From: Actinocorallia populi
GTDB lineage: Bacteria; Actinomycetota; Actinomycetes; Streptosporangiales; Streptosporangiaceae
Direction: 5' to 3'
Length of the DNA stretch: 64,000 bases
Assembly (NCBI RefSeq): GCF_002995495.1
Contig: NZ_PVZV01000007.1
Span: forward strand, 248,001 to 312,000
The position numbers and the translations under genes were made by a program. Under the pieces are notes generated by a model, which saw only the letters and a program-made list of their open reading frames with translations, ran no database searches and was not told the DNA's origin. Below, in pieces: positions 1 to 64,000 of this stretch; the stretch's first letter is position 1, and every line of letters starts with the position of its first letter.

Positions 1-386
1 ACGGCGACCACCTCCGAGCCGTACTCCACCTGGCCGGTGAAGCGGTCGGCCGCCCACTCCAGGTAGTCGTGGAACTCCAGGCGCGAGGGGAACATCGTCT
101 TGTGGTTGATGAAGTCGGCCAGCCTCCCGCGCTCCTTCAGGTAGTGGAGGAAGGAGTACTCCGAGGACGGGTTGCGCATCGTCACCAGGTCCTTGAGGAA
201 GGAGACCTGCATCGTGGTGCCCTCGATGAGCATCCCCCGGTGCCAGCCGAACCTGCTCTGCCGCTCGAGGAAGACCGCGTCGAGCTCCGCCGCCTGCTCG
301 CGCAACGCTATGGCCAGGGCGAGGTTGGAGGGACCGAAACCGATTCCCACCAGGTCGTGGACGTGCTCTGTTGCGGTACTGGACAT
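1..386 (-). CDS. L-lysine/L-ornithine N-monooxygenase, siderophore type (partial; C-terminal part lies beyond the window)
   Basis: Only the first 128 codons are present. The protein begins MSSTATEHVHDLVGIGFGPS; the GxGxxxxxLA signature is the FAD-binding Rossmann loop of the SidA/IucD/PvdA family. It continues with family-typical segments (FLERQ..FGWHRGM, MQVSFLKDLVTMRNP, SSEYSFLHYL, FPSRLEFHDYLEWAA). These flavoenzymes use NADPH and O2 to N-hydroxylate lysine or ornithine as the first step to a hydroxamate siderophore. The ATG is the natural start because the FAD loop follows within 15 residues. Two overlapping iron-box palindromes lie just upstream, which fits iron-repressed expression. The visible part does not show whether the substrate is lysine or ornithine. 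Other siderophore genes are expected left of the window. Confidence 0.9.
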   Translation of the reverse strand, partial: MSSTATEHVHDLVGIGFGPSNLALAIALREQAAELDAVFLERQSRFGWHRGMLIEGTTMQVSFLKDLVTMRNPSSEYSFLHYLKERGRLADFINHKTMFPSRLEFHDYLEWAADRFTGQVEYGSEVVA

Positions 387-417
387 GGGCGCCCCTTCAT
401 GGACGGGCCGAAAGAAC

Positions 418-451
418 TTAGGCAAGCCTTACGAAGGTAAGCCTTACCTAC
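418..451. promoter_or_regulatory. Two overlapping iron boxes (DmdR1/IdeR/DtxR-type operators)
   Basis: Two 19-base sites overlap by four bases. The left one reads TTAGGCAAGCCTTACGAAG and the right one GAAGGTAAGCCTTACCTAC, whose core GGTAAGCCTTACC is a near-perfect palindrome. Both resemble the actinobacterial iron-box consensus TTAGGTTAGGCTAACCTAA. They sit 32 bases upstream of the N-monooxygenase start, where Fe-loaded DtxR-family repressor would block transcription. The 15-base spacing resembles tandem double-dimer binding at other DtxR-family operators; that comparison is from general knowledge. Confidence 0.85.
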
Positions 452-473
452 ATTCCAAGTCCAGTAGGCGCGA

Positions 474-1325
474 TCATTCTTCGTCGTTGGCGGCGCCGCC
501 CGCGCCCACGAGACGGGTGTTGGCGCCCGCCGCCTTCCACCGCTCCTCGAACCCCTCCAGCATCTTGATGGACTTGCGCGTGACGACGCCCGGGACCAGG
601 GGGCGCACGACCCGCAGGGCCGGCAGCCACCACTGGCCGTACACCTGCGGGCGGCGGCGCAGGAGGCCCGCGACGAGCCGGTCGACGGTCGGCTCCAGGG
701 GGTAGGTCCTGCCCCCGGGGTAGGGCATCTTCGCGCGCATGTCGCGCAGCACGACGTCCTGGTCGGCGCCGCGCACCATGTCGGTGTCGGTCCAGCTCAG
801 GTAGCCGACGCCCACGCCGACGCCGTGGACGGCGACCTCGGCGCGCAGCGAGTGCGCGAAAGCCTCGACGCCGGACTTGCTGGCGCAGTAGGCGGCCATC
901 ATCGGGACCGAGACCAGCGCGGCCAGCGAGGCGACCTGGAAGAAGTAGCCCCTGGACTCGCGCAGCGCGGGCAGGAACGCCCGCGCGGTGCTCGCGCTGC
1001 CCATGAGGTTCACCTGAATCACCCGGTTGAAGGTGGCAGGGTCGGAGAACTCCACCGGGCCGCCGGTGGCGACGCCGGCGTTGGCCACCACGATGTCGAT
1101 CCGCCCGAAGCGCTCCTTCACCTCGGCCGCCACCACGGCCAGCGCGGCGTCGTCGGTGACGTCCACCGTCCAGAAGGCGGCGTCGGGGCCGCACTCCCCG
1201 GCCACCCTGGCCAGCTCTCCCGGCTCCAGGCCCAGCAGCGCCACCTTGATCCCGCGCTTCGCCAGCTTCTTGGCCATGAGCTCGCCCAGACCCCGGGCCG
1301 CCCCGGTCACCACCGCTACCGTCAT
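474..1325 (-). CDS. Short-chain dehydrogenase/reductase (SDR)
   Basis: A 283-residue classical SDR with the cofactor loop TGAARGLG right at the N-terminus, NAG in ANAGVATGG, and a YCASK catalytic segment (Tyr and Lys four apart). The likely catalytic Ser lies in QVASLAAL. I start it at the ATG preceded by AGGAG seven bases upstream; an in-frame start 12 codons earlier has no ribosome binding site. The C-terminal third is longer than in minimal SDRs and basic (PGVVTRKSIK), typical of actinobacterial SDRs of unknown substrate. It lies downstream of a MerR gene on the same strand with a dyad between them, so MerR control is plausible. Substrate unknown. Confidence 0.85.
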   Translation of the reverse strand: MTVAVVTGAARGLGELMAKKLAKRGIKVALLGLEPGELARVAGECGPDAAFWTVDVTDDAALAVVAAEVKERFGRIDIVVANAGVATGGPVEFSDPATFNRVIQVNLMGSASTARAFLPALRESRGYFFQVASLAALVSVPMMAAYCASKSGVEAFAHSLRAEVAVHGVGVGVGYLSWTDTDMVRGADQDVVLRDMRAKMPYPGGRTYPLEPTVDRLVAGLLRRRPQVYGQWWLPALRVVRPLVPGVVTRKSIKMLEGFEERWKAAGANTRLVGAGGAANDEE

Positions 1326-1370
1326 CACTGCTCCTGATGTTTCCAGTTCCAACTGGGACATTCAGGAGAG

Positions 1371-1385
1371 TAGACGATGTGTCTA
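1371..1385. promoter_or_regulatory. Inverted repeat TAGAC-N5-GTCTA upstream of the SDR gene
   Basis: A perfect 5-5-5 dyad, TAGACGATGTGTCTA, overlaps the stop region of the MerR gene and lies 45 bases upstream of the SDR start. MerR-family operators are dyads inside the promoter, so this is a candidate site for the regulator encoded next door. I see no convincing -35/-10 pair with the 19-bp spacer typical of MerR promoters. Confidence 0.4.
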
Positions 1386-2069
1386 ATCAGAGCCAGACCA
1401 GCGGTCCAACTCAGCCCGGATCCGGCGGTCCATCGCCCGCCCGAAGTGCTCGTCGGCGACCGCGCGCACCACCGGCTTGAGCTTGCCCACCGTGGCCACG
1501 AGGTCCTCCGAGTCCATCAGGTGGGTGCGCGCCAGCTGGACGACCGCGAACGCCATGCGGTCGAAGGCCGCCTCCAGCTCCCAGCTCACCGCCAGCACCG
1601 ACCGCAGCGGGACGCCCGCCCGCACCAGCTCCACCGTGGCCTCCAGCAGCCGGGTGCTGGAGAGCACGTACCGCTCGCCCTCGACCCGGACGTAACCCAG
1701 CTCCACCGCCTCGGCCAGCAGCTCCGGGGTGAACTGGCGGCCGAACAACCCGTCCAGCTCCTCGGCCGTCAGCGCGGCGGGCCTCCCCTCGGCCCACGGC
1801 TCCTCGGCCGCGGCGGCCAGGCCGATCAGCTCGGTCACCTCGCGGCCCTCGTCGGCGGCGGCCAGCAGCTCCTCGATGCCGTCCAGCCGGTACCCGCGCT
1901 CCAGCAGCCGGGCGATCAGCCGCAGCCGCTCCAGGTGCGCCCGCGAGTACCAGCCCACCCTGCCCTGCCTGCGCGGCGGCGGCAGCAGCCGCCGCTCCTG
2001 GTAGTACCGGAGGGTGCGGACCGGCACCCCTGCTTCCCGTGCCAGCTCCTCGATGCGGTACTCATCCAC
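1383..2069 (-). CDS. MerR-family transcriptional regulator
   Basis: A 228-residue protein with an N-terminal winged HTH typical of MerR: MDEYRIEELAREAGVPVRTL at residues 1-20, then RYYQERRLLPPPRR, GWYSRAHLERLRLI and a predicted dimerisation helix. The C-terminal domain (about residues 70-228) is helical and acidic, with no cysteine cluster for metal sensing and no aromatic drug pocket that I can recognise. Inducer unknown. It is transcribed divergently from the radical SAM gene and may also read into the downstream SDR. The spacing to the divergent gene is only 43 bases, so regulator and target promoters must overlap. Confidence 0.85.
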   Translation of the reverse strand: MDEYRIEELAREAGVPVRTLRYYQERRLLPPPRRQGRVGWYSRAHLERLRLIARLLERGYRLDGIEELLAAADEGREVTELIGLAAAAEEPWAEGRPAALTAEELDGLFGRQFTPELLAEAVELGYVRVEGERYVLSSTRLLEATVELVRAGVPLRSVLAVSWELEAAFDRMAFAVVQLARTHLMDSEDLVATVGKLKPVVRAVADEHFGRAMDRRIRAELDRWSGSD

Positions 2070-2099
2070 GTCGCGACCCTAACCGACCCCCGGCGCCGG

Positions 2100-2105
2100 T
2101 ACGCT
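2100..2105 (+). promoter_or_regulatory. Candidate -10 element of a leaderless promoter
   Basis: TACGCT lies seven bases before the GTG start of the radical SAM gene. A TANNNT box at this distance places transcription initiation at or next to the start codon, the signature of leaderless mRNAs common in actinobacteria. There is no Shine-Dalgarno sequence before this GTG, which agrees. Confidence 0.5.
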
Positions 2106-2112
2106 GCCGTGC

Positions 2113-3414
2113 GTGAGTCACGAAGTCAGCGTGGTGGTGCGCTACCGCAAGGCCGTCACCTACGGGGTGCACGCGCTGCTCGCGGCCCTGCAGGCCTCGG
2201 GCGTCGAGTGCGAGCTGCGCTACGGCACGAGCCCCGAGGAGACCGCCGCGGAGATCGCCGCGAGCGGCGGCGACCGGGTGCTGGTGCTGTGGTCGTTCTA
2301 CTCGCCCGACGCCGAGGCCATGGCGGCCGAGCTGGCGGCGGTGCGCGCGCTGGCGGACGGGCCGCACGTGCTGCACATCGCAGGTGGCGTGCACGCCACC
2401 GCCGAACCCCAGCACGTCCTGGACTCCGGCTGGGACCTCGCGGGCATCGGCGAGGGCGAGTCGACGATCGTCTCGCTGGTGACCGCGCTGCGCGAGGGCG
2501 CCGAACCGACGACGGTGCCGGGCCTGGCCGTGCGCGACCACGACGGGGTGGCGCTGCGCACCCGTCCCGCGCCCCAGCTGCCCCTGGACGCCTACCGCTC
2601 CTTCCCCTCGGGCGCGCGCCGGCACGTCGGGCCGATCGAGCTGACCCGCGGCTGCCGCTACACCTGCCGCTTCTGCCAGACGCCGTTCATGTTCGGCGGG
2701 CAGTTCCGGCACCGGTCGGTGGAGGGCGTCGTGGCGCACGTCCGGGGCATGCGGGAGGAGTTCGGGCTGCGGGACGTCCGGTTCATCACCCCGACCTCGC
2801 TCTCCTACGGCTCGCCGGGCCCCGACCCGGACCTGGACGCCGTCGAGGAGCTGCTGTCGCGCGTCAAAGACGAGCTGCCGGAGGACGGCCGGATCTTCTT
2901 CGGCAGCTTCCCGTCCGAGGTGCGCCCCGAGCACGTCACCCCCGAGGCGATGCTGATGCTCAGGAGGTACGTGGCCAACGACAACATCATCATCGGCGCG
3001 CAGTCCGGCTCGGACAGGATCCTGGCCGCCTCGGGCCGCGGCCACGGCGCGGGCCCGGTGCGCGACGCCGTGCGCATCGCCGTCGAGCACGGCTTCCGCC
3101 CGAACGTCGACTTCATGTTCGGCATGCCCGGTGAGGACGCCGCCGACCAGGACGCCTCCCTGCGCCTGGCCGACGACCTCGTCGACCTGGGCGCCCGCAT
3201 CCACACCCACACCTTCATGCCGCTGCCCGGCACCCCCTGGCGCGACGCCGACCCGGCCTTCATCCCCGTGGAGACCATGCGCAGGCTCGACCGCCTCGCC
3301 CAGCGCGGCGAGGCCTACGGCCACTGGCGCCGCCAGGCCGAGCACTCCACCCGCCTGGCCGAGACCGCCAAGGCCTACCCCCGCCGCACCAGGCGCCGGC
3401 GCACCGACGGCTGA
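2113..3414 (+). CDS. B12-binding domain/radical SAM protein, MJ_1487-like
   Basis: A 433-residue protein with two parts. Residues 1-150 form a cobalamin-binding-type Rossmann domain (VLVLWSFYSPDAEAM, HIAGGVHATAEP, GIGEGEST). From about residue 170 comes a radical SAM barrel whose cluster motif is CRYTCRFC, i.e. CxxxCxxC, in a context ending QTPFMFG. Later segments (GAQSGSDRILAASGRGH, FMFGMPGE, FMPLPGTPW) match B12/radical SAM enzymes such as the archaeal MJ_1487-type family. Reaction unknown; related enzymes carry out methylations, ring contractions or thiolations. There is no partner or substrate gene alongside. Start is GTG without a ribosome binding site. The C-terminus is very basic (PRRTRRRRTDG). 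Confidence 0.85.
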   Translation: MSHEVSVVVRYRKAVTYGVHALLAALQASGVECELRYGTSPEETAAEIAASGGDRVLVLWSFYSPDAEAMAAELAAVRALADGPHVLHIAGGVHATAEPQHVLDSGWDLAGIGEGESTIVSLVTALREGAEPTTVPGLAVRDHDGVALRTRPAPQLPLDAYRSFPSGARRHVGPIELTRGCRYTCRFCQTPFMFGGQFRHRSVEGVVAHVRGMREEFGLRDVRFITPTSLSYGSPGPDPDLDAVEELLSRVKDELPEDGRIFFGSFPSEVRPEHVTPEAMLMLRRYVANDNIIIGAQSGSDRILAASGRGHGAGPVRDAVRIAVEHGFRPNVDFMFGMPGEDAADQDASLRLADDLVDLGARIHTHTFMPLPGTPWRDADPAFIPVETMRRLDRLAQRGEAYGHWRRQAEHSTRLAETAKAYPRRTRRRRTDG

Positions 3415-3423
3415 ACCGGGCCG

Positions 3424-4068
3424 CTACAGCCCGGCGAAGCGGAGCTCGAGGCCGTCCAGGAGGGCCAGGAGGCCGGTCTCGAAGGCGGACCCGTCGATCT
3501 CCTGCTGGCGGTCGGCCAGGAGGTGGGCCTGGTCGAGGTGGGGGTACTCGCCGGCGTAGACGGCGGCGTCGTCGGGGAAGCCGCCGGCGAAGGAGCCCAG
3601 GGCCGAACCGATGACGAAGAAGCGCATGAGGGCGCCCACGCCGGTGGCCTCGCGGCGCGGCCAGCCGGCGTCCACCAGGCCGCCGAAGACGGCGTCGGCG
3701 ACGCGGAGCATGACGCGGCGGTGGCGGCCGGGGCCGCGGGCCAGGACGGGCACGATGTTGGGGTGGGCGGCCAGGGCGGCGCGGTAGGAGTGCGCCCAGG
3801 CGTACAGGGCGGCGCGCCAGCCGGGCTCGCCGCCGGGACGCAGCCCCTCGAACATCGACAGGTCCACCTCGGCGAGCACGGTGTCGGTGACGGCGTCGAG
3901 GAGCTCGTCCTTGGTGGCCACGTGGTTGTACAGGGAGGGGCCGCTGACGCCGAGCTCGGCGGCGAGCCGCCGGGTGGAGACCGCCTCCAGGCCCTCGGTG
4001 TCCAGCAAAGCCAGCGCCGCCTCGACGATGCGTTCACGGCTGAGCAGCGGCTGACGTGGCCGGGCCAA
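3424..4068 (-). CDS. TetR-family transcriptional regulator
   Basis: A 214-residue TetR with the HTH at residues 10-55 (SRERIVEAALALLDTEGLEA, then RLAAELGVSGPSLYNHVATK). The helical ligand-binding domain follows. The start is TTG, preceded by a GGGGGAG ribosome binding site; the first residues are MARPRQPLLS. It is divergent from a fatty-acyl-CoA ligase gene across a 159-base intergenic region holding two near-identical operator-like repeats. It therefore probably represses that ligase and itself, with an acyl-CoA as a reasonable but unproven inducer. Confidence 0.88.
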   Translation of the reverse strand: MARPRQPLLSRERIVEAALALLDTEGLEAVSTRRLAAELGVSGPSLYNHVATKDELLDAVTDTVLAEVDLSMFEGLRPGGEPGWRAALYAWAHSYRAALAAHPNIVPVLARGPGRHRRVMLRVADAVFGGLVDAGWPRREATGVGALMRFFVIGSALGSFAGGFPDDAAVYAGEYPHLDQAHLLADRQQEIDGSAFETGLLALLDGLELRFAGL

Positions 4069-4121
4069 GGTCTCCCCCTCTGCGGACGACGGAAGCGTTC
4101 ATTCTGGCAGCACCCGAGAAC

Positions 4122-4183
4122 CTTGCAGCGCTAGTTTCTTTGTTCTACCATCGGCGGCACCTGTGACTTGCACTGCTAGTTTT
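4122..4183. promoter_or_regulatory. Direct pair of TetR operator-like sites
   Basis: CTTGCAGCGCTAGTTT (4122-4137) and CTTGCACTGCTAGTTT (4167-4182) are near-identical direct copies 45 bases apart between the divergent tetR and fadD genes. Each contains an imperfect dyad, CTnGC-N3-GCnAG. The duplication, position and dyad make them the likely sites for the adjacent TetR. Confidence 0.65.
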
Positions 4184-4227
4184 CCGCGGGGCTCCCTCCC
4201 CGCCCCCCGACGGAGGAGCATGCCGAC

Positions 4228-5760
4228 ATGAGCGCGACGCTTTCCCTGGCCAGCGTCCTGGCCGAATCCGCCCGCCGCCGCCCGAGGCAGACCGCGCTGA
4301 TCCAGGGCGACCTGCGGCTGACCTACGCCGAGGTGTGGGAGCGCGCCCGAGCCCAGGCCGCGGCCCTGGTCCGGCTGGGGGTGCGGCCCGGGGACCGGGT
4401 CGCCCTGCTGTGCCCCAACACCGCGGAGTTCCCCCTGGCCTACTACGCGGTGCTGGCCGCCGGAGGCGTCGTGGTGCCCGTCCACCTGCTGCTCACCGCC
4501 CCCGAGATGGAGCACGTGCTGCGCGACAGCGAGGCGACGGTGCTGCTGTGCCACCCGCTGTTCGCCGAGGTCGCCGCGCAGGCCGCCGAGGCCGTCGGAA
4601 CACGGGTGTGCTCGCTGGGCCGGGGCCCGCTGCCCGGCACCGACGGCAGCCTGCCCGACCTCGCCGGGACCGTCGAGCCGCTGCAGACCTTCGTCGGGCG
4701 CGCCCCGGAGGACCCGGCCGTCGTCTTCTACACCAGCGGCACGACCGGGCGGCCCAAGGGCGCGGTGCTCAGCCACCTCAACCTGGTGATGAACGCCACG
4801 ATCAACGCCTTCGACTCCCACCCGGTGCGGCCCGGCCAGGTGGCGCTCGGGGCCCTGCCGCTGTTCCACATCTTCGGGCAGACGGTCAGCCTCAACTCCA
4901 CCTGGCGCGCGCTGGGGACGCTGGTGCTGCTGCCGCGCTTCGACCCCGCGCAGGCGGTCGAGCTGATGGTCGCCGAGGACGTGACGATCTTCCACGGGGT
5001 GCCGACGATGTACTTCGGGCTGGTGGAGGCCGCCAAGAACGCCTCCCGGCTGCCGGAGCTCGAACTGTGCGTCTCCGGCGGCGCCGCGCTGCCCAGGACG
5101 ATCCTGGAGTCCTTCGAGACCGCTTTCGGCACCCCGGTGTACGAGGGGTACGGGCTGTCGGAGACCTCGCCCACGGCCGCGGTCAACCAGCCGCTCTTCG
5201 GGACGCGCGCGGGCACCGTCGGGCACGCCATCTGGGGTGTGGAGGTGGAGATCGCCGCCCCCGACCGGCCCGACGAGATCGAACTGCTGCCGGCCGGAGC
5301 GCTCGGCGAGATCGTCATCCGCGGCCACAACGTCTTCACCGGCTACCTGGGCAACCCCGAGGCGACCACCGCGGCCCTGGTGGACGGCTGGTTCCGCACC
5401 GGCGACCTGGGCACCAAGGACGCCGACGGGTTCGTCACCATCGTCGACCGGCTCAAGGACATGATCATCCGCAGCGGGTTCAACGTCTACCCCACCGAGG
5501 TGGAGGAGGCGCTGCTGGCCCACCCGGACATCGCCGAGACCGCCGTCATCGGGCTGCCCGACCCGGTGACCGGCGAGGAGGTCTGCGCGGTCGTCGTCCC
5601 GGCGCCGGGCGCCCTGCCCGACGCCGACGAGATCATCGCCTTCGCGCGGGAGCGGCTCGGCCGGCACAAGTACCCGCGCCGCGTCGAGTTCGCCGCCGAG
5701 CTGCCCCTGGGCCCCAGCCACAAGGTGCTCAAGCGCGAGCTGCGCCGCCGGTACCTCTGA
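4228..5760 (+). CDS. fadD: Fatty-acid-CoA ligase (AMP-forming)
   Basis: A 510-residue ANL-superfamily ligase. Visible motifs are the phosphate loop YTSGTTGRPKG (about residues 169-179), the adenine motif YEGYGLSETSPT (about 307-318), GWFRTGDLG, the hinge DRLKDMIIRSG and the C-terminal catalytic lysine in GPSHKVLKREL. It activates a carboxylic acid to acyl-AMP and then acyl-CoA. Length and motif spacing fit medium/long-chain FadD enzymes more than acetyl-CoA synthetases. A canonical GGAGGAG ribosome binding site precedes the ATG. It is divergent from a TetR gene and convergent with an acyl-CoA dehydrogenase operon, suggesting a shared role in acid catabolism. Chain-length preference cannot be read from the sequence. 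Confidence 0.93.
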   Translation: MSATLSLASVLAESARRRPRQTALIQGDLRLTYAEVWERARAQAAALVRLGVRPGDRVALLCPNTAEFPLAYYAVLAAGGVVVPVHLLLTAPEMEHVLRDSEATVLLCHPLFAEVAAQAAEAVGTRVCSLGRGPLPGTDGSLPDLAGTVEPLQTFVGRAPEDPAVVFYTSGTTGRPKGAVLSHLNLVMNATINAFDSHPVRPGQVALGALPLFHIFGQTVSLNSTWRALGTLVLLPRFDPAQAVELMVAEDVTIFHGVPTMYFGLVEAAKNASRLPELELCVSGGAALPRTILESFETAFGTPVYEGYGLSETSPTAAVNQPLFGTRAGTVGHAIWGVEVEIAAPDRPDEIELLPAGALGEIVIRGHNVFTGYLGNPEATTAALVDGWFRTGDLGTKDADGFVTIVDRLKDMIIRSGFNVYPTEVEEALLAHPDIAETAVIGLPDPVTGEEVCAVVVPAPGALPDADEIIAFARERLGRHKYPRRVEFAAELPLGPSHKVLKRELRRRYL

Positions 5761-5778
5761 CCTCCCCGCCCCGGCGGA

Positions 5779-6816
5779 TCAGGGCGCCAGGTCCACCAGC
5801 CCGCCGAGGGCGGCCCGGTGGCGGTGGGCTCCCCCGAACGCCGCGGACAGGCTCTTGGCCCGCTTCAGGTAGAGGTGGGCGGGATGCTCCCAGGTGAAGC
5901 CGATGCCGCCGTGCAGCTGGACGCACTGCTCGGCGGCGTGGACCACGACCTCCGAGCAGTGCGACTGGGCGATCGCCACCGCTACGGGGGTGTCGGGGCC
6001 GCCGCTCGCGACGCAGTCGGCGGCGTGGCGGGCGACGGCCCTGGCCTGGGCGACGGCGACCCACAGGTCGGCCAGCCGGTGCTTGACCGCCTGGTAGGAG
6101 CCGATGGGCCGGGCGAACTGGTAACGGGTCCTGACGTAGGCGACGGTGGTCTCCAGGCACTGCTCGGCGACGCCGAGCTGCTCGGAGGCCAGGATCGCCG
6201 CGCCGACCGTCAGAGCGCGCCCCACGGCCTGCGTACCGCCTATCCTGCGGCCCCGCGCCCCGCCGAAGTCCAGGTCCGCCAGCGGGCGGGTCCGGTCGAG
6301 GGTGGTGAGCGGGGTGCGGGTGACGTCCGGGGCGTCGTAGGCGTACAGGCCGTCCTCCTGCGGCAGGAGCAGGACGTCGGCGGCGAGCGCGTCGGCCACG
6401 CCGGTGACCTTCCCGTCCCGCGCGGGGCGCTCCGGAGAGCCGTAGGGCACCGCCAGGGTGGCGACGGCCTCACCGGCCGCGACGGACGCGAGCAGGTCGC
6501 GGTCGTCCGAGGCCAGCAGCGCGGCCACGCCCAGCACCGCGCCGCCCAGGAACGGGACGGGCGCCACGGCGCGGCCCAGCTCCTCGGCGACGACGGCGGT
6601 CTCGCGCCAGCCCGCGCCGGAGCCGCCCAGTTCCTCGGGGACGGGCAGGCCCGCGCAGCCGAGCTCCCTGCCCAGGACCCGCCACAGGCCGGCGTCGTGG
6701 GTCTCGTCGCGCTCGGTCCAGGCCAGGACGTGCTGCCAGCCCGCCCGGTCGGCCAGCACCCCGCGGAGCCCGGCCCGCAGCTCCTCTTCGACTTCGCCGT
6801 AAAGCAGCTCGCTCAC
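5779..6816 (-). CDS. Acyl-CoA dehydrogenase, beta-type subunit of a heteromeric enzyme
   Basis: A 345-residue acyl-CoA dehydrogenase, shorter than the usual 380-400. The N-terminal helical domain and FAD/substrate-binding C-terminal bundle are present (RTRYQFARPIGSYQAVKHRL; QCVQLHGGIGFTWEHPAHLYLKRAKSL given in part). The C-terminus ends soon after HRAALGGL, without the EGTxEIxR catalytic-region motif. This matches the FadE27/FadE29-type partner of alpha2beta2 dehydrogenases known from steroid side-chain degradation in mycobacteria. The GTG start overlaps the stop of the upstream dehydrogenase gene (GTGA), so the two subunits are translationally coupled. Substrate unknown. Confidence 0.85.
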   Translation of the reverse strand: MSELLYGEVEEELRAGLRGVLADRAGWQHVLAWTERDETHDAGLWRVLGRELGCAGLPVPEELGGSGAGWRETAVVAEELGRAVAPVPFLGGAVLGVAALLASDDRDLLASVAAGEAVATLAVPYGSPERPARDGKVTGVADALAADVLLLPQEDGLYAYDAPDVTRTPLTTLDRTRPLADLDFGGARGRRIGGTQAVGRALTVGAAILASEQLGVAEQCLETTVAYVRTRYQFARPIGSYQAVKHRLADLWVAVAQARAVARHAADCVASGGPDTPVAVAIAQSHCSEVVVHAAEQCVQLHGGIGFTWEHPAHLYLKRAKSLSAAFGGAHRHRAALGGLVDLAP

Positions 6817-7985
6817 CGGGGCAGGTCCTTCCACGGGGTGTCCTTGTCGACCCGGTGCTCGCCGGGCAGGCCGAGCACCCGCTCGGCGATGATGTTGCGC
6901 AGGATCTCGGAGGTGCCGCCCTCGATCGAGTTGCCCTTGGCGCGCAGGTAGCGGTAGCCGGGCGAACGCCCGGCGAAGTCCACGGTCTCGGGGCGCCGCA
7001 TCGTCCAGTCGTCGTAGAGCAGGCTCTCGTCGCCGAGGAGTTCCAGTTCGAAGCCGGTGAGCCGCTGGTTCAGCTCGGCGAAGGACAGCTTCATCGCGCT
7101 GCCCTCGGGGCCGGGCTCGCCCTGCGCGAGCTGCTGGCGCAGCCGCTGCCCGGTGAGGCGGACGACCTCGGCCTCCACCCACAACCGCAGCAGCCGGTCG
7201 TACAAGGCGGGGTCCCGCAGTTCGGGACGCTCCCGCCACGCCTGGGAGACCAGTCCGAGCACGCCCGCCTCGCGCGGCACGGCCTGCCCGCCGATGGCGA
7301 CCCGCTCGCTCATCAGTGTGGTGTTGGCGACCTTCCAGCCGTCGCCGACCGCGCCGAGCCGGTGCGCGTCGGGGATGCGCACGTCGGTGAGGAAGACCTC
7401 GTTGAACTCGGCCTCGCCGGTGATCTGCCGCAGCGGGCGCACCTCGACACCGGGCGCGGTCATGTCGCAGACGAAGTAGGTCAGGCCCCGGTGCTTGGGG
7501 ACCGACGGGTCGGTGCGGGCCACGAGCAGCGCCCAGCGGGCCCGGTGCGCCAGCGACGTCCAGACCTTCTGCCCGTTGACGACCCAGCCGTCGCCGTCGC
7601 GGACCGCGCGGGTGGCCAGACCCGCCAGGTCCGAGCCCGCGCCGGGCTCGCTGAACAGCTGGCACCAGATCTCCTCGCCCGTCCACAGCGGGCGCAGCCA
7701 GCGCTCCCTCTGCTCGGGGGTGCCCACCGCGAGGATCGTCGGGGCGGCCATGCCCAGGCCGATGGCGTTGCCCTCCGGCCGGTTGCTCGGCGTGCCCGCG
7801 AACGCCTTCTCCACCTCGCGCTGCGACTCGCGGGGCAGTCCGAGGCCGCCGGCTCCCTCGGGGAAGTGCACCCAGGCCAGACCGGCGTCGAACCGCGCCC
7901 GCAGGTACTCCAGCGGCTCCATGCGGGTGTGGTCGTGCTTCTCGCGGAACTCCGCGACGCGTGAGCGCAGTTCTTCCGGCGTCAT
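6813..7985 (-). CDS. Acyl-CoA dehydrogenase, alpha-type subunit
   Basis: A 390-residue acyl-CoA dehydrogenase with the full fold: flavin-contacting QLFSEPGAGSDLAGL and NGQKVWTSLAHRA, and the C-terminal NSIEGGTSEILRNIIAERVL. It pairs with the shorter dehydrogenase directly downstream, as in mycobacterial FadE26/27 and FadE28/29 complexes; the heteromeric assembly is inferred from this pairing. The start codon overlaps the stop of the upstream DinB-like gene (ATGA), making a tightly coupled three-gene operon. A segment before the ATG stays open for 39 more codons but is low-complexity and belongs to the neighbouring frame. Confidence 0.9.
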   Translation of the reverse strand: MTPEELRSRVAEFREKHDHTRMEPLEYLRARFDAGLAWVHFPEGAGGLGLPRESQREVEKAFAGTPSNRPEGNAIGLGMAAPTILAVGTPEQRERWLRPLWTGEEIWCQLFSEPGAGSDLAGLATRAVRDGDGWVVNGQKVWTSLAHRARWALLVARTDPSVPKHRGLTYFVCDMTAPGVEVRPLRQITGEAEFNEVFLTDVRIPDAHRLGAVGDGWKVANTTLMSERVAIGGQAVPREAGVLGLVSQAWRERPELRDPALYDRLLRLWVEAEVVRLTGQRLRQQLAQGEPGPEGSAMKLSFAELNQRLTGFELELLGDESLLYDDWTMRRPETVDFAGRSPGYRYLRAKGNSIEGGTSEILRNIIAERVLGLPGEHRVDKDTPWKDLPR

Positions 7986-8782
7986 GGCGTCACCGCCATG
8001 TTCGCAAGGATCCGCCCGGCCAGCTCCCGGTCGCCCTCGACGACCGCCTTCGCCTCTCCCGGAGCGCACCGGCCCGCCGCCAGTTTCACGTAGTCCTCCC
8101 AATCGAGCGTTATCCGCGTCGTGGGCTCCGCGGGCACGTCACCCAGAACTCCCCGCCCGTTCCCGTCCACCACGACCCCCACGGAGTACTCGCGGGCGCC
8201 GGTGATCTCGAAGGCCACCGACTCCCCCGGTTCTGCCCCCGCCCTCCTTCCGACGACGAAGGGCAGTCCGGGCAGCAGCACCTTCCAGGTGGCGGCTCCG
8301 GCGAGCGAGTCCAACCCGCCGGGGCGCCCCGTCGCGCGGCGGATGTCCTGTTCGTGGATCCAGCAGTCGAAGGCACGGAACATCATCAGCCGGGTGTAGT
8401 CGCCGGGCTTGCCGTCCGGCTGGGGCGCCTCCGCCGCGGGGTCCACCTCCCGCAGCATCGCCAGGCGCCGCTCCAGAACCGCCTTCAACTGCTCCAGCAC
8501 CTGCGCGCCCGGCAGCGGGCGCCGGACGTCCACCCCGATCTCCACCATCCGCCCCAGCTCGTTCTGCACGTGCGGCAGGTCGGGCAGGTCGTGGGCGGGC
8601 AGCGGATCGCCCAGGAAGAGCTCCTCGGCGCTGACCAGGTGCGACACCATGTCCTTGACGGTCCAGCCGGGGCAGTCCGTCGGCAGTTCCCACTCGGCGT
8701 CCGTGAACCCCTCCGCCAGGCCGATGACGGCCCGGACGGTCTGTTCGAAAGCCGCTGTGTTCTCCTCGAATGCGGGTTGCAT
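7982..8782 (-). CDS. Maleylpyruvate isomerase-family mycothiol-dependent enzyme (DinB-like)
   Basis: A 266-residue protein of the DinB/MDMPI fold. Its N-terminal four-helix bundle has conserved WTVKDMVSHLVSAEE (metal-binding His in the SHL segment) and FDCWIHEQDIRRA (second His ligand and acidic residue). The C-terminal SCP2-like domain includes RITLDWEDYVKLAAGR. Family members bind a divalent metal and use mycothiol as a thiol cofactor, for example maleylpyruvate isomerase. It is the first gene of an operon with two acyl-CoA dehydrogenase subunits, so it may act on a thiol- or CoA-linked intermediate there. Annotation to a specific isomerisation is not justified. Confidence 0.85.
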   Translation of the reverse strand: MQPAFEENTAAFEQTVRAVIGLAEGFTDAEWELPTDCPGWTVKDMVSHLVSAEELFLGDPLPAHDLPDLPHVQNELGRMVEIGVDVRRPLPGAQVLEQLKAVLERRLAMLREVDPAAEAPQPDGKPGDYTRLMMFRAFDCWIHEQDIRRATGRPGGLDSLAGAATWKVLLPGLPFVVGRRAGAEPGESVAFEITGAREYSVGVVVDGNGRGVLGDVPAEPTTRITLDWEDYVKLAAGRCAPGEAKAVVEGDRELAGRILANMAVTP

Positions 8783-8841
8783 GCCGTCGAACCTGCCACG
8801 CCAGAAGTCACTTACGCAATGGGGTGTTTCATCCGGAGATC

Positions 8842-9999
8842 ATGGTGGGTAAGGCCTGGGGCACCCCCCGGTGCGCGCACGTACGACGACACGCGATCCG
8901 GACGGGGGGCCGCTTGCGCTGGGCCACGGTCATGCCGATCCTCGCCGTGTGCGCGCTGGCGCTGGCATGGGGCCGCGTCCCCACGGGGGTCTTCGTCTTC
9001 GTCCTGGCGATCCTGCTGGCCGGGGCCGTGCTCGCCGCCGTCCACCACGCAGAGACCGTCGCCCACCGGATCGGCGAGCCGTTCGGCGCGCTGACCCTGG
9101 CGCTCGCGGTGACCGTCATCGAGGTCTCGCTGATCATCAGCGTGATGATCAGCAGCGGGGAGGAGGCGGCGACCCTGGCGCGGGACACCGCCTTCGCCGC
9201 CGTCATGATCTGCACCACCGGCATGGTGGGGCTGTCCCTGCTGTTCGGCACGATCCGCGGCCGCACCGCGGTCTTCAACGCCGAGGGCGCCGGCGGCATG
9301 CTCGCCACCGTGGCCTCCCTGGTCACGCTGACCCTGGTGCTGCCGTCCTTCACCACCACCCAGCCGGGGCCGCGCTTCACCCCGTCCCAGCTGGCCTTCG
9401 CGGCGGTGGCCTCCCTGGTGCTGTACTCCCTGTTCGTGCTGACCCAGACCCTCCGGCACCGCGACTACTTCCTGCCGGTCACCCGGGAGGGCGAGATCCT
9501 GGACGACAGGGAGGGCGACCACGCCGACCCGCCCTCGGGCAGGCAGGCGCTGATCAGCCTCGGCCTGCTGCTGCTCGCGCTGGTCGCGGTGGTCGGCCTG
9601 GCCAAGACCGAGTCCCCGGTCATCGAGACCGCGGTGCGCAAGGCCGGGCTGCCGCACGGCGTCGTCGGGGTCGTCATCGCCCTGCTCGTCCTGCTGCCCG
9701 AGACGCTGGCGGCGGTGCGCGCCGCGCGCCGGCAGCGGCTGCAGACCAGCCTGAACCTGGCGCTCGGCTCGGCCACCGCCAGCATCGGGCTGACCATCCC
9801 GGCGATCGCGATCGCCTCGATCTGGGTGGAGGGCCCGCTCATCCTGGGCCTGGGCTCCACCCAGCTGGTCCTGCTCGTCCTCGCCGTCGGCGTCGGCGTC
9901 TCGACCCTCACCGTGGTGCCGGGCCGAGCCACCCTCCTGCAGGCCGGCCTCCACCTGGCGATCTTCGCGGCCTTCCTCTTCCTCACCTTCTTCCCCTGA
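8842..9999 (+). CDS. chaA: Ca2+(Na+,K+)/H+ antiporter, ChaA-like
   Basis: An integral membrane protein with about 11 hydrophobic segments. Segments such as HRIGEPFGALTLALAVTVIE and VSLIISVMISSG match the first cation-exchanger repeat of ChaA, and LLPETLAAVRAARRQRLQTS with LNLALGSATASIGLT the second; the conserved Glu of each repeat (VIEVSL, LPETLA) is present. It would extrude Ca2+, Na+ or K+ in exchange for protons. The start is uncertain: the ATG used here has GGAG close by, while a TTG 24 codons later (8914) has a GGGGGG stretch before it and would give an N-terminus nearer the first membrane segment. The gene stands alone, convergent with the RNA-repair pair. Confidence 0.88.
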   Translation: MVGKAWGTPRCAHVRRHAIRTGGRLRWATVMPILAVCALALAWGRVPTGVFVFVLAILLAGAVLAAVHHAETVAHRIGEPFGALTLALAVTVIEVSLIISVMISSGEEAATLARDTAFAAVMICTTGMVGLSLLFGTIRGRTAVFNAEGAGGMLATVASLVTLTLVLPSFTTTQPGPRFTPSQLAFAAVASLVLYSLFVLTQTLRHRDYFLPVTREGEILDDREGDHADPPSGRQALISLGLLLLALVAVVGLAKTESPVIETAVRKAGLPHGVVGVVIALLVLLPETLAAVRAARRQRLQTSLNLALGSATASIGLTIPAIAIASIWVEGPLILGLGSTQLVLLVLAVGVGVSTLTVVPGRATLLQAGLHLAIFAAFLFLTFFP

Positions 10000-10014
10000 C
10001 CGCGGTCCGGCGGG

Positions 10015-10917
10015 TCAGAAGTCTCCCTCGGCGACCTGGAAGACGGTGAGGCCCAGGGCCCGCCAGGCCTCCACGACCTGGTCGCGGTCGTCCAGGACGA
10101 AGGCCACGTCGTAGGCGTCGCGCACGTGGGCGTCGAAGAGCTCCACCTTGACGATGGAGTCGCGGCGGTTGTCGCCGTGCGCGCGCATGTGCAGCGCGTC
10201 GAACGGGACGGCCACGTGCTTCTTCAGCCACGTCTCGGTCTCGGCGCGGCAGGCGTCCGAGCGTCCGGACAGGAACACCACCCGGTGGCCCGCCGCGTGC
10301 ATGGCGCGGATGACGGTGATGACGGGGGCGTTCGGGAGGTCCTGGTGCACGAGGGTGTGGTCGTAGGGGCCGCGTCCGGAGATGATGGCGGTGGTGCCGT
10401 CGATGTCGACCAGGACGGCCTTCGGCGTGCCGGATTTGGGTTCGTAGGGCACCAGCCCGGCCGGAGGGCTCTCTTCGGGCAGCGGCAACGGCAGTTTCCT
10501 GCCCGCGAGGAACCGCAGGTGCAGGTCGCGGATGCGCTCCTCGCCGACGGGTGCCGCGCGTGCGGCGTCGCGCTCCAGGCACGTCTCCAGCGGTACATGG
10601 GTGAAGTCGTGCACCTCGAACTCCGCGCCGGCCCGCAGTGCGAGCTTCGCCAGGGCCCGGGCGTTCCACTGCGGCAGGTTCGTGTCGTCGCAGACGACGT
10701 CGTAACCGCTCCGGAGGAGGCGGGTGAGCGCCTCGTCCCGGACGGCCAGGACCCGCTGCTCGGTCACGCCCTTGAGGTACGTGCCGTCGTCGAGCATCCG
10801 GCGCAGCTCGTCGCGGTTGACCCGGACGCGGTGCTCCCGGTCCTCGGCGGCCCAGCCGCGGGCCCAGGTCGTCTTTCCGGAGGCGGGCAGGCCCCGGGTG
10901 ATGTGCAGGGTGGGCAT
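10015..10917 (-). CDS. Polynucleotide 5'-kinase/3'-phosphatase, T4 Pnkp-like
   Basis: A 300-residue protein collinear with phage T4 polynucleotide kinase. The kinase domain has the P-loop GLPASGKTT (residues 9-17) and NRDELRR, supplying the catalytic Asp and substrate-binding Arg (D36, R39). The C-terminal HAD phosphatase domain has DIDGTTAIISGRGPYD (first Asp about residue 171), FLSGRSD and the closing FVLDDRDQVVEAWRALGL, ending VAEGDF as T4 Pnkp ends VASGDF. It would convert 2',3'-cyclic phosphate/5'-OH RNA breaks into 3'-OH/5'-phosphate ends. It starts one base after the stop of the RNA ligase gene, so the two form a healing-and-sealing cassette. No toxin or anticodon nuclease gene is adjacent. 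Confidence 0.93.
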   Translation of the reverse strand: MPTLHITRGLPASGKTTWARGWAAEDREHRVRVNRDELRRMLDDGTYLKGVTEQRVLAVRDEALTRLLRSGYDVVCDDTNLPQWNARALAKLALRAGAEFEVHDFTHVPLETCLERDAARAAPVGEERIRDLHLRFLAGRKLPLPLPEESPPAGLVPYEPKSGTPKAVLVDIDGTTAIISGRGPYDHTLVHQDLPNAPVITVIRAMHAAGHRVVFLSGRSDACRAETETWLKKHVAVPFDALHMRAHGDNRRDSIVKVELFDAHVRDAYDVAFVLDDRDQVVEAWRALGLTVFQVAEGDF

Positions 10918-10918
10918 G

Positions 10919-12013
10919 TCAGGAGACGTCCTCGGAGTGGGAGAAGGGGCGGTCGTCGCCGGAGGGCTTGAGCGTCTGCCAGATCCGCTCGGACGGGTCC
11001 TGGCCGTCCAGGACCTTGAAGAGCCAGCCGCGCAGCGGGGATCGCAAGGCCACGGCCGCGTAGTCCTTGCGGCTCCAGCCTTCGGGCAGCGCCGCGACGA
11101 TCGCCGCGTGCTCGGCCTCGATCCGCGCCAGCAGCTCCCGTTGCCGCTCGGCGAGGTCGTGCGCGAGCGCGTTCACCCAGCCGTGGAACTCGTCGGGCAG
11201 CTTCTCGCAGATGGCCGCGGTGTCCTCGCCCGCGCCCAGGCGCTCCCACACGACGCGCGCGTTCAGGCCGGTGATCAGGCGGTGCAGCGCGAGGTAGTCC
11301 TCCTGCTTGAGCTTGACCATGAGGTCGCCGCGGCCGGGGAGCCGCACGATCAGCCCCTCGGCGCCGGGCCGGGGCGGGGCGGCCAGCGCCTCCCGCAGGG
11401 TCCGGTAGGCGAACGTCTCCACGGCCGGGCCCGGCCAGCCGTCCACCTCGACCACCCGGCCGGTGGCGATCTCCACGCCGCCGAGCAGCACCAGGTCGTC
11501 CAGGCCGCCGTAGTCGCAGACGATGCGGTTGGCGGGGTAGATGATCTCGAAGAGGCAGGTGACGCCCTCGGGCACCTTCATCCTGCCCTCGTACCGCTCC
11601 CGCCAGACCGCCGTGGCGTGCAGCGCCTGGTCGCTGGCGAACGAGCCCCGCGTGGCGACCGCGTGCCCGTCCGGCGTCGGGTAGAGCAGGCCGAGCGAAC
11701 CGTCCGCCTTGTCGGAGACGACCGCGGGGTCGTCGAGGTCGAAGGAGCCTTCGGGGTACTCGGCGTAGTTGAAGAACTTGGGGTAGGGACGCGCGGCGAT
11801 CCGGCCGTCCCGGTCCACCACCAGGCCGCGGCAGAGCCGGGTGACCTCGGTCCAGGCGCGCTCGTACTGGGTCTTCTCGGTGTAGTTGAGAATCCGCAGC
11901 GGCAGCTCCGGGTGGGTCTGCTCCTTGACGTATCCCCCGGCCACCGCCTCCGCCAGCCGGACGGGGTCGAGCAGATCATCGATGTGGGGACGCATCCCGC
12001 AATAGTGCCGCAA
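10919..12013 (-). CDS. RNA ligase, T4 Rnl1-like
   Basis: A 364-residue nucleotidyltransferase ligase. Motif I is KADGSL with the adenylated lysine at about residue 102. Upstream CRGLVVDRDGRIAARPYPKF and downstream TRGSFASDQA match Rnl1 features. The region FEIIYPANRIV corresponds to motifs III/IIIa, EGLIVR to motif IV and MVKLKQEDY to motif V. The C-terminal 120 residues are helical, as in Rnl1 enzymes. It would join the 3'-OH and 5'-phosphate ends made by the downstream kinase/phosphatase. The TTG start is preceded by AAAGGCGG; an ATG six codons later has no ribosome binding site. Physiological substrate unknown, possibly cleaved tRNA. Confidence 0.92.
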   Translation of the reverse strand: MRHYCGMRPHIDDLLDPVRLAEAVAGGYVKEQTHPELPLRILNYTEKTQYERAWTEVTRLCRGLVVDRDGRIAARPYPKFFNYAEYPEGSFDLDDPAVVSDKADGSLGLLYPTPDGHAVATRGSFASDQALHATAVWRERYEGRMKVPEGVTCLFEIIYPANRIVCDYGGLDDLVLLGGVEIATGRVVEVDGWPGPAVETFAYRTLREALAAPPRPGAEGLIVRLPGRGDLMVKLKQEDYLALHRLITGLNARVVWERLGAGEDTAAICEKLPDEFHGWVNALAHDLAERQRELLARIEAEHAAIVAALPEGWSRKDYAAVALRSPLRGWLFKVLDGQDPSERIWQTLKPSGDDRPFSHSEDVS

Positions 12014-12064
12014 ATGCCGCCTTTAGATCATCCGATTAATCCCCTGCGCCCTGCCGGCACCGCC

Positions 12065-12092
12065 TGCCGAGCGGCGGGCGATCGAGTAAGAT
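12065..12092 (+). promoter_or_regulatory. Candidate promoter for the secreted-protein gene
   Basis: TAAGAT (12087-12092) with a TGCCGA hexamer 16 bases upstream resembles a vegetative promoter and sits 27 bases before the ATG. The 106-base space between the divergent RNA ligase and this gene holds no ORF of its own. Confidence 0.4.
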
Positions 12093-12119
12093 CACGGCAC
12101 TTTCCCGGAAGGCGACCCC

Positions 12120-12920
12120 ATGCGCACAGGTGCCGCGACGCTCGTCCTCGGCGTCGTCCTGATGAGCACCGCATCCTCGGCGCAGGCCGTCCCCCGCGCC
12201 CCGGGCGCCGAGCTGGCGGTGCACGTCACGGTCCTGTCCGGCGAACCGCGGCGGGGCGCGCCGGTCGAGGCGCAGGCCTGGGTCTCGGCCCCCGGCGCCA
12301 CCGCGGAGAACGTCGTGCTGTTCCTCGCGGCCGGCTCCCGCGGCGAGGTCCGGGTCTCCGGGGGCTGCGCGCCCGCCGTGCCGGGCCACTGCAGGCTCGG
12401 CGAGGTGGACTCCGCGGGGACGACGGTGCCCTTCACCGTCGAGGTGCCCTCGGGGGAGGCCCCGCTCACCCTCGGCCTCGGCGCCTTCGCCTGGGCCGAC
12501 GGCATGTGGCCCGCGGGGGACCACACCCGGATCACGTTCGCGCCGGCGGTGCCCGGGAGCACGCCCTCGCCGTCCCCCGCGGCCTCCGAACCGCCGCCTC
12601 CGCCCGCGGCCCCCGTGGCGGCCTCTCCCGCCCCCACCGACCTGCTCGGCCTCCCTCAGGTGCCGGCCCAGACGCCGGCCCGGACGCCTCCGCAGGCCTT
12701 CCCGGCGGACGGCGCCGGACCGGCGGGACGTCCGGCCGCCCCGCAGCCCGGAGCCTCGACCACGCTCGTCGTCGCGGAGGAGCCCGGCGCGGGGCAGAGC
12801 ATCCGGCTGGGGGTGCTGCTGGCCGCCTGCGTCCTGGCCAGCGCGCTGGCGCTCCGGCGCGGCGCGCGCATCCGGCGGCGGTCCGGAGGGGGCCGGGGGC
12901 CGGACGTCAGGACTTGGTGA
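12120..12920 (+). CDS. Secreted or cell-surface-anchored protein of unknown function
   Basis: A 266-residue protein I cannot assign to a named family. It has a signal peptide ([20 protein letters not shown], cleavage likely after AQA at about residue 23). A predicted beta-rich domain spans about residues 24-140 with two cysteines ([12 protein letters not shown]) that could form a disulfide. A long Pro/Ala-rich linker covers residues 145-225. One C-terminal hydrophobic helix ([16 protein letters not shown]) is followed by an arginine-rich tail, the layout of a sec-exported protein held by a C-terminal membrane anchor. The ectodomain resembles bacterial Ig-like repeats only loosely. Its 3' end overlaps the convergent rubredoxin gene by 14 bases. 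Confidence 0.75.
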
Positions 12921-13086
12921 CCTCGACCATGTCGAAGTCCTCCTTGGCCGCGCCGCAGTCGGGGCAGTTCCAGTCCTCGGGGATGTCCTCCCAGCGGGTG
13001 CCCGGGGCGATGCCCTCGTCCGGCCAGCCCTGCTCCTCGTCGTAGATGAGGCCGCAGACCAAGCACTCCCAGGTCTTGTACACCAT
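12907..13086 (-). CDS. Rubredoxin
   Basis: A 59-residue protein, [20 protein letters not shown] at the start, with two CxxC iron-binding knuckles: CLVCG near residues 8-12 and CPDCG near residues 42-46. These hold one Fe in a Cys4 site. Rubredoxins carry single electrons, for example to alkane hydroxylases or diiron oxygenases. GAGGAG lies at proper distance before the ATG; a longer reading begins 22 codons earlier with no family similarity. There is no alkB or rubredoxin reductase beside it. Candidate redox partners in the window include the fatty-acid desaturase and the ferritin-like diiron protein, but nothing links them directly. Confidence 0.95.
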
Positions 13087-13233
13087 CACAGCTCCTCGAA
13101 GTCGATCCTTCCCCGAACCGGTCGGTCCGGGGCAGCACCCATCATCGAGCACAATGACCAGGAAAATCCCTACAATTGATCTTCCGCAATGATCACATTT
13201 GCCGCGGGGGCCGCGCCGCCGTACCGCCGCGGA

Positions 13234-14184
13234 TCAGCCGGTGGCCGCGGACGCCTCGTCGAGCAGGGACAGGTCCCGGGCGGTCAGCTCCAGGCCGGCG
13301 AAGGCCAGGAGCGGGGGCAGCTGCTCGGGGGTGCGCGCGCTGGCCAGCGGGGCGGCGACCGTCGGCCGGCCGGCCAGCCACGCCAGCGCCACCGTCGCGG
13401 GCTCCACGCCGTGCGCGGCGGCCACCTCGTCGAGCGCCTTGAGCACCTTCACGCCCCGCTCGGTCTCCAGGTGCCCGGCGACGGCGGGCGGGCGGCCGCT
13501 GTCGGCGGCGGCGCCCGGACGGTACTTGCCGGTGAGGAAGCCCGACGCCAGAGCGAAGTAGGGCATGCACGACAGGCCGTGCTCGGCCGCCAGGTCCGCG
13601 CGGGGGCCCTCGTAGGTCTCGCGGGAGACCAGGTTGTAGTGCGGCTGGATCGCCACGTACTTGGACAGGCCCTCCCGGTCGGAGAACTCCAGGGACGCCT
13701 TCAGCCGCTCGGGCGAGATGTTGGAGACGGCGATGTGGCGCACCTTGCCCGAGCGCACCAGCGCGTCCAGGGTGGTGATGATGTCCTCCACCGGCACGCT
13801 CTCGTCGTCGGCGTGCGTGTAGTACAGGTCGATGCGGTCGGTGCCCAGGCGGCGCAGCGACGCGTCCGCCGCGCGCCGGATCGTCTCGGGGCTCAGCCCC
13901 TTGAACTCGGGGTGCTGGCCGACCTTGGTGGCCACCACGATGTCGTCCCGGTTGCCCCGCGCGGCCGTCCAGCGCCCGATGATCTCCTCGGACTCGCCGC
14001 CGGTGTGCCCGGGCACCCACGCCGAGTACGAGTCGGCGGTGTCGATGAAGTTGCCGCCGGCCGCGGCGTAGGCGTCCAGGACGGCGAAGGACGTCTGCTC
14101 GTCGGCGGTCCAGCCGAAGACGTTCCCGCCGAGGTTCAGCGGGGAGACGAGCAGATCCGAGGTACCGATGCGATTCAAGGTCAT
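13234..14184 (-). CDS. Aldo/keto reductase
   Basis: A 316-residue TIM-barrel oxidoreductase. The catalytic tetrad is visible: Asp and Tyr in DTADSYSAW (about residues 48-56), Lys in VVATKVGQ and His in LYYTHADDES. The NADPH-binding C-terminal region includes VALAWLAGRPTVAAPLASAR. The sequence resembles YajO/Tas-like AKRs that reduce aldehydes or ketones. The ATG is followed at once by LNRIGTSDLLVSPLNLG, the family N-terminus. It lies between rubredoxin and a GNAT gene with no obvious pathway partner, so the substrate is unknown. Confidence 0.9.
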   Translation of the reverse strand: MTLNRIGTSDLLVSPLNLGGNVFGWTADEQTSFAVLDAYAAAGGNFIDTADSYSAWVPGHTGGESEEIIGRWTAARGNRDDIVVATKVGQHPEFKGLSPETIRRAADASLRRLGTDRIDLYYTHADDESVPVEDIITTLDALVRSGKVRHIAVSNISPERLKASLEFSDREGLSKYVAIQPHYNLVSRETYEGPRADLAAEHGLSCMPYFALASGFLTGKYRPGAAADSGRPPAVAGHLETERGVKVLKALDEVAAAHGVEPATVALAWLAGRPTVAAPLASARTPEQLPPLLAFAGLELTARDLSLLDEASAATG

Positions 14185-14249
14185 GAACGCTCGAACCCCG
14201 TACGGCCGCCCGTCATTCCCCGTCGCCGGATCTTCCCCGCGGGCCGGTC

Positions 14250-14756
14250 TCAGGTGAGCTCGGCGGCCAGGAGGTCCATGAGGAGGCAGTCGTGCCAGGT
14301 GCCGTCGGGGCCGCGCTCGTACTGGCGCATCACGCCCACCGGGCGGAAGCCGACCTTGCCGTAGGAGGCGATCGCGGCGGCGTTGTCGGCGGCCGGGTCG
14401 ATGATCAGGCGGTGGTGGCCGTGGTCCTCGACCAGATGCCGGGCCATGGTGCGCACGGCGTCGGTGCCCAGGCCCCTGCCCCGGATGCCGGGGTCGATGA
14501 AGACGTCGAGCCCCGCGCTGCGGTAGTCGGGGTCCTTCTCCTGGTACCACTGGATCGCCCCGGCGACCCGCCCCTCGTACAGGATCGCGAACACCTCGAC
14601 GTCCGGATCGGACAGACCGGCGCGCACCTCGGACTCGAGGTCGGCGCCGCCGCCCCACCAGCGCCTGACCTCCGGCTTCGCCCGGATGGCGGCCAGCTCC
14701 GGGACGTCGCTCCCGGTGGCCGGGCGCAGTGTCACCTTCTCCCCGCGCAGATCCAT
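14250..14756 (-). CDS. GNAT-family N-acetyltransferase (AAC(6')-like)
   Basis: A 168-residue GNAT. It opens LRGEKVTLRPATGSDVPELA, has the acetyl-CoA-binding loop GIRGRGLGTDAVRTMARHLV (Q/RxxGxG/A signature) and ends KVGFRPVGVMRQYERGPDGT then WHDCLLMDLLA. The RHLVEDHGHHRLIIDPAADN segment is typical of the AacA4/AAC(6') clan, which acetylates aminoglycosides. Many actinobacterial chromosomal members have other, unknown substrates, so resistance is not implied. Confidence 0.85.
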   Translation of the reverse strand: MDLRGEKVTLRPATGSDVPELAAIRAKPEVRRWWGGGADLESEVRAGLSDPDVEVFAILYEGRVAGAIQWYQEKDPDYRSAGLDVFIDPGIRGRGLGTDAVRTMARHLVEDHGHHRLIIDPAADNAAAIASYGKVGFRPVGVMRQYERGPDGTWHDCLLMDLLAAELT

Positions 14757-14788
14757 CTTTCCCCCGAAAAGTCCCGCCCGCCCTGGTT

Positions 14789-15172
14789 TCAGGCGAGCCT
14801 GATCCTGATGCCCACGGTGCCCTCGTCGCCGCGCCGGAGGCGGCTGCCGAACAGTGTCAGTGTGCCCAGCAGGCCGTACTTGCTGCGGATCAGCGTGCGG
14901 TAGGCGGCGGTGTCCTCCTCGCTGCACAGCTCGGCCGTGCCCGGCACCGCCTCGCCCGTGGGGTTGCCCCGCACGTCGCAGGGGGCGACCAGGACGTCGG
15001 AGCGGTTGCGGACGCGCTTGACCTTGCCGGAGTCCGCCACCGTCCAGACGCCCAGCGCGTCGCCGTCCCTGACGACCCACACGGGGGTGGGCACCGCCCG
15101 CCCGTCCTTGCGGTAGGTCGTCACCAGCACGTACTTCTCGCTCGCGAGCCGTACCAGCGGAGATTGGTCCAT
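14789..15172 (-). CDS. PPOX-class F420-dependent oxidoreductase-like protein (Rv2061 type)
   Basis: A 127-residue split-barrel flavin/deazaflavin-binding protein. YVLVTTYRKDGRAVPTPVW at residues 14-32 is the characteristic first strand and loop. VWTVADSGKVKRVRNRSDVL then APCDVRGNP matches the PPOX family with F420-binding members such as mycobacterial Rv2061. These proteins bind F420, FMN or haem; the acceptor is unknown. It belongs to a same-strand run with two GNAT genes, with short gaps and no clear operon logic. Confidence 0.85.
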   Translation of the reverse strand: MDQSPLVRLASEKYVLVTTYRKDGRAVPTPVWVVRDGDALGVWTVADSGKVKRVRNRSDVLVAPCDVRGNPTGEAVPGTAELCSEEDTAAYRTLIRSKYGLLGTLTLFGSRLRRGDEGTVGIRIRLA

Positions 15173-15191
15173 CCCCGCATCATAGATCTTT

Positions 15192-15731
15192 TCAGTCGGA
15201 GGCCAACCGGGCGTGCAGGTGGGTGTCGTGCAGCAGCCCGTCGCCGCCGCGGAACGACGAGCGGTGGACGCCCTCCAGCAGGTAGCCGTTCTTCTCGGCG
15301 ACCCGGCAGGAGGCGTCGTTGCCCACCGAGTGCGCCAGCGTGATCCGCTCCAGGCCCAGGGCGCCGAAGGCCCAGCCCGTGACGCAGCGGACCGCGGTGG
15401 TGGCCGCGCCCCGGCCGCGCGCCCAGGAGGCGACGCGGTAGCCGATCTCGGCCGCGGAGTTCTCCCGGTCGAGGCGGAAGACCATCACGTGGCCGGCGTA
15501 CCGCTCGGTGGTGGGCTCCAGGATCGAGAAGACGATCCGCTCCTCCCAGGCCGCCCATTGGCGCAGCTGCTCGCGGGCCCGCTCCTCGGTGTCCACCCCG
15601 TTGGTCCTGGGGGTGTACAGCCGCACGCCCGGGTCGGCCGACAGCTCCAGCAGGTCGGCGGCCTCGCTCTCGCGGGGCGGCCTCAGGTGCCACAGGCCCG
15701 CGGTGATCTCGGTGTGCTCGATCCCTTCCAC
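15192..15731 (-). CDS. GNAT-family N-acetyltransferase (RimJ/RimL-like)
   Basis: A 179-residue acetyltransferase of the RimJ/RimL type, which acetylates ribosomal protein N-termini or small molecules. AGLWHLRPPRESEAADLLEL is the family N-terminal strand. EIGYRVASWARGRGAATTAV contains the acetyl-CoA loop, and LERITLAHSVGNDASCRVAE then KNGYLLEG is the classic C-terminal motif. The start is GTG. Upstream lies a long A+T-richer intergenic region shared with the divergent kinase gene. Confidence 0.88.
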   Translation of the reverse strand: MEGIEHTEITAGLWHLRPPRESEAADLLELSADPGVRLYTPRTNGVDTEERAREQLRQWAAWEERIVFSILEPTTERYAGHVMVFRLDRENSAAEIGYRVASWARGRGAATTAVRCVTGWAFGALGLERITLAHSVGNDASCRVAEKNGYLLEGVHRSSFRGGDGLLHDTHLHARLASD

Positions 15732-16114
15732 GTCAGAGATTGTGCCATCACCGCCCGGCCTCCGGTACGGGCGTCCCGCCGCCGGGGGGATCCTGTTTCC
15801 GCCACGACCATTCCCTTCAGCTTTTTTCAGAGCAAAGACTTATACATAAGACATCTCTCTGGATACACCACAGAACGCGGCAGAAAAATCGCCGTACTTC
15901 CCGGACTTCATCTCGCCGCCACTACATCCCAGCATGTCAGGCACCACGGACAAAGCGGAACTATCACGACTCATACAGTTCGCCAGAGTACGTAGTTACT
16001 TGATCCATCCCTCGCGGAAAACAAGGCGCAGAATCCGGTATCTCTTTCGCGAGGCTCGGCCCGCCGCCCGCCGCCGACTCCTATTTTGAGAGGTCGCTAA
16101 AAGGAGGAAGCGGC
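15732..16114. promoter_or_regulatory. 383-base divergent intergenic region without a gene
   Basis: No convincing coding sequence lies here on either strand. The segment is noticeably richer in A+T than its surroundings. It contains a near-palindrome CTTATACATAAG at 15839-15850, a T-run at about 15822-15827 and a weak dyad CTCGCG (16011-16016) / CGCGAG (16048-16053). A strong ribosome binding site, AGGAGG, lies just before the kinase ATG. It presumably holds the promoters of the divergent GNAT and kinase genes; I cannot fix the -35/-10 elements. Confidence 0.5.
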
Positions 16115-18562
16115 ATGTCGTCGACGACCACACGGGGCTGGCAGATCCCGGGTTACACCGAGCTCGGGGAACTGGGCTCCGGCGCCTTCGGACGGGTGAT
16201 CCTCGCCGAGCGCAGGGAGGACCGGGAGCAGGTCGCGGTGAAGTACCTGTCGGAGCCCCTGGTGACCGACGAGCGGTTCCGGTCGGAGTTCCGCGCCGAG
16301 GCCCGGCTGCTGTCGGGCCTGGACTCCCGCCACGTGGTCAGGCTGCGCGAGTACGTCGAGACCCTCGACGGGGCGGCCATCGTCATGGACCTGGTCGACG
16401 GGGTGTCGTTGCGGCAGCTGCTGGACCGCAGCGGAGCGACCATCCCCGAGGCCGCGCTGGCCGTCCTCAAGGGGACGCTGCTCGGGCTGGCCGACGCGCA
16501 CGCCGCGGGCGTCGTCCACCGCGACTACAAGCCCGAGAACGTGCTGGTCTCCAAGGCGGGCGTCTCCACGCTGGTCGACTTCGGCATCGCGGTGCGCTCG
16601 GGCAGCAGGCCCCGGGCCGCCGGGACCCCTTCGTACATGCCGCCGGAGTTGTGGGAGAACGGCGCGGCCACCCCCGCGGGGGACATCTACTCGGCCACCG
16701 CCGTGTTCTTCGAGTGCGTGACCGGCCGCCGGCCCTTCCGCGCCCCCTCCATCGAGGCGCTGGCCGTGCAGCACATGAAGGCGTCCATCCCCGACAAGGA
16801 CGCGCCCGGGCCGGTGCGCTGGCTGATCCGGCGCGGGCTGGCCAAGGACCCGGTGGAGCGCCCGCAGAGCGCGGTGGCCTTCGTCGAGGAGCTCCAGGTG
16901 GTCGCCGAGGCCGCGTACGGCAAGGACTGGGAGCGCCGCGCCCTGTTCTTCCTGGCCTCCGCCGTCGCCACCGCGCTGAGCACCCCGGAGCAGAACCACA
17001 CGGTGCCCGAGATCGGCGGGCCCGGCCAGATCTCGCACGTGGTGACCCGGCTCAGGGCCTCCCGCCCCTGGCGGCCGCCCCTGCCCGCCCTGCCGTCCCG
17101 CGCGGTCCTCGGCAGGACCGCCGGCGTCATCCTGGTCGGCGGGGTGCTGGCGGGCGGGGCGCTGGTCGCGGTGAGCCGCTCGGAGTCCGCCGACCGGCGG
17201 CCCCAGCCCGTCCCCACCTACACCAGCACCGACGAGGTCAAGCCGCCGTCGCCGGCCGCCCCCGCCGCCGCGCCGGGCCGTACCGCCACGGTGCCCGGCG
17301 TCGTCGGCCTGGGCCAGATCACCGCGCTGCAGCGCATCCGGGAGGCCGGGCTGGTGGCCCGGGTCGAGGGGGCCGGCTCCCGGCGGCCGCCCGGCACCGT
17401 CATCGCCGCCTCCCCCCGCTCCGGCTCGCGGGTCCCGCGGGGCTCCACGGTGACGCTCACCGTCGCCGAGGCCGCCCCCGGCGAGCAGGTGGGCGTCCCG
17501 CCGCTGCAGGGGCTCACCTACGAGGAGGCGGTCAGCGCGCTCAAGACGCTCAAGCTCGTCTCGGCCTGGACGGTCAAGGAGACCGACAAGGTGGAGCAGG
17601 GCCTGGTGCTCACCACCGACCCGCCGGCCGGGAAGCTGCTCGACCAGGGCGGCCGGGTGCTGCTCACCATCGCCAAGGCGCCGCCGCCCGCCAAGGTCAA
17701 GCTGCCGGACCTCGCCGGCAGGCCGGTGGAGGAGGCGGCCGCCGCCCTGCGGAAGCTGGACCTGAAGGTCTCCCGCACCCCGCAGAAGACCAGGGAGCAC
17801 CCGCCGGGGCTGGTGCTCTCCAGCACGCCGGGCGCGGGCTCGACCGTCACCGCCGGCTCCACGGTGTCCCTCGTCGTCTCCCTGGAGCCCGACCAGGTGC
17901 TGGTGCCCGACGTCACCGGGCTGACCCCGGCGGAGGCCGCCGCCGCGCTGCGCCGGGCGGACCTCGGGGTGGTGCGCGCGACGCGCGAGACCTCGGACGT
18001 GCCCGAGGGCAGGATCGTCGCCTCCACCCCGGCGGCCGGGCAGCCGGTCGACCCCGGCAGCAGGGTGACCGTCCACGTGGCGCGGGCGCCCCGCGTGCAG
18101 GTGCCGTCGGTGCGCGGGCTGGGCTGGGAGGAGGCGGCGCGGCAGCTGAGCGCGGCCGGGCTCGAGCCGGTCCGCCACCCGGTGTCCAGCGATCTGGCCG
18201 AGGGCACCGTGCTGGGCACCGACCCAGCCGCCGGCGTCCATGTCTCCCCGGGCTCGCGGGTGACCGTCGACGTCGCCAGGCCCGCGCCCGTGACGGTGCC
18301 CGACCTGTCGGGGATGAGCGCGGAGCGCGCCCGGGCCGTGCTGCGCGACAGGGGCCTGGCCGCCCAGGCGAGCGGCGCCGACTGCGCGGGCTGCACCGTG
18401 GGAGGCCAGTCGCCCGCCGCAGGCGCCGCCGTGGCCAGGGGGTCCGCCGTCACCTTCACCCTGGTCGCGCCGCCCAGCGACAAGCCGACGCCCAGGCCCG
18501 AGCCGGAGAAGCCCGACCCGAAGCCGTCGGACACCCCGCCGGCCACCGAGCCGGCGGGGTGA
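16115..18562 (+). CDS. Receptor-type Ser/Thr protein kinase with six PASTA repeats
   Basis: An 815-residue membrane kinase. The kinase domain (about 14-265) has GSGAFG (21-26), the ATP lysine in VAVKYL (K43), the catalytic loop HRDYKPEN (135-142), DFG (155-157) and the TPSYMPPE segment. A basic juxtamembrane stretch precedes one membrane helix (about 335-354, TAGVILVGGVLAGGALVAVS). Outside follow six PASTA repeats, each beginning with a VPxLxG-like motif (VPGVVGL, VPPLQGL, LPDLAGR, VPDVTGL, VPSVRGL, VPDLSGM). The tail is rich in Pro/Lys/Glu. PASTA kinases sense peptidoglycan fragments or lipid II. Oddities: Tyr in HRDYKPEN, a short activation segment with no Thr before the GTP motif, and no neighbouring cell-division genes. 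Confidence 0.93.
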   Translation: MSSTTTRGWQIPGYTELGELGSGAFGRVILAERREDREQVAVKYLSEPLVTDERFRSEFRAEARLLSGLDSRHVVRLREYVETLDGAAIVMDLVDGVSLRQLLDRSGATIPEAALAVLKGTLLGLADAHAAGVVHRDYKPENVLVSKAGVSTLVDFGIAVRSGSRPRAAGTPSYMPPELWENGAATPAGDIYSATAVFFECVTGRRPFRAPSIEALAVQHMKASIPDKDAPGPVRWLIRRGLAKDPVERPQSAVAFVEELQVVAEAAYGKDWERRALFFLASAVATALSTPEQNHTVPEIGGPGQISHVVTRLRASRPWRPPLPALPSRAVLGRTAGVILVGGVLAGGALVAVSRSESADRRPQPVPTYTSTDEVKPPSPAAPAAAPGRTATVPGVVGLGQITALQRIREAGLVARVEGAGSRRPPGTVIAASPRSGSRVPRGSTVTLTVAEAAPGEQVGVPPLQGLTYEEAVSALKTLKLVSAWTVKETDKVEQGLVLTTDPPAGKLLDQGGRVLLTIAKAPPPAKVKLPDLAGRPVEEAAAALRKLDLKVSRTPQKTREHPPGLVLSSTPGAGSTVTAGSTVSLVVSLEPDQVLVPDVTGLTPAEAAAALRRADLGVVRATRETSDVPEGRIVASTPAAGQPVDPGSRVTVHVARAPRVQVPSVRGLGWEEAARQLSAAGLEPVRHPVSSDLAEGTVLGTDPAAGVHVSPGSRVTVDVARPAPVTVPDLSGMSAERARAVLRDRGLAAQASGADCAGCTVGGQSPAAGAAVARGSAVTFTLVAPPSDKPTPRPEPEKPDPKPSDTPPATEPAG

Positions 18563-18580
18563 CGGGACGCGGGCGGCGGG

Positions 18581-19639
18581 TCAGACCACCGCCGCCCGCA
18601 CGCAGCAGACGGCGGGCAGGTGCGCGGCGACGGACGTCCAGGTGCCCCCCTCGTCTCCGCTGGCGAACACCTCGCCGGACCTGGTGCCGAAGTACACGCC
18701 CGCCGGGTCCGCGTCGTCGGCGCACATCGCGTCGCGCAGGACCACCTGGTAGAACGGCTCCCGCGGCAGGCCCTCGGTGAGCGCCTCCCAGGAGGATCCC
18801 GCGTCCTCGGAGCGGAACACCCGGCAGCGCCGGTCGTACGGGTAGCGGCCCCGCTCGTCGCCGTTGACGGGGAAGGTGTAGATCACCCCGGAGCGGTGGG
18901 GGTGGGCGACCATGGCGAACCCGAAGTCCCCCGGCAGGCCCTCGGCGATGGACTTCCAGGCCGCTCCCCCGTCGTCGGAGCGGTAGACGCCCTCGTGGTT
19001 CTGCAGGTAGAGCCGCTGCGGGTCGCGGCAGTCGCGCGCGACCTTGTGCACGCACTGGCCGAACTCCGGATGGCGCTCGGGCAGGAACGTGGCCTGCACG
19101 CCGGTGTTGGACGCCGTCCAGGACGCGCCGCCGTCGCGGGTGAGGTACACCCCGCCCGTGGACATGGCCACGAGCACCTCGTCCGGGTCGTGGGGGTGCG
19201 GCAGGACCGTGTGGACGGCCTGCCCGCCGAACCCCGCCTCCCAGCGCGGGCGGTGCGGGTGGTCCCACAGCGCCCGGACGAGCGCGAACGTCCGGCCGCC
19301 GTCGTCGGAGGTGAACAGGGCGGACGGCTGGGTACCGGCGTACAGGCGCCCGGTGGGGCCCTCCGCCAGCTGCCACACCCGCTCCAGCGAGGTGCCGGTG
19401 TCGTCAGGGAACACGGGACGGCCCAGTTCCGTCCAGGTGGCGCCCAGGTCGCCGGTGGCCGAGACGACCGGGCCGTAGACGGGGTCGCTCAGCCCGGCCA
19501 GCAGCCGGCCGCCGGAGAAGCAGAGGCTGTAGGCCTCCGACATGGGGTGCCTGGGCTCCGCCACCTCCCAGGTGCGGCGGTCTTCGCTCCGGGCCAGGAA
19601 CAGGCCCTTGACGGTTCCGATGGCGAGCAGGACGGACAT
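18581..19639 (-). CDS. BNR/Asp-box repeat beta-propeller protein (exo-sialidase/sortilin-like fold)
   Basis: A 352-residue protein without signal peptide. Repeats of the form SxDxGxxW are visible: SATGDLGATW, TSDDGGRTF, TRDGGASWTA, SDDGGAAWKS, SEDAGSSWEA and SGDEGGTWTS, at intervals of roughly 40-60 residues. They predict a six- or seven-bladed propeller of the WD40/YVTN/BNR class. Sialidase catalytic residues are not evident, so an enzymatic sialidase role is unlikely. Such cytosolic actinobacterial proteins are usually annotated only as exo-alpha-sialidase-like or glycosyl hydrolase BNR. Function unknown; it is convergent with the PASTA kinase. Confidence 0.8.
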   Translation of the reverse strand: MSVLLAIGTVKGLFLARSEDRRTWEVAEPRHPMSEAYSLCFSGGRLLAGLSDPVYGPVVSATGDLGATWTELGRPVFPDDTGTSLERVWQLAEGPTGRLYAGTQPSALFTSDDGGRTFALVRALWDHPHRPRWEAGFGGQAVHTVLPHPHDPDEVLVAMSTGGVYLTRDGGASWTASNTGVQATFLPERHPEFGQCVHKVARDCRDPQRLYLQNHEGVYRSDDGGAAWKSIAEGLPGDFGFAMVAHPHRSGVIYTFPVNGDERGRYPYDRRCRVFRSEDAGSSWEALTEGLPREPFYQVVLRDAMCADDADPAGVYFGTRSGEVFASGDEGGTWTSVAAHLPAVCCVRAAVV

Positions 19640-19713
19640 GGCGACCTCCCGGACGGGTTCCTTTCCGCCCGAGCCTAATCAGCGCAGCGCGCACAGTCCG
19701 CTACTTCGCGTGA

Positions 19714-22700
19714 TCAGACGTTGCGCCGGTACTGGCCCCCCACCTCGAAGAACGCGTCGGTGACCTGCTGGAGGGAGCAGACGCGGGCGGTGTCCATGAG
19801 CTCGGCGAAGACGTTGCCGCCTTCGCGCACGACCTGCTTGAGGCGGGCGAGGGCCGCTTCGGCGTCCTGCCTGTTCTCCGCCTGGAAGCCGCGCACCCGC
19901 TCGAGCTGCGAACGCTTCTCCTCCTCGGTGGCGCGCGCCAGCTCGATGACGGGCGGCGAGGCCTGGGCGTCCGGGGAGCGGAAGGTGTTGACGCCGATGA
20001 TGGGCAGGGTTCCGTCGTGCTTGCGCTGCTCGTAGAGCATGGACTCGTCCTGGATCCGGCCGCGCTGGTAGCCGGTCTCCATGGCCCCCAGCACGCCGCC
20101 GCGCTCGCTGATGCGGTCGAACTCGGTCAGGACCGCCTCTTCGACGAGGTCGGTGAGCCGGTCGATGACGAACGAGCCCTGCAGGGGGTTCTCGTTCATG
20201 GCCAGGCCCCACTCCCGGTTGATGATCAGCTGGATGGCCAGGGCGCGGCGCACCGATTCGGCGGTCGGGGTGGTCACGGCCTCGTCGTAGGCGTTGGTGT
20301 GCAGGCTGTTGCAGTTGTCGTACAGGGCGATCAGCGCCTGCAGGGTGGTGCGGATGTCGTTGAAGTCCATCTCCTGGGCGTGCAGGCTCCGGCCCGAGGT
20401 CTGGACGTGGTACTTCAGCTTCTGGGAGCGCTCGTCCGCGCCGTACCGCTCGCGCATGGCGACGGCCCAGATGCGCCGGGCGACCCGGCCCAGGACGCTG
20501 TACTCGGGGTCCATGCCGTTGGAGAAGAAGAACGACAGGTTGGGCGCGAAGTCGTCGACGTCCATGCCGCGGGCGAGGTAGGCCTCGACGTAGGTGAACC
20601 CGTTGGCCAGGGTGAAGGCCAGCTGGCTGATGGGGTTCGCCCCGGCTTCGGCGATGTGGTAGCCGGAGATGGACACCGAGTAGAAGTTGCGGACGCCGTT
20701 GGCGATGAACCACTCCTGGATGTCGCCCATCATCCGCAGGGAGAACTCGGTGGAGAAGATGCAGGTGTTCTGGCCCTGGTCCTCCTTGAGGATGTCGGCC
20801 TGCACGGTGCCCCGGACGGTCTGGAGAACGCGGGCGCGCACGGCCTCGGCCTCCTGCGCGTCCGGTTCGCGCCCGTGCTCCTCCCGGAAGCGCTCGAGGC
20901 CCTGATCGATCGCGGTGTTGAGGAAGAACGCCAGGATCGTCGGCGCCGGTCCGTTGATCGTCATCGACACCGACGTGGTGGGCGACGCCAGGTCGAACCC
21001 GTCGTAGAGGGCCTTCATGTCCGCCAGGGTGGCCACCGAGACGCCGGAGGTGCCGACCTTGCCGTAGACGTCGGGGCGGTCGTCGGGGTCGCGCCCGTAC
21101 AGGGTGACGGAGTCGAACGCCGTCGACAGCCGCTTGGCCTCGGAGTCCGCCGACAGGAGCTTGAAGCGCCGGTTGGTGCGGAACGGGTCGCCCTCGCCCG
21201 CGAACATCCGGGCCGGGTCCTCGCCGTCGCGCTTGAAGGGGAACACCCCGGCGGTGAACGGGAAGAAGCCGGGCAGGTTCTCCGAGCGCAGGAAGCGCAG
21301 GAGGTCGCCGTGGTCGGAGAAGCGCGGCAGCGCCACCCGGGGGATCTTGTTGCCGGACAGGGACTCGCGGGTCAGCGCCACCCGCACCTCGCGGCCGCGG
21401 ACCTGGAAGACGTACTCGTCGCCGGTGTAGGAGGCGGCGCGCGCGGGCCACTCGGCCAGCAGGAAGGCCGCCTCGGGCGCGACCTCGGCCTCCGCGGCCC
21501 GGGCCAGGATCTCCAGTTCCCCGGCGGACGGGGAGCCGGCGTCGGCCAGCACGGCGCGGGCGGTGTCCAGGTGCTGGACCTTGCGGACGGCCTCGGCCTG
21601 CCGCTCGGTCTCGGCGTGGTAGCCGCGGACGGTCTCGGAGATCTCCGACAGGTAGCGGACGCGGGCGGGCGGGATGATCTGCGCGGTGCGGGTGGAGGCC
21701 TTGACCTCCGCCCGGGGCAGCACGCCCGGCTCCGCCGTCAGCCCCTTTTCGGCCAGCAGGGCGAGGAGGTGCTGGTAGAGGGCGGTGACGCCGTCGTCGT
21801 CGAAGGTCGCGGCGCTGGTGCCGAAGACCGGCATGTCCTCCGGGCGCGCGCCGAACGCCTCGCGGTTGCGGATCATCTGCCGGGCGACGTCGCGCATCGC
21901 GTCGGCGGCGCCGCGGCGCTCGAACTTGTTGATCGCCACGACGTCGGCGAAGTCCAGCATGTCGATCTTCTCGAGCTGGGAGGCAGCGCCGAACTCCGGC
22001 GTCATCACGTACAGGGAGACGTCGACGTAGGGGACGATCGCCGCGTCGCCCTGGCCGATGCCCGGGGTCTCCAGGATCACCAGGTCGTGCGTCGCCCTGC
22101 AGGCGGTGATGATCTCCTCGATGTGGTCGGGCAGCTCCCGGCCGCCCCTGGTCGCCAGCGAACGGAAGAAGACCCGGTCCCCGTCCGCAGGCGGGCGGTC
22201 CAGGGAGTTCATCCGGATGCGGTCGCCCAGCAGCGCGCCGCCGCCGCGGCGCCGCGTCGGGTCCACCGCCAGCACCGCGACGCGCAGCTTGTCCTGCTGG
22301 TCGACGCGCAGCCGGCGCAGGAACTCGTCGGTCAGCGAGGACTTGCCCGAGCCGCCGGTGCCGGTGATGCCCAGGACCGGCACTGCGCGGGCCGCTCCCG
22401 CCGCCGCCAGCTCGGGGGCCTGCGGCCGTCCCCGCTGGAGGCAGGTGAGGGTGCGGGCCAGCGCGGCCCGGTCCCCCGCCAGCACCGCCTCGGCGGGCGC
22501 GGGCGCCGCCGACAGGTCCACGTCGCACTCGCGGACGAGTTCGTTGATCATGCCGGGCAGGCCGAGGCGCTGCCCGTCCTCGGGCGAGAAGATCCGCACC
22601 CCCGCGGCGGCCAGCCGCTCGATCTCCGCCGGGACGATCACCCCGCCGCCGCCGCCGAAGACCTTGACGTGGCCCGCCCCCGCCTCCTTCAGCGCCTGCC

Positions 22701-22944
22701 CCAGGTACTCGAAGTACTCCACGTGCCCGCCCTGGTAGGAGCTGACGGCCACGCCCTGGACGTCCTCCTCCACGGCCGCCGCCACGACCTCGCGCACCGA
22801 GCGGTCGTGCCCGAGGTGCACCACCTCGGCGCCCTGCGCCTGCAGGATGCGCCGCATGATGTTGATCGAGGCGTCGTGCCCGTCGAACAGCGCGGCCGCC
22901 GTCACGAACCGCACCGGGTGCTCCGGCCTGTGAAACTCCACCAT
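19714..22944 (-). CDS. icmF: Fused isobutyryl-CoA mutase (cobalamin-binding, G-protein chaperone and mutase domains)
   Basis: A 1076-residue IcmF. Residues 1-130 bind adenosylcobalamin; DGHDASIN (21-28) includes the cobalt-ligating His. The MeaB-like GTPase domain has the P-loop GITGTGGSGKS (192-202) and NKFERRGAADA. The C-terminal half is the mutase barrel (FPFTAGVFPFKRDGEDPARM, YGKVGTSGVS, SISGYHIAEAGANPISQLAF, and NSLHTNAYDEA). It interconverts isobutyryl-CoA and n-butyryl-CoA, and related IcmFs also accept isovaleryl/pivalyl-CoA. A clear GGGAGGA ribosome binding site precedes the ATG. It faces a MarR gene across a short region with a direct-repeat operator. It fits the branched-chain acyl-CoA theme of the window. 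Confidence 0.96.
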   Translation of the reverse strand: MVEFHRPEHPVRFVTAAALFDGHDASINIMRRILQAQGAEVVHLGHDRSVREVVAAAVEEDVQGVAVSSYQGGHVEYFEYLGQALKEAGAGHVKVFGGGGGVIVPAEIERLAAAGVRIFSPEDGQRLGLPGMINELVRECDVDLSAAPAPAEAVLAGDRAALARTLTCLQRGRPQAPELAAAGAARAVPVLGITGTGGSGKSSLTDEFLRRLRVDQQDKLRVAVLAVDPTRRRGGGALLGDRIRMNSLDRPPADGDRVFFRSLATRGGRELPDHIEEIITACRATHDLVILETPGIGQGDAAIVPYVDVSLYVMTPEFGAASQLEKIDMLDFADVVAINKFERRGAADAMRDVARQMIRNREAFGARPEDMPVFGTSAATFDDDGVTALYQHLLALLAEKGLTAEPGVLPRAEVKASTRTAQIIPPARVRYLSEISETVRGYHAETERQAEAVRKVQHLDTARAVLADAGSPSAGELEILARAAEAEVAPEAAFLLAEWPARAASYTGDEYVFQVRGREVRVALTRESLSGNKIPRVALPRFSDHGDLLRFLRSENLPGFFPFTAGVFPFKRDGEDPARMFAGEGDPFRTNRRFKLLSADSEAKRLSTAFDSVTLYGRDPDDRPDVYGKVGTSGVSVATLADMKALYDGFDLASPTTSVSMTINGPAPTILAFFLNTAIDQGLERFREEHGREPDAQEAEAVRARVLQTVRGTVQADILKEDQGQNTCIFSTEFSLRMMGDIQEWFIANGVRNFYSVSISGYHIAEAGANPISQLAFTLANGFTYVEAYLARGMDVDDFAPNLSFFFSNGMDPEYSVLGRVARRIWAVAMRERYGADERSQKLKYHVQTSGRSLHAQEMDFNDIRTTLQALIALYDNCNSLHTNAYDEAVTTPTAESVRRALAIQLIINREWGLAMNENPLQGSFVIDRLTDLVEEAVLTEFDRISERGGVLGAMETGYQRGRIQDESMLYEQRKHDGTLPIIGVNTFRSPDAQASPPVIELARATEEEKRSQLERVRGFQAENRQDAEAALARLKQVVREGGNVFAELMDTARVCSLQQVTDAFFEVGGQYRRNV

Positions 22945-22971
22945 GCGTCCTCCCGGGTGCCCGCCCCAATA

Positions 22972-22999
22972 ACTTTGAAGTCTAATATTTGGAAGCTAA
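22972..22999. promoter_or_regulatory. Candidate MarR operator between icmF and the MarR gene
   Basis: On the minus strand two related elements, TTAGCTTCCAAA and TTAGACTTCAAAG, follow each other with two bases between. They lie in the only A+T-rich stretch of the 109-base intergenic region, a likely site for the product of the facing marR-like gene. The repeat is imperfect. Confidence 0.45.
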
Positions 23000-23041
23000 A
23001 ATAATTCGCACGCGGCCGGGACGTCAACCGGCCGCCTCCCT

Positions 23042-23047
23042 TACGGT
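23042..23047 (+). promoter_or_regulatory. Candidate -10 of a leaderless marR promoter
   Basis: TACGGT lies six bases before the GTG start, with no Shine-Dalgarno sequence between, consistent with leaderless transcription. Confidence 0.45.
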
Positions 23048-23053
23048 GGACCC

Positions 23054-23569
23054 GTGTCGTTCGATCCCCTCGCCGAGGCGCACCGCCAGTGGAGCGCGCG
23101 CTGGCCCGACCAGGCCGACCACATGGCCGCGGTCACCTCGGTCATGCGCGCCCAGCAGCTGCTGCTCAGCCGTATCGAGCAGCTCCTCAAACCGCTCGGG
23201 CTGACCTTCGCCGCCTACGAGGCGCTGCGCCTGCTGGCCTTCAGCCGCACCGGCTCGCTGCCCATGGGCAAGATGGGGCGGCGCCTGCTGGTGCACCCCG
23301 CCAGCGTCACCAACGTGATCACCCGCCTCGAGTCGCGCGGCCTGGTCACCCGCTCCCCCGCGCCGCACGACCGGAGGGTCGTCCTGGCCTCCCTCACCCC
23401 CCGGGGCCGCGCCCTGGCCGAGGAGGCCACCGAGACGCTGCACCGGGCCAGATTCGCCCTGCCGGAACTCAGCCAGCAGGACGCGCGGGCCGTCATCGGC
23501 GCCCTGCACGCGCTGCGCGTCTCCGTCAACGACGTCGAAACCGGTACCGATCCTGCCGAAACCGGCTGA
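23054..23569 (+). CDS. MarR-family transcriptional regulator
   Basis: A 171-residue winged-helix protein. The core GLTFAAYEALRLLAFSRTGS, GKMGRRLLVHPASVTNVITR, LESRGLVTRSPAPHDRRVVL and ASLTPRGRAL is the MarR DNA-binding domain with the conserved DxR wing. Helices at both ends would form the dimer interface. It is divergent from icmF and precedes a fatty-acid desaturase, so acyl-CoA or fatty-acid sensing is plausible but unproven. The start is GTG, probably leaderless. Confidence 0.9.
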   Translation: MSFDPLAEAHRQWSARWPDQADHMAAVTSVMRAQQLLLSRIEQLLKPLGLTFAAYEALRLLAFSRTGSLPMGKMGRRLLVHPASVTNVITRLESRGLVTRSPAPHDRRVVLASLTPRGRALAEEATETLHRARFALPELSQQDARAVIGALHALRVSVNDVETGTDPAETG

Positions 23570-23625
23570 GCGAGGGTCCGTCACCACCCCCGATCGATAC
23601 CCGGGAGGGAGGTGTCGACCCCCTT

Positions 23626-23650
23626 GAGGACCAGTCCGCGTTTGGTCCTC
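23626..23650. terminator. Hairpin GAGGACCA-N9-TGGTCCTC after the MarR gene
   Basis: A perfect 8-bp stem with a nine-base loop lies 57 bases downstream of the MarR stop and 66 bases before the desaturase ATG. No U-tract follows, as is common in high-G+C actinobacteria. It may terminate the marR transcript or act as an operator for the desaturase. Confidence 0.45.
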
Positions 23651-23715
23651 CCGACCGGTCCGCTCGCGACCGCCCGGTCCGTAGCGTCGGAAGCTCCCGC
23701 CCCGTGAGGAGAGGT

Positions 23716-24726
23716 ATGACGACGACCGAGCTTCCGCCCGTCCACGCATCCACGAAGGGCAGCGACTTCACGCCGCTGGCCCGACGGGTCCGCGAGAGCG
23801 GGCTGATGCGCCGCAGAACCGGCTACTACACCGCCTCGATCGCCTGCAACGTGCTGGGCACCGCGGCGGTCTGGGTCGGCGTGGCGCTGACCGGCTCCTG
23901 GTGGTCGGTGCTGCTGGCGGTCCCCGCCGCGCTGCTCGCCGCCCGGACGGGGTTCCTCGGACACGACGCCGGCCACAAGCAGATCGCCTCCTCCGCGCGG
24001 ACCAACCGCAGGCTGGGCCTGCTGCTGGGCGACCTCATGCTGGGCATGAGCCACGGCTGGTGGAACGCCAAGCACAACCTGCACCACGCCCACCCCAACC
24101 ACGCCGAGCGCGACCCCGACGTCGGCGCCGGCGCCCTGGTGTGGACGCCCGAGCAGGCCGCCGAGCGGCACGGGGCGCTGAACTGGCTGAGCCGCAACCA
24201 GGCGTGGCTGTTCTTCCCGATGCTGACGCTGGAGGGCCTGAGCCTGAAGGTCTCCAGCATCCGCGACCTGAAGAACCGCGACCCGCGCGACCGCTGGATC
24301 GAGGGCGGCCTGCTCGCCGCCCACCTCGTGGGCTACCTCGCCCTCGCCTTCCTGCTGATGCCCCCGGCCGTCGCGCTGGTCTTCATCGCCGTCCACCAGG
24401 CGGTGCTCGGCGTGCACCTGGGCTGCGCGTTCGCGCCCAACCACAAGGGCATGCCGATGCCCGGCCCGGACGACGACTGGGACCACCTGCGCCGCCAGGT
24501 GCTCACCTCCCGCAACATCCGGGGCGGCCGGCTCACCGACTGGTTCCTCGGCGGCCTCAACTACCAGGTCGAGCACCACCTCTTCCCCGGCCTGCCCCGG
24601 CCGGCCCTGCGCGAGGTGCAGCCCATGGTCCGCGAGCACTGCGCGAAGCTGGGCCTGCCCTACACCGAGACCGGCCTGGTCGCCTCCTACGCCCAGGCCC
24701 TGCGCTACCTCGACTCGGTGGCCTGA
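23716..24726 (+). CDS. Membrane fatty-acid/acyl-CoA desaturase
   Basis: A 336-residue integral membrane desaturase with the three histidine boxes that bind the diiron centre: HDAGH (83-87), HNLHH in AKHNLHHAHPNH (120-124) and QVEHH (284-288). Hydrophobic segments lie at about 40-75 and 200-240, with a shorter one near 160-175. The order and spacing fit DesA3/delta-9-like acyl desaturases rather than beta-carotene hydroxylases. The ATG after GAGGAGAGG is chosen; the reading frame extends upstream through the MarR gene without similarity. Its electron donor is not adjacent. Confidence 0.92.
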   Translation: MTTTELPPVHASTKGSDFTPLARRVRESGLMRRRTGYYTASIACNVLGTAAVWVGVALTGSWWSVLLAVPAALLAARTGFLGHDAGHKQIASSARTNRRLGLLLGDLMLGMSHGWWNAKHNLHHAHPNHAERDPDVGAGALVWTPEQAAERHGALNWLSRNQAWLFFPMLTLEGLSLKVSSIRDLKNRDPRDRWIEGGLLAAHLVGYLALAFLLMPPAVALVFIAVHQAVLGVHLGCAFAPNHKGMPMPGPDDDWDHLRRQVLTSRNIRGGRLTDWFLGGLNYQVEHHLFPGLPRPALREVQPMVREHCAKLGLPYTETGLVASYAQALRYLDSVA

Positions 24727-24727
24727 C

Positions 24728-25174
24728 TCAGCCGACCGGCAGCACGTCCAGGCCCCGCTCGGTCTCCGGGCGGGGCCCGAAGATCCGGCGGTCGCCCTCG
24801 CCGATGGGCACGTCGTTGATACTGGCCTCCCTGCGCCGCATCAGCCCCGAGGCGTCGAACTCCCACTGCTCGTTGCCGTAGCTGCGCCACCAGCGGCCCT
24901 GGGCGTCGTGCCACTCGTACTGGAACCGCACGGCGATCCGGTCCTCCCCGTACGCCCACAGCTCCTTGCGCAGGGCGTAGTCCAGCTCCCTCTCCCACTT
25001 GCGGGTGAGGAACTCCACCACCTCGGCCCGGCCGGTGACGAACTCCGACCGGTTGCGCCAGACGGTGTCCGGGGCGTAGGCGAGCGAGACCCGCTCGGGG
25101 TCGCGGGTGTTCCAGGCGTCCTCGGCGGCCTGGACCTTGGCCCGGGCCGACTCCAGGGTGAACGGCGGTTTCAT
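24728..25174 (-). CDS. Nuclear-transport-factor-2-fold protein (DUF1348)
   Basis: A 148-residue SnoaL/NTF2-like protein. The DUF1348 signature is clear: [76 protein letters not shown] and ASINDVPI near the end. Function is unknown; the fold makes small ligand pockets. It is divergent from a TetR gene across two strong palindromes and is very probably that regulator's target. Confidence 0.9.
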
Positions 25175-25193
25175 GTGATGCTCCCTCGACTAT

Positions 25194-25211
25194 GGAGAAC
25201 GGTCGTTCTCC
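25194..25211. promoter_or_regulatory. TetR operator 1 (GGAGAACG-GT-CGTTCTCC)
   Basis: An 18-base inverted repeat with perfect 8-base arms lies just upstream of the DUF1348 start. It shares the core GAGAACG-N2-CGTTCTC with the second palindrome a few bases away. Confidence 0.85.
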
Positions 25212-25215
25212 GGTA

Positions 25216-25241
25216 GCCTAGAGAACGATCGTTCTCTAGGC
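25216..25241. promoter_or_regulatory. TetR operator 2: perfect 26-base palindrome
   Basis: The segment is perfectly self-complementary over 26 bases; its centre reads AGAGAACGATCGTTCTCT and both ends extend with GCCT/AGGC. It lies 13 bases before the TetR ATG, so binding would repress the regulator itself and, with operator 1, the divergent DUF1348 gene. Centre-to-centre spacing of the two operators is 26 bases. Confidence 0.9.
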
Positions 25242-25254
25242 AAGGGCGCCGCAC

Positions 25255-25782
25255 ATGCACCAGACCGACCACGAGACACTCATCCTGGACGCCGCCGAGC
25301 GGCTCTTCTACGCCCGCGGCATCCAGGCCGTGGGCATGGACGAGCTGCGCACGGCCGCAGGGGTGTCGCTCAAGCGGCTCTACCAGAGCTTCCCGTCCAA
25401 GGACGAGCTCGTCGCCGCCTACCTCGACCGGCGCGACGAGCGCTGGCTGTCCTCGCTGCGCACGTTCGTCGGCGACGGCGGGGTCATCGAGCTCTTCGCC
25501 TGGCTGGTCCAGTGGTTCTCCACCGACGACTTCCGCGGCTGCGCCTTCCTCAACGCCTACGGCGAACTCGGGGGCCGGGTCACCCTGCCGGTCCGCAGGC
25601 ACAAGGACCGGCTCCACGCCCTCCTGCGGGAGCTGGCCGTCCGCGAGGGCGCGCCCGACCCCGACCTGCGCGCCGACCAGCTGCTCGTCCTGGTGGACGG
25701 GGCGACGGTCACCGCGATGCTGGGCCGCCCCAACGCCGCGGGGGCCGCCCTGCGGCTGGCGCTGGCCGACGTGCGAGGATGA
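25255..25782 (+). CDS. TetR-family transcriptional regulator
   Basis: A 175-residue TetR. HTH residues 8-52 read TLILDAAERLFYARGIQAVG and DELRTAAGVSLKRLYQSFPS. The ligand domain includes RGCAFLNAYGELG, a segment seen in the YxaF/LmrA-like subgroup. Tandem palindromes immediately upstream give strong evidence of autoregulation and control of the divergent DUF1348 gene. Inducer unknown. Confidence 0.92.
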   Translation: MHQTDHETLILDAAERLFYARGIQAVGMDELRTAAGVSLKRLYQSFPSKDELVAAYLDRRDERWLSSLRTFVGDGGVIELFAWLVQWFSTDDFRGCAFLNAYGELGGRVTLPVRRHKDRLHALLRELAVREGAPDPDLRADQLLVLVDGATVTAMLGRPNAAGAALRLALADVRG

Positions 25783-25834
25783 TCTGTCCGAATTTTCAGG
25801 TTTCAGGGTTTTTGACGTTCGAGAAGGTGACAAG

Positions 25835-26290
25835 GTGCGCGCTCAGCTGCACGAGCCCCTCCCCGCCGGCCGGGAGCGGCTCTGGAAGGACTTCTTCAAC
25901 GGCGAGCAGAACCAGAAGTTCTTCGCGGGGTTCGTGGGCCTGGCCATCGAGGAGGTCCGGGCCGACTACGCCCGGATGCGCCTGCCCTACCGGCCGGAGC
26001 TGAACCAGCCGGCCGGGGTGGTGCACGGCGGGGCCATCGCCACGCTCATCGACACCGTCGTGGTCCCGGCGGTGGCCAGCCCCTACGACCGGGTCCCCGT
26101 CATGCTCACCGTCGACATGCAGCTGCGCTACCTGGGGGCGGCCCGCGAGCGCGACCTCGTCGCCGAGGGGTGGATCACCAAGCGCGGCAGGTCCACGGTG
26201 TTCTGCCAGGCCGAGGTGCGCGACACCGAGGGCGAGCTGATCGCCGAAGGCTGGCATGTGTACCGGGTGATTCCCGCCAAGAACGGGTAA
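25835..26290 (+). CDS. PaaI-type hotdog-fold thioesterase
   Basis: A 151-residue hotdog protein. The hallmark is QPAGVVHGGAIATLIDTVVV (HGG followed by a catalytic acidic residue, Asp in LID), then VDMQLRYLGAARERDLVAEG and RGRSTVFCQAEVRDTEGELI. It would hydrolyse acyl- or aryl-CoA thioesters. The start is GTG, preceded by GAGAAGG. Same orientation and 52 bases after the TetR gene, possibly one transcript. Confidence 0.9.
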   Translation: MRAQLHEPLPAGRERLWKDFFNGEQNQKFFAGFVGLAIEEVRADYARMRLPYRPELNQPAGVVHGGAIATLIDTVVVPAVASPYDRVPVMLTVDMQLRYLGAARERDLVAEGWITKRGRSTVFCQAEVRDTEGELIAEGWHVYRVIPAKNG

Positions 26291-26320
26291 AACCTCCCGG
26301 GAGACGTCGAGGAGGCGCAG

Positions 26321-26617
26321 GTGCCGGACGGAAACTGGCCATGGATCATCGCGGCCCTCGCCGCCGTCGTGGTGCTGGCCTGCCTGTACGCCGTCGTCCG
26401 GTTGCTCAGGCGGATGCGCGGGCTGCGGGGGTTCGTGCGCTCGCCGGACGCCCCCGGCACGGCCAAGGCCGCCTACTACGGGGCCTGGATCTACGCGCTC
26501 AGCCCGGTGGACCTGCTGCCCGACCCGATCCTCATCGACGACGTCGGCGTCGTCCTGGCCTGCGTCGCGGCGCTGGAGCAGATGGTGCGCCGGCGCCGGG
26601 AGTCGCTCAGACCGTGA
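26321..26617 (+). CDS. DUF1232/YkvA-like small membrane protein
   Basis: A 98-residue protein. An N-terminal hydrophobic helix (WIIAALAAVVVLACLYAVV, about 8-26) precedes the DUF1232 core: AKAAYYGAWIYALSPVDLLP, then DPILIDDVGVVLACVAALEQ. The LSPVDLLPDxI motif defines the family, whose function is unknown. The GTG has a strong GAGGAGG site. It overlaps the 3' end of the convergent fahA gene by 11 bases and probably belongs to the same transcript as the thioesterase. Confidence 0.85.
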   Translation: MPDGNWPWIIAALAAVVVLACLYAVVRLLRRMRGLRGFVRSPDAPGTAKAAYYGAWIYALSPVDLLPDPILIDDVGVVLACVAALEQMVRRRRESLRP

Positions 26618-27749
26618 CCGCCGCCGACCTGGCGATCCGCCCGCGCACCGCGCCCAGGAACCGCCCGTCCGGACCGAGCGCGCGCACCTCCACCTCGTCG
26701 CCGTCCTCCAGCCAGGTGCGGACCGAGCCGTCGGGCAGCACGAGGCCCTGCTCCCCCCCGCCGGTCAGCTCGATGAGCGAGCCCGCCTCGCCCTGCCCGG
26801 GGCCGCTGACCGTCCCGGAGGCCAGCAGGTCGCCGGGACGCAGGCAGGCGCCGTTGGCCGTCAGGTGGGCGAGCATCTGGGCCGGGCTCCAGTGCATGGA
26901 GGCGTACGGTGGGCGGGAGACCACCTCGCCGTTCAGCCTCACCTCCAGCACCAGGTCCAGGCCCCGGTCCTCGTCCTCGCGCAGGTAGGGCAGCAGCGGC
27001 GTCCTCCCGGACGGGGCGGGGACGCGGAAGCCGTCCAGCGCGGCGAGCGGCACCACCCAAGGGCTGACCGAAGTGGCGAACGACTTGCCGAGGAACGGCC
27101 CGAGCGGCACGTACTCCCAGGACTGCAGGTCCCGGGCCGACCAGTCGTTGACCACGCAGACCCCGAAGACGTGCTCGGCGAAGTCCCCTGTGGGCACCGG
27201 CACGCCCATCGGGCTGGGCGCGCCCACGACGAAGCCGAGCTCCGCCTCGAAGTCCAGCCGCCGGGTCGGGCCGAAGAACGGCGCGACCGAGCCGTCCGGC
27301 CGGAACTGCCCCGACGGGCGGTGGATCTCCGTCCCGGAGACCACGACCGTGCCGGCGCGCCCGTGGTAGGCGATCGGCATGTGCATCCAGTTGGGCGTCA
27401 GCGGATGCCTTCCGGGACGGAAGATGCGGCCCACGTTGGTGGCGTGGTGCTCGGAGGCGTAGAAGTCCACGTAGTCGGCGACGGTGAAGGGCAGGTGCAG
27501 CGTCGCCTCCGACATCGGCACGTACGGGCCGACCGGCCCGGCCAGCAGCGACTCCCGCACCGCGTGCCACACGTCGGGCCCCGCCACCAGGAACGGGTCG
27601 AGGGTCCCGTAGGCGAACAGAGCGGGATGCGGCACGCGGGCCTGCGACAGGTCGAGGATCCGGTCCTCCACCGCGACCCCCACACGGCGGATCCCGGGCC
27701 GGTCCAAGGTGGTGAACACCCCGTAGGGCAGGGTTTCAGCGTCGAACAT
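26607..27749 (-). CDS. fahA: Fumarylacetoacetase
   Basis: A 380-residue FAH. It catalyses the last step of tyrosine/homogentisate breakdown, splitting fumarylacetoacetate into fumarate and acetoacetate. Metal and catalytic motifs are visible: ASEHHATNVGRIFRP (catalytic His-containing), RLDFEAELGFVVG (two metal-ligating Glu), VVNDWSARDLQSWEYVPLGP (Asp ligand), GKSFATSVSPWVV and LASGTVSGPG. The length is slightly under eukaryotic FAH (about 420). The start overlaps the end of hmgA by 14 bases, so translation is coupled. The acetoacetate released could feed the acetoacetyl-CoA synthetase encoded at 50.8 kb. Confidence 0.95.
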   Translation of the reverse strand: MFDAETLPYGVFTTLDRPGIRRVGVAVEDRILDLSQARVPHPALFAYGTLDPFLVAGPDVWHAVRESLLAGPVGPYVPMSEATLHLPFTVADYVDFYASEHHATNVGRIFRPGRHPLTPNWMHMPIAYHGRAGTVVVSGTEIHRPSGQFRPDGSVAPFFGPTRRLDFEAELGFVVGAPSPMGVPVPTGDFAEHVFGVCVVNDWSARDLQSWEYVPLGPFLGKSFATSVSPWVVPLAALDGFRVPAPSGRTPLLPYLREDEDRGLDLVLEVRLNGEVVSRPPYASMHWSPAQMLAHLTANGACLRPGDLLASGTVSGPGQGEAGSLIELTGGGEQGLVLPDGSVRTWLEDGDEVEVRALGPDGRFLGAVRGRIARSAAVTV

Positions 27750-28905
27750 TCCACGTCCAGGCGTAGTCGGGGTCCTCGCAGGCCGACGCGCCCTCGCCGA
27801 GCTCCAGCGGAGCGAAGGTGTCGACCATCACCGCGAGTTCGGTGACGGCTTCGAGACCCAGCGCACGTTCACGCACCCCCGGATGGGGGCCGTGGGTGTG
27901 CCCTCCCGGGTGCAGCGAGACAGAGCCCCGCCCGATCCCCGAGCCCCGACGGGCCTCGTAATCTCCTCCGCAGTAGAACATGACCTCGTCGCTGTCGACG
28001 TTGGAATGCGCATAAGGGACTGGGACGGCCAGCGGGTGGTAGTCGACCTTGCGCGGCACGAAGTTGCAGACCACGAAGTTGCGGCCCGCGAACACCTGGT
28101 GGACGGGAGGCGGCTGGTGGACGCGCCCGGTGATCGGCTCGAAGTCGTGGACGCTGAAGGCGTACGGGTACAGGCAGCCGTCCCAGCCGACCACGTCGAA
28201 GGGGTGCGTGGCCTGGACGTGGACCGTCCCCCCGCCCCGGTGCCTGACATGGACCTCGACGTCCCGCCCTTCCCGCAGCAGCGGCTCGGCGGGGGCGCGG
28301 AGGTCGCGCTCGCAGTAGGGGGCGTGCTCGAGGAACTGGCCGTAGCGCGACAGGTAGCGGTGCGGCGGGGTGATGTGGCTCGCCGACTCGATGCAGTAGA
28401 GCCGCACCCGCCCGGACGGCACCCAGCGGTGGATCGTCCCCCGGGGCAGCACCACGTAGTCGCCCGGCCCGGCGCTCAGCGCGCCGAACACCGTCTCGAC
28501 GACCGCCTCTCCCTCCTCCACGTAGACGCACTGGTCGCCGATCGCGTCCTTGTAGAGGGGTGAGGGGTCGTCGGCCACGACGTAGGAGATGCGCACGTCG
28601 GCGTTGCCCAGCAGGACGCGCCGCCCCGTCACCGCGTCCACGCCGCTCCTCCCGTCGGGGAAGAGCGCGTGGAGGCAGAGGTGGCGGGGCAGCAGCGGAT
28701 GGTTGCGGCGGTAGTCCTCGGCGGGAGGTTCCCAGACGCGGGCGTCTGACAGGGCCGAGGGGCTGGCGCGGTGGTAGAGCAGGGCGGAGTCGGAGCTGAA
28801 GCCCTCCTCCCCCATGAGCTCCTCGTGGTACAGAGACCCGTCGGGAGCCCGGTGCTGGGTGTGTCTTTTGTCCGGGACCTCGCCGACTCTCCGGTAGTAC
28901 GCCAT
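27736..28905 (-). CDS. hmgA: Homogentisate 1,2-dioxygenase
   Basis: A 389-residue cupin-type ring-cleavage dioxygenase. The Fe(II) ligands can be placed in HSNVDSDEVMFYCGGDY (His and, six residues later, Glu) and HPGGHTHGPHPG (second His). CVYVEEGEAVVETVFGALSA and GDYVVLPRGTIHRW form the first cupin barrel. It opens homogentisate to maleylacetoacetate. The ATG is followed by AYYRRVGEVPDKRHTQHR, the family N-terminus. It lies 36 bases after hpd and overlaps fahA, so hpd-hmgA-fahA form one operon. No glutathione-type maleylacetoacetate isomerase gene is included. Confidence 0.95.
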   Translation of the reverse strand: MAYYRRVGEVPDKRHTQHRAPDGSLYHEELMGEEGFSSDSALLYHRASPSALSDARVWEPPAEDYRRNHPLLPRHLCLHALFPDGRSGVDAVTGRRVLLGNADVRISYVVADDPSPLYKDAIGDQCVYVEEGEAVVETVFGALSAGPGDYVVLPRGTIHRWVPSGRVRLYCIESASHITPPHRYLSRYGQFLEHAPYCERDLRAPAEPLLREGRDVEVHVRHRGGGTVHVQATHPFDVVGWDGCLYPYAFSVHDFEPITGRVHQPPPVHQVFAGRNFVVCNFVPRKVDYHPLAVPVPYAHSNVDSDEVMFYCGGDYEARRGSGIGRGSVSLHPGGHTHGPHPGVRERALGLEAVTELAVMVDTFAPLELGEGASACEDPDYAWTWNVRR

Positions 28906-28941
28906 GGGCCGCTTCCCTCGTCTCCAGGGTCCGCGCGGGGG

Positions 28942-30222
<1,281 letters not shown>

Positions 30223-30229
30223 TCACAAA

Positions 30230-30757
30230 ATGCCCGATCAGCCAACCACTCTCGACCAGCTCGACATCCGGCTCCTGCGCGCGCTGGCCGACCATCCCCG
30301 CGCCGGCTTCCTCGAGCTGTCCCGGATCACCGGCACCTCCCGGGTGACCGTCCAGGCCCGGCTGGAACGGCTGGAGGAGGCGGGCGTCATCCGCGGCCAC
30401 GCCCCGCAGGTCGACCTGCCCAAGGCCGGCTATCCCGTCATGGCGTTCGTGACCCTGCAGATCTCGCAGGGCGCGCTGGCCGAGGTCGCCGAGCACCTGC
30501 GCGCCCTGCCCGCCGTCCTGGAGGCGCACGCGACCACCGGCCAGGACGACCTCCACTGCCGGCTGGCCGCCCCCTCCCACGAGGGGCTCCAAGAGGCCCT
30601 CCTGGCGCTCAACCGCATCCCCGACGTGGTGCGCACGACCAGCGTCATCGCCCTGTCGGAGCTCGTGGCCCCCCGCGTCCTGCCCCTCCTGGAGTCGGTG
30701 GAACGCCCCGAGCCGTCCCGCGTCCCGTCCTTCCGCCGCGCCGTCAGGCGGCCGTGA
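30230..30757 (+). CDS. AsnC/Lrp-family transcriptional regulator
   Basis: A 175-residue Lrp-type protein. The HTH occupies residues 7-55 (LDQLDIRLLRALADHPRAGF, RITGTSRVTVQARLERLEEA). The RAM effector domain follows (VMAFVTLQISQGALAEVAEH, HATTGQDDLHCRLAAPS). Divergent from hpd with a dyad between, so it most likely controls tyrosine degradation in response to an aromatic amino acid or keto acid; that assignment is from position. Its 3' end overlaps the convergent membrane-protein gene by 14 bases. Confidence 0.92.
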   Translation: MPDQPTTLDQLDIRLLRALADHPRAGFLELSRITGTSRVTVQARLERLEEAGVIRGHAPQVDLPKAGYPVMAFVTLQISQGALAEVAEHLRALPAVLEAHATTGQDDLHCRLAAPSHEGLQEALLALNRIPDVVRTTSVIALSELVAPRVLPLLESVERPEPSRVPSFRRAVRRP

Positions 30758-31379
30758 CGAGCGTCGCCGCCCCCGCGCCGATCAGCGCCACCGCCCACAC
30801 CCGGTCCAGGTTGAACCAGGCCCGCCGCAGCACCGCCAGTCCCACCACCTCGTAGACGACCAGGGCCACCGCGCCCGCCGCCGCGAACATCGCCAGCGTG
30901 TGCACCCCGGTGACGAAGACCGCCGCGCTGACGGCGTCACCTGCTCCCGCCCCTGCCCCCAGCCCGTGGTCATGCGCTCCTCCACCGCCCTCCATCGAGG
31001 TGAGCACGGGCAACAGCATCAGCCCTGCGCCGTGCGCAGAGGACATGAGGAACGACCAGACGGCCAGCTGCCACAACGACAGCCGCATCCCGACCCAGCG
31101 GAAATGCCGCTGCGACAACAACCTCCACAGCCCGAAACCGGCGAGCAGTGCTCCTCCCGCGATCGCCATCGCCTGGGTGGCGACCACCGACCGGGTCAGG
31201 GAGACCAGCACCGCCACCGCCGCGACCGAGGCGGCATGCCCTGCCGCGATGGCGGGCAACGACGCCAGCATGCGCGCGCGGGAACGTTCCTGCAGGCCCC
31301 GGGCGACCGCGAACAGCCACCCCATGCCGGGATTGAGTCCGTGGAAGGCTCCCAGGACCAGCAACGACGCCAGCGTCAC
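30744..31379 (-). CDS. Polytopic membrane protein coupled to the SBP56-type protein
   Basis: A 211-residue membrane protein with about six hydrophobic helices. The first starts VLGAFHGLNPGMGWLFAVAR and a later one holds SSAHGAGLMLLPV, two HG-motif helices reminiscent of NicO/RcnA-type metal permeases, although the HX4D signature is not intact. A Gly/His loop (GGGGAHDHGLG) lies between helices. The GTG start overlaps the stop of the SBP56-type gene (GTGA), so the two are translationally coupled. Role unknown; metal handling for its partner is an inference from the His residues and the coupling. Confidence 0.75.
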   Translation of the reverse strand: MTLASLLVLGAFHGLNPGMGWLFAVARGLQERSRARMLASLPAIAAGHAASVAAVAVLVSLTRSVVATQAMAIAGGALLAGFGLWRLLSQRHFRWVGMRLSLWQLAVWSFLMSSAHGAGLMLLPVLTSMEGGGGAHDHGLGAGAGAGDAVSAAVFVTGVHTLAMFAAAGAVALVVYEVVGLAVLRRAWFNLDRVWAVALIGAGAATLVTAA

Positions 31380-32773
31380 GGGAAGCAGTACGAGTCGGAG
31401 GAGGCGTCGCCGCCCTGGAGCCGGACCTGGTGGGGGCGCAGTCCCCGGAAGTCCTCTCCGTGCGGAAAGAAGCGCTCGTCGAAGGTGAACTCCTCGCCGG
31501 AGTCGAGCTTGGCCGCCCAGGCTCCCACGCCGTCCGGATAGAACTGGTCGTCCCAGGAGCCGTACAGGGAGTTGGTGACGTAGACGCGCTCACCGTCGCG
31601 GCTGACCTCGATCATCTGCGGACCGCCCGCCAGCGGCAGGTCCGGCTCCGCCGGGTGCGGGGTGCGGCCGACGATGCCGCCGATGCGCACCGAACCGGCC
31701 TCGACCGGGTTGAAGGGGTCGCTGACGTCGTAGCGCTTCAGTTCGCCGGTCCCCCAGGCCGAGACGTACAGGTACGCGTCGTCCACGGACAGGGCGATGT
31801 CGGTGACCAGCGGCGGGACGGCGCCGAAGGGGGCGATGACCGGCGGGAGCGAAGCCGGGTCGGCGGGCTCGGCGGGGATGGTGATGACCTTCTTCACCGC
31901 GAACTCGCCGCCCTCCCTGTACCAGAGCCACACCGAGGCCGACAGGTCCTCCACGTCCACCACGACGCCCACGAACCCGTACTGCGCCGTGGGGTCGTGG
32001 GCGGGCCGCAGCTCCAGTGCCATCTGGTACCGGTCGCCCAGGTCGATGCTCTGGATGTGCCTGCGCTTGCGCAGGTCGAAGAAGTGCAGGGAGTGCCCGT
32101 ACTGGCGGCCCAGGAGCAGCTCTCCGACGACCCCGTCCTCGACCATCGACGGAGTGCCCCACTCGGACGTCACCAGGACGTCGTGCGCGATGTGCCACCA
32201 GAAGTCGTAGGCGAGGTACTGCGGGCCGCGGTCGACCTCCCAGCGGCCCAGCACCTCGAACGAGGTGTGGTCGAGCAGCGCGATGCCGCCGGGGCCCTCC
32301 TGGCCGGAGGCGCCGCCGAGCGCGGAGACGTACAGGCCCTCCGGGCCGCAGTGCACGGTGTGTGGGCGGGAGTAGCCGGCGCGCTCGGCCAGCTCCTCGG
32401 GCTCCAGGACCTTGACGATCTGCGGGGCGCGCGGGTCGGCCTTGGTGTCGATGACGTAGATCCGCGAGGAGCGCAGACCGGGGACGATGAGGTAGCGGCG
32501 TTCGACGTGCGGGTGGGGGGCGCCGGGGCAGAGGGCGCTGCTGCAGGCGTTCCAGCCGAAGTGGTGGAGTTCGTCCCCGAGGTGGGGCAGGTCCGTCCAG
32601 CCCACGACCTCGCCGTAGGAGTCCGACTCGGGGTCGGTGTCCAGGACGGCCATCGCGTCGGGCTTCTCGGCGGCCCGGTCGAAGGCGGCCACGTAGGCCA
32701 GCTTCTCCGGCGGGGCCGAGGCCGCGTCCCTGGGAGAGGGGTAGAAGGTCGGATCGGGCTTCCACAGCGCCAT
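31376..32773 (-). CDS. Selenium-binding protein 56/methanethiol oxidase family
   Basis: A 465-residue beta-propeller of the SBP56 family. Signatures include FYPSPRDAASAPPEKLAYVA, HHFGWNACSSALC, RSSRIYVIDTKADPRAP, SRPHTVHCGPEGLYVSALGG, WWHIAHDVLVTSEWGTP, YGHSLHFFDLRKRRHIQSID, SLSVDDAYLYVSAWGTGE-like strands and the closing FRGLRPHQVRLQGGD. Bacterial members oxidise methanethiol to formaldehyde, H2S and H2O2 and depend on copper; the conserved His residues would be ligands. A good GAGGAG site precedes the ATG. Formaldehyde made here could be removed by the mycothiol pathway at 55.8 kb. The promoter carries a perfect palindrome. Confidence 0.9.
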   Translation of the reverse strand: MALWKPDPTFYPSPRDAASAPPEKLAYVAAFDRAAEKPDAMAVLDTDPESDSYGEVVGWTDLPHLGDELHHFGWNACSSALCPGAPHPHVERRYLIVPGLRSSRIYVIDTKADPRAPQIVKVLEPEELAERAGYSRPHTVHCGPEGLYVSALGGASGQEGPGGIALLDHTSFEVLGRWEVDRGPQYLAYDFWWHIAHDVLVTSEWGTPSMVEDGVVGELLLGRQYGHSLHFFDLRKRRHIQSIDLGDRYQMALELRPAHDPTAQYGFVGVVVDVEDLSASVWLWYREGGEFAVKKVITIPAEPADPASLPPVIAPFGAVPPLVTDIALSVDDAYLYVSAWGTGELKRYDVSDPFNPVEAGSVRIGGIVGRTPHPAEPDLPLAGGPQMIEVSRDGERVYVTNSLYGSWDDQFYPDGVGAWAAKLDSGEEFTFDERFFPHGEDFRGLRPHQVRLQGGDASSDSYCFP

Positions 32774-32803
32774 GGGGGGCTCCTCGCAGACGGTTGCGCA
32801 GAT

Positions 32804-32838
32804 TTTATACTTTCCGAGTATGGAATACCATCATGGTA
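32804..32838 (-). promoter_or_regulatory. Promoter of the SBP56 gene with a palindrome over the -35
   Basis: On the minus strand a TATAAA -10 (32804-32809) is preceded at 17 bases by GATGGT. That hexamer is embedded in the perfect 13-base palindrome TACCATCATGGTA (32826-32838, plus-strand reading). A second dyad, TACT-N5-AGTA, lies between them. An operator covering the -35 suggests repression. The divergent XRE-family regulator is the nearest candidate but XRE/DUF5753 targets are usually elsewhere. Confidence 0.6.
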
Positions 32839-32984
32839 GGTAGTGAGCTGGGGCTCTGGCGCGCCGTGTAACGTCTCGGTAGTCTTCAATGTCACGCTCC
32901 ATTTACATCTGCCGGGTAGTGTTGCCCCGCGGGTAACGATCATGTAGGAAAGCAAGCGCATTCCCCCGATCAGGCAGGTCTCGT

Positions 32985-33887
32985 GTGAACGCTTCAGCGA
33001 GTCTTCCGGACCATCCGGAGGGCCACCTCTCTCCGCTCGACGGCGGGCCCACCGTGCTGCGCATGATGCTCGGCGCCCAGCTGCGGAGACTGCGTGAGGA
33101 CAAGGGCATCTCCGCGGAGAAGGCCGGCTACACCATCCGCGCGTCCCACTCCAAGATCTCCCGGATGGAGCTCGGCCGCGTCGGCTTCAAGGAGCGCGAC
33201 GTCGCCGACCTCCTCACCCTCTACGGGGTGCTGGACGAGGCCGAGCGCGCCCCGATCCTGGAGCTGGTGAGCCGCGCCAACGAACCCGGCTGGTGGTACA
33301 ACTACAACGACCTGCTGCCCAACTGGTTCGAGGTCTACATGGGCCTCGAGGGCGCGGCGTCCATCATCCGCACCTACGAGCTGCAGTTCATCCCCGGGCT
33401 GCTGCAGACCGAGGACTACGCGCGGGCCCTCATCCCGCTGGGCTTCCCCGAGATCTCCGAGGAGGAGCTCGAGCGGCGCGTCCAGCTGCGGATGCGGCGC
33501 CAGCGCAGACTGCTCGCCGGCGAGCTGCGGGTGTGGGCGGTCGTGGACGAGAACGCGCTGCGCCGCCCCATCGGCGGCAAGGCGGTCATGCGGGCGCAGG
33601 TCGAGCACCTCATCGAGCTGAGCGGCCGCCGGAACGTCACCATCCAGGCGCTGCCCTTCAACGCGGGCGGGCACGCCGCGGTCTCCGGCGCCTTCAGCAT
33701 CCTGCGCTTCCCCGAGGCGACGCTGCCCGACATCGTCTACCTCGAGCAGCTCACCAGCGCCCTGTACCTGGACAAGCCGGCCGACATCGACCGCTACCTC
33801 CAGGTGATGAACCGGCTCGCCCTCGAGGCCGCCCAGCCGGGCGACTCCCGCGAGATGCTCTCCCGGGTGCTGAACCGCTCCTCCTGA
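32985..33887 (+). CDS. XRE-family regulator with DUF5753 domain
   Basis: A 300-residue regulator of the large actinomycete HTH_31/DUF5753 family. Residues 28-85 form the Cro/CI-type HTH (GAQLRRLREDKGISAEKAGY, RASHSKISRMELGRVGF). DUF5753 follows, with IIRTYELQFIPGLLQTEDYA, RRQRRLLAGELRVWAVVDEN and SGRRNVTIQALPFNAGGHAA. Such genes normally sit beside a small DUF397 gene and influence antibiotic production or development; here no DUF397 gene is adjacent. The start is GTG. The upstream region also serves the divergent SBP56 gene. Confidence 0.9.
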   Translation: MNASASLPDHPEGHLSPLDGGPTVLRMMLGAQLRRLREDKGISAEKAGYTIRASHSKISRMELGRVGFKERDVADLLTLYGVLDEAERAPILELVSRANEPGWWYNYNDLLPNWFEVYMGLEGAASIIRTYELQFIPGLLQTEDYARALIPLGFPEISEEELERRVQLRMRRQRRLLAGELRVWAVVDENALRRPIGGKAVMRAQVEHLIELSGRRNVTIQALPFNAGGHAAVSGAFSILRFPEATLPDIVYLEQLTSALYLDKPADIDRYLQVMNRLALEAAQPGDSREMLSRVLNRSS

Positions 33888-33893
33888 CGCCGC

Positions 33894-34706
33894 TCAGGCG
33901 GGCGCAGGCTCCCCCACCACCATGACCGGGCACGGGGCGTCCCGGATCAGCTCGCGGGTGGTCGCGCCCAGCGCGCGCAGTTTCCAGCCGGGCCGCTCGT
34001 GCCGCCCCAGCACCAGCAGCCCGGCACCGGCCGACGCCTCCAGCAGCACGTCGCGGGCGAAGCCCGGCGCGACGACCGGAGCCGTGCCGGGCCAGCGCGA
34101 CGTCCACGGCTCCAGCTCGCGGGCCAGGTGCTCGCGCACACCCGCGAGCACGGGCGCGGTGTCCAGCGGCGGGATCCAGGCGGGCGCGCCGAACCCCTCC
34201 ACCGGGGGCTGGAACCAGGCGTGGACCAGGCGCGGGGCGCGGCCGCGCAGCCGGGCCTCGGCGTCGGCGGCCTCCAGCACCGCGGCGGACGGCTCGGCGC
34301 CCACCCCCACCACGACCGGCGCGTCGTGCAGGGCCGAGGCGTCGTTCTTGACCAGGACCACCGGGACGGGGCAGCAGCCGGCCACGGCCAGCGCCGCGGA
34401 ACCGGCGACCAGGCTGCCCACCGCGCCGTGCCCGTGGGTCCCCAGCACCACCAGGCCTGCCCCGCCCACCCGCTCCAGCAGCACCTCGCCGGGCCGGCCG
34501 GACTCGGCCTCGATGACGAGGTCGGCCTGGCCGGCGACCCGGTGGGCCCGGGCCGCGGCGGTCTCCAGCAGCTCGTGCCCACCCGCCGCGACGGGGACGT
34601 GCAGCAGCCTCAACCGCGCCGCACGGCGCCCGGCCTGCACCGCGGCCCACTCCAGCGCGGCGTTCCCGGGCTCCGACCCGTCCACGCCGACCAGGATCTC
34701 CTCCAT
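33894..34706 (-). CDS. Tandem universal stress protein (two UspA domains)
   Basis: A 270-residue protein of two Usp domains. Domain 1 (about 1-140) begins ILVGVDGSEPGNAALEWA and contains the ATP-binding GTHGHGAVGSLVAGSAA. Domain 2 (about 145-265) starts VVVGVGAEPSAAVLEA but has a degenerate loop, LGRHERPGWKLRALGATTRE. The first domain should bind ATP; the second probably does not bind it in the canonical way. Two-domain Usps are common in actinobacteria and respond to hypoxia or redox stress. A perfect 12-bp hairpin just upstream overlaps its ribosome binding site. Confidence 0.92.
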   Translation of the reverse strand: MEEILVGVDGSEPGNAALEWAAVQAGRRAARLRLLHVPVAAGGHELLETAAARAHRVAGQADLVIEAESGRPGEVLLERVGGAGLVVLGTHGHGAVGSLVAGSAALAVAGCCPVPVVLVKNDASALHDAPVVVGVGAEPSAAVLEAADAEARLRGRAPRLVHAWFQPPVEGFGAPAWIPPLDTAPVLAGVREHLARELEPWTSRWPGTAPVVAPGFARDVLLEASAGAGLLVLGRHERPGWKLRALGATTRELIRDAPCPVMVVGEPAPA

Positions 34707-34714
34707 CGGCTCTC

Positions 34715-34749
34715 CTCCGTCTCCGCTCTCCTACCCAGCGGAGACGGAG
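34715..34749 (-). terminator. 12-bp perfect hairpin between the diiron gene and the Usp gene
   Basis: The arms CTCCGTCTCCGC and GCGGAGACGGAG (11-base loop) form a very stable stem in the transcript. It could end the upstream ferritin-like transcript. On the minus strand the 3' arm runs into GGAGGAGAG, the ribosome binding site of the Usp gene, so the stem could also hide that site. Confidence 0.65.
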
Positions 34750-34785
34750 GGCGACCCCTGCGGGGCCGCTCCCCCGACGGGCGGG

Positions 34786-35892
34786 TCAGGCGGAGGCGGC
34801 CTCGGCGATGACCGCGTCGACCTCCTCGCGGCGCGCCGCCTCCTCGGCCGCGAAGCGCTCGGCGTCGAGCCGGTCGGCGAGCTCCTCGTCCTGGGCCATC
34901 AGCGCCTCCAGGTCCCCCTTGGACATCTCCAGGACGCCCATGTCGGCGTAGGCGTTCTGGACGCGCTCGCTCCACAGGCCGATGTCCTTCACGCACGGGA
35001 CGATCCGGCTGAACAGCAGGCTCTGGAAGATCTTCATGTACTCCGACTCGCGGGCCAGGCGGCTCGCCTCGTCCCTGGGGATGCCGAAGTTCTCCCACAC
35101 CTCCAGGCCCTGGAAGCGGTCGCGCATGAGGTAGCAGCCCTCGATGACGAACTCCTCGCGCTCGCGGCGCTCGGTGTCGGTGAGTTCGCGGTAGTGGTCG
35201 CGCAGCGCGAGCCGGCCGAAGGCGACGTGGCGGGCCTCGTCCTGCATGACGTAGGTGAGCATCTGCTTGGGGAGCTCGGCCGTCGTCATGTCCCGCACGA
35301 GGCCGAAGGCCGCCAGGGCGAGGCCTTCGATGAGCACCTGCATGCCGAGGTAGGGCATGTCCCAGCGGCTGTCGGAGAGGGTGTCGTCGAGCAGCGACCG
35401 CAGGTTGTCGTTGATGGGGTAGACGAGTTCGAGCTTCTCGTGCAGGAACTTGCCGAACAGCTCGACGTGGCGGGCCTCGTCCATGGTCTGGGTGGCGGAG
35501 TAGAACTTGGCGTCGAGGTCCGGGACGGTCTCCACGATCCGGGCACCGGTGATCATCGCGCCCTGCTCGCCGTGCAGGAACTGGGAGAACTGCCAGGAGG
35601 TCAGGTGCAGCCGCAGCTCTCCCCGCTCCCTGTCGTTCATCTTCTCCCAGTAGGGGGTGCCGTAGATGGCGTTGGCCTGGTCGGGCAGGCCGAGCGGGTT
35701 GGCGGGGTCGACGTCAAGGCTCCAGTCGATGCGCTTGACGGCGTCCCACTGCTTGTCCTTGCCTTTCTGGTACAGATTGAGAAGCCTGTCACGGCCCTCG
35801 TCGTATTCCCAGGTGAATCGGCTGTCACCGGCCAGCGGCACGTTCCAGGTCTCCCGGGAAACGGGGGCGGTGTAAAGCTCGTGGGTCGACAC
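34786..35892 (-). CDS. Ferritin-like diiron oxygenase/oxidoreductase
   Basis: A 368-residue helical protein with a carboxylate-bridged diiron site. Ligands can be read in FLHGEQGAM (Glu, about residue 109), QTMDEARHVELF (ExxH), LIEGLALAAFG (Glu) and VMQDEARHVAFG (second ExxH). This two-repeat E...ExxH...E...ExxH layout is that of ribonucleotide-reductase R2-like/AurF-like oxygenases. The substrate is unknown; proteins of this type are annotated only as ferritin-like domain-containing. The C-terminal 60 residues are a charged helix. The start is GTG after GGGAG. A TetR gene faces it across two near-identical operators. Confidence 0.88.
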   Translation of the reverse strand: MSTHELYTAPVSRETWNVPLAGDSRFTWEYDEGRDRLLNLYQKGKDKQWDAVKRIDWSLDVDPANPLGLPDQANAIYGTPYWEKMNDRERGELRLHLTSWQFSQFLHGEQGAMITGARIVETVPDLDAKFYSATQTMDEARHVELFGKFLHEKLELVYPINDNLRSLLDDTLSDSRWDMPYLGMQVLIEGLALAAFGLVRDMTTAELPKQMLTYVMQDEARHVAFGRLALRDHYRELTDTERREREEFVIEGCYLMRDRFQGLEVWENFGIPRDEASRLARESEYMKIFQSLLFSRIVPCVKDIGLWSERVQNAYADMGVLEMSKGDLEALMAQDEELADRLDAERFAAEEAARREEVDAVIAEAASA

Positions 35893-35910
35893 GCTGTACT
35901 CCCGTCTGTG

Positions 35911-35943
35911 ACGTACAACGTACGTAGAACGTACGATGTACGT
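35911..35943. promoter_or_regulatory. Two TetR operators, ACGTAC-N3-GTACGT
   Basis: ACGTACAACGTACGT (35911-35925) and ACGTACGATGTACGT (35929-35943) are both perfect 6-3-6 palindromes with centres 18 bases apart, in the 83-base space between the diiron gene and the TetR gene. They are the obvious sites of that TetR. Confidence 0.88.
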
Positions 35944-35975
35944 AAAGTCGCACAGCGCTGGAAAGGTGTCAACGG

Positions 35976-36596
35976 TTGCTCAGCAAGGGGCGCATCATCG
36001 ACGCGGCGATCGCGCTGGTCGAACGGCACGGCGAGGACGCGCTGTCCATGCGGGCCGTCGCCGCGGAGCTGGACGTGGCGGTCATGTCCCTGTACAACCA
36101 CGTCCCCAGCAAGGCCGCGCTCCTGGACGGCATCGCCCACCGCGTGATGACCGGCCTGTACCTGGACGAGGACACCGGGGCCGACTGGAAGACCCAGGCC
36201 CGCACGCTCATCCGCGCCTTCCGCCGGGTGGCGCGCGACTACCCGGCCTGCATGAACCTCATCGTCACGCACAGCGTGGAGCTGCCGTTCGGCATCAGGC
36301 CGATCGAGCGGGCGCTGGTCATCGCCGACTCGGCCGGATTCGACGGGCCCACCTCGGTCCGGGTGATGCGCGCGATCATCGCCTACGCGCTGGGCGCCCA
36401 GCTGCGCGAGACCGACATGGTGAAGATGCTGGACTACCTGCCGGCCGACCCGGCGGCGGCCTTCGCCGAGCTCGACCCGGTGGAGTTCCCCCACGTGACC
36501 GCGCTGGCCAAGGAGCTCACCGCGCACGACCCCGAGACGGACTTCGAGTTCGGCCTCGAGCTGTTCATCAGCGCGCTCGACACGCTGCCGCGCTGA
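35976..36596 (+). CDS. TetR-family transcriptional regulator
   Basis: A 206-residue TetR. HTH: KGRIIDAAIALVERHGEDAL then RAVAAELDVAVMSLYNHVPS (residues 4-48). The C-terminal part matches the TetR_C type (DYPACMNLIVTHSVELPFGI, RVMRAIIAYALGAQLRETDM). The TTG start is preceded by GGAAAGG. Its operators are visible directly upstream, so it controls itself and the diiron oxygenase gene. The operator half-site resembles that of another TetR 3.5 kb away. Confidence 0.9.
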   Translation: MLSKGRIIDAAIALVERHGEDALSMRAVAAELDVAVMSLYNHVPSKAALLDGIAHRVMTGLYLDEDTGADWKTQARTLIRAFRRVARDYPACMNLIVTHSVELPFGIRPIERALVIADSAGFDGPTSVRVMRAIIAYALGAQLRETDMVKMLDYLPADPAAAFAELDPVEFPHVTALAKELTAHDPETDFEFGLELFISALDTLPR

Positions 36597-36601
36597 AACG
36601 T

Positions 36602-36689
36602 CCGGCGCGGACGGCGCCGGGAACGGCTCCGTGCGGGGATCCTCCACTCTCCCGCATGGAGCGGTCCACGAACGGGCCGTCCGCGCCGC
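36602..36689. ncRNA. Structured intergenic element: two-tier hairpin between convergent genes
   Basis: An outer stem pairs 36602-36614 (CCGGCGCGGACGG) with 36677-36689 (CCGTCCGCGCCGC) over 12 Watson-Crick pairs. Inside, 36627-36637 (CTCCGTGCGGG) pairs with 36651-36661 (CCCGCATGGAG) through 11 pairs including one G-U. It follows the TetR stop on the plus strand and the tiny ORF on the minus strand, so it may be a bidirectional terminator. The nested design over 88 bases is more than a terminator needs, so a structured RNA is possible. Confidence 0.45.
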
Positions 36690-36697
36690 GGGGGTTT

Positions 36698-36772
36698 TCA
36701 GCCGGAATGCTTGGCGCTGGCGGCCCCGCGCAGGCCCACCGTTCCCGGCCGGTGGATCAGGATCTTCTTCAT
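36698..36772 (-). CDS. 24-residue small ORF with a strong ribosome binding site (putative short peptide)
   Basis: An ATG placed eight bases after a perfect AGGAGG opens a 24-codon frame ending in TGA. The peptide starts MKKILIHRPGTVGL and ends with a small-residue-rich, Lys/His-containing tail (AASAKHSG). I do not recognise a named family. It has no cysteine, so it is not a classical lanthipeptide core. The basic N-terminus plus hydrophobic ILI is too short for a transmembrane helix or signal peptide. The unusually good ribosome binding site, its own upstream A+T-rich region and the structured element after the stop argue for real expression, possibly as a short regulatory or precursor peptide. 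Confidence 0.45.
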   Translation of the reverse strand: MKKILIHRPGTVGLRGAASAKHSG

Positions 36773-36956
36773 GGGGGGTTCCTCCTGGAGAATGACAACC
36801 CGGACGGGAGCTAACAATTCCATGCTTTCCACCTGAAGTGCGACTTCTGTTTCAAAAGGTGAGACAAATAACCCCGGGGACCGACCGCCGATGCACCTGC
36901 TCGCCCATCGCGATCTCCATTGAAACGGATATCTATCCCAGATAAGGATGTATGTC
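36773..36956. promoter_or_regulatory. Divergent promoter region between the small ORF and the epimerase gene
   Basis: A relatively A+T-rich stretch without another gene. It contains a perfect 13-base palindrome GAAGTGCGACTTC (36835-36847), a possible operator. It presumably drives both the minus-strand small ORF and the plus-strand epimerase. Confidence 0.4.
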
Positions 36957-37931
36957 ATGAAAGTCCTAATTCTTGGCGGCACCCGGTTCGTCGGAACGAT
37001 CGCGGCGCAGGAGGCCGTCTCCCGCGGCCACCACGTCACGGTGTTCAACCGCGGCACCCGTCCCGCGCCCGCCGGAACGGCCATGCTGACCGGCGACCGG
37101 CTCGGTGGTCTGGACGCGCTGCGCACCGGCTCCTGGGACCTGGTGATCGACACCTGGAAGGGCGCGCCCCGCGCCGTGCGGGAGACGGCCCGCCTGCTGG
37201 CCGGACGGGCCGGCCACTACACCTACGTCTCGTCCCGGTCCGTCTACGCCCAGCCCGCGCCGCCCGGAGGCGACGAGAGCGGCCCGCTGGTCGAGGGCGC
37301 CGCCCCCGACGCCGGAGACGTGCCCTATCCGCAGGCCAAGCTCGGCGGGGAGATGGCCGTGGCCGAGTCCTTCGGCGACCGCGCGCTGTTCGCCCGCGCG
37401 GGGCTCGTCCTCGGCCCGTACGAGAACGTCGGCCGCCTCCCCTGGTGGCTGGACCGGGTCTCCCGGGGCGGCACGATCCCCGCACCGGGCCCCGCCGACC
37501 TGCCCCTGCAGTTCATCGACGCCCGCGACCTCGCCCGTTTCCTGCTGGACCACCCCGCCACCGGAGGCGCCTTCGACCTGATCGGTCCGCCCGGCCACAC
37601 CACGATGCGCGGCCTGCTGGAGGCCTGCGCCGCGGCGACCGGCACCGCCCCCGACCTCCGCTGGCTCTCCCCCGAACAGGTGGAGGCCGCGGGCGTGGAG
37701 CCGTGGTCGGACCTGCCGGTCTGGCTGCCGCCGGGCGAACTCCACGACACCATGCACTCCGGCGACCCCGCCAAGGCCCTCGCCCGCGGCCTGGTCTGCC
37801 GCCCGGCCGCCGAGACCGTCGCCGGCACCTGGGCCTGGATGCGCTCCTCCGGCTGGAGCGCCCCCGACACCGTCTTCGGCCGGAAGGTGGGGCTTTCCCC
37901 CGAGCAGGAGAAGGCCCTGCTCGCCGCCTAG
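36957..37931 (+). CDS. NAD(P)-dependent epimerase/dehydratase-like (extended SDR)
   Basis: A 324-residue extended/atypical SDR. It begins MKVLILGGTRFVGTIAAQEA with the GGTRFVG nucleotide-binding loop, followed by HVTVFNRGTRP (dinucleotide-specificity strand). SSRSVYAQPAPPGG and YPQAKLGGEM lie where the active-site Tyr/Lys would be. The YxxxK motif is replaced by YPQAK, which still places Tyr and Lys four apart. Such proteins are usually labelled reductase or epimerase; substrate unknown. The second ATG is chosen because AAGG lies at proper distance; the first ATG three codons earlier has none. It overlaps the convergent ychJ by four bases. Confidence 0.85.
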   Translation: MKVLILGGTRFVGTIAAQEAVSRGHHVTVFNRGTRPAPAGTAMLTGDRLGGLDALRTGSWDLVIDTWKGAPRAVRETARLLAGRAGHYTYVSSRSVYAQPAPPGGDESGPLVEGAAPDAGDVPYPQAKLGGEMAVAESFGDRALFARAGLVLGPYENVGRLPWWLDRVSRGGTIPAPGPADLPLQFIDARDLARFLLDHPATGGAFDLIGPPGHTTMRGLLEACAAATGTAPDLRWLSPEQVEAAGVEPWSDLPVWLPPGELHDTMHSGDPAKALARGLVCRPAAETVAGTWAWMRSSGWSAPDTVFGRKVGLSPEQEKALLAA

Positions 37932-38302
37932 ACGGTGCCCACGTAGACCCAGTCCCCCTCGACGCGGACGAACTTGCTGTTCTCCTCCATCCGCCCCCGC
38001 CGTCCCCGTTCCACGTAGTGGGCGCGGAACCGCACGGTGCCCTCGGTGTCGAAGGGGCCGCCCCTGGCGGTCTCCAGCACCTCCAGGCCCGTCCATCTGG
38101 TCCGCCGGTCGACCCCCGTGCCGGCGGGCCGGGTGGCGGGGTGCCACGTGCGCCGCAGGTAGTCCGAGTCGCCCACGCTGAAAGCGCTGTACCGCGAACG
38201 CATCAGCGCCTCGGCCGTGGGCGCGCTGCTCTCCCCTGCGTGGAACCGACCGCAACACCGCTCGTAGGGCTCGGAAAGCCCGCACGGACACTTCGAAGAC
38301 AT
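37928..38302 (-). CDS. ychJ: YchJ-family protein with SEC-C-like zinc motif (UPF0225)
   Basis: A 124-residue protein. The N-terminus CPCGLSEPYERCCGRFHAGE carries the SEC-C zinc motif CxC...CC. EALMRSRYSAFSVGDSDYLR, TWHPATRP and FRAHYVERGRRGRMEENSKF are family landmarks. It has an NTF2-like fold and no defined function; SEC-C zinc domains bind nucleic acids or ribosome-linked partners in other proteins. Confidence 0.92.
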   Translation of the reverse strand: MSSKCPCGLSEPYERCCGRFHAGESSAPTAEALMRSRYSAFSVGDSDYLRRTWHPATRPAGTGVDRRTRWTGLEVLETARGGPFDTEGTVRFRAHYVERGRRGRMEENSKFVRVEGDWVYVGTV

Positions 38303-38372
38303 TCCCTCATTCTCCCTTCTCCCGGCCGCCGCGCCATCGGGGCCCGGTGGCGGCCGTGCCGCGCCCTTCCCG

Positions 38373-38753
38373 TCAGGGTCCGGTCTCGGCTCCCTCGACC
38401 TTGTAGCCGGGAATGGACGGCCAGCGGACGGTGAGGACGACCGACTCCTCCTCCGCGTACCAGGAGTGGTCGACGCCCCGGCCCCAGACGACGTAGTCGC
38501 CCTGCTTGCTCAGCACCACGTCGCGGCCGGGGAACTCCATGCGGAACCGGCCGCTGATGAGGACCAGGAGGGCGGTGCGGTGTTCGCCGTGCACCCATGC
38601 GGCGCGCGTGTCGCCGGGCGGGTGCACGCCCCACTTGATCTCGACGTCGGTGCTGTGCCGGGCGTCTCCCTCGGGCATGAAGTGCCCCAGGAGCCAGCCG
38701 CGCTCCTCGGGCGCGTCGATGTTGGCGTTGCCCACGTAGATGTCGTCTGTCAC
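38373..38753 (-). CDS. Small cupin-domain protein
   Basis: A 126-residue single cupin. GDTRAAWVHGEHRTALLVLI and RMEFPGRDVVLSKQGDYVVW contain the two cupin motifs (GxxxxxHxH-like and GxxxxxPxG-like, partly degenerate), then GVDHSWYAEEESVVLTVRWP. One or two His ligands remain, so metal binding is uncertain. The GTG start gives MTDDIYVGNANIDAPEERGW; no substrate is suggested by the neighbourhood. Confidence 0.75.
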   Translation of the reverse strand: MTDDIYVGNANIDAPEERGWLLGHFMPEGDARHSTDVEIKWGVHPPGDTRAAWVHGEHRTALLVLISGRFRMEFPGRDVVLSKQGDYVVWGRGVDHSWYAEEESVVLTVRWPSIPGYKVEGAETGP

Positions 38754-38812
38754 GGCCAGCGAGACTAACCGAGATCGCCGGTGGACCGTTCGACGGCGAC
38801 GGGCGCCGCCGG

Positions 38813-39529
38813 TCAGATGCCGAGGCGGGCGGCGATGCCCTCCAGCAGGCAGTCGAGGCCGTGGGCGAAGCGCCATTCGGCGTCGTCCTTGCGCGTGGCC
38901 GTCCTGAGGTACTTCTCGAAGGCGGGGTAGCGGCCGGTGCCCGTGAGCCAGACCATCGTCGGGGCGAGCTCGGAGCGCAGCCCGTCGCCACCGGCCAGCC
39001 CCTCGTCGTCGATCAGCTCGGTGACGGCGGTCTCGTAGCCCGTCGCGCCCTCCACATAGGCGTCGACGGCCCTGAACACGCTCATCATCGTGTCGGCGTC
39101 CATGTCGTGGCCGTCCAGCACGGCGAGCGCCTGCTCGGCGACGGCCATCCGGTTCGGCGTGAGCGCCAGCTTGGCCCGCAGGGGCAGCCGGCCGAGCCAG
39201 GGGTGCGCCAGCGTCAGCTCCCGGGTGCGGAAGGCCAGGTCCCGGAGCGCCTCGCGCCAGCCGAGACCGTCCGGCGTCCACGGCTCGGCGTAGACGTGAT
39301 CGACCATCAGGTCCAGGAGGTCGTCCTTGCCGGACAGGTAGCGGTAGGGCGCCATGGGGGCGACACCCAGCTCGGCGGCCAGCCGGCGCATGGTGACGGC
39401 CTCCAGCCCCTCCGCGTCGGCGAGCGCGACCGCGGTCGAGGCGATGCGCTCGGGGGACAGCGTCTGACGCGGCGCGGGCGCGGGACGCTCCAGCCGCTCC
39501 CACAGTGACCCCGGTTTCTCCGTACCCAT
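38813..39529 (-). CDS. TetR-family transcriptional regulator of an FMN-reductase/MFS operon
   Basis: A 238-residue TetR. HTH: LSPERIASTAVALADAEGLE then RRLAAELGVAPMAPYRYLSG. TetR_C-type ligand domain with LDGHDMDADTMMSVFRAVDA. I start at MGTEKPGSLW; an upstream frame extension of 11 codons would run through the operator. It faces the FMN reductase-MFS operon across a perfect inverted repeat, the typical layout of a drug-responsive repressor with its efflux pump. Confidence 0.9.
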   Translation of the reverse strand: MGTEKPGSLWERLERPAPAPRQTLSPERIASTAVALADAEGLEAVTMRRLAAELGVAPMAPYRYLSGKDDLLDLMVDHVYAEPWTPDGLGWREALRDLAFRTRELTLAHPWLGRLPLRAKLALTPNRMAVAEQALAVLDGHDMDADTMMSVFRAVDAYVEGATGYETAVTELIDDEGLAGGDGLRSELAPTMVWLTGTGRYPAFEKYLRTATRKDDAEWRFAHGLDCLLEGIAARLGI

Positions 39530-39551
39530 GAGTACAACGTATCCCAAGTAG

Positions 39552-39579
39552 ACAACGTACATAGCGATGTGTACGTTGT
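39552..39579. promoter_or_regulatory. TetR operator with perfect 10-base arms
   Basis: ACAACGTACA (39552-39561) and TGTACGTTGT (39570-39579) are perfectly inverted around TAGCGATG. Additional half-sites TACAACGTA (39533-39541) and TACGACGTACA flank it. It lies between the divergent TetR and FMN reductase genes. The CAACGTAC core also occurs in the operators at 35.9 kb. Confidence 0.85.
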
Positions 39580-39617
39580 ATCTCGATCAATACGACGTAC
39601 ACACCCAGGGGACGGCC

Positions 39618-41751
<2,134 letters not shown>

Positions 41752-41760
41752 GGACGAGCC

Positions 41761-41886
41761 CGCCAGCGCGTGTACAGCCACGGGCAGGACGCCGCCAGAC
41801 GGACGTCCGTCAGTGGAACGTCCAACGCGCGCCAGCGCGTGTACAGCCACGGGCAGGACGCCGCCAGGCGGACGTCCGTCAGTGGA
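41761..41886. repeat. 57-bp tandem duplication in the MFS/glutaminase 3'-3' junction
   Basis: Copies at 41761-41817 and 41830-41886 differ at one position (A41799 versus G41868). The 12-base spacer makes the unit length 69 bases. Each copy contains an inverted segment around GGACGTCC; in copy 1 it is the perfect palindrome GACGGACGTCCGTC (41798-41811). Copy 2 overlaps the stop codon of the glutaminase gene. A duplicated terminator hairpin between convergent genes is the simplest reading. Confidence 0.9.
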
Positions 41887-43708
41887 TGAGGGCGTGGTTC
41901 TCGGCGTCGGTGCGGCGGAGGCGGGCGGCGATGGCGTTGGCGATGGACCAGCGCAGCGCGTCGGCCAGGCGCGGGGAGTCGCGTTCCAGCCGGGCCAGTT
42001 CCCGGGTGGTGAGCACCAGGCAGGAGGTGGGGCATTCGGCGACGATGCGGTGGGTGTGCTCGGCGTCGTCGATCAGGGCCAGGCGGCCCACGGCGGTGCC
42101 GGGGCCCATGGAGGTCTCGCGGACGGGGCGAGGCGGGGTGCCCACCATGATCTGCCGGGCCAGGCCGCCGGAGATGATGAAGCACAGTGCGGCGACGTCC
42201 TCCAGGAGGCGCTCGCCGGGGGCGTACTCGCGCGGCTCCAGGTAGGCCTCCAGGGCGGTGACCAGGAACGGGTCGAGGCTGCGCAGCAGGTCCTGTTCGG
42301 CCAGCGGAACGGTCATGCGGGAGGCGCCCGCGGACTCCAGCAGGGCGTCCTCGCACCACTCCAGCGCGGCGTCCCTGGTCTCGGAGATGACCGCGGAGGG
42401 GACGGTGACGCCCTTCTCCGTGTCGACGACGACCGTGGTGATGCCGCGTTCCTTCAGTTTGGCGGCCAGGCCCTCCATGAGGGTCTCGGCGACCGAGGCG
42501 ACCCGCCCGGCGCGTTTGAGGTCCAGGACGACCCAGCGGACGGAGCCGGTGTCCTCGCTGATGGTGCGCACGACCGCCTCGGCGCTGCTGAACGCCAGGT
42601 CGCCGCGGAGCACGTAGACGCGGATGGCGCCGCCGAGGCGGGCCAGGGCGGTGCGTTCGTCGTGGGCGCGGACCCGGGAGGAGTGCGCGGTGTCGCCGCG
42701 CAGGGTGCGGTGGAAGACCGGTCCGGAACGTTCGGCGGGGCGCATCAGGTGCAGCCCGAACCGCTGGGACAGCTCCTCGCAGGCCGCGACGCCGCGCACG
42801 CTGTTGCCGCGTGAGTCCAGGCGGGGGCTGAAGAGGCCGAGCCCGAGCTGGGAGGGCAGCGCGGCGATGAGCCCGCCGGACACGCCGCTCTTGGCGGGCA
42901 GCCCGGCGCGGACCAGCCACTCGCCCGCGTAGTCGTAGGTGCCGCAGGTGGCCATGACGGTCAGCGCGTTGGCCGCCGCCTCCACCGACACGACGGTCTC
43001 GCCGGTCAGCGGGTTGATGCCGCCTCCGGCGAGGGTGGCGGTCATGACGGCGAGGTCGCTGGTGGTCACCAGCGCCGCGCACTGCTCGAAGTACAGCCGC
43101 AGCGACTCCTCGACGTCGCAGGTGAGGGTGCCCGCGCCGTGCATGAGGTAGGCCAGGGCGCGGTTGCGGTCGCCGGTGGCCGCCTCGGAGTCCATCACCT
43201 TGCGGTCGACGGCCAGTTCGCGTCCGGCGAAGGCCGACAGGCCCGTCAGGATGCGCTCCCGGCGCTCCTCGAAGGTGTCGCCGCCGACGAGGGTGGAGGT
43301 GACGATGGCGCCGGAGTTGACCATGGGGTTGTAGGGACGGCCGGTGTAGGGCTCGAGGCGGACGGCGTTGAAGGCGTCTCCGGTGGGCTCGACGCCGACC
43401 TGCTTGAGCACGTCGGGCAGGCCGCGGTCCTGCAGGGCCAGGGCGTAGACGAACGGCTTGGACACCGACTGGATCGTGAACGGCACCCGGCTGTCGCCCG
43501 CCTCGTAGACGGTCCCGTCGAGGGTGGCGACGGCGAGCCCGAACCATTCGGGGTCGGCCTTGCCCAGCTCCGGGATGTAGGTGGCGACCTCACCGGCGCG
43601 CTGCTCGATGAGACGGGCGTGCAGGTCGTCCAGGAGGTCCTGGATCGGGCTGACAAATGGCGCGTTCACTCCCACAGGGTAACGAGAAGGCTCACTCCCG
43701 GAGATCAC
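41879..43708 (-). CDS. glsA: Glutaminase fused to STAS and cyclic-nucleotide-binding domains
   Basis: A 609-residue three-part protein. Residues about 15-325 are a GlsA glutaminase with the serine-hydrolase-like Ser-x-x-Lys in FTIQSVSKPFVYALALQ, MVNSGAIVTSTLV, and SGVSGGLIAALPSQLGLGLF. It turns glutamine into glutamate and ammonia. Residues about 355-465 resemble a STAS domain (VYVLRGDLAFSSAEAVVRTI, WVVLDLKRAG). Residues about 480-605 are a cNMP-binding domain (YAPGERLLEDVAALCFIISG, GTAVGRLALIDDAEHT). The fusion suggests regulation by a bound nucleotide, as in SLC26-linked STAS systems. The GTG start overlaps the TetR gene by 17 bases; a GTG 13 codons later (43669) is possible. Confidence 0.92.
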   Translation of the reverse strand: MISGSEPSRYPVGVNAPFVSPIQDLLDDLHARLIEQRAGEVATYIPELGKADPEWFGLAVATLDGTVYEAGDSRVPFTIQSVSKPFVYALALQDRGLPDVLKQVGVEPTGDAFNAVRLEPYTGRPYNPMVNSGAIVTSTLVGGDTFEERRERILTGLSAFAGRELAVDRKVMDSEAATGDRNRALAYLMHGAGTLTCDVEESLRLYFEQCAALVTTSDLAVMTATLAGGGINPLTGETVVSVEAAANALTVMATCGTYDYAGEWLVRAGLPAKSGVSGGLIAALPSQLGLGLFSPRLDSRGNSVRGVAACEELSQRFGLHLMRPAERSGPVFHRTLRGDTAHSSRVRAHDERTALARLGGAIRVYVLRGDLAFSSAEAVVRTISEDTGSVRWVVLDLKRAGRVASVAETLMEGLAAKLKERGITTVVVDTEKGVTVPSAVISETRDAALEWCEDALLESAGASRMTVPLAEQDLLRSLDPFLVTALEAYLEPREYAPGERLLEDVAALCFIISGGLARQIMVGTPPRPVRETSMGPGTAVGRLALIDDAEHTHRIVAECPTSCLVLTTRELARLERDSPRLADALRWSIANAIAARLRRTDAENHALIH

Positions 43709-44288
43709 CGGTATCCGTATCCGGACACGCCGCCGTCCCGGCCAGGAGCGCCGCCTCGGCCATGCGGCGCAGCAGGCGCGCCATGCCCGCGCGGTCCAGC
43801 TCCCCGGCGCTGTGCGGGGTGGAGTTGAGCAGCCCGAACACCGCGTGGACGGCGGCGCGGGCCTCGTCCTCCGGGCGGGGCCACTGCTCGCGCGTCACCC
43901 GTACCCATTCCTCGACGTAGGCGCGCTGCAGGCGGCGGATCTCCCGCCGCGGGGCCTCGGGGACGTTCTCCAGTTCGCGCTCGTGCACGACGATGAGCGC
44001 CGGGTGGTCCAGCGCGAAGGAGATGTGCCAGTCCAGCAGGGCGCCGAGCGGGTCGGCGGCGGCCGCGGCGCGCCGGAACCCCTCGTCGTGCAGCCGGGCG
44101 CTGATGTCCAGCAGGATCTCGGCCAGCAGCGCCTCCTTGCCGGCGAAGTGCCGGTACAGCGCGGGCCCGGTGAGGCCGACGGAGGCGCCGAGCTCGCCGA
44201 TGGACACCCCGTGGTAGCCGCGCCGGGCGAACAGCTCGGCGGCCGCGGCCAGGATCTGCGCCCGCCTGGCCCGGGTATCGATCTCCAT
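43692..44288 (-). CDS. TetR-family regulator of the leucine/isovalerate catabolic operon
   Basis: A 198-residue TetR. HTH: ARRAQILAAAAELFARRGYH then ELGASVGLTGPALYRHFAGK. C-terminal domain with FALDHPALIVVHERELENVP typical of acyl-CoA-responsive actinobacterial TetRs. The ATG gives MEIDTRARRAQIL; longer frames run through the operators. Two palindromes lie between it and the divergent carboxylase operon, so it probably represses that operon and itself. The inducer might be a CoA thioester of leucine breakdown (inference). Confidence 0.92.
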   Translation of the reverse strand: MEIDTRARRAQILAAAAELFARRGYHGVSIGELGASVGLTGPALYRHFAGKEALLAEILLDISARLHDEGFRRAAAAADPLGALLDWHISFALDHPALIVVHERELENVPEAPRREIRRLQRAYVEEWVRVTREQWPRPEDEARAAVHAVFGLLNSTPHSAGELDRAGMARLLRRMAEAALLAGTAACPDTDTGDLRE

Positions 44289-44309
44289 GCCCCCAGTGTA
44301 GACGACGCA

Positions 44310-44347
44310 GTTAATGATGATTAACATCGTTGTTAGTGACCATTAAC
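44310..44347. promoter_or_regulatory. Two TetR operators (GTTAAT-N4-ATTAAC type) upstream of the leucine operon
   Basis: GTTAATGATGATTAAC (44310-44325) is a perfect 6-4-6 dyad and GTTAGTGACCATTAAC (44332-44347) matches it in 5 of 6 arm positions. Centres are 22 bases apart, on the same face of the helix. They lie between the divergent tetR and carboxylase genes. Confidence 0.85.
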
Positions 44348-44419
44348 ATGGGTGCCGCCGCCGCGCGGCCCCGCCGGCCGTATCGACCGGATCGAGCGAT
44401 TCGATGGAGGAGGGACACG

Positions 44420-45979
44420 TTGGGAGTGCTGCCGAGCCGGGCGGACGCCGCGGGCGAGCCCTACAAGCGCAACGCCGAGGCGAACGCCGAACTCGCCGCC
44501 CAGCTGCGGGAACGGCTGGCGGCCACCGCCCTGGGCGGGTCCGCCCGCGCCCGCGAGCGGCACGTGTCCCGGGGCAAGCTGCTGCCCCGCGAACGGGTCG
44601 ACCGGCTGCTGGACCCGGGTTCGCCCTTCCTGGAGCTGTCCCCGCTGGCCGCCTGGGGCCTGTACGACGGCCAGGCGCCCGGAGCCGGGATGATCACCGG
44701 CGTGGGCCGGGTCTCCGGGCGCGAGTGCGTGGTCATCGCCAACGACGCGACGGTCAAGGGGGGTACGTACTTCCCGATGACCGTCAAGAAGCACCTGCGG
44801 GCGCAGGAGGTGGCGCTGCACAACCGGCTGCCGTCCATCGCCCTGGTCGACTCCGGCGGCGCGTTCCTGCCGATGCAGGACGAGGTCTTCCCCGACCGCG
44901 AGCACTTCGGCCGGATCTTCTACAACCAGGCCAACCTCTCGGCGCTGGGCGTGGCGCAGCTGGCCGCCGTCATGGGCTCGTGCACCGCGGGCGGTGCCTA
45001 CGTGCCGGCGATGAGCGACGAGAACGTCATCGTCCGGAACCAGGGAACGATCTTCCTGGGCGGCCCGCCGCTGGTGAAGGCCGCCACCGGCGAGGTCGTC
45101 ACCGCCGAGGAGCTGGGCGGCGGCGACGTGCACTCCCGGGTCTCCGGGGTCACCGACCACCTGGCCGAGGACGACGCCGACGCCCTGCGCATCCTGCGGG
45201 AGATCGTCGCGACGCTCGGCCCGCGCCCGCCCCGCCCGTGGGACGTCCGGCCGTCCGCCGAGCCCCTCTACGACCCGTCCGAGCTGTACGGGATCGTCCC
45301 GGCGGACCCGCGCACGCCCTATGACGTGCGGGAGGTCGTCGCCCGCGTGGTGGACGGCAGCGAGTTCACCGAGTTCAAGAAGGAGTACGGGCCGACGCTC
45401 GTGACCGGCTTCGCCCGAATCCAGGGCCACCCGGTGGGGATCATCGCCAACAACGGCATCCTGTTCGCCGAGTCGGCGATGAAGGGCGCGCACTTCATCG
45501 AGCTGTGCGACCGCCGCTCGATCCCGCTGGTGTTCCTGCAGAACATCACCGGCTTCATGGTCGGCCGCGACTACGAGCACGGCGGCATCGCCAAGCACGG
45601 CGCCAAGATGGTCACCGCCGTCTCCTGCGCCCGGGTGCCGAAGTTCACCGTGATCATCGGCGGCTCCTACGGCGCCGGCAACTACGCCATGTGCGGCCGC
45701 GCGTACTCGCCCCGGTTCCTGTGGATGTGGCCCAACGCCCGGATCTCGGTGATGGGCGGCGAGCAGGCCGCCTCGGTGCTGACCACCGTCGGCGACGCCG
45801 ACGCCGACGCCGTCCGGGAGCAGTACGAGACGCAGGGCGAGCCGTACTACTCCACCGCCCGCCTGTGGGACGACGGCGTGATCGACCCCGTCGACACCCG
45901 CCGGGTCCTCGGCCTGGCCCTGTCCGCGGCCGCCAACGCCCCCCTCGCCGACGTCGGCTACGGCGTCTTCCGGATGTGA
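44420..45979 (+). CDS. liuB: Methylcrotonyl-CoA carboxylase beta subunit (carboxyltransferase)
   Basis: A 519-residue carboxyltransferase. The acyl-CoA-binding and carboxybiotin loops are visible ([70 protein letters not shown]). [20 protein letters not shown] followed by [19 protein letters not shown] is diagnostic of 3-methylcrotonyl-CoA/geranyl-CoA carboxylases rather than propionyl-CoA carboxylase. It transfers CO2 from biotin to 3-methylcrotonyl-CoA. The TTG start has GGAGGAGGGA at ideal spacing. First gene of a five-gene leucine operon, five bases before the alpha subunit gene. Confidence 0.95.
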
Positions 45980-45984
45980 GGCCC

Positions 45985-47922
45985 ATGTTCACCACCGTCC
46001 TCATCGCCAACCGCGGCGAGATCGCCGTCCGCGTCCAGCGCACCCTGCGCCGCCTGGGCGTGCGCTCCGTCGCCGTGTACGCGCCCGACGACGCCGGCTC
46101 CGTCCATGTACGGGAGGCCGACGAGGCCGTGCGGATCCCGTCCTACCTGGACGGCGCGGCGATCATCGAGGCCGCGCGGGCCACCAGCGCCCAGGCCGTC
46201 CATCCCGGTTACGGGTTCCTGGCCGAGAACGCCGCCTTCGCCCGTGCCTGCGCCGAGGCGGGGGTCGTCTTCATCGGCCCTCCGCCTTCGGCCATCGACG
46301 CCATGGGCGACAAGATCGAGGCCAAGCTGACCGTCGCCGCCGCGGGGGTGCCGGTCGTGCCGGGCCGCGACGAGCGGGGGCTGAGCGACGAGCAGATCGC
46401 CGAGGCCGCCCTGGAGATCGGCCTGCCGGTGCTGCTCAAGCCGTCGGCGGGCGGCGGCGGCAAGGGCATGCGCCTGGTGCGCGCCGAAGAGGAGCTGGCC
46501 GGGGCGATCGCCTCGGCGCGGCGCGAGGCGCGCGGCGCGTTCGGCGACGACACCCTGCTGGCCGAGCGGTTCATCGACGGGCCCCGCCACATCGAGGTGC
46601 AGGTCTTCGCCGACGCGCACGGCAACGTCGTGCACCTGGGCGAGCGGGAGTGCAGCCTGCAGCGCCGCCACCAGAAGATCGTGGAGGAGGCGCCCTCTCC
46701 CCTGCTGGACGCCGCGCAGCGGGCCGAGATCGGCGCGCACGCGGTGAACGCGGCACGCTCCATCGGCTACGTCGGCGCGGGCACCGTGGAGTTCATCGTG
46801 GCGGGCGAACGGCCCGACGAGCGCTACTTCATGGAGATGAACACCCGCCTTCAGGTCGAGCACCCGGTGACGGAACTGGTCACCGGCCTGGACCTGGTCG
46901 AGCTGCAGCTGCGGGTGGCCTCCGGCGAGCCCCTGCCGTTCACCCAGGACGACGTCGTGCTCACCGGGCACGCCGTCGAGGCCCGCGTCTACGCCGAGGA
47001 CCCGGCGCGGGGCTTCCTGCCGACCGGCGGCCGCGTCCTGGCGCTCGCCGAGCCCGCGCAGGCCCGGGTGGACTCCGGCATCGGCGCGGGCGACGAGATC
47101 GGCAGCCGGTACGACCCGATGATCGCCAAGGTGGTCGTGCACGGGAGGGACCGGGCCGAGGCGCTGCGGGCGCTGGACCGCGCCCTGGCCGAGTACTCGC
47201 TGCTGGGCGTGCACACCAACGTCGCCTTCCTGCGCAGGCTGCTGGCCCGGCCCGAGGTCGTCTCGGGCGAGCTGGACACCGGCCTGGTCGAGCGGGTCCT
47301 GCCGGAGCTGAACGCCGGCGACGCCACCGTTCCCGAGTGGGTGCTCGCCGCCGCCGCGCTGGAGCGGATGCGCGCGGACGCCCCTGCCGGGGACGGCCCG
47401 TGGGACGCCATGGACGGCTGGCGGGTCGGCGAGGCCGCGTGGACCCCGCACGCGCTGGTCGTCGACGGCGGCGAGCCGGTCGAGGCGCGGACCAGGGGCG
47501 AGGAGGTCGCCGTCGGGGACGGGCCTCCCCGGCACGCGGTCCTGTCCGGGGAGGCCCTGGTGCTCGACGGGCGCCGCCACCCGCACCGCCGCGCCACCGG
47601 TCACGACGGCGCGGTCTGGATCGGCGCGGACGGGCGGACCTGGTCGGTCCGCGAGCGGGAGCGGCTGGCGGCCGGCGGCGCGTCGGCCGTGGCCGGGGGC
47701 GTGCTGCGCAGTCCGATGCCCGGCACCGTCCTGGCCGTGAAGGTCGCCGAGGGCGACGCCGTCGCCGAGGGCCAGCCGGTCGTGATCGTCGAGGCGATGA
47801 AGATGGAGCACACGGTCGTGGCCGCCGTCGCCGGGACCGTCGCCCGGCTGCCGGTCCGCGTCGGCGACCAGGTGGCGCTCGACGCCGTCCTGGCCGAGAT
47901 CACGTCCGAGGAGGCGGAATGA
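45985..47922 (+). CDS. liuD: Methylcrotonyl-CoA carboxylase alpha subunit (biotin carboxylase plus BCCP)
   Basis: A 645-residue biotin-dependent carboxylase subunit. [20 protein letters not shown] opens the biotin carboxylase domain; the ATP-grasp loop [20 protein letters not shown] and catalytic [20 protein letters not shown] are intact. The BCCP domain at the C-terminus has [14 protein letters not shown], with the biotinylated lysine. It carboxylates its own biotin with bicarbonate and ATP and hands CO2 to the beta subunit encoded upstream. The ATGA overlap with the lyase gene couples translation. Confidence 0.95.
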
Positions 47923-48809
47923 ACCTGCCCGAACAGGTCACCATCTACGAGGTCGGTCCCCGCGACGGCCTGCAGAACGAGAAGACCGCCATTCCCGTGG
48001 AGGTGAAGGCCGAGTTCATCGGCCGGCTCGCCGACGCCGGGTTGAAGACCATCGAGGCGACCAGCTTCGTGCATCCCAAGTGGGTGCCGCAGCTGGCCGA
48101 CGCGGACGAGCTGCTGAAGCGGATGGACCGCCGGCCCGGGGTGTCCTACCCGGTGCTGGTGCCCAACGAGCGCGGCATGGGCCGCGCGCTGGCCGCCGGG
48201 GTCGGCGAGATCGCGATCTTCGCCAGCGCCACCGAGTCCTTCGCCCAGCGCAACCTCAACCGCTCCATGGACGAGCAGTACGCCATGTTCGAGCCGGTCG
48301 TCTCCCGGGCGCTGGCCGAGGGCATGCGGGTGCGGGTGTACCTGTCGATGGCCTTCGGCGACCCGTGGGAGGGCGACGTGCCGGTCCCGCAGGTCGTCGC
48401 CGCCGGGAAGCGGCTGCTGGAGATGGGCTGCTACCAGCTCAGCCTCGGCGACACCATCGGCGTCGGCACCGCCGGGCACGTCCAGGAGCTCATCGCGGCC
48501 TTCGGCGACCCCGCCGCACTGGCCGTGCACTTCCACGACACCTACGGGCAGGCGCTCGCCAACACGCTGGCCGCCCTGCAGTCGGGCGTCACCACCGTCG
48601 ACGCCTCCGCCGGAGGACTCGGCGGCTGCCCGTACGCCGAGAGCGCCACAGGGAACCTCGCCACCGAGGACCTGGTCTGGATGCTCGACGGCCTGGGGAT
48701 CCGGCACGGCGTGTCCCTGGACTCCCTGGTCGAGACCAGCACCTGGATGGCCGGGAGGCTCGGCCGTCCCTCCCCTTCCCGCGTCGTCACCGCAAGGAGC
48801 AACTCATGA
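47919..48809 (+). CDS. liuE: Hydroxymethylglutaryl-CoA lyase
   Basis: A 296-residue TIM-barrel lyase. Divalent-metal and catalytic motifs: [12 protein letters not shown] (Arg-Asp pair), [20 protein letters not shown] (two His metal ligands) and [20 protein letters not shown] (catalytic Cys region). It cleaves HMG-CoA into acetyl-CoA and acetoacetate, the end of leucine degradation. The acetoacetate can be reactivated by the acetoacetyl-CoA synthetase encoded 2 kb downstream. Start and stop each overlap neighbours by four bases. Confidence 0.96.
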
Positions 48810-49948
48810 TCGACTTCACCCTCACCGAGGAGCAGGAGGCGCTGCGGCAGAGCGTCGAGGCGTTCGCCCGCGAGGCGGTCTCCCCCGTCATCGGCGGCCA
48901 CTACGAGCGGGGCGAGTTCCCCTACGAGCTGGTCGCCGGCATGGGGAAGATGGGCCTGTTCGGGCTGCCGTTCCCCGAGGAGTACGGCGGCATGGGCGGA
49001 GACTACTTCGCGTTGTGCCTGGCGCTGGAGGAGCTGGCGCGGGTGGACTCCTCGGTCGCCATCACCCTGGAGGCCGGCGTCGGCCTGGGCGCGATGCCGA
49101 TCTACCGGTTCGGCACCGAGGAGCAGAAGCGCAGGTACCTGCCGAAGCTGCTCACCGGTGAGCGGCTGGCCGGGTTCGGGCTGACCGAGCCGGGCGGCGG
49201 CTCGGACGTGCCGGGCGGCATGCGCACCACGGCCCGGCTGGAGGACGGCCAGTGGGTGGTCAACGGCTCGAAGTGCTTCATCACCAACTCCGGCACCGAC
49301 ATCACCGAGTTCGTCACGGTCACCGCGCTGACCGGCGAGAACGAGATCTCCACGATCATCGTCCCCAACGGCACGCCCGGCTTCACCGTGGGGCCGGAGT
49401 ACTCCAAGGTCGGCTGGCGCGCCTCGGACACCCGCGAGCTGTTCTTCGACGACGTGCGCGTCCCGGAGGAGAACCTGGTGGGCCCGCGCGGCCGCGGCTA
49501 CGCCCAGTTCCTGCGCATCCTGGACGAGGGCCGCATCGCGATCGCCGCGCTGTCGGTCGGCCTGGCGCAGGGCTGCGTCGACGAGTCCCTGCGCTACGTC
49601 AAGGAGCGGCAGGCGTTCGGCCGGGCGATCGGCGAGTACCAGGCGATCCAGTTCAAGATCGCCGACATGGAGCAGCGGGTGTGGACCGCCCGCGTGGCCT
49701 ACTATGCGGCGGCGGCGAGGATGCTGCGCGGCGAGCCGTTCAAGAAGGAGGCCGCGATCGCCAAGCTGACCGCCTCCAACGCCGCGATGGACAACTCCCG
49801 CGACGCCACGCAGATCTTCGGCGGCTACGGCTTCATGAACGAGTTCCCGGTGGGCCGCTTCTACCGGGACGCCAAGATCCTGGAGATCGGCGAGGGCACC
49901 TCCGAGGTCCAGCGCATGATCATCTCTCGCCAGCTGGGGCTTGCATGA
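48806..49948 (+). CDS. Acyl-CoA dehydrogenase of the leucine operon (isovaleryl-/short-chain type)
   Basis: A 380-residue acyl-CoA dehydrogenase. FGLTEPGGGSDVPGGM and VVNGSKCFITNSGTD contact FAD, and QIFGGYGFMNEFPVGRFYRD, AKILEIGEGTSEVQRM close the active site. The operon position implies isovaleryl-CoA dehydrogenase. However, the base that isovaleryl-CoA dehydrogenases carry in the LDLER helix is Gly here (LDEGR, G242), and a Glu stands at the short-chain-type position (E363 in GEGTSE). The enzyme therefore uses the SCAD geometry and may act on several short or branched acyl-CoAs. ATGA overlaps join it to both neighbours. Confidence 0.93.
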   Translation: MIDFTLTEEQEALRQSVEAFAREAVSPVIGGHYERGEFPYELVAGMGKMGLFGLPFPEEYGGMGGDYFALCLALEELARVDSSVAITLEAGVGLGAMPIYRFGTEEQKRRYLPKLLTGERLAGFGLTEPGGGSDVPGGMRTTARLEDGQWVVNGSKCFITNSGTDITEFVTVTALTGENEISTIIVPNGTPGFTVGPEYSKVGWRASDTRELFFDDVRVPEENLVGPRGRGYAQFLRILDEGRIAIAALSVGLAQGCVDESLRYVKERQAFGRAIGEYQAIQFKIADMEQRVWTARVAYYAAAARMLRGEPFKKEAAIAKLTASNAAMDNSRDATQIFGGYGFMNEFPVGRFYRDAKILEIGEGTSEVQRMIISRQLGLA

Positions 49949-50712
49949 TCACGCTGAACCGGCACGGGCACGTCGCCGAGATCGTCCTGGACCGTCCGAA
50001 GGCGCACAACGCGCTGTCCACCGAGATGGCCGTCCGGCTCGCCTCCGTGTGCGCGGAGGTCGCGGATTCCGACGCGCGCGCCGTCGTCCTGTCGTCCTCC
50101 GCCGAGAAGTCCTTCTGCGTGGGCGCGGACCTGAAGGAACGCGCCTCGATGACTGACGACGACCTGATGCGCCAGCGTCCGGTCTTCCGCAGAGCCTTCG
50201 GCGCCGTCCTGCACCTGCCGCAGCCCGTCGTGGCGGCCGTCCACGGCTTCGCCCTGGGCGGCGGCACGGAGTTCGCGCTCTCCTGCGACCTCGTCGTCGC
50301 CGACCCGACGGCCGTCTTCGGGCTGCCCGAGGTCGGCGTCGGGCTGATCCCGGCAGGCGGCGGCACCCAGCTGCTGCAGCGCCGGGTGGGCACGGCCAAG
50401 GCCGCCGACCTCATCTTCACCGGCCGCAAGGTCGGCTTCGACGAGGCCGTCGCCCTGGGCCTGGTGGACCGCCCGGCGCCCGCGGGCGAGGACCGCGCGG
50501 CCGCGCTGGAGCTGGCCGGGACCATCGCGGCCAACTCCCCGGTGGCGCTGCGCGCGGCCAAGCGGGCGCTGCGCCACGGCGCCCCGCTGGACCTGGCCGC
50601 GGCCCTGGACGTCGAGGACGCCGCCTGGCGCACCGCCGCGCTGTCCGGCGACCGCCGCGAGGGCATCGCCGCGTTCAACGAGAAGCGCCGCCCGGAGTGG
50701 CCGGGACTGTGA
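49945..50712 (+). CDS. liuC: Enoyl-CoA hydratase family, probable methylglutaconyl-CoA hydratase
   Basis: A 255-residue crotonase. Both catalytic glutamates are present: E109 in ALGGGTEFALSCD and E129 in FGLPEVGVGLIPAGGGTQLL, the equivalents of rat Glu144 and Glu164. It is the last gene of the carboxylase-lyase-dehydrogenase operon, which lacks only the hydration of 3-methylglutaconyl-CoA, so this role is assigned from context. Function on other enoyl-CoAs is possible. ATGA overlap with the dehydrogenase gene. Confidence 0.9.
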   Translation: MITLNRHGHVAEIVLDRPKAHNALSTEMAVRLASVCAEVADSDARAVVLSSSAEKSFCVGADLKERASMTDDDLMRQRPVFRRAFGAVLHLPQPVVAAVHGFALGGGTEFALSCDLVVADPTAVFGLPEVGVGLIPAGGGTQLLQRRVGTAKAADLIFTGRKVGFDEAVALGLVDRPAPAGEDRAAALELAGTIAANSPVALRAAKRALRHGAPLDLAAALDVEDAAWRTAALSGDRREGIAAFNEKRRPEWPGL

Positions 50713-50778
50713 ACCGGCGCGCCTGATTAAATCTATTACGTCTGGGAAACGCCGTTTCAAAATAGCCGGGAGGCCGCC

Positions 50779-52713
50779 GTGCAGGAGGGCATCACCCTGT
50801 GGGAGCCGTCGCAGGAGACCGTCGAACGGGCGAGGATCACCGCGTTCATGCGGGCGCTGCCGTCGCGGCCTCGTGACTACGACGAGCTGTGGCGCTGGTC
50901 GGTGGCGGACGTCGACGGGTTCTGGCAGACGGTCTGGGACCACTTCCAGATCGTCGGGGACCGCGGTGACGGGCCGGTGCGCGAGGGCGGGCCCACCCCG
51001 GTGGACGGGCTGCGCTGGTTCCCCTCGGCGCGGTTGAACTATGCCGAGAACATGTTGCGGCACGCCGCCGAGCGGCCCGACCGCACGGCCGTCGTCTACC
51101 GCACCGACGACGGCACCACGGTGGAGCTCACCTGGGCCCGGCTGGCCGAGCAGGTGGCCGGGGCGCGGGCGGGCCTGGCCGCGCTCGGCGTCGGCCGCGG
51201 CGACCGGGTCGCGGGCTACCTGCCGAACCGGCCGGAGGCATTGGTCGTCATGCTGGCGGCGGCCTCGCTGGGCGCGGCCTGGTCGTCGTGCTCCCCGGAC
51301 TTCGGGGCGCCGAGCGTCATCGACCGGTTCCAGCAGATCGAGCCGAAGGTCCTGCTCGCGGTGGACGGCTACGTCTACAACGGCAGGGTCTTCGACCGGC
51401 GCGAGACCCTCGCGGAGATCCGCGCGGCCCTGCCGACGCTGGCCGCCACCGTGCTGATCGACGTCGTCCCCGGCGAGCCGGTGGCGGGCGCGCTCCCCTA
51501 CGACGAGCTCGCACGGCCCGCCGAGCCCGCCTTCGACCGGGTGCCGTTCGACCAGCCGCTGTGGATCCTGTACTCGTCCGGGACGACCGGGCTGCCCAAG
51601 CCGATCGTCCACGGGCACGGCGGGATGGTGCTGGAGCACGTCAAGTCCCTCGCCCTGCACCAGGACCTCGGCCCGGACGACGTGTTCCTGTGGTTCACCA
51701 CCACCGGCTGGATGATGTGGAACTACCTGGTCAGCGGCCTGATGCTGGGCGCGACCATCGTCCTGTTCGACGGAGCGCCCGCCGGGGAGGTGTTGTGGCG
51801 GCTGGCCGCCGAGACCGGCACCACCCATCTGGGCCTGGGCGCCCCGTACATCATGGCCTCCCGCAAGGCGGGGCTCACGCCGGGCGCGAGCCTGGACCTG
51901 TCGGCGCTGCGGCTGATCGGCTCGACCGGCTCGCCGCTGCCGCCCGAGGGGTTCTCCTGGGTGTACGAGGAGGTCAAGCGGGACGTGCTGCTGGGCTCGC
52001 TGTCGGGCGGCACGGACGTGTGCTCGGGGTTCGTGGGACCGGTGCCGCTGCTGCCGGTGCGCGCCGGGGTGATCCAGTGCCGCGCGCTCGGCGCGAAGAT
52101 CGAGGCGTTCGACGAGGCGGGCCGCCCGGTCGTGGACGAGGTCGGCGAGCTGGTGCTGACCGAGCCGATGCCGTGCATGCCCGTCGGGTTCTGGAACGAC
52201 CCGGGGAACGTGCGCTACCGGGAGGCGTACTTTGAGGACTTCCCCGGCGTATGGCGGCACGGCGACTGGGTGAAGGTGCTCCCCGACGGCGGCTGCGTCA
52301 TCTACGGGCGGTCGGACTCCACCCTCAACCGGGGCGGTATCCGCATGGGCACCAGCGACTTCTACCGGGTGGTGGAGTCGTTCGAGGAGATCGCCGACAG
52401 CCTGGTCATCGACACCGGCGGGCTCGGCGCGGAGGGCGAGCTGATCCTGTACGTGCAGCTCGCCCCGGGCGCGGAGCTGGGCGAGGAGCTGCTGGGCCGG
52501 TTGCGGGCGGCGCTGCGCGCCGACCTCTCGCCCCGGCACGTGCCCGACCGCTTCGTGCCGGTCCCCGGGGTGCCTCGCACGTTGTCGGGCAAGAAGCTCG
52601 AGGTCCCCGTCCGCAAGATCCTCCAGGGCGTCGACCCGGACAAGGCGGTCAACCGCGGCTCCCTCGCCGACCCGTCGGTCCTCGACCACTACGTGCCGGA
52701 CGCCTCCGCATGA
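50779..52713 (+). CDS. aacS: Acetoacetyl-CoA synthetase (acetoacetate-CoA ligase)
   Basis: A 644-residue ANL ligase with the long N-terminal extension of AacS (LWEPSQETVERARITAFMRA, WSVADVDGFWQTVWDHFQI). ATP loop: LYSSGTTGLPKPIVHGHGGM; WFTTTGWMMWNYLVSGLM and GSTGSPLPPEGFSWVYEEVK are AacS-specific. The C-terminal catalytic Lys lies in LSGKKLEVPVRKILQG. It activates acetoacetate with ATP and CoA. Encoded 66 bases after the leucine operon, which makes acetoacetate, and able to use that from the tyrosine operon too. GTG start with GGGAGG upstream. Possibly its own promoter in the short A+T-rich gap before it. Confidence 0.95.
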   Translation: MQEGITLWEPSQETVERARITAFMRALPSRPRDYDELWRWSVADVDGFWQTVWDHFQIVGDRGDGPVREGGPTPVDGLRWFPSARLNYAENMLRHAAERPDRTAVVYRTDDGTTVELTWARLAEQVAGARAGLAALGVGRGDRVAGYLPNRPEALVVMLAAASLGAAWSSCSPDFGAPSVIDRFQQIEPKVLLAVDGYVYNGRVFDRRETLAEIRAALPTLAATVLIDVVPGEPVAGALPYDELARPAEPAFDRVPFDQPLWILYSSGTTGLPKPIVHGHGGMVLEHVKSLALHQDLGPDDVFLWFTTTGWMMWNYLVSGLMLGATIVLFDGAPAGEVLWRLAAETGTTHLGLGAPYIMASRKAGLTPGASLDLSALRLIGSTGSPLPPEGFSWVYEEVKRDVLLGSLSGGTDVCSGFVGPVPLLPVRAGVIQCRALGAKIEAFDEAGRPVVDEVGELVLTEPMPCMPVGFWNDPGNVRYREAYFEDFPGVWRHGDWVKVLPDGGCVIYGRSDSTLNRGGIRMGTSDFYRVVESFEEIADSLVIDTGGLGAEGELILYVQLAPGAELGEELLGRLRAALRADLSPRHVPDRFVPVPGVPRTLSGKKLEVPVRKILQGVDPDKAVNRGSLADPSVLDHYVPDASA

Positions 52714-52761
52714 CCGGCCCGCACTCGACCGGCCGCCACAGGAGACGGCAGACTGCCGCCC

Positions 52762-54936
52762 ATGAGAACAGAACGTGATTCGGCCGAGGGTCTGCGGGAG
52801 CTGAGGAACGAGGTCAGATCGTTCGTCCGGGAGTGGCAGGAGGAGGGCCGCTTCGCCCCCCGCTGCGACTCCTGGCTGCGCGAGCACGACACCGCCTTCT
52901 CCCGCGCCCTTGCCGGGCGCGGCTGGATCGGGCTCACCTGGCCCCGCGAGTACGGCGGGGCCGAGCGCTCCCACCTCGCCCGGCTCGTCGTCACCGAGGA
53001 GCTGCTGCGGGCGGGCGCCCCGGTGGCCGCGCACTGGATGGCCGACCGGCAGATCGGGCCCGCGATCCTGCGGCACGGCTCGGCCGGACTGAAGCGGCGG
53101 TTCCTGCCCGGCATCACCCGCGGCGAGATCACCTTCTGCGTCGCGATGAGCGAGACCGAGGCCGGCAGCGACCTGGCGGCCGTGCGCACCACCGCCGCCC
53201 GCACCGGCGAAGGGTGGCTGCTCAACGGGCGCAAGGTCTGGACGAGCCACGCCCACCGCTCCACCCACGCCTACGTCCTGGCGCGCACCGACGCGACCGG
53301 CCGCAAGCACGAGGGGCTCAGCGAGTTCCTGCTGGACCTGGCGACGCCCGGTGTGACCGTCCGGCCCCTCTTCGACCTCTCCGGGGAGCACCACTTCAAC
53401 GAGGTGTTCTTCGACGACGTGCTCATCCCCCATGACCGGTTGCTGGGCGTCGAGGGCCAGGGCTGGAAGCAGGTCACCGAGCAGCTGTCGTTCGAACGCG
53501 GCGGCGCGGAACGGGTGCTCAGCACCTATCCCCTGCTCGCGGCGTTCGTCGCCGACGTCGACCCCGGCGACTCCCTGGCCGTCCAGGCCGCCGGGGAGCT
53601 GACCGCCCGGCTGTCCGTGCTGCGGGCGATGGCCTGGCGGGTGGCCGCCGACATGGACGAGGGGCGCGCACCCATCAGGGAGGCCGCCCTGCTGAAGTCG
53701 CTGGGCACCGCCTTCGAGAAGGACGTCGTCGAGACCGTCCGGCGGGTCCGCGGCGCCCTGCCCGACCCGGACGGCGGCGGGCTGGAACGGCTGATGGCCC
53801 AGGCCGTGCCCGCCGTTCCCGGTTTCAGCCTGCGCGGCGGCACCACGGAGATCCTCGGCACGATCGTCGCCAAGGGCCTCACCTCGGACGCGCCCTCCCG
53901 GCCGGGCCGGACGCCGCTCGGCGAGCTGGCGGCGGACGTCCTGGCCGGGCGCGGGCAGGACCCCGGCCTGTGGGAGGAGCTGCGCGAGCTGGGCTGGGCG
54001 GGCGCGGGCCTGCCGGAGGAGCTCGGCGGTGAGGGCGGCACCCTGACGGAACTGCTGACCCTGCTGGAGGCGGTCGGCGAACACGGTGCCGCCGTCCCGC
54101 TCCTGGAGACCTCCCTGGCCTGCCGGCTGCTCGTCCGGGCCGGCCGGCCCCTCCCCGCCCGGATGACCGCCACGGTCGCACTGCCCGGACCCGGGCTGCG
54201 GACGGGCGAGACGCTCGACGGGACGATCGAACGCGTGCCCTGGGCGTCCGCCGCCGACCTGGTCGTCGTGCCGCTCGACGGGGAGCTGGTGCTGCTGGAC
54301 GGCACCGTCCCCGGCTGGCGGGTCGAACCCGGGCGGAACCTGGCCGGCGAGCCCCGCGACACGGTCCACCTGGACGGGTGCCGGATCCCGCCCGGCCACC
54401 GGATCGCCTGCGACGTCTCCCGCGAGGAGGTCGTGGAACGGGCCGCCCTCCTGCAGGGGGCCCAGCTCGTCGGGGCCCTGCGCACCGCGCTGCGGCTCGC
54501 CGCCGACCACGCCCGCACCCGCGAGCAGTTCGGCCGCCCCCTCGCGGCGTTCCAGGCGGTCTCCCTGACGCTGGCCGGAGCCGCCGCCCGCGTCGAGGGC
54601 GCCGAGACCGCGCTGGCACGGGCGGCCGAGGCCGGGACGGGCGCCCCGGTGGCGGCGCTGCGCCTGTGGCTGGCCGAGGCCGCGGGAGAGGTCGCCGCCG
54701 CCGCCCACCAGGTGCACGGCGCGATGGGCGTCACCCGCGAACACCCCCTGCACCACACGACCCGCAGACTGTGGGCGTGGCGGGACGAATGGGCCGACGC
54801 CCGGCACTGGGCCGGGGCACTCGCCCGCGCCGCCGGGCCGGGGCCCGGCGACGACCGGTTGTGGGGATCGACCGGCGTGGACGTACAAGTGGCCGTACAG
54901 GCAGACGTACAGGACGATCGAGGAGGACGGGCATGA
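52762..54936 (+). CDS. Double-domain acyl-CoA dehydrogenase (FadE34-like fusion)
   Basis: A 724-residue protein containing two acyl-CoA dehydrogenase modules. Module 1 (about 1-375) has MSETEAGSDLAAVRTTA, NGRKVWTSHAHRSTHAY and SLRGGTTEILGTIVAKGL. Module 2 (about 380-700) has EELRELGWAGAGLPEELGGE, TREQFGRPLAAFQAVSLTLA and VHGAMGVTREHPLHHTTRRL. This fuses the alpha and beta subunits that are separate genes at 5.8-8.0 kb and resembles mycobacterial FadE34 (ChsE3, a steroid side-chain dehydrogenase). The tail after residue 700 is a short repetitive DVQVAVQADVQDD stretch. ATGA overlap with a crotonase gene downstream. Substrate unknown. Confidence 0.9.
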   Translation: MRTERDSAEGLRELRNEVRSFVREWQEEGRFAPRCDSWLREHDTAFSRALAGRGWIGLTWPREYGGAERSHLARLVVTEELLRAGAPVAAHWMADRQIGPAILRHGSAGLKRRFLPGITRGEITFCVAMSETEAGSDLAAVRTTAARTGEGWLLNGRKVWTSHAHRSTHAYVLARTDATGRKHEGLSEFLLDLATPGVTVRPLFDLSGEHHFNEVFFDDVLIPHDRLLGVEGQGWKQVTEQLSFERGGAERVLSTYPLLAAFVADVDPGDSLAVQAAGELTARLSVLRAMAWRVAADMDEGRAPIREAALLKSLGTAFEKDVVETVRRVRGALPDPDGGGLERLMAQAVPAVPGFSLRGGTTEILGTIVAKGLTSDAPSRPGRTPLGELAADVLAGRGQDPGLWEELRELGWAGAGLPEELGGEGGTLTELLTLLEAVGEHGAAVPLLETSLACRLLVRAGRPLPARMTATVALPGPGLRTGETLDGTIERVPWASAADLVVVPLDGELVLLDGTVPGWRVEPGRNLAGEPRDTVHLDGCRIPPGHRIACDVSREEVVERAALLQGAQLVGALRTALRLAADHARTREQFGRPLAAFQAVSLTLAGAAARVEGAETALARAAEAGTGAPVAALRLWLAEAAGEVAAAAHQVHGAMGVTREHPLHHTTRRLWAWRDEWADARHWAGALARAAGPGPGDDRLWGSTGVDVQVAVQADVQDDRGGRA

Positions 54937-55700
54937 GCCGGTGGAAGACGCTGCGGCTGGAGAGCCGCGACGGCGGGGTGCGGGTGCTGACGCTGGACGA
55001 CCCGGCGCGGCACAACGCCATCAGCTTCGCGATGCGCGACGACCTCGTCGACTGCGCCGCCCGGCTGCGGGCCGACCATGACGCGCGGGTCCTGATCGTC
55101 ACGGGAGCGGGCCGGTCGTTCTGCTCCGGCGCGGACCTGGGCGAGCTCTTCGGTGCCGAGGACCTGCCGGTGCGGGAGATCCGCGACGACGCCGCCCGCA
55201 TGTACGACGCCTTCCTGGCCGTACGGGACCTGCCCATCCCGACGATCGCCGCGGTGCAGGGCCACGCGATCGGCGCGGGCCTGAACCTGGCGATGTCCTG
55301 CGACGTGCGGCTGGCCGCGCCGCAGGCGAAGTTCAGCGCGACGTTCAGCCGGATCGGCCTGCATCCCGGCGGCGGCTGCACCTACTTCCTGGTCGAGGCA
55401 CTGGGCCGCCAGCGCGCCCTGGCCGTCCTCCTGGAGGGCGGCACCCTCGCGGGCGAGCAGGCCGTCCGGCACGGCCTGGCCCTGGAACTGCACGACGACC
55501 CCCTGGCCGCCGCCCTGGAGATGGCCGGCAGGTTCGCCTCCGTGCCGCCGGGGCTGGCCCGCGACATCAAGACCGCCGTCGGGCTGGCCGCCACCCAGGG
55601 CTTCGAGGCCACCCTCGCCTTCGAGGCCTGGGCGCAGGCGGACTCCTCCACCCGGCCCGCCACCCGCGAAACCCTGAACCGCACCTTCCGCAGGCCCTGA
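54933..55700 (+). CDS. Crotonase-fold protein lacking both hydratase glutamates
   Basis: A 255-residue enoyl-CoA hydratase/isomerase homologue. The fold is clear: LDDPARHNAISFAMRDDLVD, SFCSGADLGELFG, IPTIAAVQGHAIGAGLNLAM and SRIGLHPGGGCTYFLVEALG. The two hydratase glutamates are replaced, by N118 (GLNLAMSCD) and by F138 (AKFSATFSRIG). Hydration by the standard mechanism is therefore unlikely. Other crotonase chemistries (isomerase, thioesterase, decarboxylase) or a structural role remain possible. It is translationally coupled to the fused dehydrogenase, so it should act on that enzyme's product. Confidence 0.88.
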   Translation: MSRWKTLRLESRDGGVRVLTLDDPARHNAISFAMRDDLVDCAARLRADHDARVLIVTGAGRSFCSGADLGELFGAEDLPVREIRDDAARMYDAFLAVRDLPIPTIAAVQGHAIGAGLNLAMSCDVRLAAPQAKFSATFSRIGLHPGGGCTYFLVEALGRQRALAVLLEGGTLAGEQAVRHGLALELHDDPLAAALEMAGRFASVPPGLARDIKTAVGLAATQGFEATLAFEAWAQADSSTRPATRETLNRTFRRP

Positions 55701-55760
55701 CACCGGGGAACGTTCTGAGAGGATGGTCTCTGACCGGCGAAAAAGGGAGGCACGAGGCAC

Positions 55761-56846
55761 ATGGCGCAGCGGGTACGCGGGGTCGTCGCACCGGGCAGGA
55801 ACGAACCCGTACGGGTGGAGACGATCATCATTCCGGACCCGGGGCCGGGCGAGGCCGTGGTGAAGGTCCAGGCGTGCGGGGTGTGCCACACGGACCTGCA
55901 CTACAAGCAGGGCGGGATCAACGACGAGTTCCCGTTCCTGCTGGGCCACGAGGCGGCGGGGATCGTGGAGTCCGTGGGCGACGGGGTCACCGAGGTCGCG
56001 CCCGGTGACTTCGTGGTCCTCAACTGGCGGGCCGTCTGCGGCCAGTGCCGCGCCTGCCTGCGCGGGCGTCCGTGGTACTGCTTCAACACCCACAACGCCA
56101 AGCAGAAGATGACCCTGGAGGACGGCACCGAGCTGTCGCCCGCGCTGGGGATCGGGGCCTTCGCCGACAAGACCCTGGTGGCCGCCGGGCAGTGCACCAA
56201 GGTCGACCCCGCGGCCAAGCCGGAGGTCGCGGGTCTCCTCGGCTGCGGGGTGATGGCCGGGATCGGCGCCGCCATCAACACCGGCGGCGTCACCCGGGGC
56301 GACTCGGTCGCGGTCATCGGGTGCGGCGGCGTCGGCGGGGCCTCGATCATGGGGGCGCGGCTGGCCGGAGCGCGGCGGATCATCGCCGTGGACATCGACC
56401 AGCGCAAGCTCGACAAGGCGCTCGAGCTGGGCGCGACCCACACCGTCAACTCCAAGGAGACCGACGCGGTCGAGGCGATCCGGGAGCTGACCGGCGGGTT
56501 CGGCGCGGACGTCGTGGTTGAGGCCGTGGGCCGTCCCGAGACGTATGAGCAGGCGTTCTACGCCCGTGACCTGGCCGGGACCGTCGTCCTGGTCGGGGTG
56601 CCGACCCCGGAGATGAGGCTGGAGCTGCCGCTGCTGGAGGTCTTCGGCCGCGGCGGGGCGCTGAAGTCCTCCTGGTACGGCGACTGCCTGCCCTCGCGGG
56701 ACTTCCCCATGCTCATCGACCTGTACCTGCAGGGCCGCCTCGACCTCGGGGCGTTCGTCACCGAGACCATCGGCATCGATGGCATCGAGGCCGCGTTCGC
56801 CAAGATGCACCACGGCGACGTGCTGCGCTCGGTGGTGATCCTGTGA
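55761..56846 (+). CDS. mscR: S-(hydroxymethyl)mycothiol dehydrogenase (mycothiol-dependent formaldehyde dehydrogenase)
   Basis: A 361-residue zinc MDR. Catalytic zinc ligands: Cys and His in [11 protein letters not shown] and [20 protein letters not shown]. Structural zinc cysteines: [15 protein letters not shown]. The NAD loop is [29 protein letters not shown] and [20 protein letters not shown] are characteristic of MscR-type enzymes. It oxidises S-hydroxymethylmycothiol, formed from formaldehyde, to S-formylmycothiol. Its GTGA overlap with a metallo-hydrolase gene recreates the two-gene formaldehyde module of mycobacteria. GGGAGG precedes the ATG. Confidence 0.94.
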
Positions 56847-57472
56847 CCGCCGCCATCAGCCACCTGGTCACCTCCGGCACCTTCTCCCTGGACGGCGGCA
56901 TCTGGGACGTCGACAACAACGTCTGGATCATCGGCGACGAGCACGAGGCCATCGTCATCGACGCCGCCCACGACGCCGCCGCCATCCGCGACGCGCTGGG
57001 CGGACGCACCCTGAAGGCCATCGTCTCCACCCATGCCCACAACGACCACATCGACGCGGCCCCCGTCCTCGCCGACGCCACGAACGCGCCGATCCTGCTG
57101 CACCCGGCCGACCTGCCGCTGTGGGAGATGACGCACCCGGACCGGCGGCCCGACGGGGAGCTGGCCGACGGGCAGGCCCTGACCGTCGGCGGGATCGAGC
57201 TGAAGGTCCTGCACACCCCGGGCCACGCGCCCGGCGCCGTCTGCCTGTACGCGCCGGAGCTGGGCACGGTCTTCACCGGCGACACCCTCTTCCAGGGCGG
57301 TCCGGGCGCGACCGGGCGCTCGTTCTCGGACTTCCCGACCATCATCGGCTCCATCCGGGAGAAGCTGCTGACCCTGCCCGGCGACACGAAGGTGTACACC
57401 GGGCACGGCGACTCCACCAGGATCGGGGACGAGGCCCCGCATCTGCAGGAGTGGCTCGACCGGGGCCACTGA
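56843..57472 (+). CDS. Metallo-beta-lactamase-fold hydrolase, partner of MscR
   Basis: A 209-residue glyoxalase-II-like MBL protein. Dinuclear zinc motif [18 protein letters not shown] (HxHxDH), [20 protein letters not shown] (His), [20 protein letters not shown] (Asp) and VYTGHGDST (His) are all present. In this position it is a good candidate for hydrolysing S-formylmycothiol to formate and mycothiol; this is inferred from adjacency to mscR. GTG start inside the mscR stop. Confidence 0.9.
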
Positions 57473-57534
57473 GCCTCCGGTGATACGGGGGCGGGCCGCG
57501 GTCGGCGGTCCGCCCGGCATGACACGATGCGGTC

Positions 57535-58227
57535 ATGGAACTGCTCGAGGCTCTGCGCGGCACCGCCGCCATCAGGGAGTTCACGGAGGAACCCGTCTCC
57601 GACGCCGTCGTCCACCGCATCCTGGACACCGCCCGGTTCGCGCCCAGCGGCGGCAACAAGCAGGGATGGCGGGTCGTCGTCGTCAAGGACCCCGAGGTCC
57701 GCGCGAAGATGCGCGACCTGTACCTGCCGGGCTGGCGGGACTACCGGGCGCTGGGCGAGGCGGGGCTGCGGGCGTGGTCGCCGCTGGCCGACCGGGAGGC
57801 CGAGGCCGCGGCGCTGGACCGGGAGCCCGCCGAGGACCACCGTGCCGACTTCGCGCTCAACATGGACAAGGTGCCGGTGATGCTCGCCGTGTTCGCCGAC
57901 CTGAACGAGCTGGCGGCCGTCGACCGCGACCACGACCGCTACACGTTCGCGGGCGGCGCGTCGGTCTACCCGTTCGTGTGGAACCTGCTCCTCGCGGCGC
58001 GCGAGGAGGGCCTGGGCGGGGTGATGACGACGATCCACATCCGCCAGGAGGAGGGTGTGCGCGAACTGCTGGGGGCTCCGGACGGCGTCGCGCTGGCGTC
58101 GGTGGTGTTCCTGGGCCATCCGGTGCGCAGGCCGACACGGCTGCGGCGTGCGGCGGTGTCGGAGTTCGCCACTTTCGACTCCTTCGATGGGAGCCCCGTC
58201 ACACCACCCGATGTTACTGACCAGTAG
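57535..58227 (+). CDS. Nitroreductase-family flavoprotein
   Basis: A 230-residue nitroreductase. RGTAAIREFTEEPVSDAVVH then RILDTARFAPSGGNKQGWRV is the FMN-binding N-terminal motif; VYPFVWNLLLAAREEGLGGV and GHPVRRPTR complete the family pattern. It would reduce nitroaromatics, quinones or act as an oxidoreductase on enones with FMN and NAD(P)H. Natural substrate unknown. It ends 11 bases before a thioesterase gene whose operator/promoter lies inside its 3' end. Confidence 0.9.
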   Translation: MELLEALRGTAAIREFTEEPVSDAVVHRILDTARFAPSGGNKQGWRVVVVKDPEVRAKMRDLYLPGWRDYRALGEAGLRAWSPLADREAEAAALDREPAEDHRADFALNMDKVPVMLAVFADLNELAAVDRDHDRYTFAGGASVYPFVWNLLLAAREEGLGGVMTTIHIRQEEGVRELLGAPDGVALASVVFLGHPVRRPTRLRRAAVSEFATFDSFDGSPVTPPDVTDQ

Positions 58228-58230
58228 GAT
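58215..58230 (+). promoter_or_regulatory. Palindromic operator fused to a leaderless -10 element
   Basis: TACTGACCAGTA (58215-58226) is a perfect 5-2-5 dyad. It overlaps TAGGAT (58225-58230), a good -10 box eight bases before the GTG of the thioesterase gene, giving a leaderless transcript. The site lies inside the last codons of the nitroreductase gene. A repressor bound here would block the promoter of the thioesterase-dehydrogenase pair. Confidence 0.6.
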
Positions 58231-58238
58231 AGTTTCCC

Positions 58239-58652
58239 GTGAGCTACCTGTACTGGGAGAGCGTCCCGACCCGCTGGAACGACAACGACTGCTACGGCCA
58301 CATGAACAACGTCATCCACTACGAGATGATGGACACCGTGGCCAACACCTGGCTCATCCGCGAGGCGGGCTTCGACCCGTTCCACGGTGACACCATCGGC
58401 ATGTGCGTGGCATCCCGCTGCGAGTATAAGGCCGAGGCCCGCTTCCCCGAGGTCATCAGGGTGGGGTTGCGCATCGGCAGGCTCGGCACCTCCAGCGTCA
58501 GGTACGAGATCGGCCTGCACCGCGCCGACGGCGAGACCCTCATCGCCCACGGCGACTTCACCCACGTCTTCGTCGACCGCGAGACCCGCCGTCCCGTGCC
58601 GATCACCGGGCGGATGCGCGAGGCCATGGAGAAGCTGGTGGTGGCGTCATGA
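58239..58652 (+). CDS. Acyl-CoA thioesterase, 4HBT hotdog fold
   Basis: A 137-residue hotdog thioesterase. TRWNDNDCYGHMNNVIHYEM contains the D-x-x-GHxNN catalytic motif of 4-hydroxybenzoyl-CoA thioesterase-like proteins; CEYKAEARFPEVIRVGLRIG and GDFTHVFVDRETRRPVPITG complete the fold. Releases CoA from an acyl or aroyl thioester. GTG start, no ribosome binding site, leaderless promoter. ATGA overlap with the alcohol dehydrogenase gene. Confidence 0.92.
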   Translation: MSYLYWESVPTRWNDNDCYGHMNNVIHYEMMDTVANTWLIREAGFDPFHGDTIGMCVASRCEYKAEARFPEVIRVGLRIGRLGTSSVRYEIGLHRADGETLIAHGDFTHVFVDRETRRPVPITGRMREAMEKLVVAS

Positions 58653-59764
58653 CCAGGACCCGGGTGTCGGTGCTGACCGAACTCGGCAGGGAGGCGCCCT
58701 ACGCGGCCTCCCGGCCGCTGGAGGTCACCGAGGTGACGCTCGACCCGCCGGGGCCGGGCGAGCTGCTGGTGCGGATCGGCGCGGCGGGACTGTGCCACTC
58801 CGACCTGTCGGTGATCAACGGGTCGCGGGTGCGGCCGCTGCCGATGGCGCTGGGGCACGAGGCCGCCGGCGAGGTCGTCGAGGCCGGTGAGGGAGCGGAG
58901 TTCGCCGTCGGCGACCGTGTCGTGCTGGCGTTCGTGCCGGCCTGCGGGCGGTGCCCCCGCTGCCGGTCCGGGCGGCCCGCCCTGTGCGTGCCGGGCGCGG
59001 CGGCCAACGGCGCGGGCACCCTGCTGGGCGGCGGGCGCCGCATCGACGGCGGGCGGATCAACCACCATCTGGGCGTCTCGGCGTTCTCCGACTACGCGGT
59101 GGTCTCCCAGCAGTCGGCGGTCAAAGTCGACTCCGACCTGCCGTTCGAGATCGCGGCGCTGTTCGGCTGCGCGGTGCTGACCGGCGCGGGCGCCGCCCTG
59201 CACAGCGCGCAGGTCGCCCCCGCCGACAGCGTCGCCGTCTTCGGGCTCGGCGGCGTCGGCCTGTCGGCGCTGCTGGCGGCCAAGGCCCTGGGCGCGGAGA
59301 CGATCGTCGCGATCGACGTCGTGCCCGCCAAGCTGGAACTCGCCCGCGAACTCGGCGCCACCCACACCGTGGCGGGCGGCCCGGACGCCGTCGCGGAGCT
59401 CAAGGAGATCACCGGCGGCGGCGCGGACAAGGTCATCGAGACCGCGGGCGTCGTGCCGGTGCTGCGCCAGGCCTACGACGCGGCGGCCCCGGGCGGCACC
59501 ACCGTCACCGTGGGGCTGCCCGCTCCCGGCAGGGAGCTGGCGCTGCCCGCGCTCAGCCTCGTCGCCGAGGAGAAGACCCTGCGCGGCAGCTACCTGGGCT
59601 CCTGCGCGCCCCGGCGGGACGTCCCCCGCTTCATCGAGATGTACCGCGAGGGCGTCCTCCCGGTGGACCGGCTGCTGACGGGCACCCTGCCGCTGGAGGA
59701 GGTCAACGCGGGCTTCGACCGGCTGCACACCGGCGAGGCCGTCCGGCAGGTCGTGCTCTTCTGA
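58649..59764 (+). CDS. Zinc-dependent alcohol dehydrogenase (MDR)
   Basis: A 371-residue MDR. Catalytic zinc: GLCHSDLSVING and LGHEAAGEVVEAGEGAEFAV. Structural zinc: CGRCPRCRSGRPALC. NAD(P) loop: VFGLGGVGLSALLAAKALGA. It resembles mycobacterial AdhB/AdhD-type class III-like dehydrogenases. Coupled to a thioesterase gene and followed by a convergent TetR and an SDR gene, it may oxidise an alcohol or aldehyde in acyl catabolism. Substrate unknown. Confidence 0.92.
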   Translation: MTRTRVSVLTELGREAPYAASRPLEVTEVTLDPPGPGELLVRIGAAGLCHSDLSVINGSRVRPLPMALGHEAAGEVVEAGEGAEFAVGDRVVLAFVPACGRCPRCRSGRPALCVPGAAANGAGTLLGGGRRIDGGRINHHLGVSAFSDYAVVSQQSAVKVDSDLPFEIAALFGCAVLTGAGAALHSAQVAPADSVAVFGLGGVGLSALLAAKALGAETIVAIDVVPAKLELARELGATHTVAGGPDAVAELKEITGGGADKVIETAGVVPVLRQAYDAAAPGGTTVTVGLPAPGRELALPALSLVAEEKTLRGSYLGSCAPRRDVPRFIEMYREGVLPVDRLLTGTLPLEEVNAGFDRLHTGEAVRQVVLF

Positions 59765-59771
59765 CGGTCCC

Positions 59772-59787
59772 GTCCCGCTAGCGGGAC
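59772..59787. terminator. Palindromic bidirectional terminator candidate
   Basis: GTCCCGCTAGCGGGAC is a perfect 16-base palindrome located seven bases after the alcohol dehydrogenase stop and overlapping the TetR stop codon. The convergent setting suggests a shared terminator, without a U-tract. Confidence 0.55.
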
Positions 59788-60383
59788 GCCAGCATGCGCA
59801 GCGCCAGGTCGGCGTAGGCCGCGGTGATCTGGTCCGCGCCGCGGCTGCGCTGGCTGGGGTACCAGCGGGCCACGTCGATCGCCAGGGACATGATCGCCGT
59901 GGTGGCCATGGGCGCCGCCGCGGCCTCGAACAGCCCGGCCGCGACGCCCTCGTCGATCGCCTCGCGCAGGAAGGCCTCGGTCCGCCGCCGGATCACGATC
60001 AGCTCCCGCTGGCGGGCCGGGGACAACGAGGTGTGCTCGTACTGCACCACCCGCGCCAGGGTGTGGTGCTCGGCGTGGAAGGAGACCATCACCTCGACGA
60101 TGGCGCGCACCCGCTCCACCGGATCCGGATGCTCTTCGCAGGCCCGGCGGACCTGCTCGGAGTTCACTTCGTGCCCGGTGCGCGCGATCTCGTACAGCAG
60201 CGCTTCTTTGGTGGCGAAGTGCATGTACATCGCGGCCGGGCTCATCCCCGCACGCAACGCCACCTGGCGGGTCGAAGTCCCGTGGTAACCCTGCTCGCCG
60301 AAGGCGTCCAGCGCGGCCATCAGCAGCCTCTGCGCCGTGGGCGGCAGGTCCGCCCAAGCCTCCTGGACGGTCTCAGCCGCCAT
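59778..60383 (-). CDS. TetR-family transcriptional regulator
   Basis: A 201-residue TetR. HTH: AQRLLMAALDAFGEQGYHGT and TRQVALRAGMSPAAMYMHFA. The ligand domain has FHAEHHTLARVVQYEHTSLS, typical of TetRs linked to acyl-CoA metabolism. The ATG follows AGGAG at nine bases. It lies downstream of, and same-strand with, an SDR gene (56-base gap), so both may be one transcript. Its target could be the TACTGACCAGTA site at 58.2 kb, which is speculative. Confidence 0.9.
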   Translation of the reverse strand: MAAETVQEAWADLPPTAQRLLMAALDAFGEQGYHGTSTRQVALRAGMSPAAMYMHFATKEALLYEIARTGHEVNSEQVRRACEEHPDPVERVRAIVEVMVSFHAEHHTLARVVQYEHTSLSPARQRELIVIRRRTEAFLREAIDEGVAAGLFEAAAAPMATTAIMSLAIDVARWYPSQRSRGADQITAAYADLALRMLASR

Positions 60384-60439
60384 GCGCCGCCACTCCTGTA
60401 CTCGCCCGGATCCCGGCACGGGCCGGGAGTCACCAGAGA

Positions 60440-61201
60440 CTAGGCGACCGTCAGGCCGCCGTCCACGGGAATCACCGCACCGTTCACGTACGACCCGGCG
60501 CGGCTGGCGAGGAACACGGCGGCGCCCGCCATGTCGTCGGGGCGGCCGATGCGCTTGAGCGGCACCGCCTCGGCGATGGCTTCGCCGAACGCGTCGAGCG
60601 TCGCGGCCATCATCTTGGACTCGAACGGGCCGGGCGCGATCGCGTTGACGGTGATCGCCTGCGGTCCGAGCTCCTTGGCCAGCACCCGGGTGAGCTGGTG
60701 GACCGCGGCCTTGCTGGAGGTGTAGGAGTAGCGCTGGCCCGGCGTCATGATGCCGTCGATCGAGCCGATGTTGATGATCCGCGCCGGGTCGTCGGCGGTG
60801 GCGGCCTCGCGCAGGCGCGGCACCAGCGCCTTGGTGAGGTAGAAGGGGGACTTCAGGTTGAGGTCGATGACCTTGTCCCAGGCCGAGGAGGGGAACTCCT
60901 CCAGCGGGGCTCCCCAGGTGGCGCCGGCGTTGTTGACCAGGATGTGCAGCGGCCCCTCGACGGTCCCGGCCAGCCGCAGGCACTCCTCCTCGGTGGACAG
61001 GTCGGCCGGCACCCCGACGACCTCCCCGCCGCCGACCTTGGAGAGCTCGGCGACGGCCTCGTCCACCGCGGCGGCCTTGCGGGAGCTGATGACGACCCTG
61101 GCCGCCCCGGCCTCCAGCAGGCCCCGGGCGATCATCAGCCCGATGCCCCGGGTCCCCCCGGTGACCAGCGCGGTCTTGCCGTCCAGCCGGAACAGGTCCA
61201 T
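60440..61201 (-). CDS. Short-chain dehydrogenase/reductase (gluconate 5-dehydrogenase/FabG-like)
   Basis: A 253-residue classical SDR: TGGTRGIG cofactor loop, NNAGATWGAPLEEFP, catalytic Ser in IGSIDGIMTPGQ, YSYTSSKAAVHQLTR (YxxSK motif) and a C-terminal PVDGGLTVA end. NADP preference is suggested by SSRKAAAVDEA after strand 2. Such SDRs accompany ADH/ACAD gene sets in actinobacteria. Substrate unknown. Confidence 0.93.
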   Translation of the reverse strand: MDLFRLDGKTALVTGGTRGIGLMIARGLLEAGAARVVISSRKAAAVDEAVAELSKVGGGEVVGVPADLSTEEECLRLAGTVEGPLHILVNNAGATWGAPLEEFPSSAWDKVIDLNLKSPFYLTKALVPRLREAATADDPARIINIGSIDGIMTPGQRYSYTSSKAAVHQLTRVLAKELGPQAITVNAIAPGPFESKMMAATLDAFGEAIAEAVPLKRIGRPDDMAGAAVFLASRAGSYVNGAVIPVDGGLTVA

Positions 61202-61267
61202 GAGTCACTCCCGGTATGCCATGAGAGGTCCGATACGAGACCCGCAGTCTATCGAGCGGCAGCCGGT

Positions 61268-61870
61268 CTACCGCCGCACCGCCTCGATGGCGTCCGCGAG
61301 CCGCCCGTCGAGGCTCTCCCCGCGTCGCCGGAGCCCGCGGAGCACGCCGTTCACCGACGCCTCGTTCTTGTCCTGGCTGAGTTTGAACAATGGCTCGACC
61401 TCGGGAAAGGACATCGAGAATCCGCGGATACCGCCTATGTACCGGTCGATGAATTCCTCACCGAAGGCCAATCCGGGATCGAAACGCTCCACGAGGTCCT
61501 TGATATGGCGGCGAAGCCTGGCCTCGGCGACGGGCCCGGCGAGGCCCGTCATGTGCACGAAGGCGTAGTCCCAGGTGGGGAAGCTCTCCTGGTCGTACCA
61601 GCGCGGGGAGATGTACCCGTCCGGCCCGCGGAAGACCAGGAGCGCCCGCGCCGACCCCGCCAGGAGCCCGACCAGCTCGTTCTTGACGGAGAAGTGGAAG
61701 ACGACCTCGGCGGGAAGCCCCGTGCCCTCGTCGAGGACCACCTGGATCGGCACGTGCGCCACCGCGAGACGGGACGCCTCGACGAACACCGAACCGAATC
61801 CGATGCCCTTCGCGAATTCCGCTGCCCGTGCCCTGCTCGGCTGCGGCATCCTCTCGGGAACGTATGTCAT
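61268..61870 (-). CDS. PaiB-like FMN-binding protein
   Basis: A 200-residue protein of the PaiB family: YVPERMPQPSRARAAEFAKG at the start, HVPIQVVLDEGTGLPAEVVF, ALLVFRGPDGYISPRWYDQE and SFPTWDYAFVHMTGLAGPVA are the split-barrel FMN motifs; FIDRYIGGIRGFSMSFPEVE and FKLSQDKNEASVNGVLRGLR close the domain. In Bacillus PaiB is called a negative regulator of sporulation and protease genes, but FMN binding suggests an enzyme. Here it stands alone. Confidence 0.9.
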   Translation of the reverse strand: MTYVPERMPQPSRARAAEFAKGIGFGSVFVEASRLAVAHVPIQVVLDEGTGLPAEVVFHFSVKNELVGLLAGSARALLVFRGPDGYISPRWYDQESFPTWDYAFVHMTGLAGPVAEARLRRHIKDLVERFDPGLAFGEEFIDRYIGGIRGFSMSFPEVEPLFKLSQDKNEASVNGVLRGLRRRGESLDGRLADAIEAVRR

Positions 61871-61940
61871 TTCGACACTTTCCCATGCGCCGGCGCACGG
61901 CGACAAATACGCGGGCCATTCATCGGCAAATAACGGAGAT

Positions 61941-62426
61941 TTATGAATTCTCCGGCACGGGTGTCCTACCTGCGGAGCGCCGGTGGGGCAGGGCGCACAC
62001 GGCGAGGGACGCGCCCAGCCCGGCGAACGCCAGGCCGCCGATGACGCCCACCCAGGGGGACCAGCCCCCGGCGTCGCCCACGGTGAGGCCGAAGGGGGCG
62101 GCGACCATGGTGGCCAGGCCGTACGGGGTCAGCAGGAGGGCGCAGGCCCAGCCGGGGAACAGGAGCGACCAGCGGGGCAGCCTCCTCCCCCAGGGAAGGA
62201 CCAGGGCGGCCAGGAGCAGCATTCCGGCGAACGCGCCCAGGACGGTGAAGTCGAGGCCGTGCTGCTCCATCCACACCAGCGCCTCGGGAGCGCCGTTCTC
62301 CCGGAACTGCGCGGCCAGGTCGCCCGGCGGCTTGCCGGCCGTTCCGCCGAACGCCCAATAGGTCTTCATCACTACGTAGGGGAGCAGGGACGCGGCTCCG
62401 GCCCAGGCGGCCGTCGAGGGCTTCAT
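61941..62426 (-). CDS. Small integral membrane protein of unknown function
   Basis: A 161-residue protein with four hydrophobic segments (AAWAGAASLLPYVVM; LGAFAGMLLLAALVLPWG; LLFPGWACALLLTPYGLATM; VIGGLAFAGLGASLAVCALP) and short basic loops. I do not recognise a family. The ATG gives MKPSTAAW; a frame extension upstream has no support. No close functional neighbour. Confidence 0.7.
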   Translation of the reverse strand: MKPSTAAWAGAASLLPYVVMKTYWAFGGTAGKPPGDLAAQFRENGAPEALVWMEQHGLDFTVLGAFAGMLLLAALVLPWGRRLPRWSLLFPGWACALLLTPYGLATMVAAPFGLTVGDAGGWSPWVGVIGGLAFAGLGASLAVCALPHRRSAGRTPVPENS

Positions 62427-62568
62427 GTCACAGATCGTGGCAGCGCCCCGCGGAACCCGCTTCCCGCCGGAGAGCCAACCCGCTCCCCCGGCGGGGTGAT
62501 CCACCTCCCGATTCGGGCGTAGGCCCTCCGGATGAGGGCGCCGTCCAGGCCGACGCCCCCGTGGAGGG

Positions 62569-63471
62569 CTACAGGGGGCGGGCGGCCAGGGCGCGGTCCA
62601 GGCGTTCGCGGGCGCGGGCGGCCTGGCGGGCTCGGTAGGCGATCGGCATGTAGCGCAGGCGCTCGGGCAGGAGGGGGGTGGAGCGGGCGATGGCCTGGCC
62701 CGCCACGTGCAGGAGGCGCTCGTCGCGGGACGTCCAGGTCAGGCCGAGCTTGTCGCGGGCGGCCTGCGGGAGCGTGCCGACGGTGATGAAGCGGCCCAGG
62801 TTGCCGACCGTCGCCATCACCGGGGCCAGTGCCGGGCGGAGGGGCGCGGGGATGCCGGCCGGGACCTTGTCCATCGCGTCCAGGACCTCGAGCGCCACCT
62901 TGTGGGGGACGAGGGTGTCGGCGACCATCGCGTCGAAGTACTTCCAGTAGTCGGGGATGGTCGGGGGGAGCATGCGTTCGGGCACCTGCAGGATGCGCCC
63001 CAGTCGCATGAACTCGTCGAAGATCTGCTGTTCCTTCTGCGGGGTCAGCGGCTCCGTGCCGAAGTAGCGGGGCGCGGTGACGGCGGCGTAGAAGCCGGTC
63101 AGGTGCACCCAGGCCCAGGGTTCGGCGGACAATGCGTGATGGCGCACGCCGTGCTCGTCCACGGCGCTGAGCGGCTTGTGCATCTCGCGGAGGCGCCGGC
63201 CCTCCTCGAGTGCGGTCTGCCCGCCGTAGACCCAGGTCTGCACGGAGGCGAAACTGCGCCTTGCACGCCCCACGGGGTCGGTGCGGAAGCTGGACAGCCG
63301 GTCGACGACGGTGCCGATCGCCGGATGCATGGTCTGCAGGATGAACACACTGTTCCCGGCCAGCGCCGAGGTGTACAGGCCGATCTGGTCCCACAGCAGG
63401 GAACCGGGCCCGAACGGCTCGGGGTCCCGTTCCGCCGTTCCACGGGAGACGCCTTCCTCGATGAGACTCAC
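62569..63471 (-). CDS. MpaB-family oxygenase (DUF2236, latex-clearing-protein-like)
   Basis: A 300-residue DUF2236 protein. Landmarks: LLWDQIGLYTSALAGNSVFI, QTMHPAIGTVVDRLSSF (conserved HP), RRSFASVQTWVYG, HALSAEPWAWVHLTGFYAAV and the C-terminal RYMPIAYRARQAA. The family includes rubber oxygenase Lcp and fungal MpaB', haem b proteins that cleave unsaturated chains; the HP and WVHLT segments may supply haem ligands. The GTG follows GGAGGAG. A TetR gene faces it across a dyad. Confidence 0.88.
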   Translation of the reverse strand: MSLIEEGVSRGTAERDPEPFGPGSLLWDQIGLYTSALAGNSVFILQTMHPAIGTVVDRLSSFRTDPVGRARRSFASVQTWVYGGQTALEEGRRLREMHKPLSAVDEHGVRHHALSAEPWAWVHLTGFYAAVTAPRYFGTEPLTPQKEQQIFDEFMRLGRILQVPERMLPPTIPDYWKYFDAMVADTLVPHKVALEVLDAMDKVPAGIPAPLRPALAPVMATVGNLGRFITVGTLPQAARDKLGLTWTSRDERLLHVAGQAIARSTPLLPERLRYMPIAYRARQAARARERLDRALAARPL

Positions 63472-63516
63472 CGCTCCTCCTCAGGGATGACGGGTGAAGG
63501 ATGTCCCCATAAGCTA

Positions 63517-63549
63517 AACGCGAATAAGTAGTCGCTTACAAGTCGCGTT
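63517..63549. promoter_or_regulatory. Nested dyads between the MpaB-type and TetR genes
   Basis: AACGCGA (63517-63523) and TCGCGTT (63543-63549) are perfectly inverted; inside them TAAG (63525-63528) faces CTTA (63535-63538). The site lies in the 94-base divergent intergenic region and is the probable binding site of the adjacent TetR. Confidence 0.65.
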
Positions 63550-63565
63550 CGGAAGGTGATGTCCG

Positions 63566-64000
63566 TTGCCGCCCCTGCCAGCGCATTCACCACGGAAGAT
63601 CCCCCGCCAGGAACGGTCGCGCCGCACCATGGAGCGCATCCTGGACGCCGCCACTCGCGTTCTGACCGAACGCGGCTACGACGGCGCCTCCACCAACCGC
63701 ATCGCGGCCGCCGCCGGCCTGAGCAACGGCTCCCTCTACCAGTACTTCCCCAACAAGGACGCGATCGTGGTGGCCGTCCTCGACCGCTTCGCCGACCACC
63801 TCGCCGAGCGGCTGGGCGCCGAGATCGAGGCCGCCATGTCCGGCCCCTGGCAGTCCGGCGGCCGCTCCCTCCTCGAGGCGCAGATCCGCCTGCTGGAGGA
63901 GAACGCCGACCTCCTGCGCGTCGTCGTCGAGCACGTCCCCCGGCTGGGCCCCTTCGACAAGCTCGACGCCCTCCGCCAGCGCCTCACCGACATGGTCCGC
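63566..64000 (+). CDS. TetR-family transcriptional regulator (partial; C-terminus beyond the window)
   Basis: The visible 145 codons start at a TTG with GGAAGG nine bases upstream and read MPPLPAHSPRKIPRQERSRR then TMERILDAATRVLTERGYDG, ASTNRIAAAAGLSNGSLYQY and FPNKDAIVVAVLDRFADHLA, a clear TetR HTH at about residues 20-68. The frame is still open at the window edge. It faces the MpaB-family oxygenase gene with nested dyads between, so it likely controls that gene. Confidence 0.88.
   Translation, partial: MPPLPAHSPRKIPRQERSRRTMERILDAATRVLTERGYDGASTNRIAAAAGLSNGSLYQYFPNKDAIVVAVLDRFADHLAERLGAEIEAAMSGPWQSGGRSLLEAQIRLLEENADLLRVVVEHVPRLGPFDKLDALRQRLTDMVR

Follow-up and report, generated by a model that had tools for sequence, protein, structure and literature searches.

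A conserved 24-codon gene in Actinocorallia populi and its probable TPR-protein partner

Is a minus-strand frame of 24 codons in Actinocorallia populi a gene, and if it is, with what does its product work? The frame encodes MKKILIHRPGTVGLRGAASAKHSG, ends in TGA, and occupies 36698..36772 (stop included) of the window, that is, of the whole 64,000-nucleotide stretch of contig NZ_PVZV01000007.1 analysed here. A Shine-Dalgarno sequence, AGGAGG, lies at 36781..36786 on the same strand, 8 bases ahead of the ATG. A first-pass annotation made from the sequence alone had singled out this frame and its perfect site, and the observation stands: the window has three instances of AGGAGG at exactly this spacing, where shuffles predict 0.30. 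The frame stays open upstream to 37153 (151 codons counted from a GTG); the ATG was chosen because of the Shine-Dalgarno site and the starts of relatives. The annotation had also given the frame an A+T-rich upstream region of its own. The drop in composition is real, with a G+C content of 0.50-0.55 upstream of the micropeptide (100-base windows, 36750 to 36999) and of 0.66-0.76 across the ORF and the adjoining hairpin. However, the A+T-richer region (36787..36947), a probable promoter for the minus strand, is shared: part of it also serves the divergent NAD-dependent epimerase-like gene at 36948..37931 (plus strand; ORF list and Pfam scan), a neighbour outside the module described below, and a sigma-70-type scan upstream of the micropeptide gave no promoter match. 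The predicted peptide is strongly basic (pI ~12, the calculator's ceiling), has a GRAVY of -0.19, and on inspection contains no hydrophobic stretch, the longest run being ILI. It matches 0 families among Pfam, NCBIfam and PADLOC profiles, which are weak tools at 24 residues, and the peptides of four relatives likewise match 0 families in family profile sets.

Relatives of the peptide are widespread. By tblastn (E<=0.1) they are present in 162 of the 341 family genomes and in 33 of 68 genera, and both other genomes of the genus carry one. A 24-row peptide profile matches 151 of 345 genomes of the order (E<=0.01); six of these matches fall at E 0.004-0.01, and six chance-like short matches outside the family fall at 0.001-0.01. 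A pattern scan of named genomes returned 140 matches, 79 of which were confirmed, giving 78 loci. Most are from Nonomuraea; Streptosporangium, Microtetraspora, Acrocarpospora, Planomonospora, Actinomadura and others are also represented. The tblastn and pattern searches bear out the vague impression, recorded in the first-pass annotation, that similar short ORFs occur in other actinobacteria. The peptide is 24 residues long in 74 of the 78 loci, its sequence is similar across genera, and some genomes hold two or three copies. Gly-10 and His-22 are invariant (78/78 each) and Ala-18 nearly so (75/78). Residues 1-9 were partly fixed by the search pattern, so the invariance of His-7 among these loci is partly a matter of how they were selected; Gly-10 and His-22 lie outside the pattern.

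Selection acts on the codons. In 23 close pairs, picked by hand and with some loci entering twice, the 483 codons compared show 54 synonymous versus 17 non-synonymous changes, and the 79 base differences are distributed 15/6/58 over codon positions 1, 2 and 3. The codon-level check that the first-pass annotation had proposed comes out in favour of a coding frame, third-position differences being dominant. Differences amount to 0.055 per base within the frame, versus 0.176 and 0.123 per alignment column (gaps counted) downstream and upstream. Across 2775 pairs of distinct copies the uncorrected pN/pS is 0.37-0.46 by bin, which is milder than in the close pairs; paralogues are mixed into this set and it is saturated. 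Taken together, this makes the frame of 24 codons a genuine gene under coding selection. A frame open by accident in G+C-rich intergenic DNA, an option the earlier annotation had kept, would suit the shortness of the ORF and its openness far upstream, but the conservation and codon evidence contradict it; we take this explanation as refuted and give it practically no credence.

Directly behind the stop codon is a two-tier hairpin (36602..36689, no strand assigned), which lies between the micropeptide gene and the convergent TetR-family regulator gene at 35976..36596 (plus strand; ORF list and Pfam scan), also a neighbour outside the module. Its outer stem, read from the sequence, has 12 bp (36604-36615 paired with 36676-36687), and there is an inner stem. 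The structure noticed in the first pass is real and stable: the fold of 36590-36705 scores z = -6.2 when read from the plus strand and -4.5 from the minus, with 0 of 200 shuffles equalling it. A special structured RNA has less to recommend it and was rejected; Rfam at gathering thresholds gives no match anywhere in the 64-kb window, and the hairpins of relatives are unlike one another in sequence. A terminator-like role suffices, because the hairpin sits between two convergent genes. Like an intrinsic terminator it has a stable G+C stem; unlike one it has no U run after the stem, the terminator scan of 36500..37050 finding 0 sites with a T run and inspection by eye showing at most TTTT (plus) or TTT (minus) beside it. 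The label is suggested by the position of the hairpin and by the hairpins behind relatives' stops, where z falls below -2 in 42 of the 78 loci, as compared with 4 of 78 in control sequence taken from upstream. The outer stem was also considered as a repeated element and rejected; its sequence has 24 matches in the window (<=1 mismatch), near the 20.7 expected. A tRNA scan of the window found none.

The partner of the peptide is indicated by gene neighbourhood. By tblastn, 69 of the 78 loci have behind the peptide gene, and in its orientation, a gene of a single family that we name F0; a regular-expression search, since replaced, had reached 52 of 78. The distance by alignment is at most ~260 bases in 68 loci and ~1.1 kb in one. 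The gene preceding the peptide varies: scripted calling gave 17 classes, an overcount from crude gene calls that by eye merges to about ten. The commonest, in 45 loci, is a gene which we recognised by eye and take to be ftsY; 45 of the 69 linked loci have one common context. Script start choices left usable F0 starts in 51 of the 69 linked loci. The F0 tree holds 68 of these 69 (L043, cut by a contig end, was left out); some of its rows, for which no start codon was chosen, run from their first aligned residue, and the L116 branch is very long and unreliable.

Peptide and F0 also occur together. Among 341 genomes compared with the peptide profile, with lists transcribed by hand from the profile and F0 searches, 147 have both, 4 the peptide only, 11 F0 only and 179 neither; when profile matches at E 0.004-0.01 are removed, both and peptide-only become 143 and 2. 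A Fisher p-value for this table overstates independence, because the genomes are related. Three of the 11 F0-only genomes (G027, G044, G190) carry the M50 type described below, with its own peptide, and the other eight are unexplained. Two of the four peptide-only genomes are near the profile cutoff; G248 (Actinomadura logoneensis, locus L052), an assembly of ~1050 contigs, is the one sound case of a peptide with no F0 found, and G280 is a weaker case. F0 is thus probably the partner of the peptide.

Nine of the 78 loci have no F0 directly behind the peptide: L064, L071, L072, L079, L091, L061, L065, L096 and L052. The first five adjoin a gene of one sequence cluster, whose member in L064 scores as an NsdA-family regulator. 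F0 is present elsewhere in the genome for L064 (G308), L071 (G200), L072 (G314) and L079 (G309), as assigned by matching contig coordinates, and for L091 by way of the same strain's locus L062. A second peptide locus near a gene of this cluster keeps its F0 in L090, L112, L114 and L116. F0 is nearby but on the other strand in L061 and L065. Peptides with a C-terminal extension (HADP...) are found in L061, L065 and L096; in L061 and L096 a TPR gene stands ahead of them, and its L061 member is similar to the C-terminus of HaaT/AfsR-type proteins. Two operator-like repeats, picked by eye, recur upstream of the peptide: TGTCC/GG.CA in 13 of 78 loci versus 59 of 7317 background windows, and GG.AA/TT.CC in 25 of 78 versus 31 of 7317 (an example is at L125 around 5680-5740). 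They suggest a regulator of the peptide-F0 module. These motifs of the linked copies were not found upstream of the window copy.

The window copy is itself unlinked from F0. This genome has one F0 (E<=1e-5), on a contig other than that of the window, and one peptide match (E below 0.2), which is the window copy. In both congeners (G001 and G002) the peptide sits at a different place, beside F0, in the order PcrA, SRPBCC, peptide, F0, GH15, sucC, sucD (names other than peptide and F0 presumed by eye). The A. populi genome retains the PcrA-SRPBCC-F0-GH15-sucC-sucD row intact, minus the peptide, and the sequence ahead of the missing gene still aligns in part with the congeners. Its F0 is sister to the two congeneric F0s (SH-aLRT 100, quick method). 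Identity of the window peptide to those of the congeners is 59% but reaches 79% with that of Actinomadura barringtoniae; for this reason a foreign replacement is possible, with 24 residues too few for proof. The site does not look shared, since only one of the two congeners has a match to the flanking epimerase, at 43%. Loss of the frame from close relatives with the same flanking genes, the refuting condition named in the first-pass annotation, therefore applies only loosely here; both congeners do have the peptide.

Being unlinked, the window peptide probably acts in trans. A leader peptide or attenuator acting in cis on F0 by way of the hairpin behind the peptide would explain why so many loci have such a hairpin, most with F0 next, but synonymous changes dominate the close pairs, and there is no F0 behind the window peptide, nor behind those of the five NsdA-adjacent loci. 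For the window copy this explanation was rejected on account of the unlinked F0, and overall it is very improbable.

F0 proteins have ~550-700 residues (581 in this genome) and consist of an N-terminal domain, to about residue 163, followed by TPR repeats. The N-terminus resembles AAA_16 ATPases below threshold (E 0.1, and E 0.0013 in one relative), which is why we speak of a degenerate NTPase. General TPR models, and only these, match the three F0s scanned with Pfam; the same scan gave no glycosyltransferase match. A model of the F0 of a relative (L047), made from a 38-row alignment, has a mean pLDDT of 95.1. Its TPR part matches the TPR part of O-GlcNAc transferase (OGT; 1w3b, Z 22.8, 380 aligned, rmsd 6.9), the pheromone receptor NprR (5dbk, Z 18.3, 288 aligned, rmsd 7.2), and peptide complexes of LGN and KLC1. 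Since TPR superhelices look alike, these matches show fold rather than peptide binding, and the fold search barely probed the N-terminal domain. The TPR part is a confidently predicted superhelix whose shape suits peptide binding. Invariant Asn-Arg pairs (N361, N429, N463 and N564 in L047) occupy, by eye, one place in the repeat, and the asparagine superposes on that of OGT in several aligned repeats. In OGT this asparagine ladder faces the lumen and touches peptide backbones, according to the available part of PMC10618255. The recurring Asn and the modelled superhelix are thus likenesses to OGT; F0 differs in its N-terminal domain and in the lack of a glycosyltransferase match. The TPR part of L047 F0 is acidic (pI 4.8) versus a peptide pI of ~12, a predicted contrast that fits electrostatic attraction.

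We propose that the conserved micropeptide is a cytosolic ligand of the TPR groove of F0, acting in trans in this genome, and rate the chance of this as about even. The peptide would be made from its own transcript and remain in the cytosol, because it has no hydrophobic export signal. It would be unmodified, and would lie extended, as a strand, within the acidic superhelix, a placement suggested by the fold likeness, the Asn ladder and the charge contrast. Binding may then switch or load F0. In A. populi the peptide gene would have become separated from F0 and work from its new site. The proposal draws on computed results: coding selection, F0 linkage and co-occurrence, the unlinking, the TPR superhelix of a relative, and homology to the peptides of a second type of operon.

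That second type of operon came to light in a wider sample. F0 is present in 19 of 394 genomes drawn from the class, 16 of them in the peptide's own family. In the three outside it (G353, G434, G572) a protein of 396-419 residues precedes F0, with an HExxH motif invariant in the three aligned sequences and with hydrophobic stretches by eye; on the basis of HExxH we take it, by eye, to be of M50 type. A peptide such as MKKIKVRKAGTVRLTTSAAIYATPLCWPV precedes this protein in all three. Six further such operons lie inside the family, making nine, and their F0s form one group in the F0 tree (support 100). Each of the nine peptide tails contains Cys and Tyr. Compared with the 24-residue form they have the same Ala at position 18 (9/9), Arg versus His at position 7 (9/9), and Tyr versus His at position 22 (8/9). 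The 24-residue profile matches eight of the nine at E 8e-9 to 2e-4 and the ninth at 0.42; the best of 1800 shuffled copies reaches only E 0.037. From these comparisons we conclude that the two peptide types are of common ancestry. The micropeptide would accordingly be kin to peptides of RiPP-like operons with a PqqD/M50-like membrane protein, and a RiPP-like ancestry is suggested; any direction of descent between the two branches would be conjecture.

The PqqD likeness of the M50-like protein is weak. PF05402 PqqD matches two of four N-termini, at E 0.10 and 0.13, but is outscored there by RsmI_C (0.011) and FAD_binding_4 (0.03); one M50-like protein is matched by a lasso PqqD model at E 0.067. 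The full-length G353 protein has no Pfam family at E 0.1, the M50-type profile has no match among PDB sequences, and RiPP family models give nothing above threshold against the peptides and M50-like proteins. No M50-type protein was found in this genome at the thresholds used, and none among the 78 peptide loci. The profile itself works, as it matches 18 of 100 genomes, seven of them at E<1e-130 (G353, a source row, among these).

Such operons raise the possibility that the micropeptide is a RiPP precursor, with residues 1 to ~15 as leader and the tail GAASAKHSG as a core modified by an enzyme encoded elsewhere, F0 then being a scaffold or chaperone. In layout, with a peptide ahead of a PqqD/M50-like gene, the nine sister operons recall known RiPP operons that combine a leader-binding PqqD/RRE domain with a membrane M50 protease and have pearlin- or epipeptide-like parts, and the 24-residue form is homologous to their Cys/Tyr-tailed peptides. 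Membrane M50 proteases are named for pearlin and epipeptide pathways in the accessible portion of PMC10885120. The invariant His at position 22 would also fit, and the surroundings of the window copy include an AurF-like (p-aminobenzoate N-oxygenase family) diiron oxygenase gene at 34786..35892, on the micropeptide's strand beyond the TetR gene. However, no action on peptides is known for this AurF-like gene, the tail shows conservation where a core would be expected to vary, the PqqD match is outscored as described, and this genome and the 78 loci have no M50-type protein at the thresholds used. A Pfam scan of six window neighbours found no RiPP-specific family, the oxygenase being the one AurF-like match. 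The reading is kept because the sister operons are RiPP-like and the AurF-like gene is near; for the window copy RiPP membership is a candidate reading, and modification appears unlikely, if still worth reckoning with. The first-pass suggestion of a short signalling or modified peptide precursor was in the right neighbourhood, whichever of its two halves applies.

If the ligand of F0 is instead exported, it could be a pheromone read by F0 in an actinobacterial analogue of RRNPP signalling. The gene is small, has a good Shine-Dalgarno site, adjoins a TPR gene in relatives, and is present in two or three copies in some genomes; in the sister operons an M50-like protein adjoins F0, and the M50 protease Eep matures enterococcal pheromones. 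Against this, the peptide has no hydrophobic stretch for Sec export (ILI is the longest run), and its sequence stays similar from genus to genus, whereas divergence is usual among pheromone codes. This explanation is improbable. RRNPP systems (Rap-Phr, PlcR-PapR, NprR-NprX; Bacillota) are nevertheless among the nearest known parallels. They too place a small peptide gene beside a TPR gene, as in 69 of the 78 loci, although not at the window copy, which is unlinked, and the modelled superhelix of F0 is comparable with NprR. They differ in that their propeptides are secreted by Sec (PptAB in exceptions), their receptors have ~250-500 residues, while F0 is longer and has an extra N-terminal domain, and they belong to another phylum; F0 is matched only by general TPR models. 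Because Sec export (by inspection) and receptor size both disagree, the peptide-F0 pair is not classed as RRNPP. The defining features of RRNPP used here are those in the part of PMC10075063 that was available, which also describes intracellular peptide-TPR signalling for Bacillota and actinobacterial signals as typically small molecules.

Returning to the unmodified ligand, a broader proposal can be made tentatively, as possible rather than expected: that these genes form a new actinobacterial peptide-TPR class related to RiPPs. One branch would have the PqqD/M50-like protein and the Cys/Tyr tail; the other would be an unmodified, dedicated intracellular ligand of 24 residues with no processing gene, bound by a degenerate-NTPase/TPR switch and inheritable unlinked from its receptor. 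The peptide is present in nearly half of the sampled family genomes (162/341) and its sister branch is RiPP-operon-like; if the proposal is true, one can test directly for a link that joins the making of modified peptides to regulation by plain ones. The case is also an example of how a gene of 24 codons may be identified through its partner.

No description of a peptide-TPR pair that has RiPP-like relatives was found in open-licence PMC literature, as searched by titles and abstract openings, and the letters of the peptide motif do not occur in open-licence PMC papers. The available text of PMC12710340 contains no occurrence of M50, tetratricopeptide or Streptosporangi. The peptide profile gives weak short matches in the PDB to eukaryotic dishevelled (E 0.083 or worse), taken as chance. 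A known defence system was rejected because PADLOC profiles match neither the peptide nor F0 nor the M50-like protein, and phage cargo because none of 26 pattern matches in viral contigs was confirmed. Elsewhere in the window are a selenium-binding protein SBP56 gene (31376-32773) and, following it on the same strand, a small frame (30744-31379) that looks by eye like a membrane protein. A Cys-tailed peptide searched against plasmids gave no match, and a low-complexity filter may hide one. Plasmid records with an M50-type homologue are mostly from Streptomyces (21 of 27). On a plasmid of Streptomyces sp. NBC_00376 (L178) the homologue has a ThiF-family adenylyltransferase and a BTAD regulator as neighbours and may belong to another RiPP-like cluster. 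On a plasmid of Streptomyces sp. NBC_01450 (L177) a 57-residue ORF at 3725-3898, with a diverged MRKISVRRTEPIKVTSAP... stretch, precedes an M50-type gene and a TPR gene.
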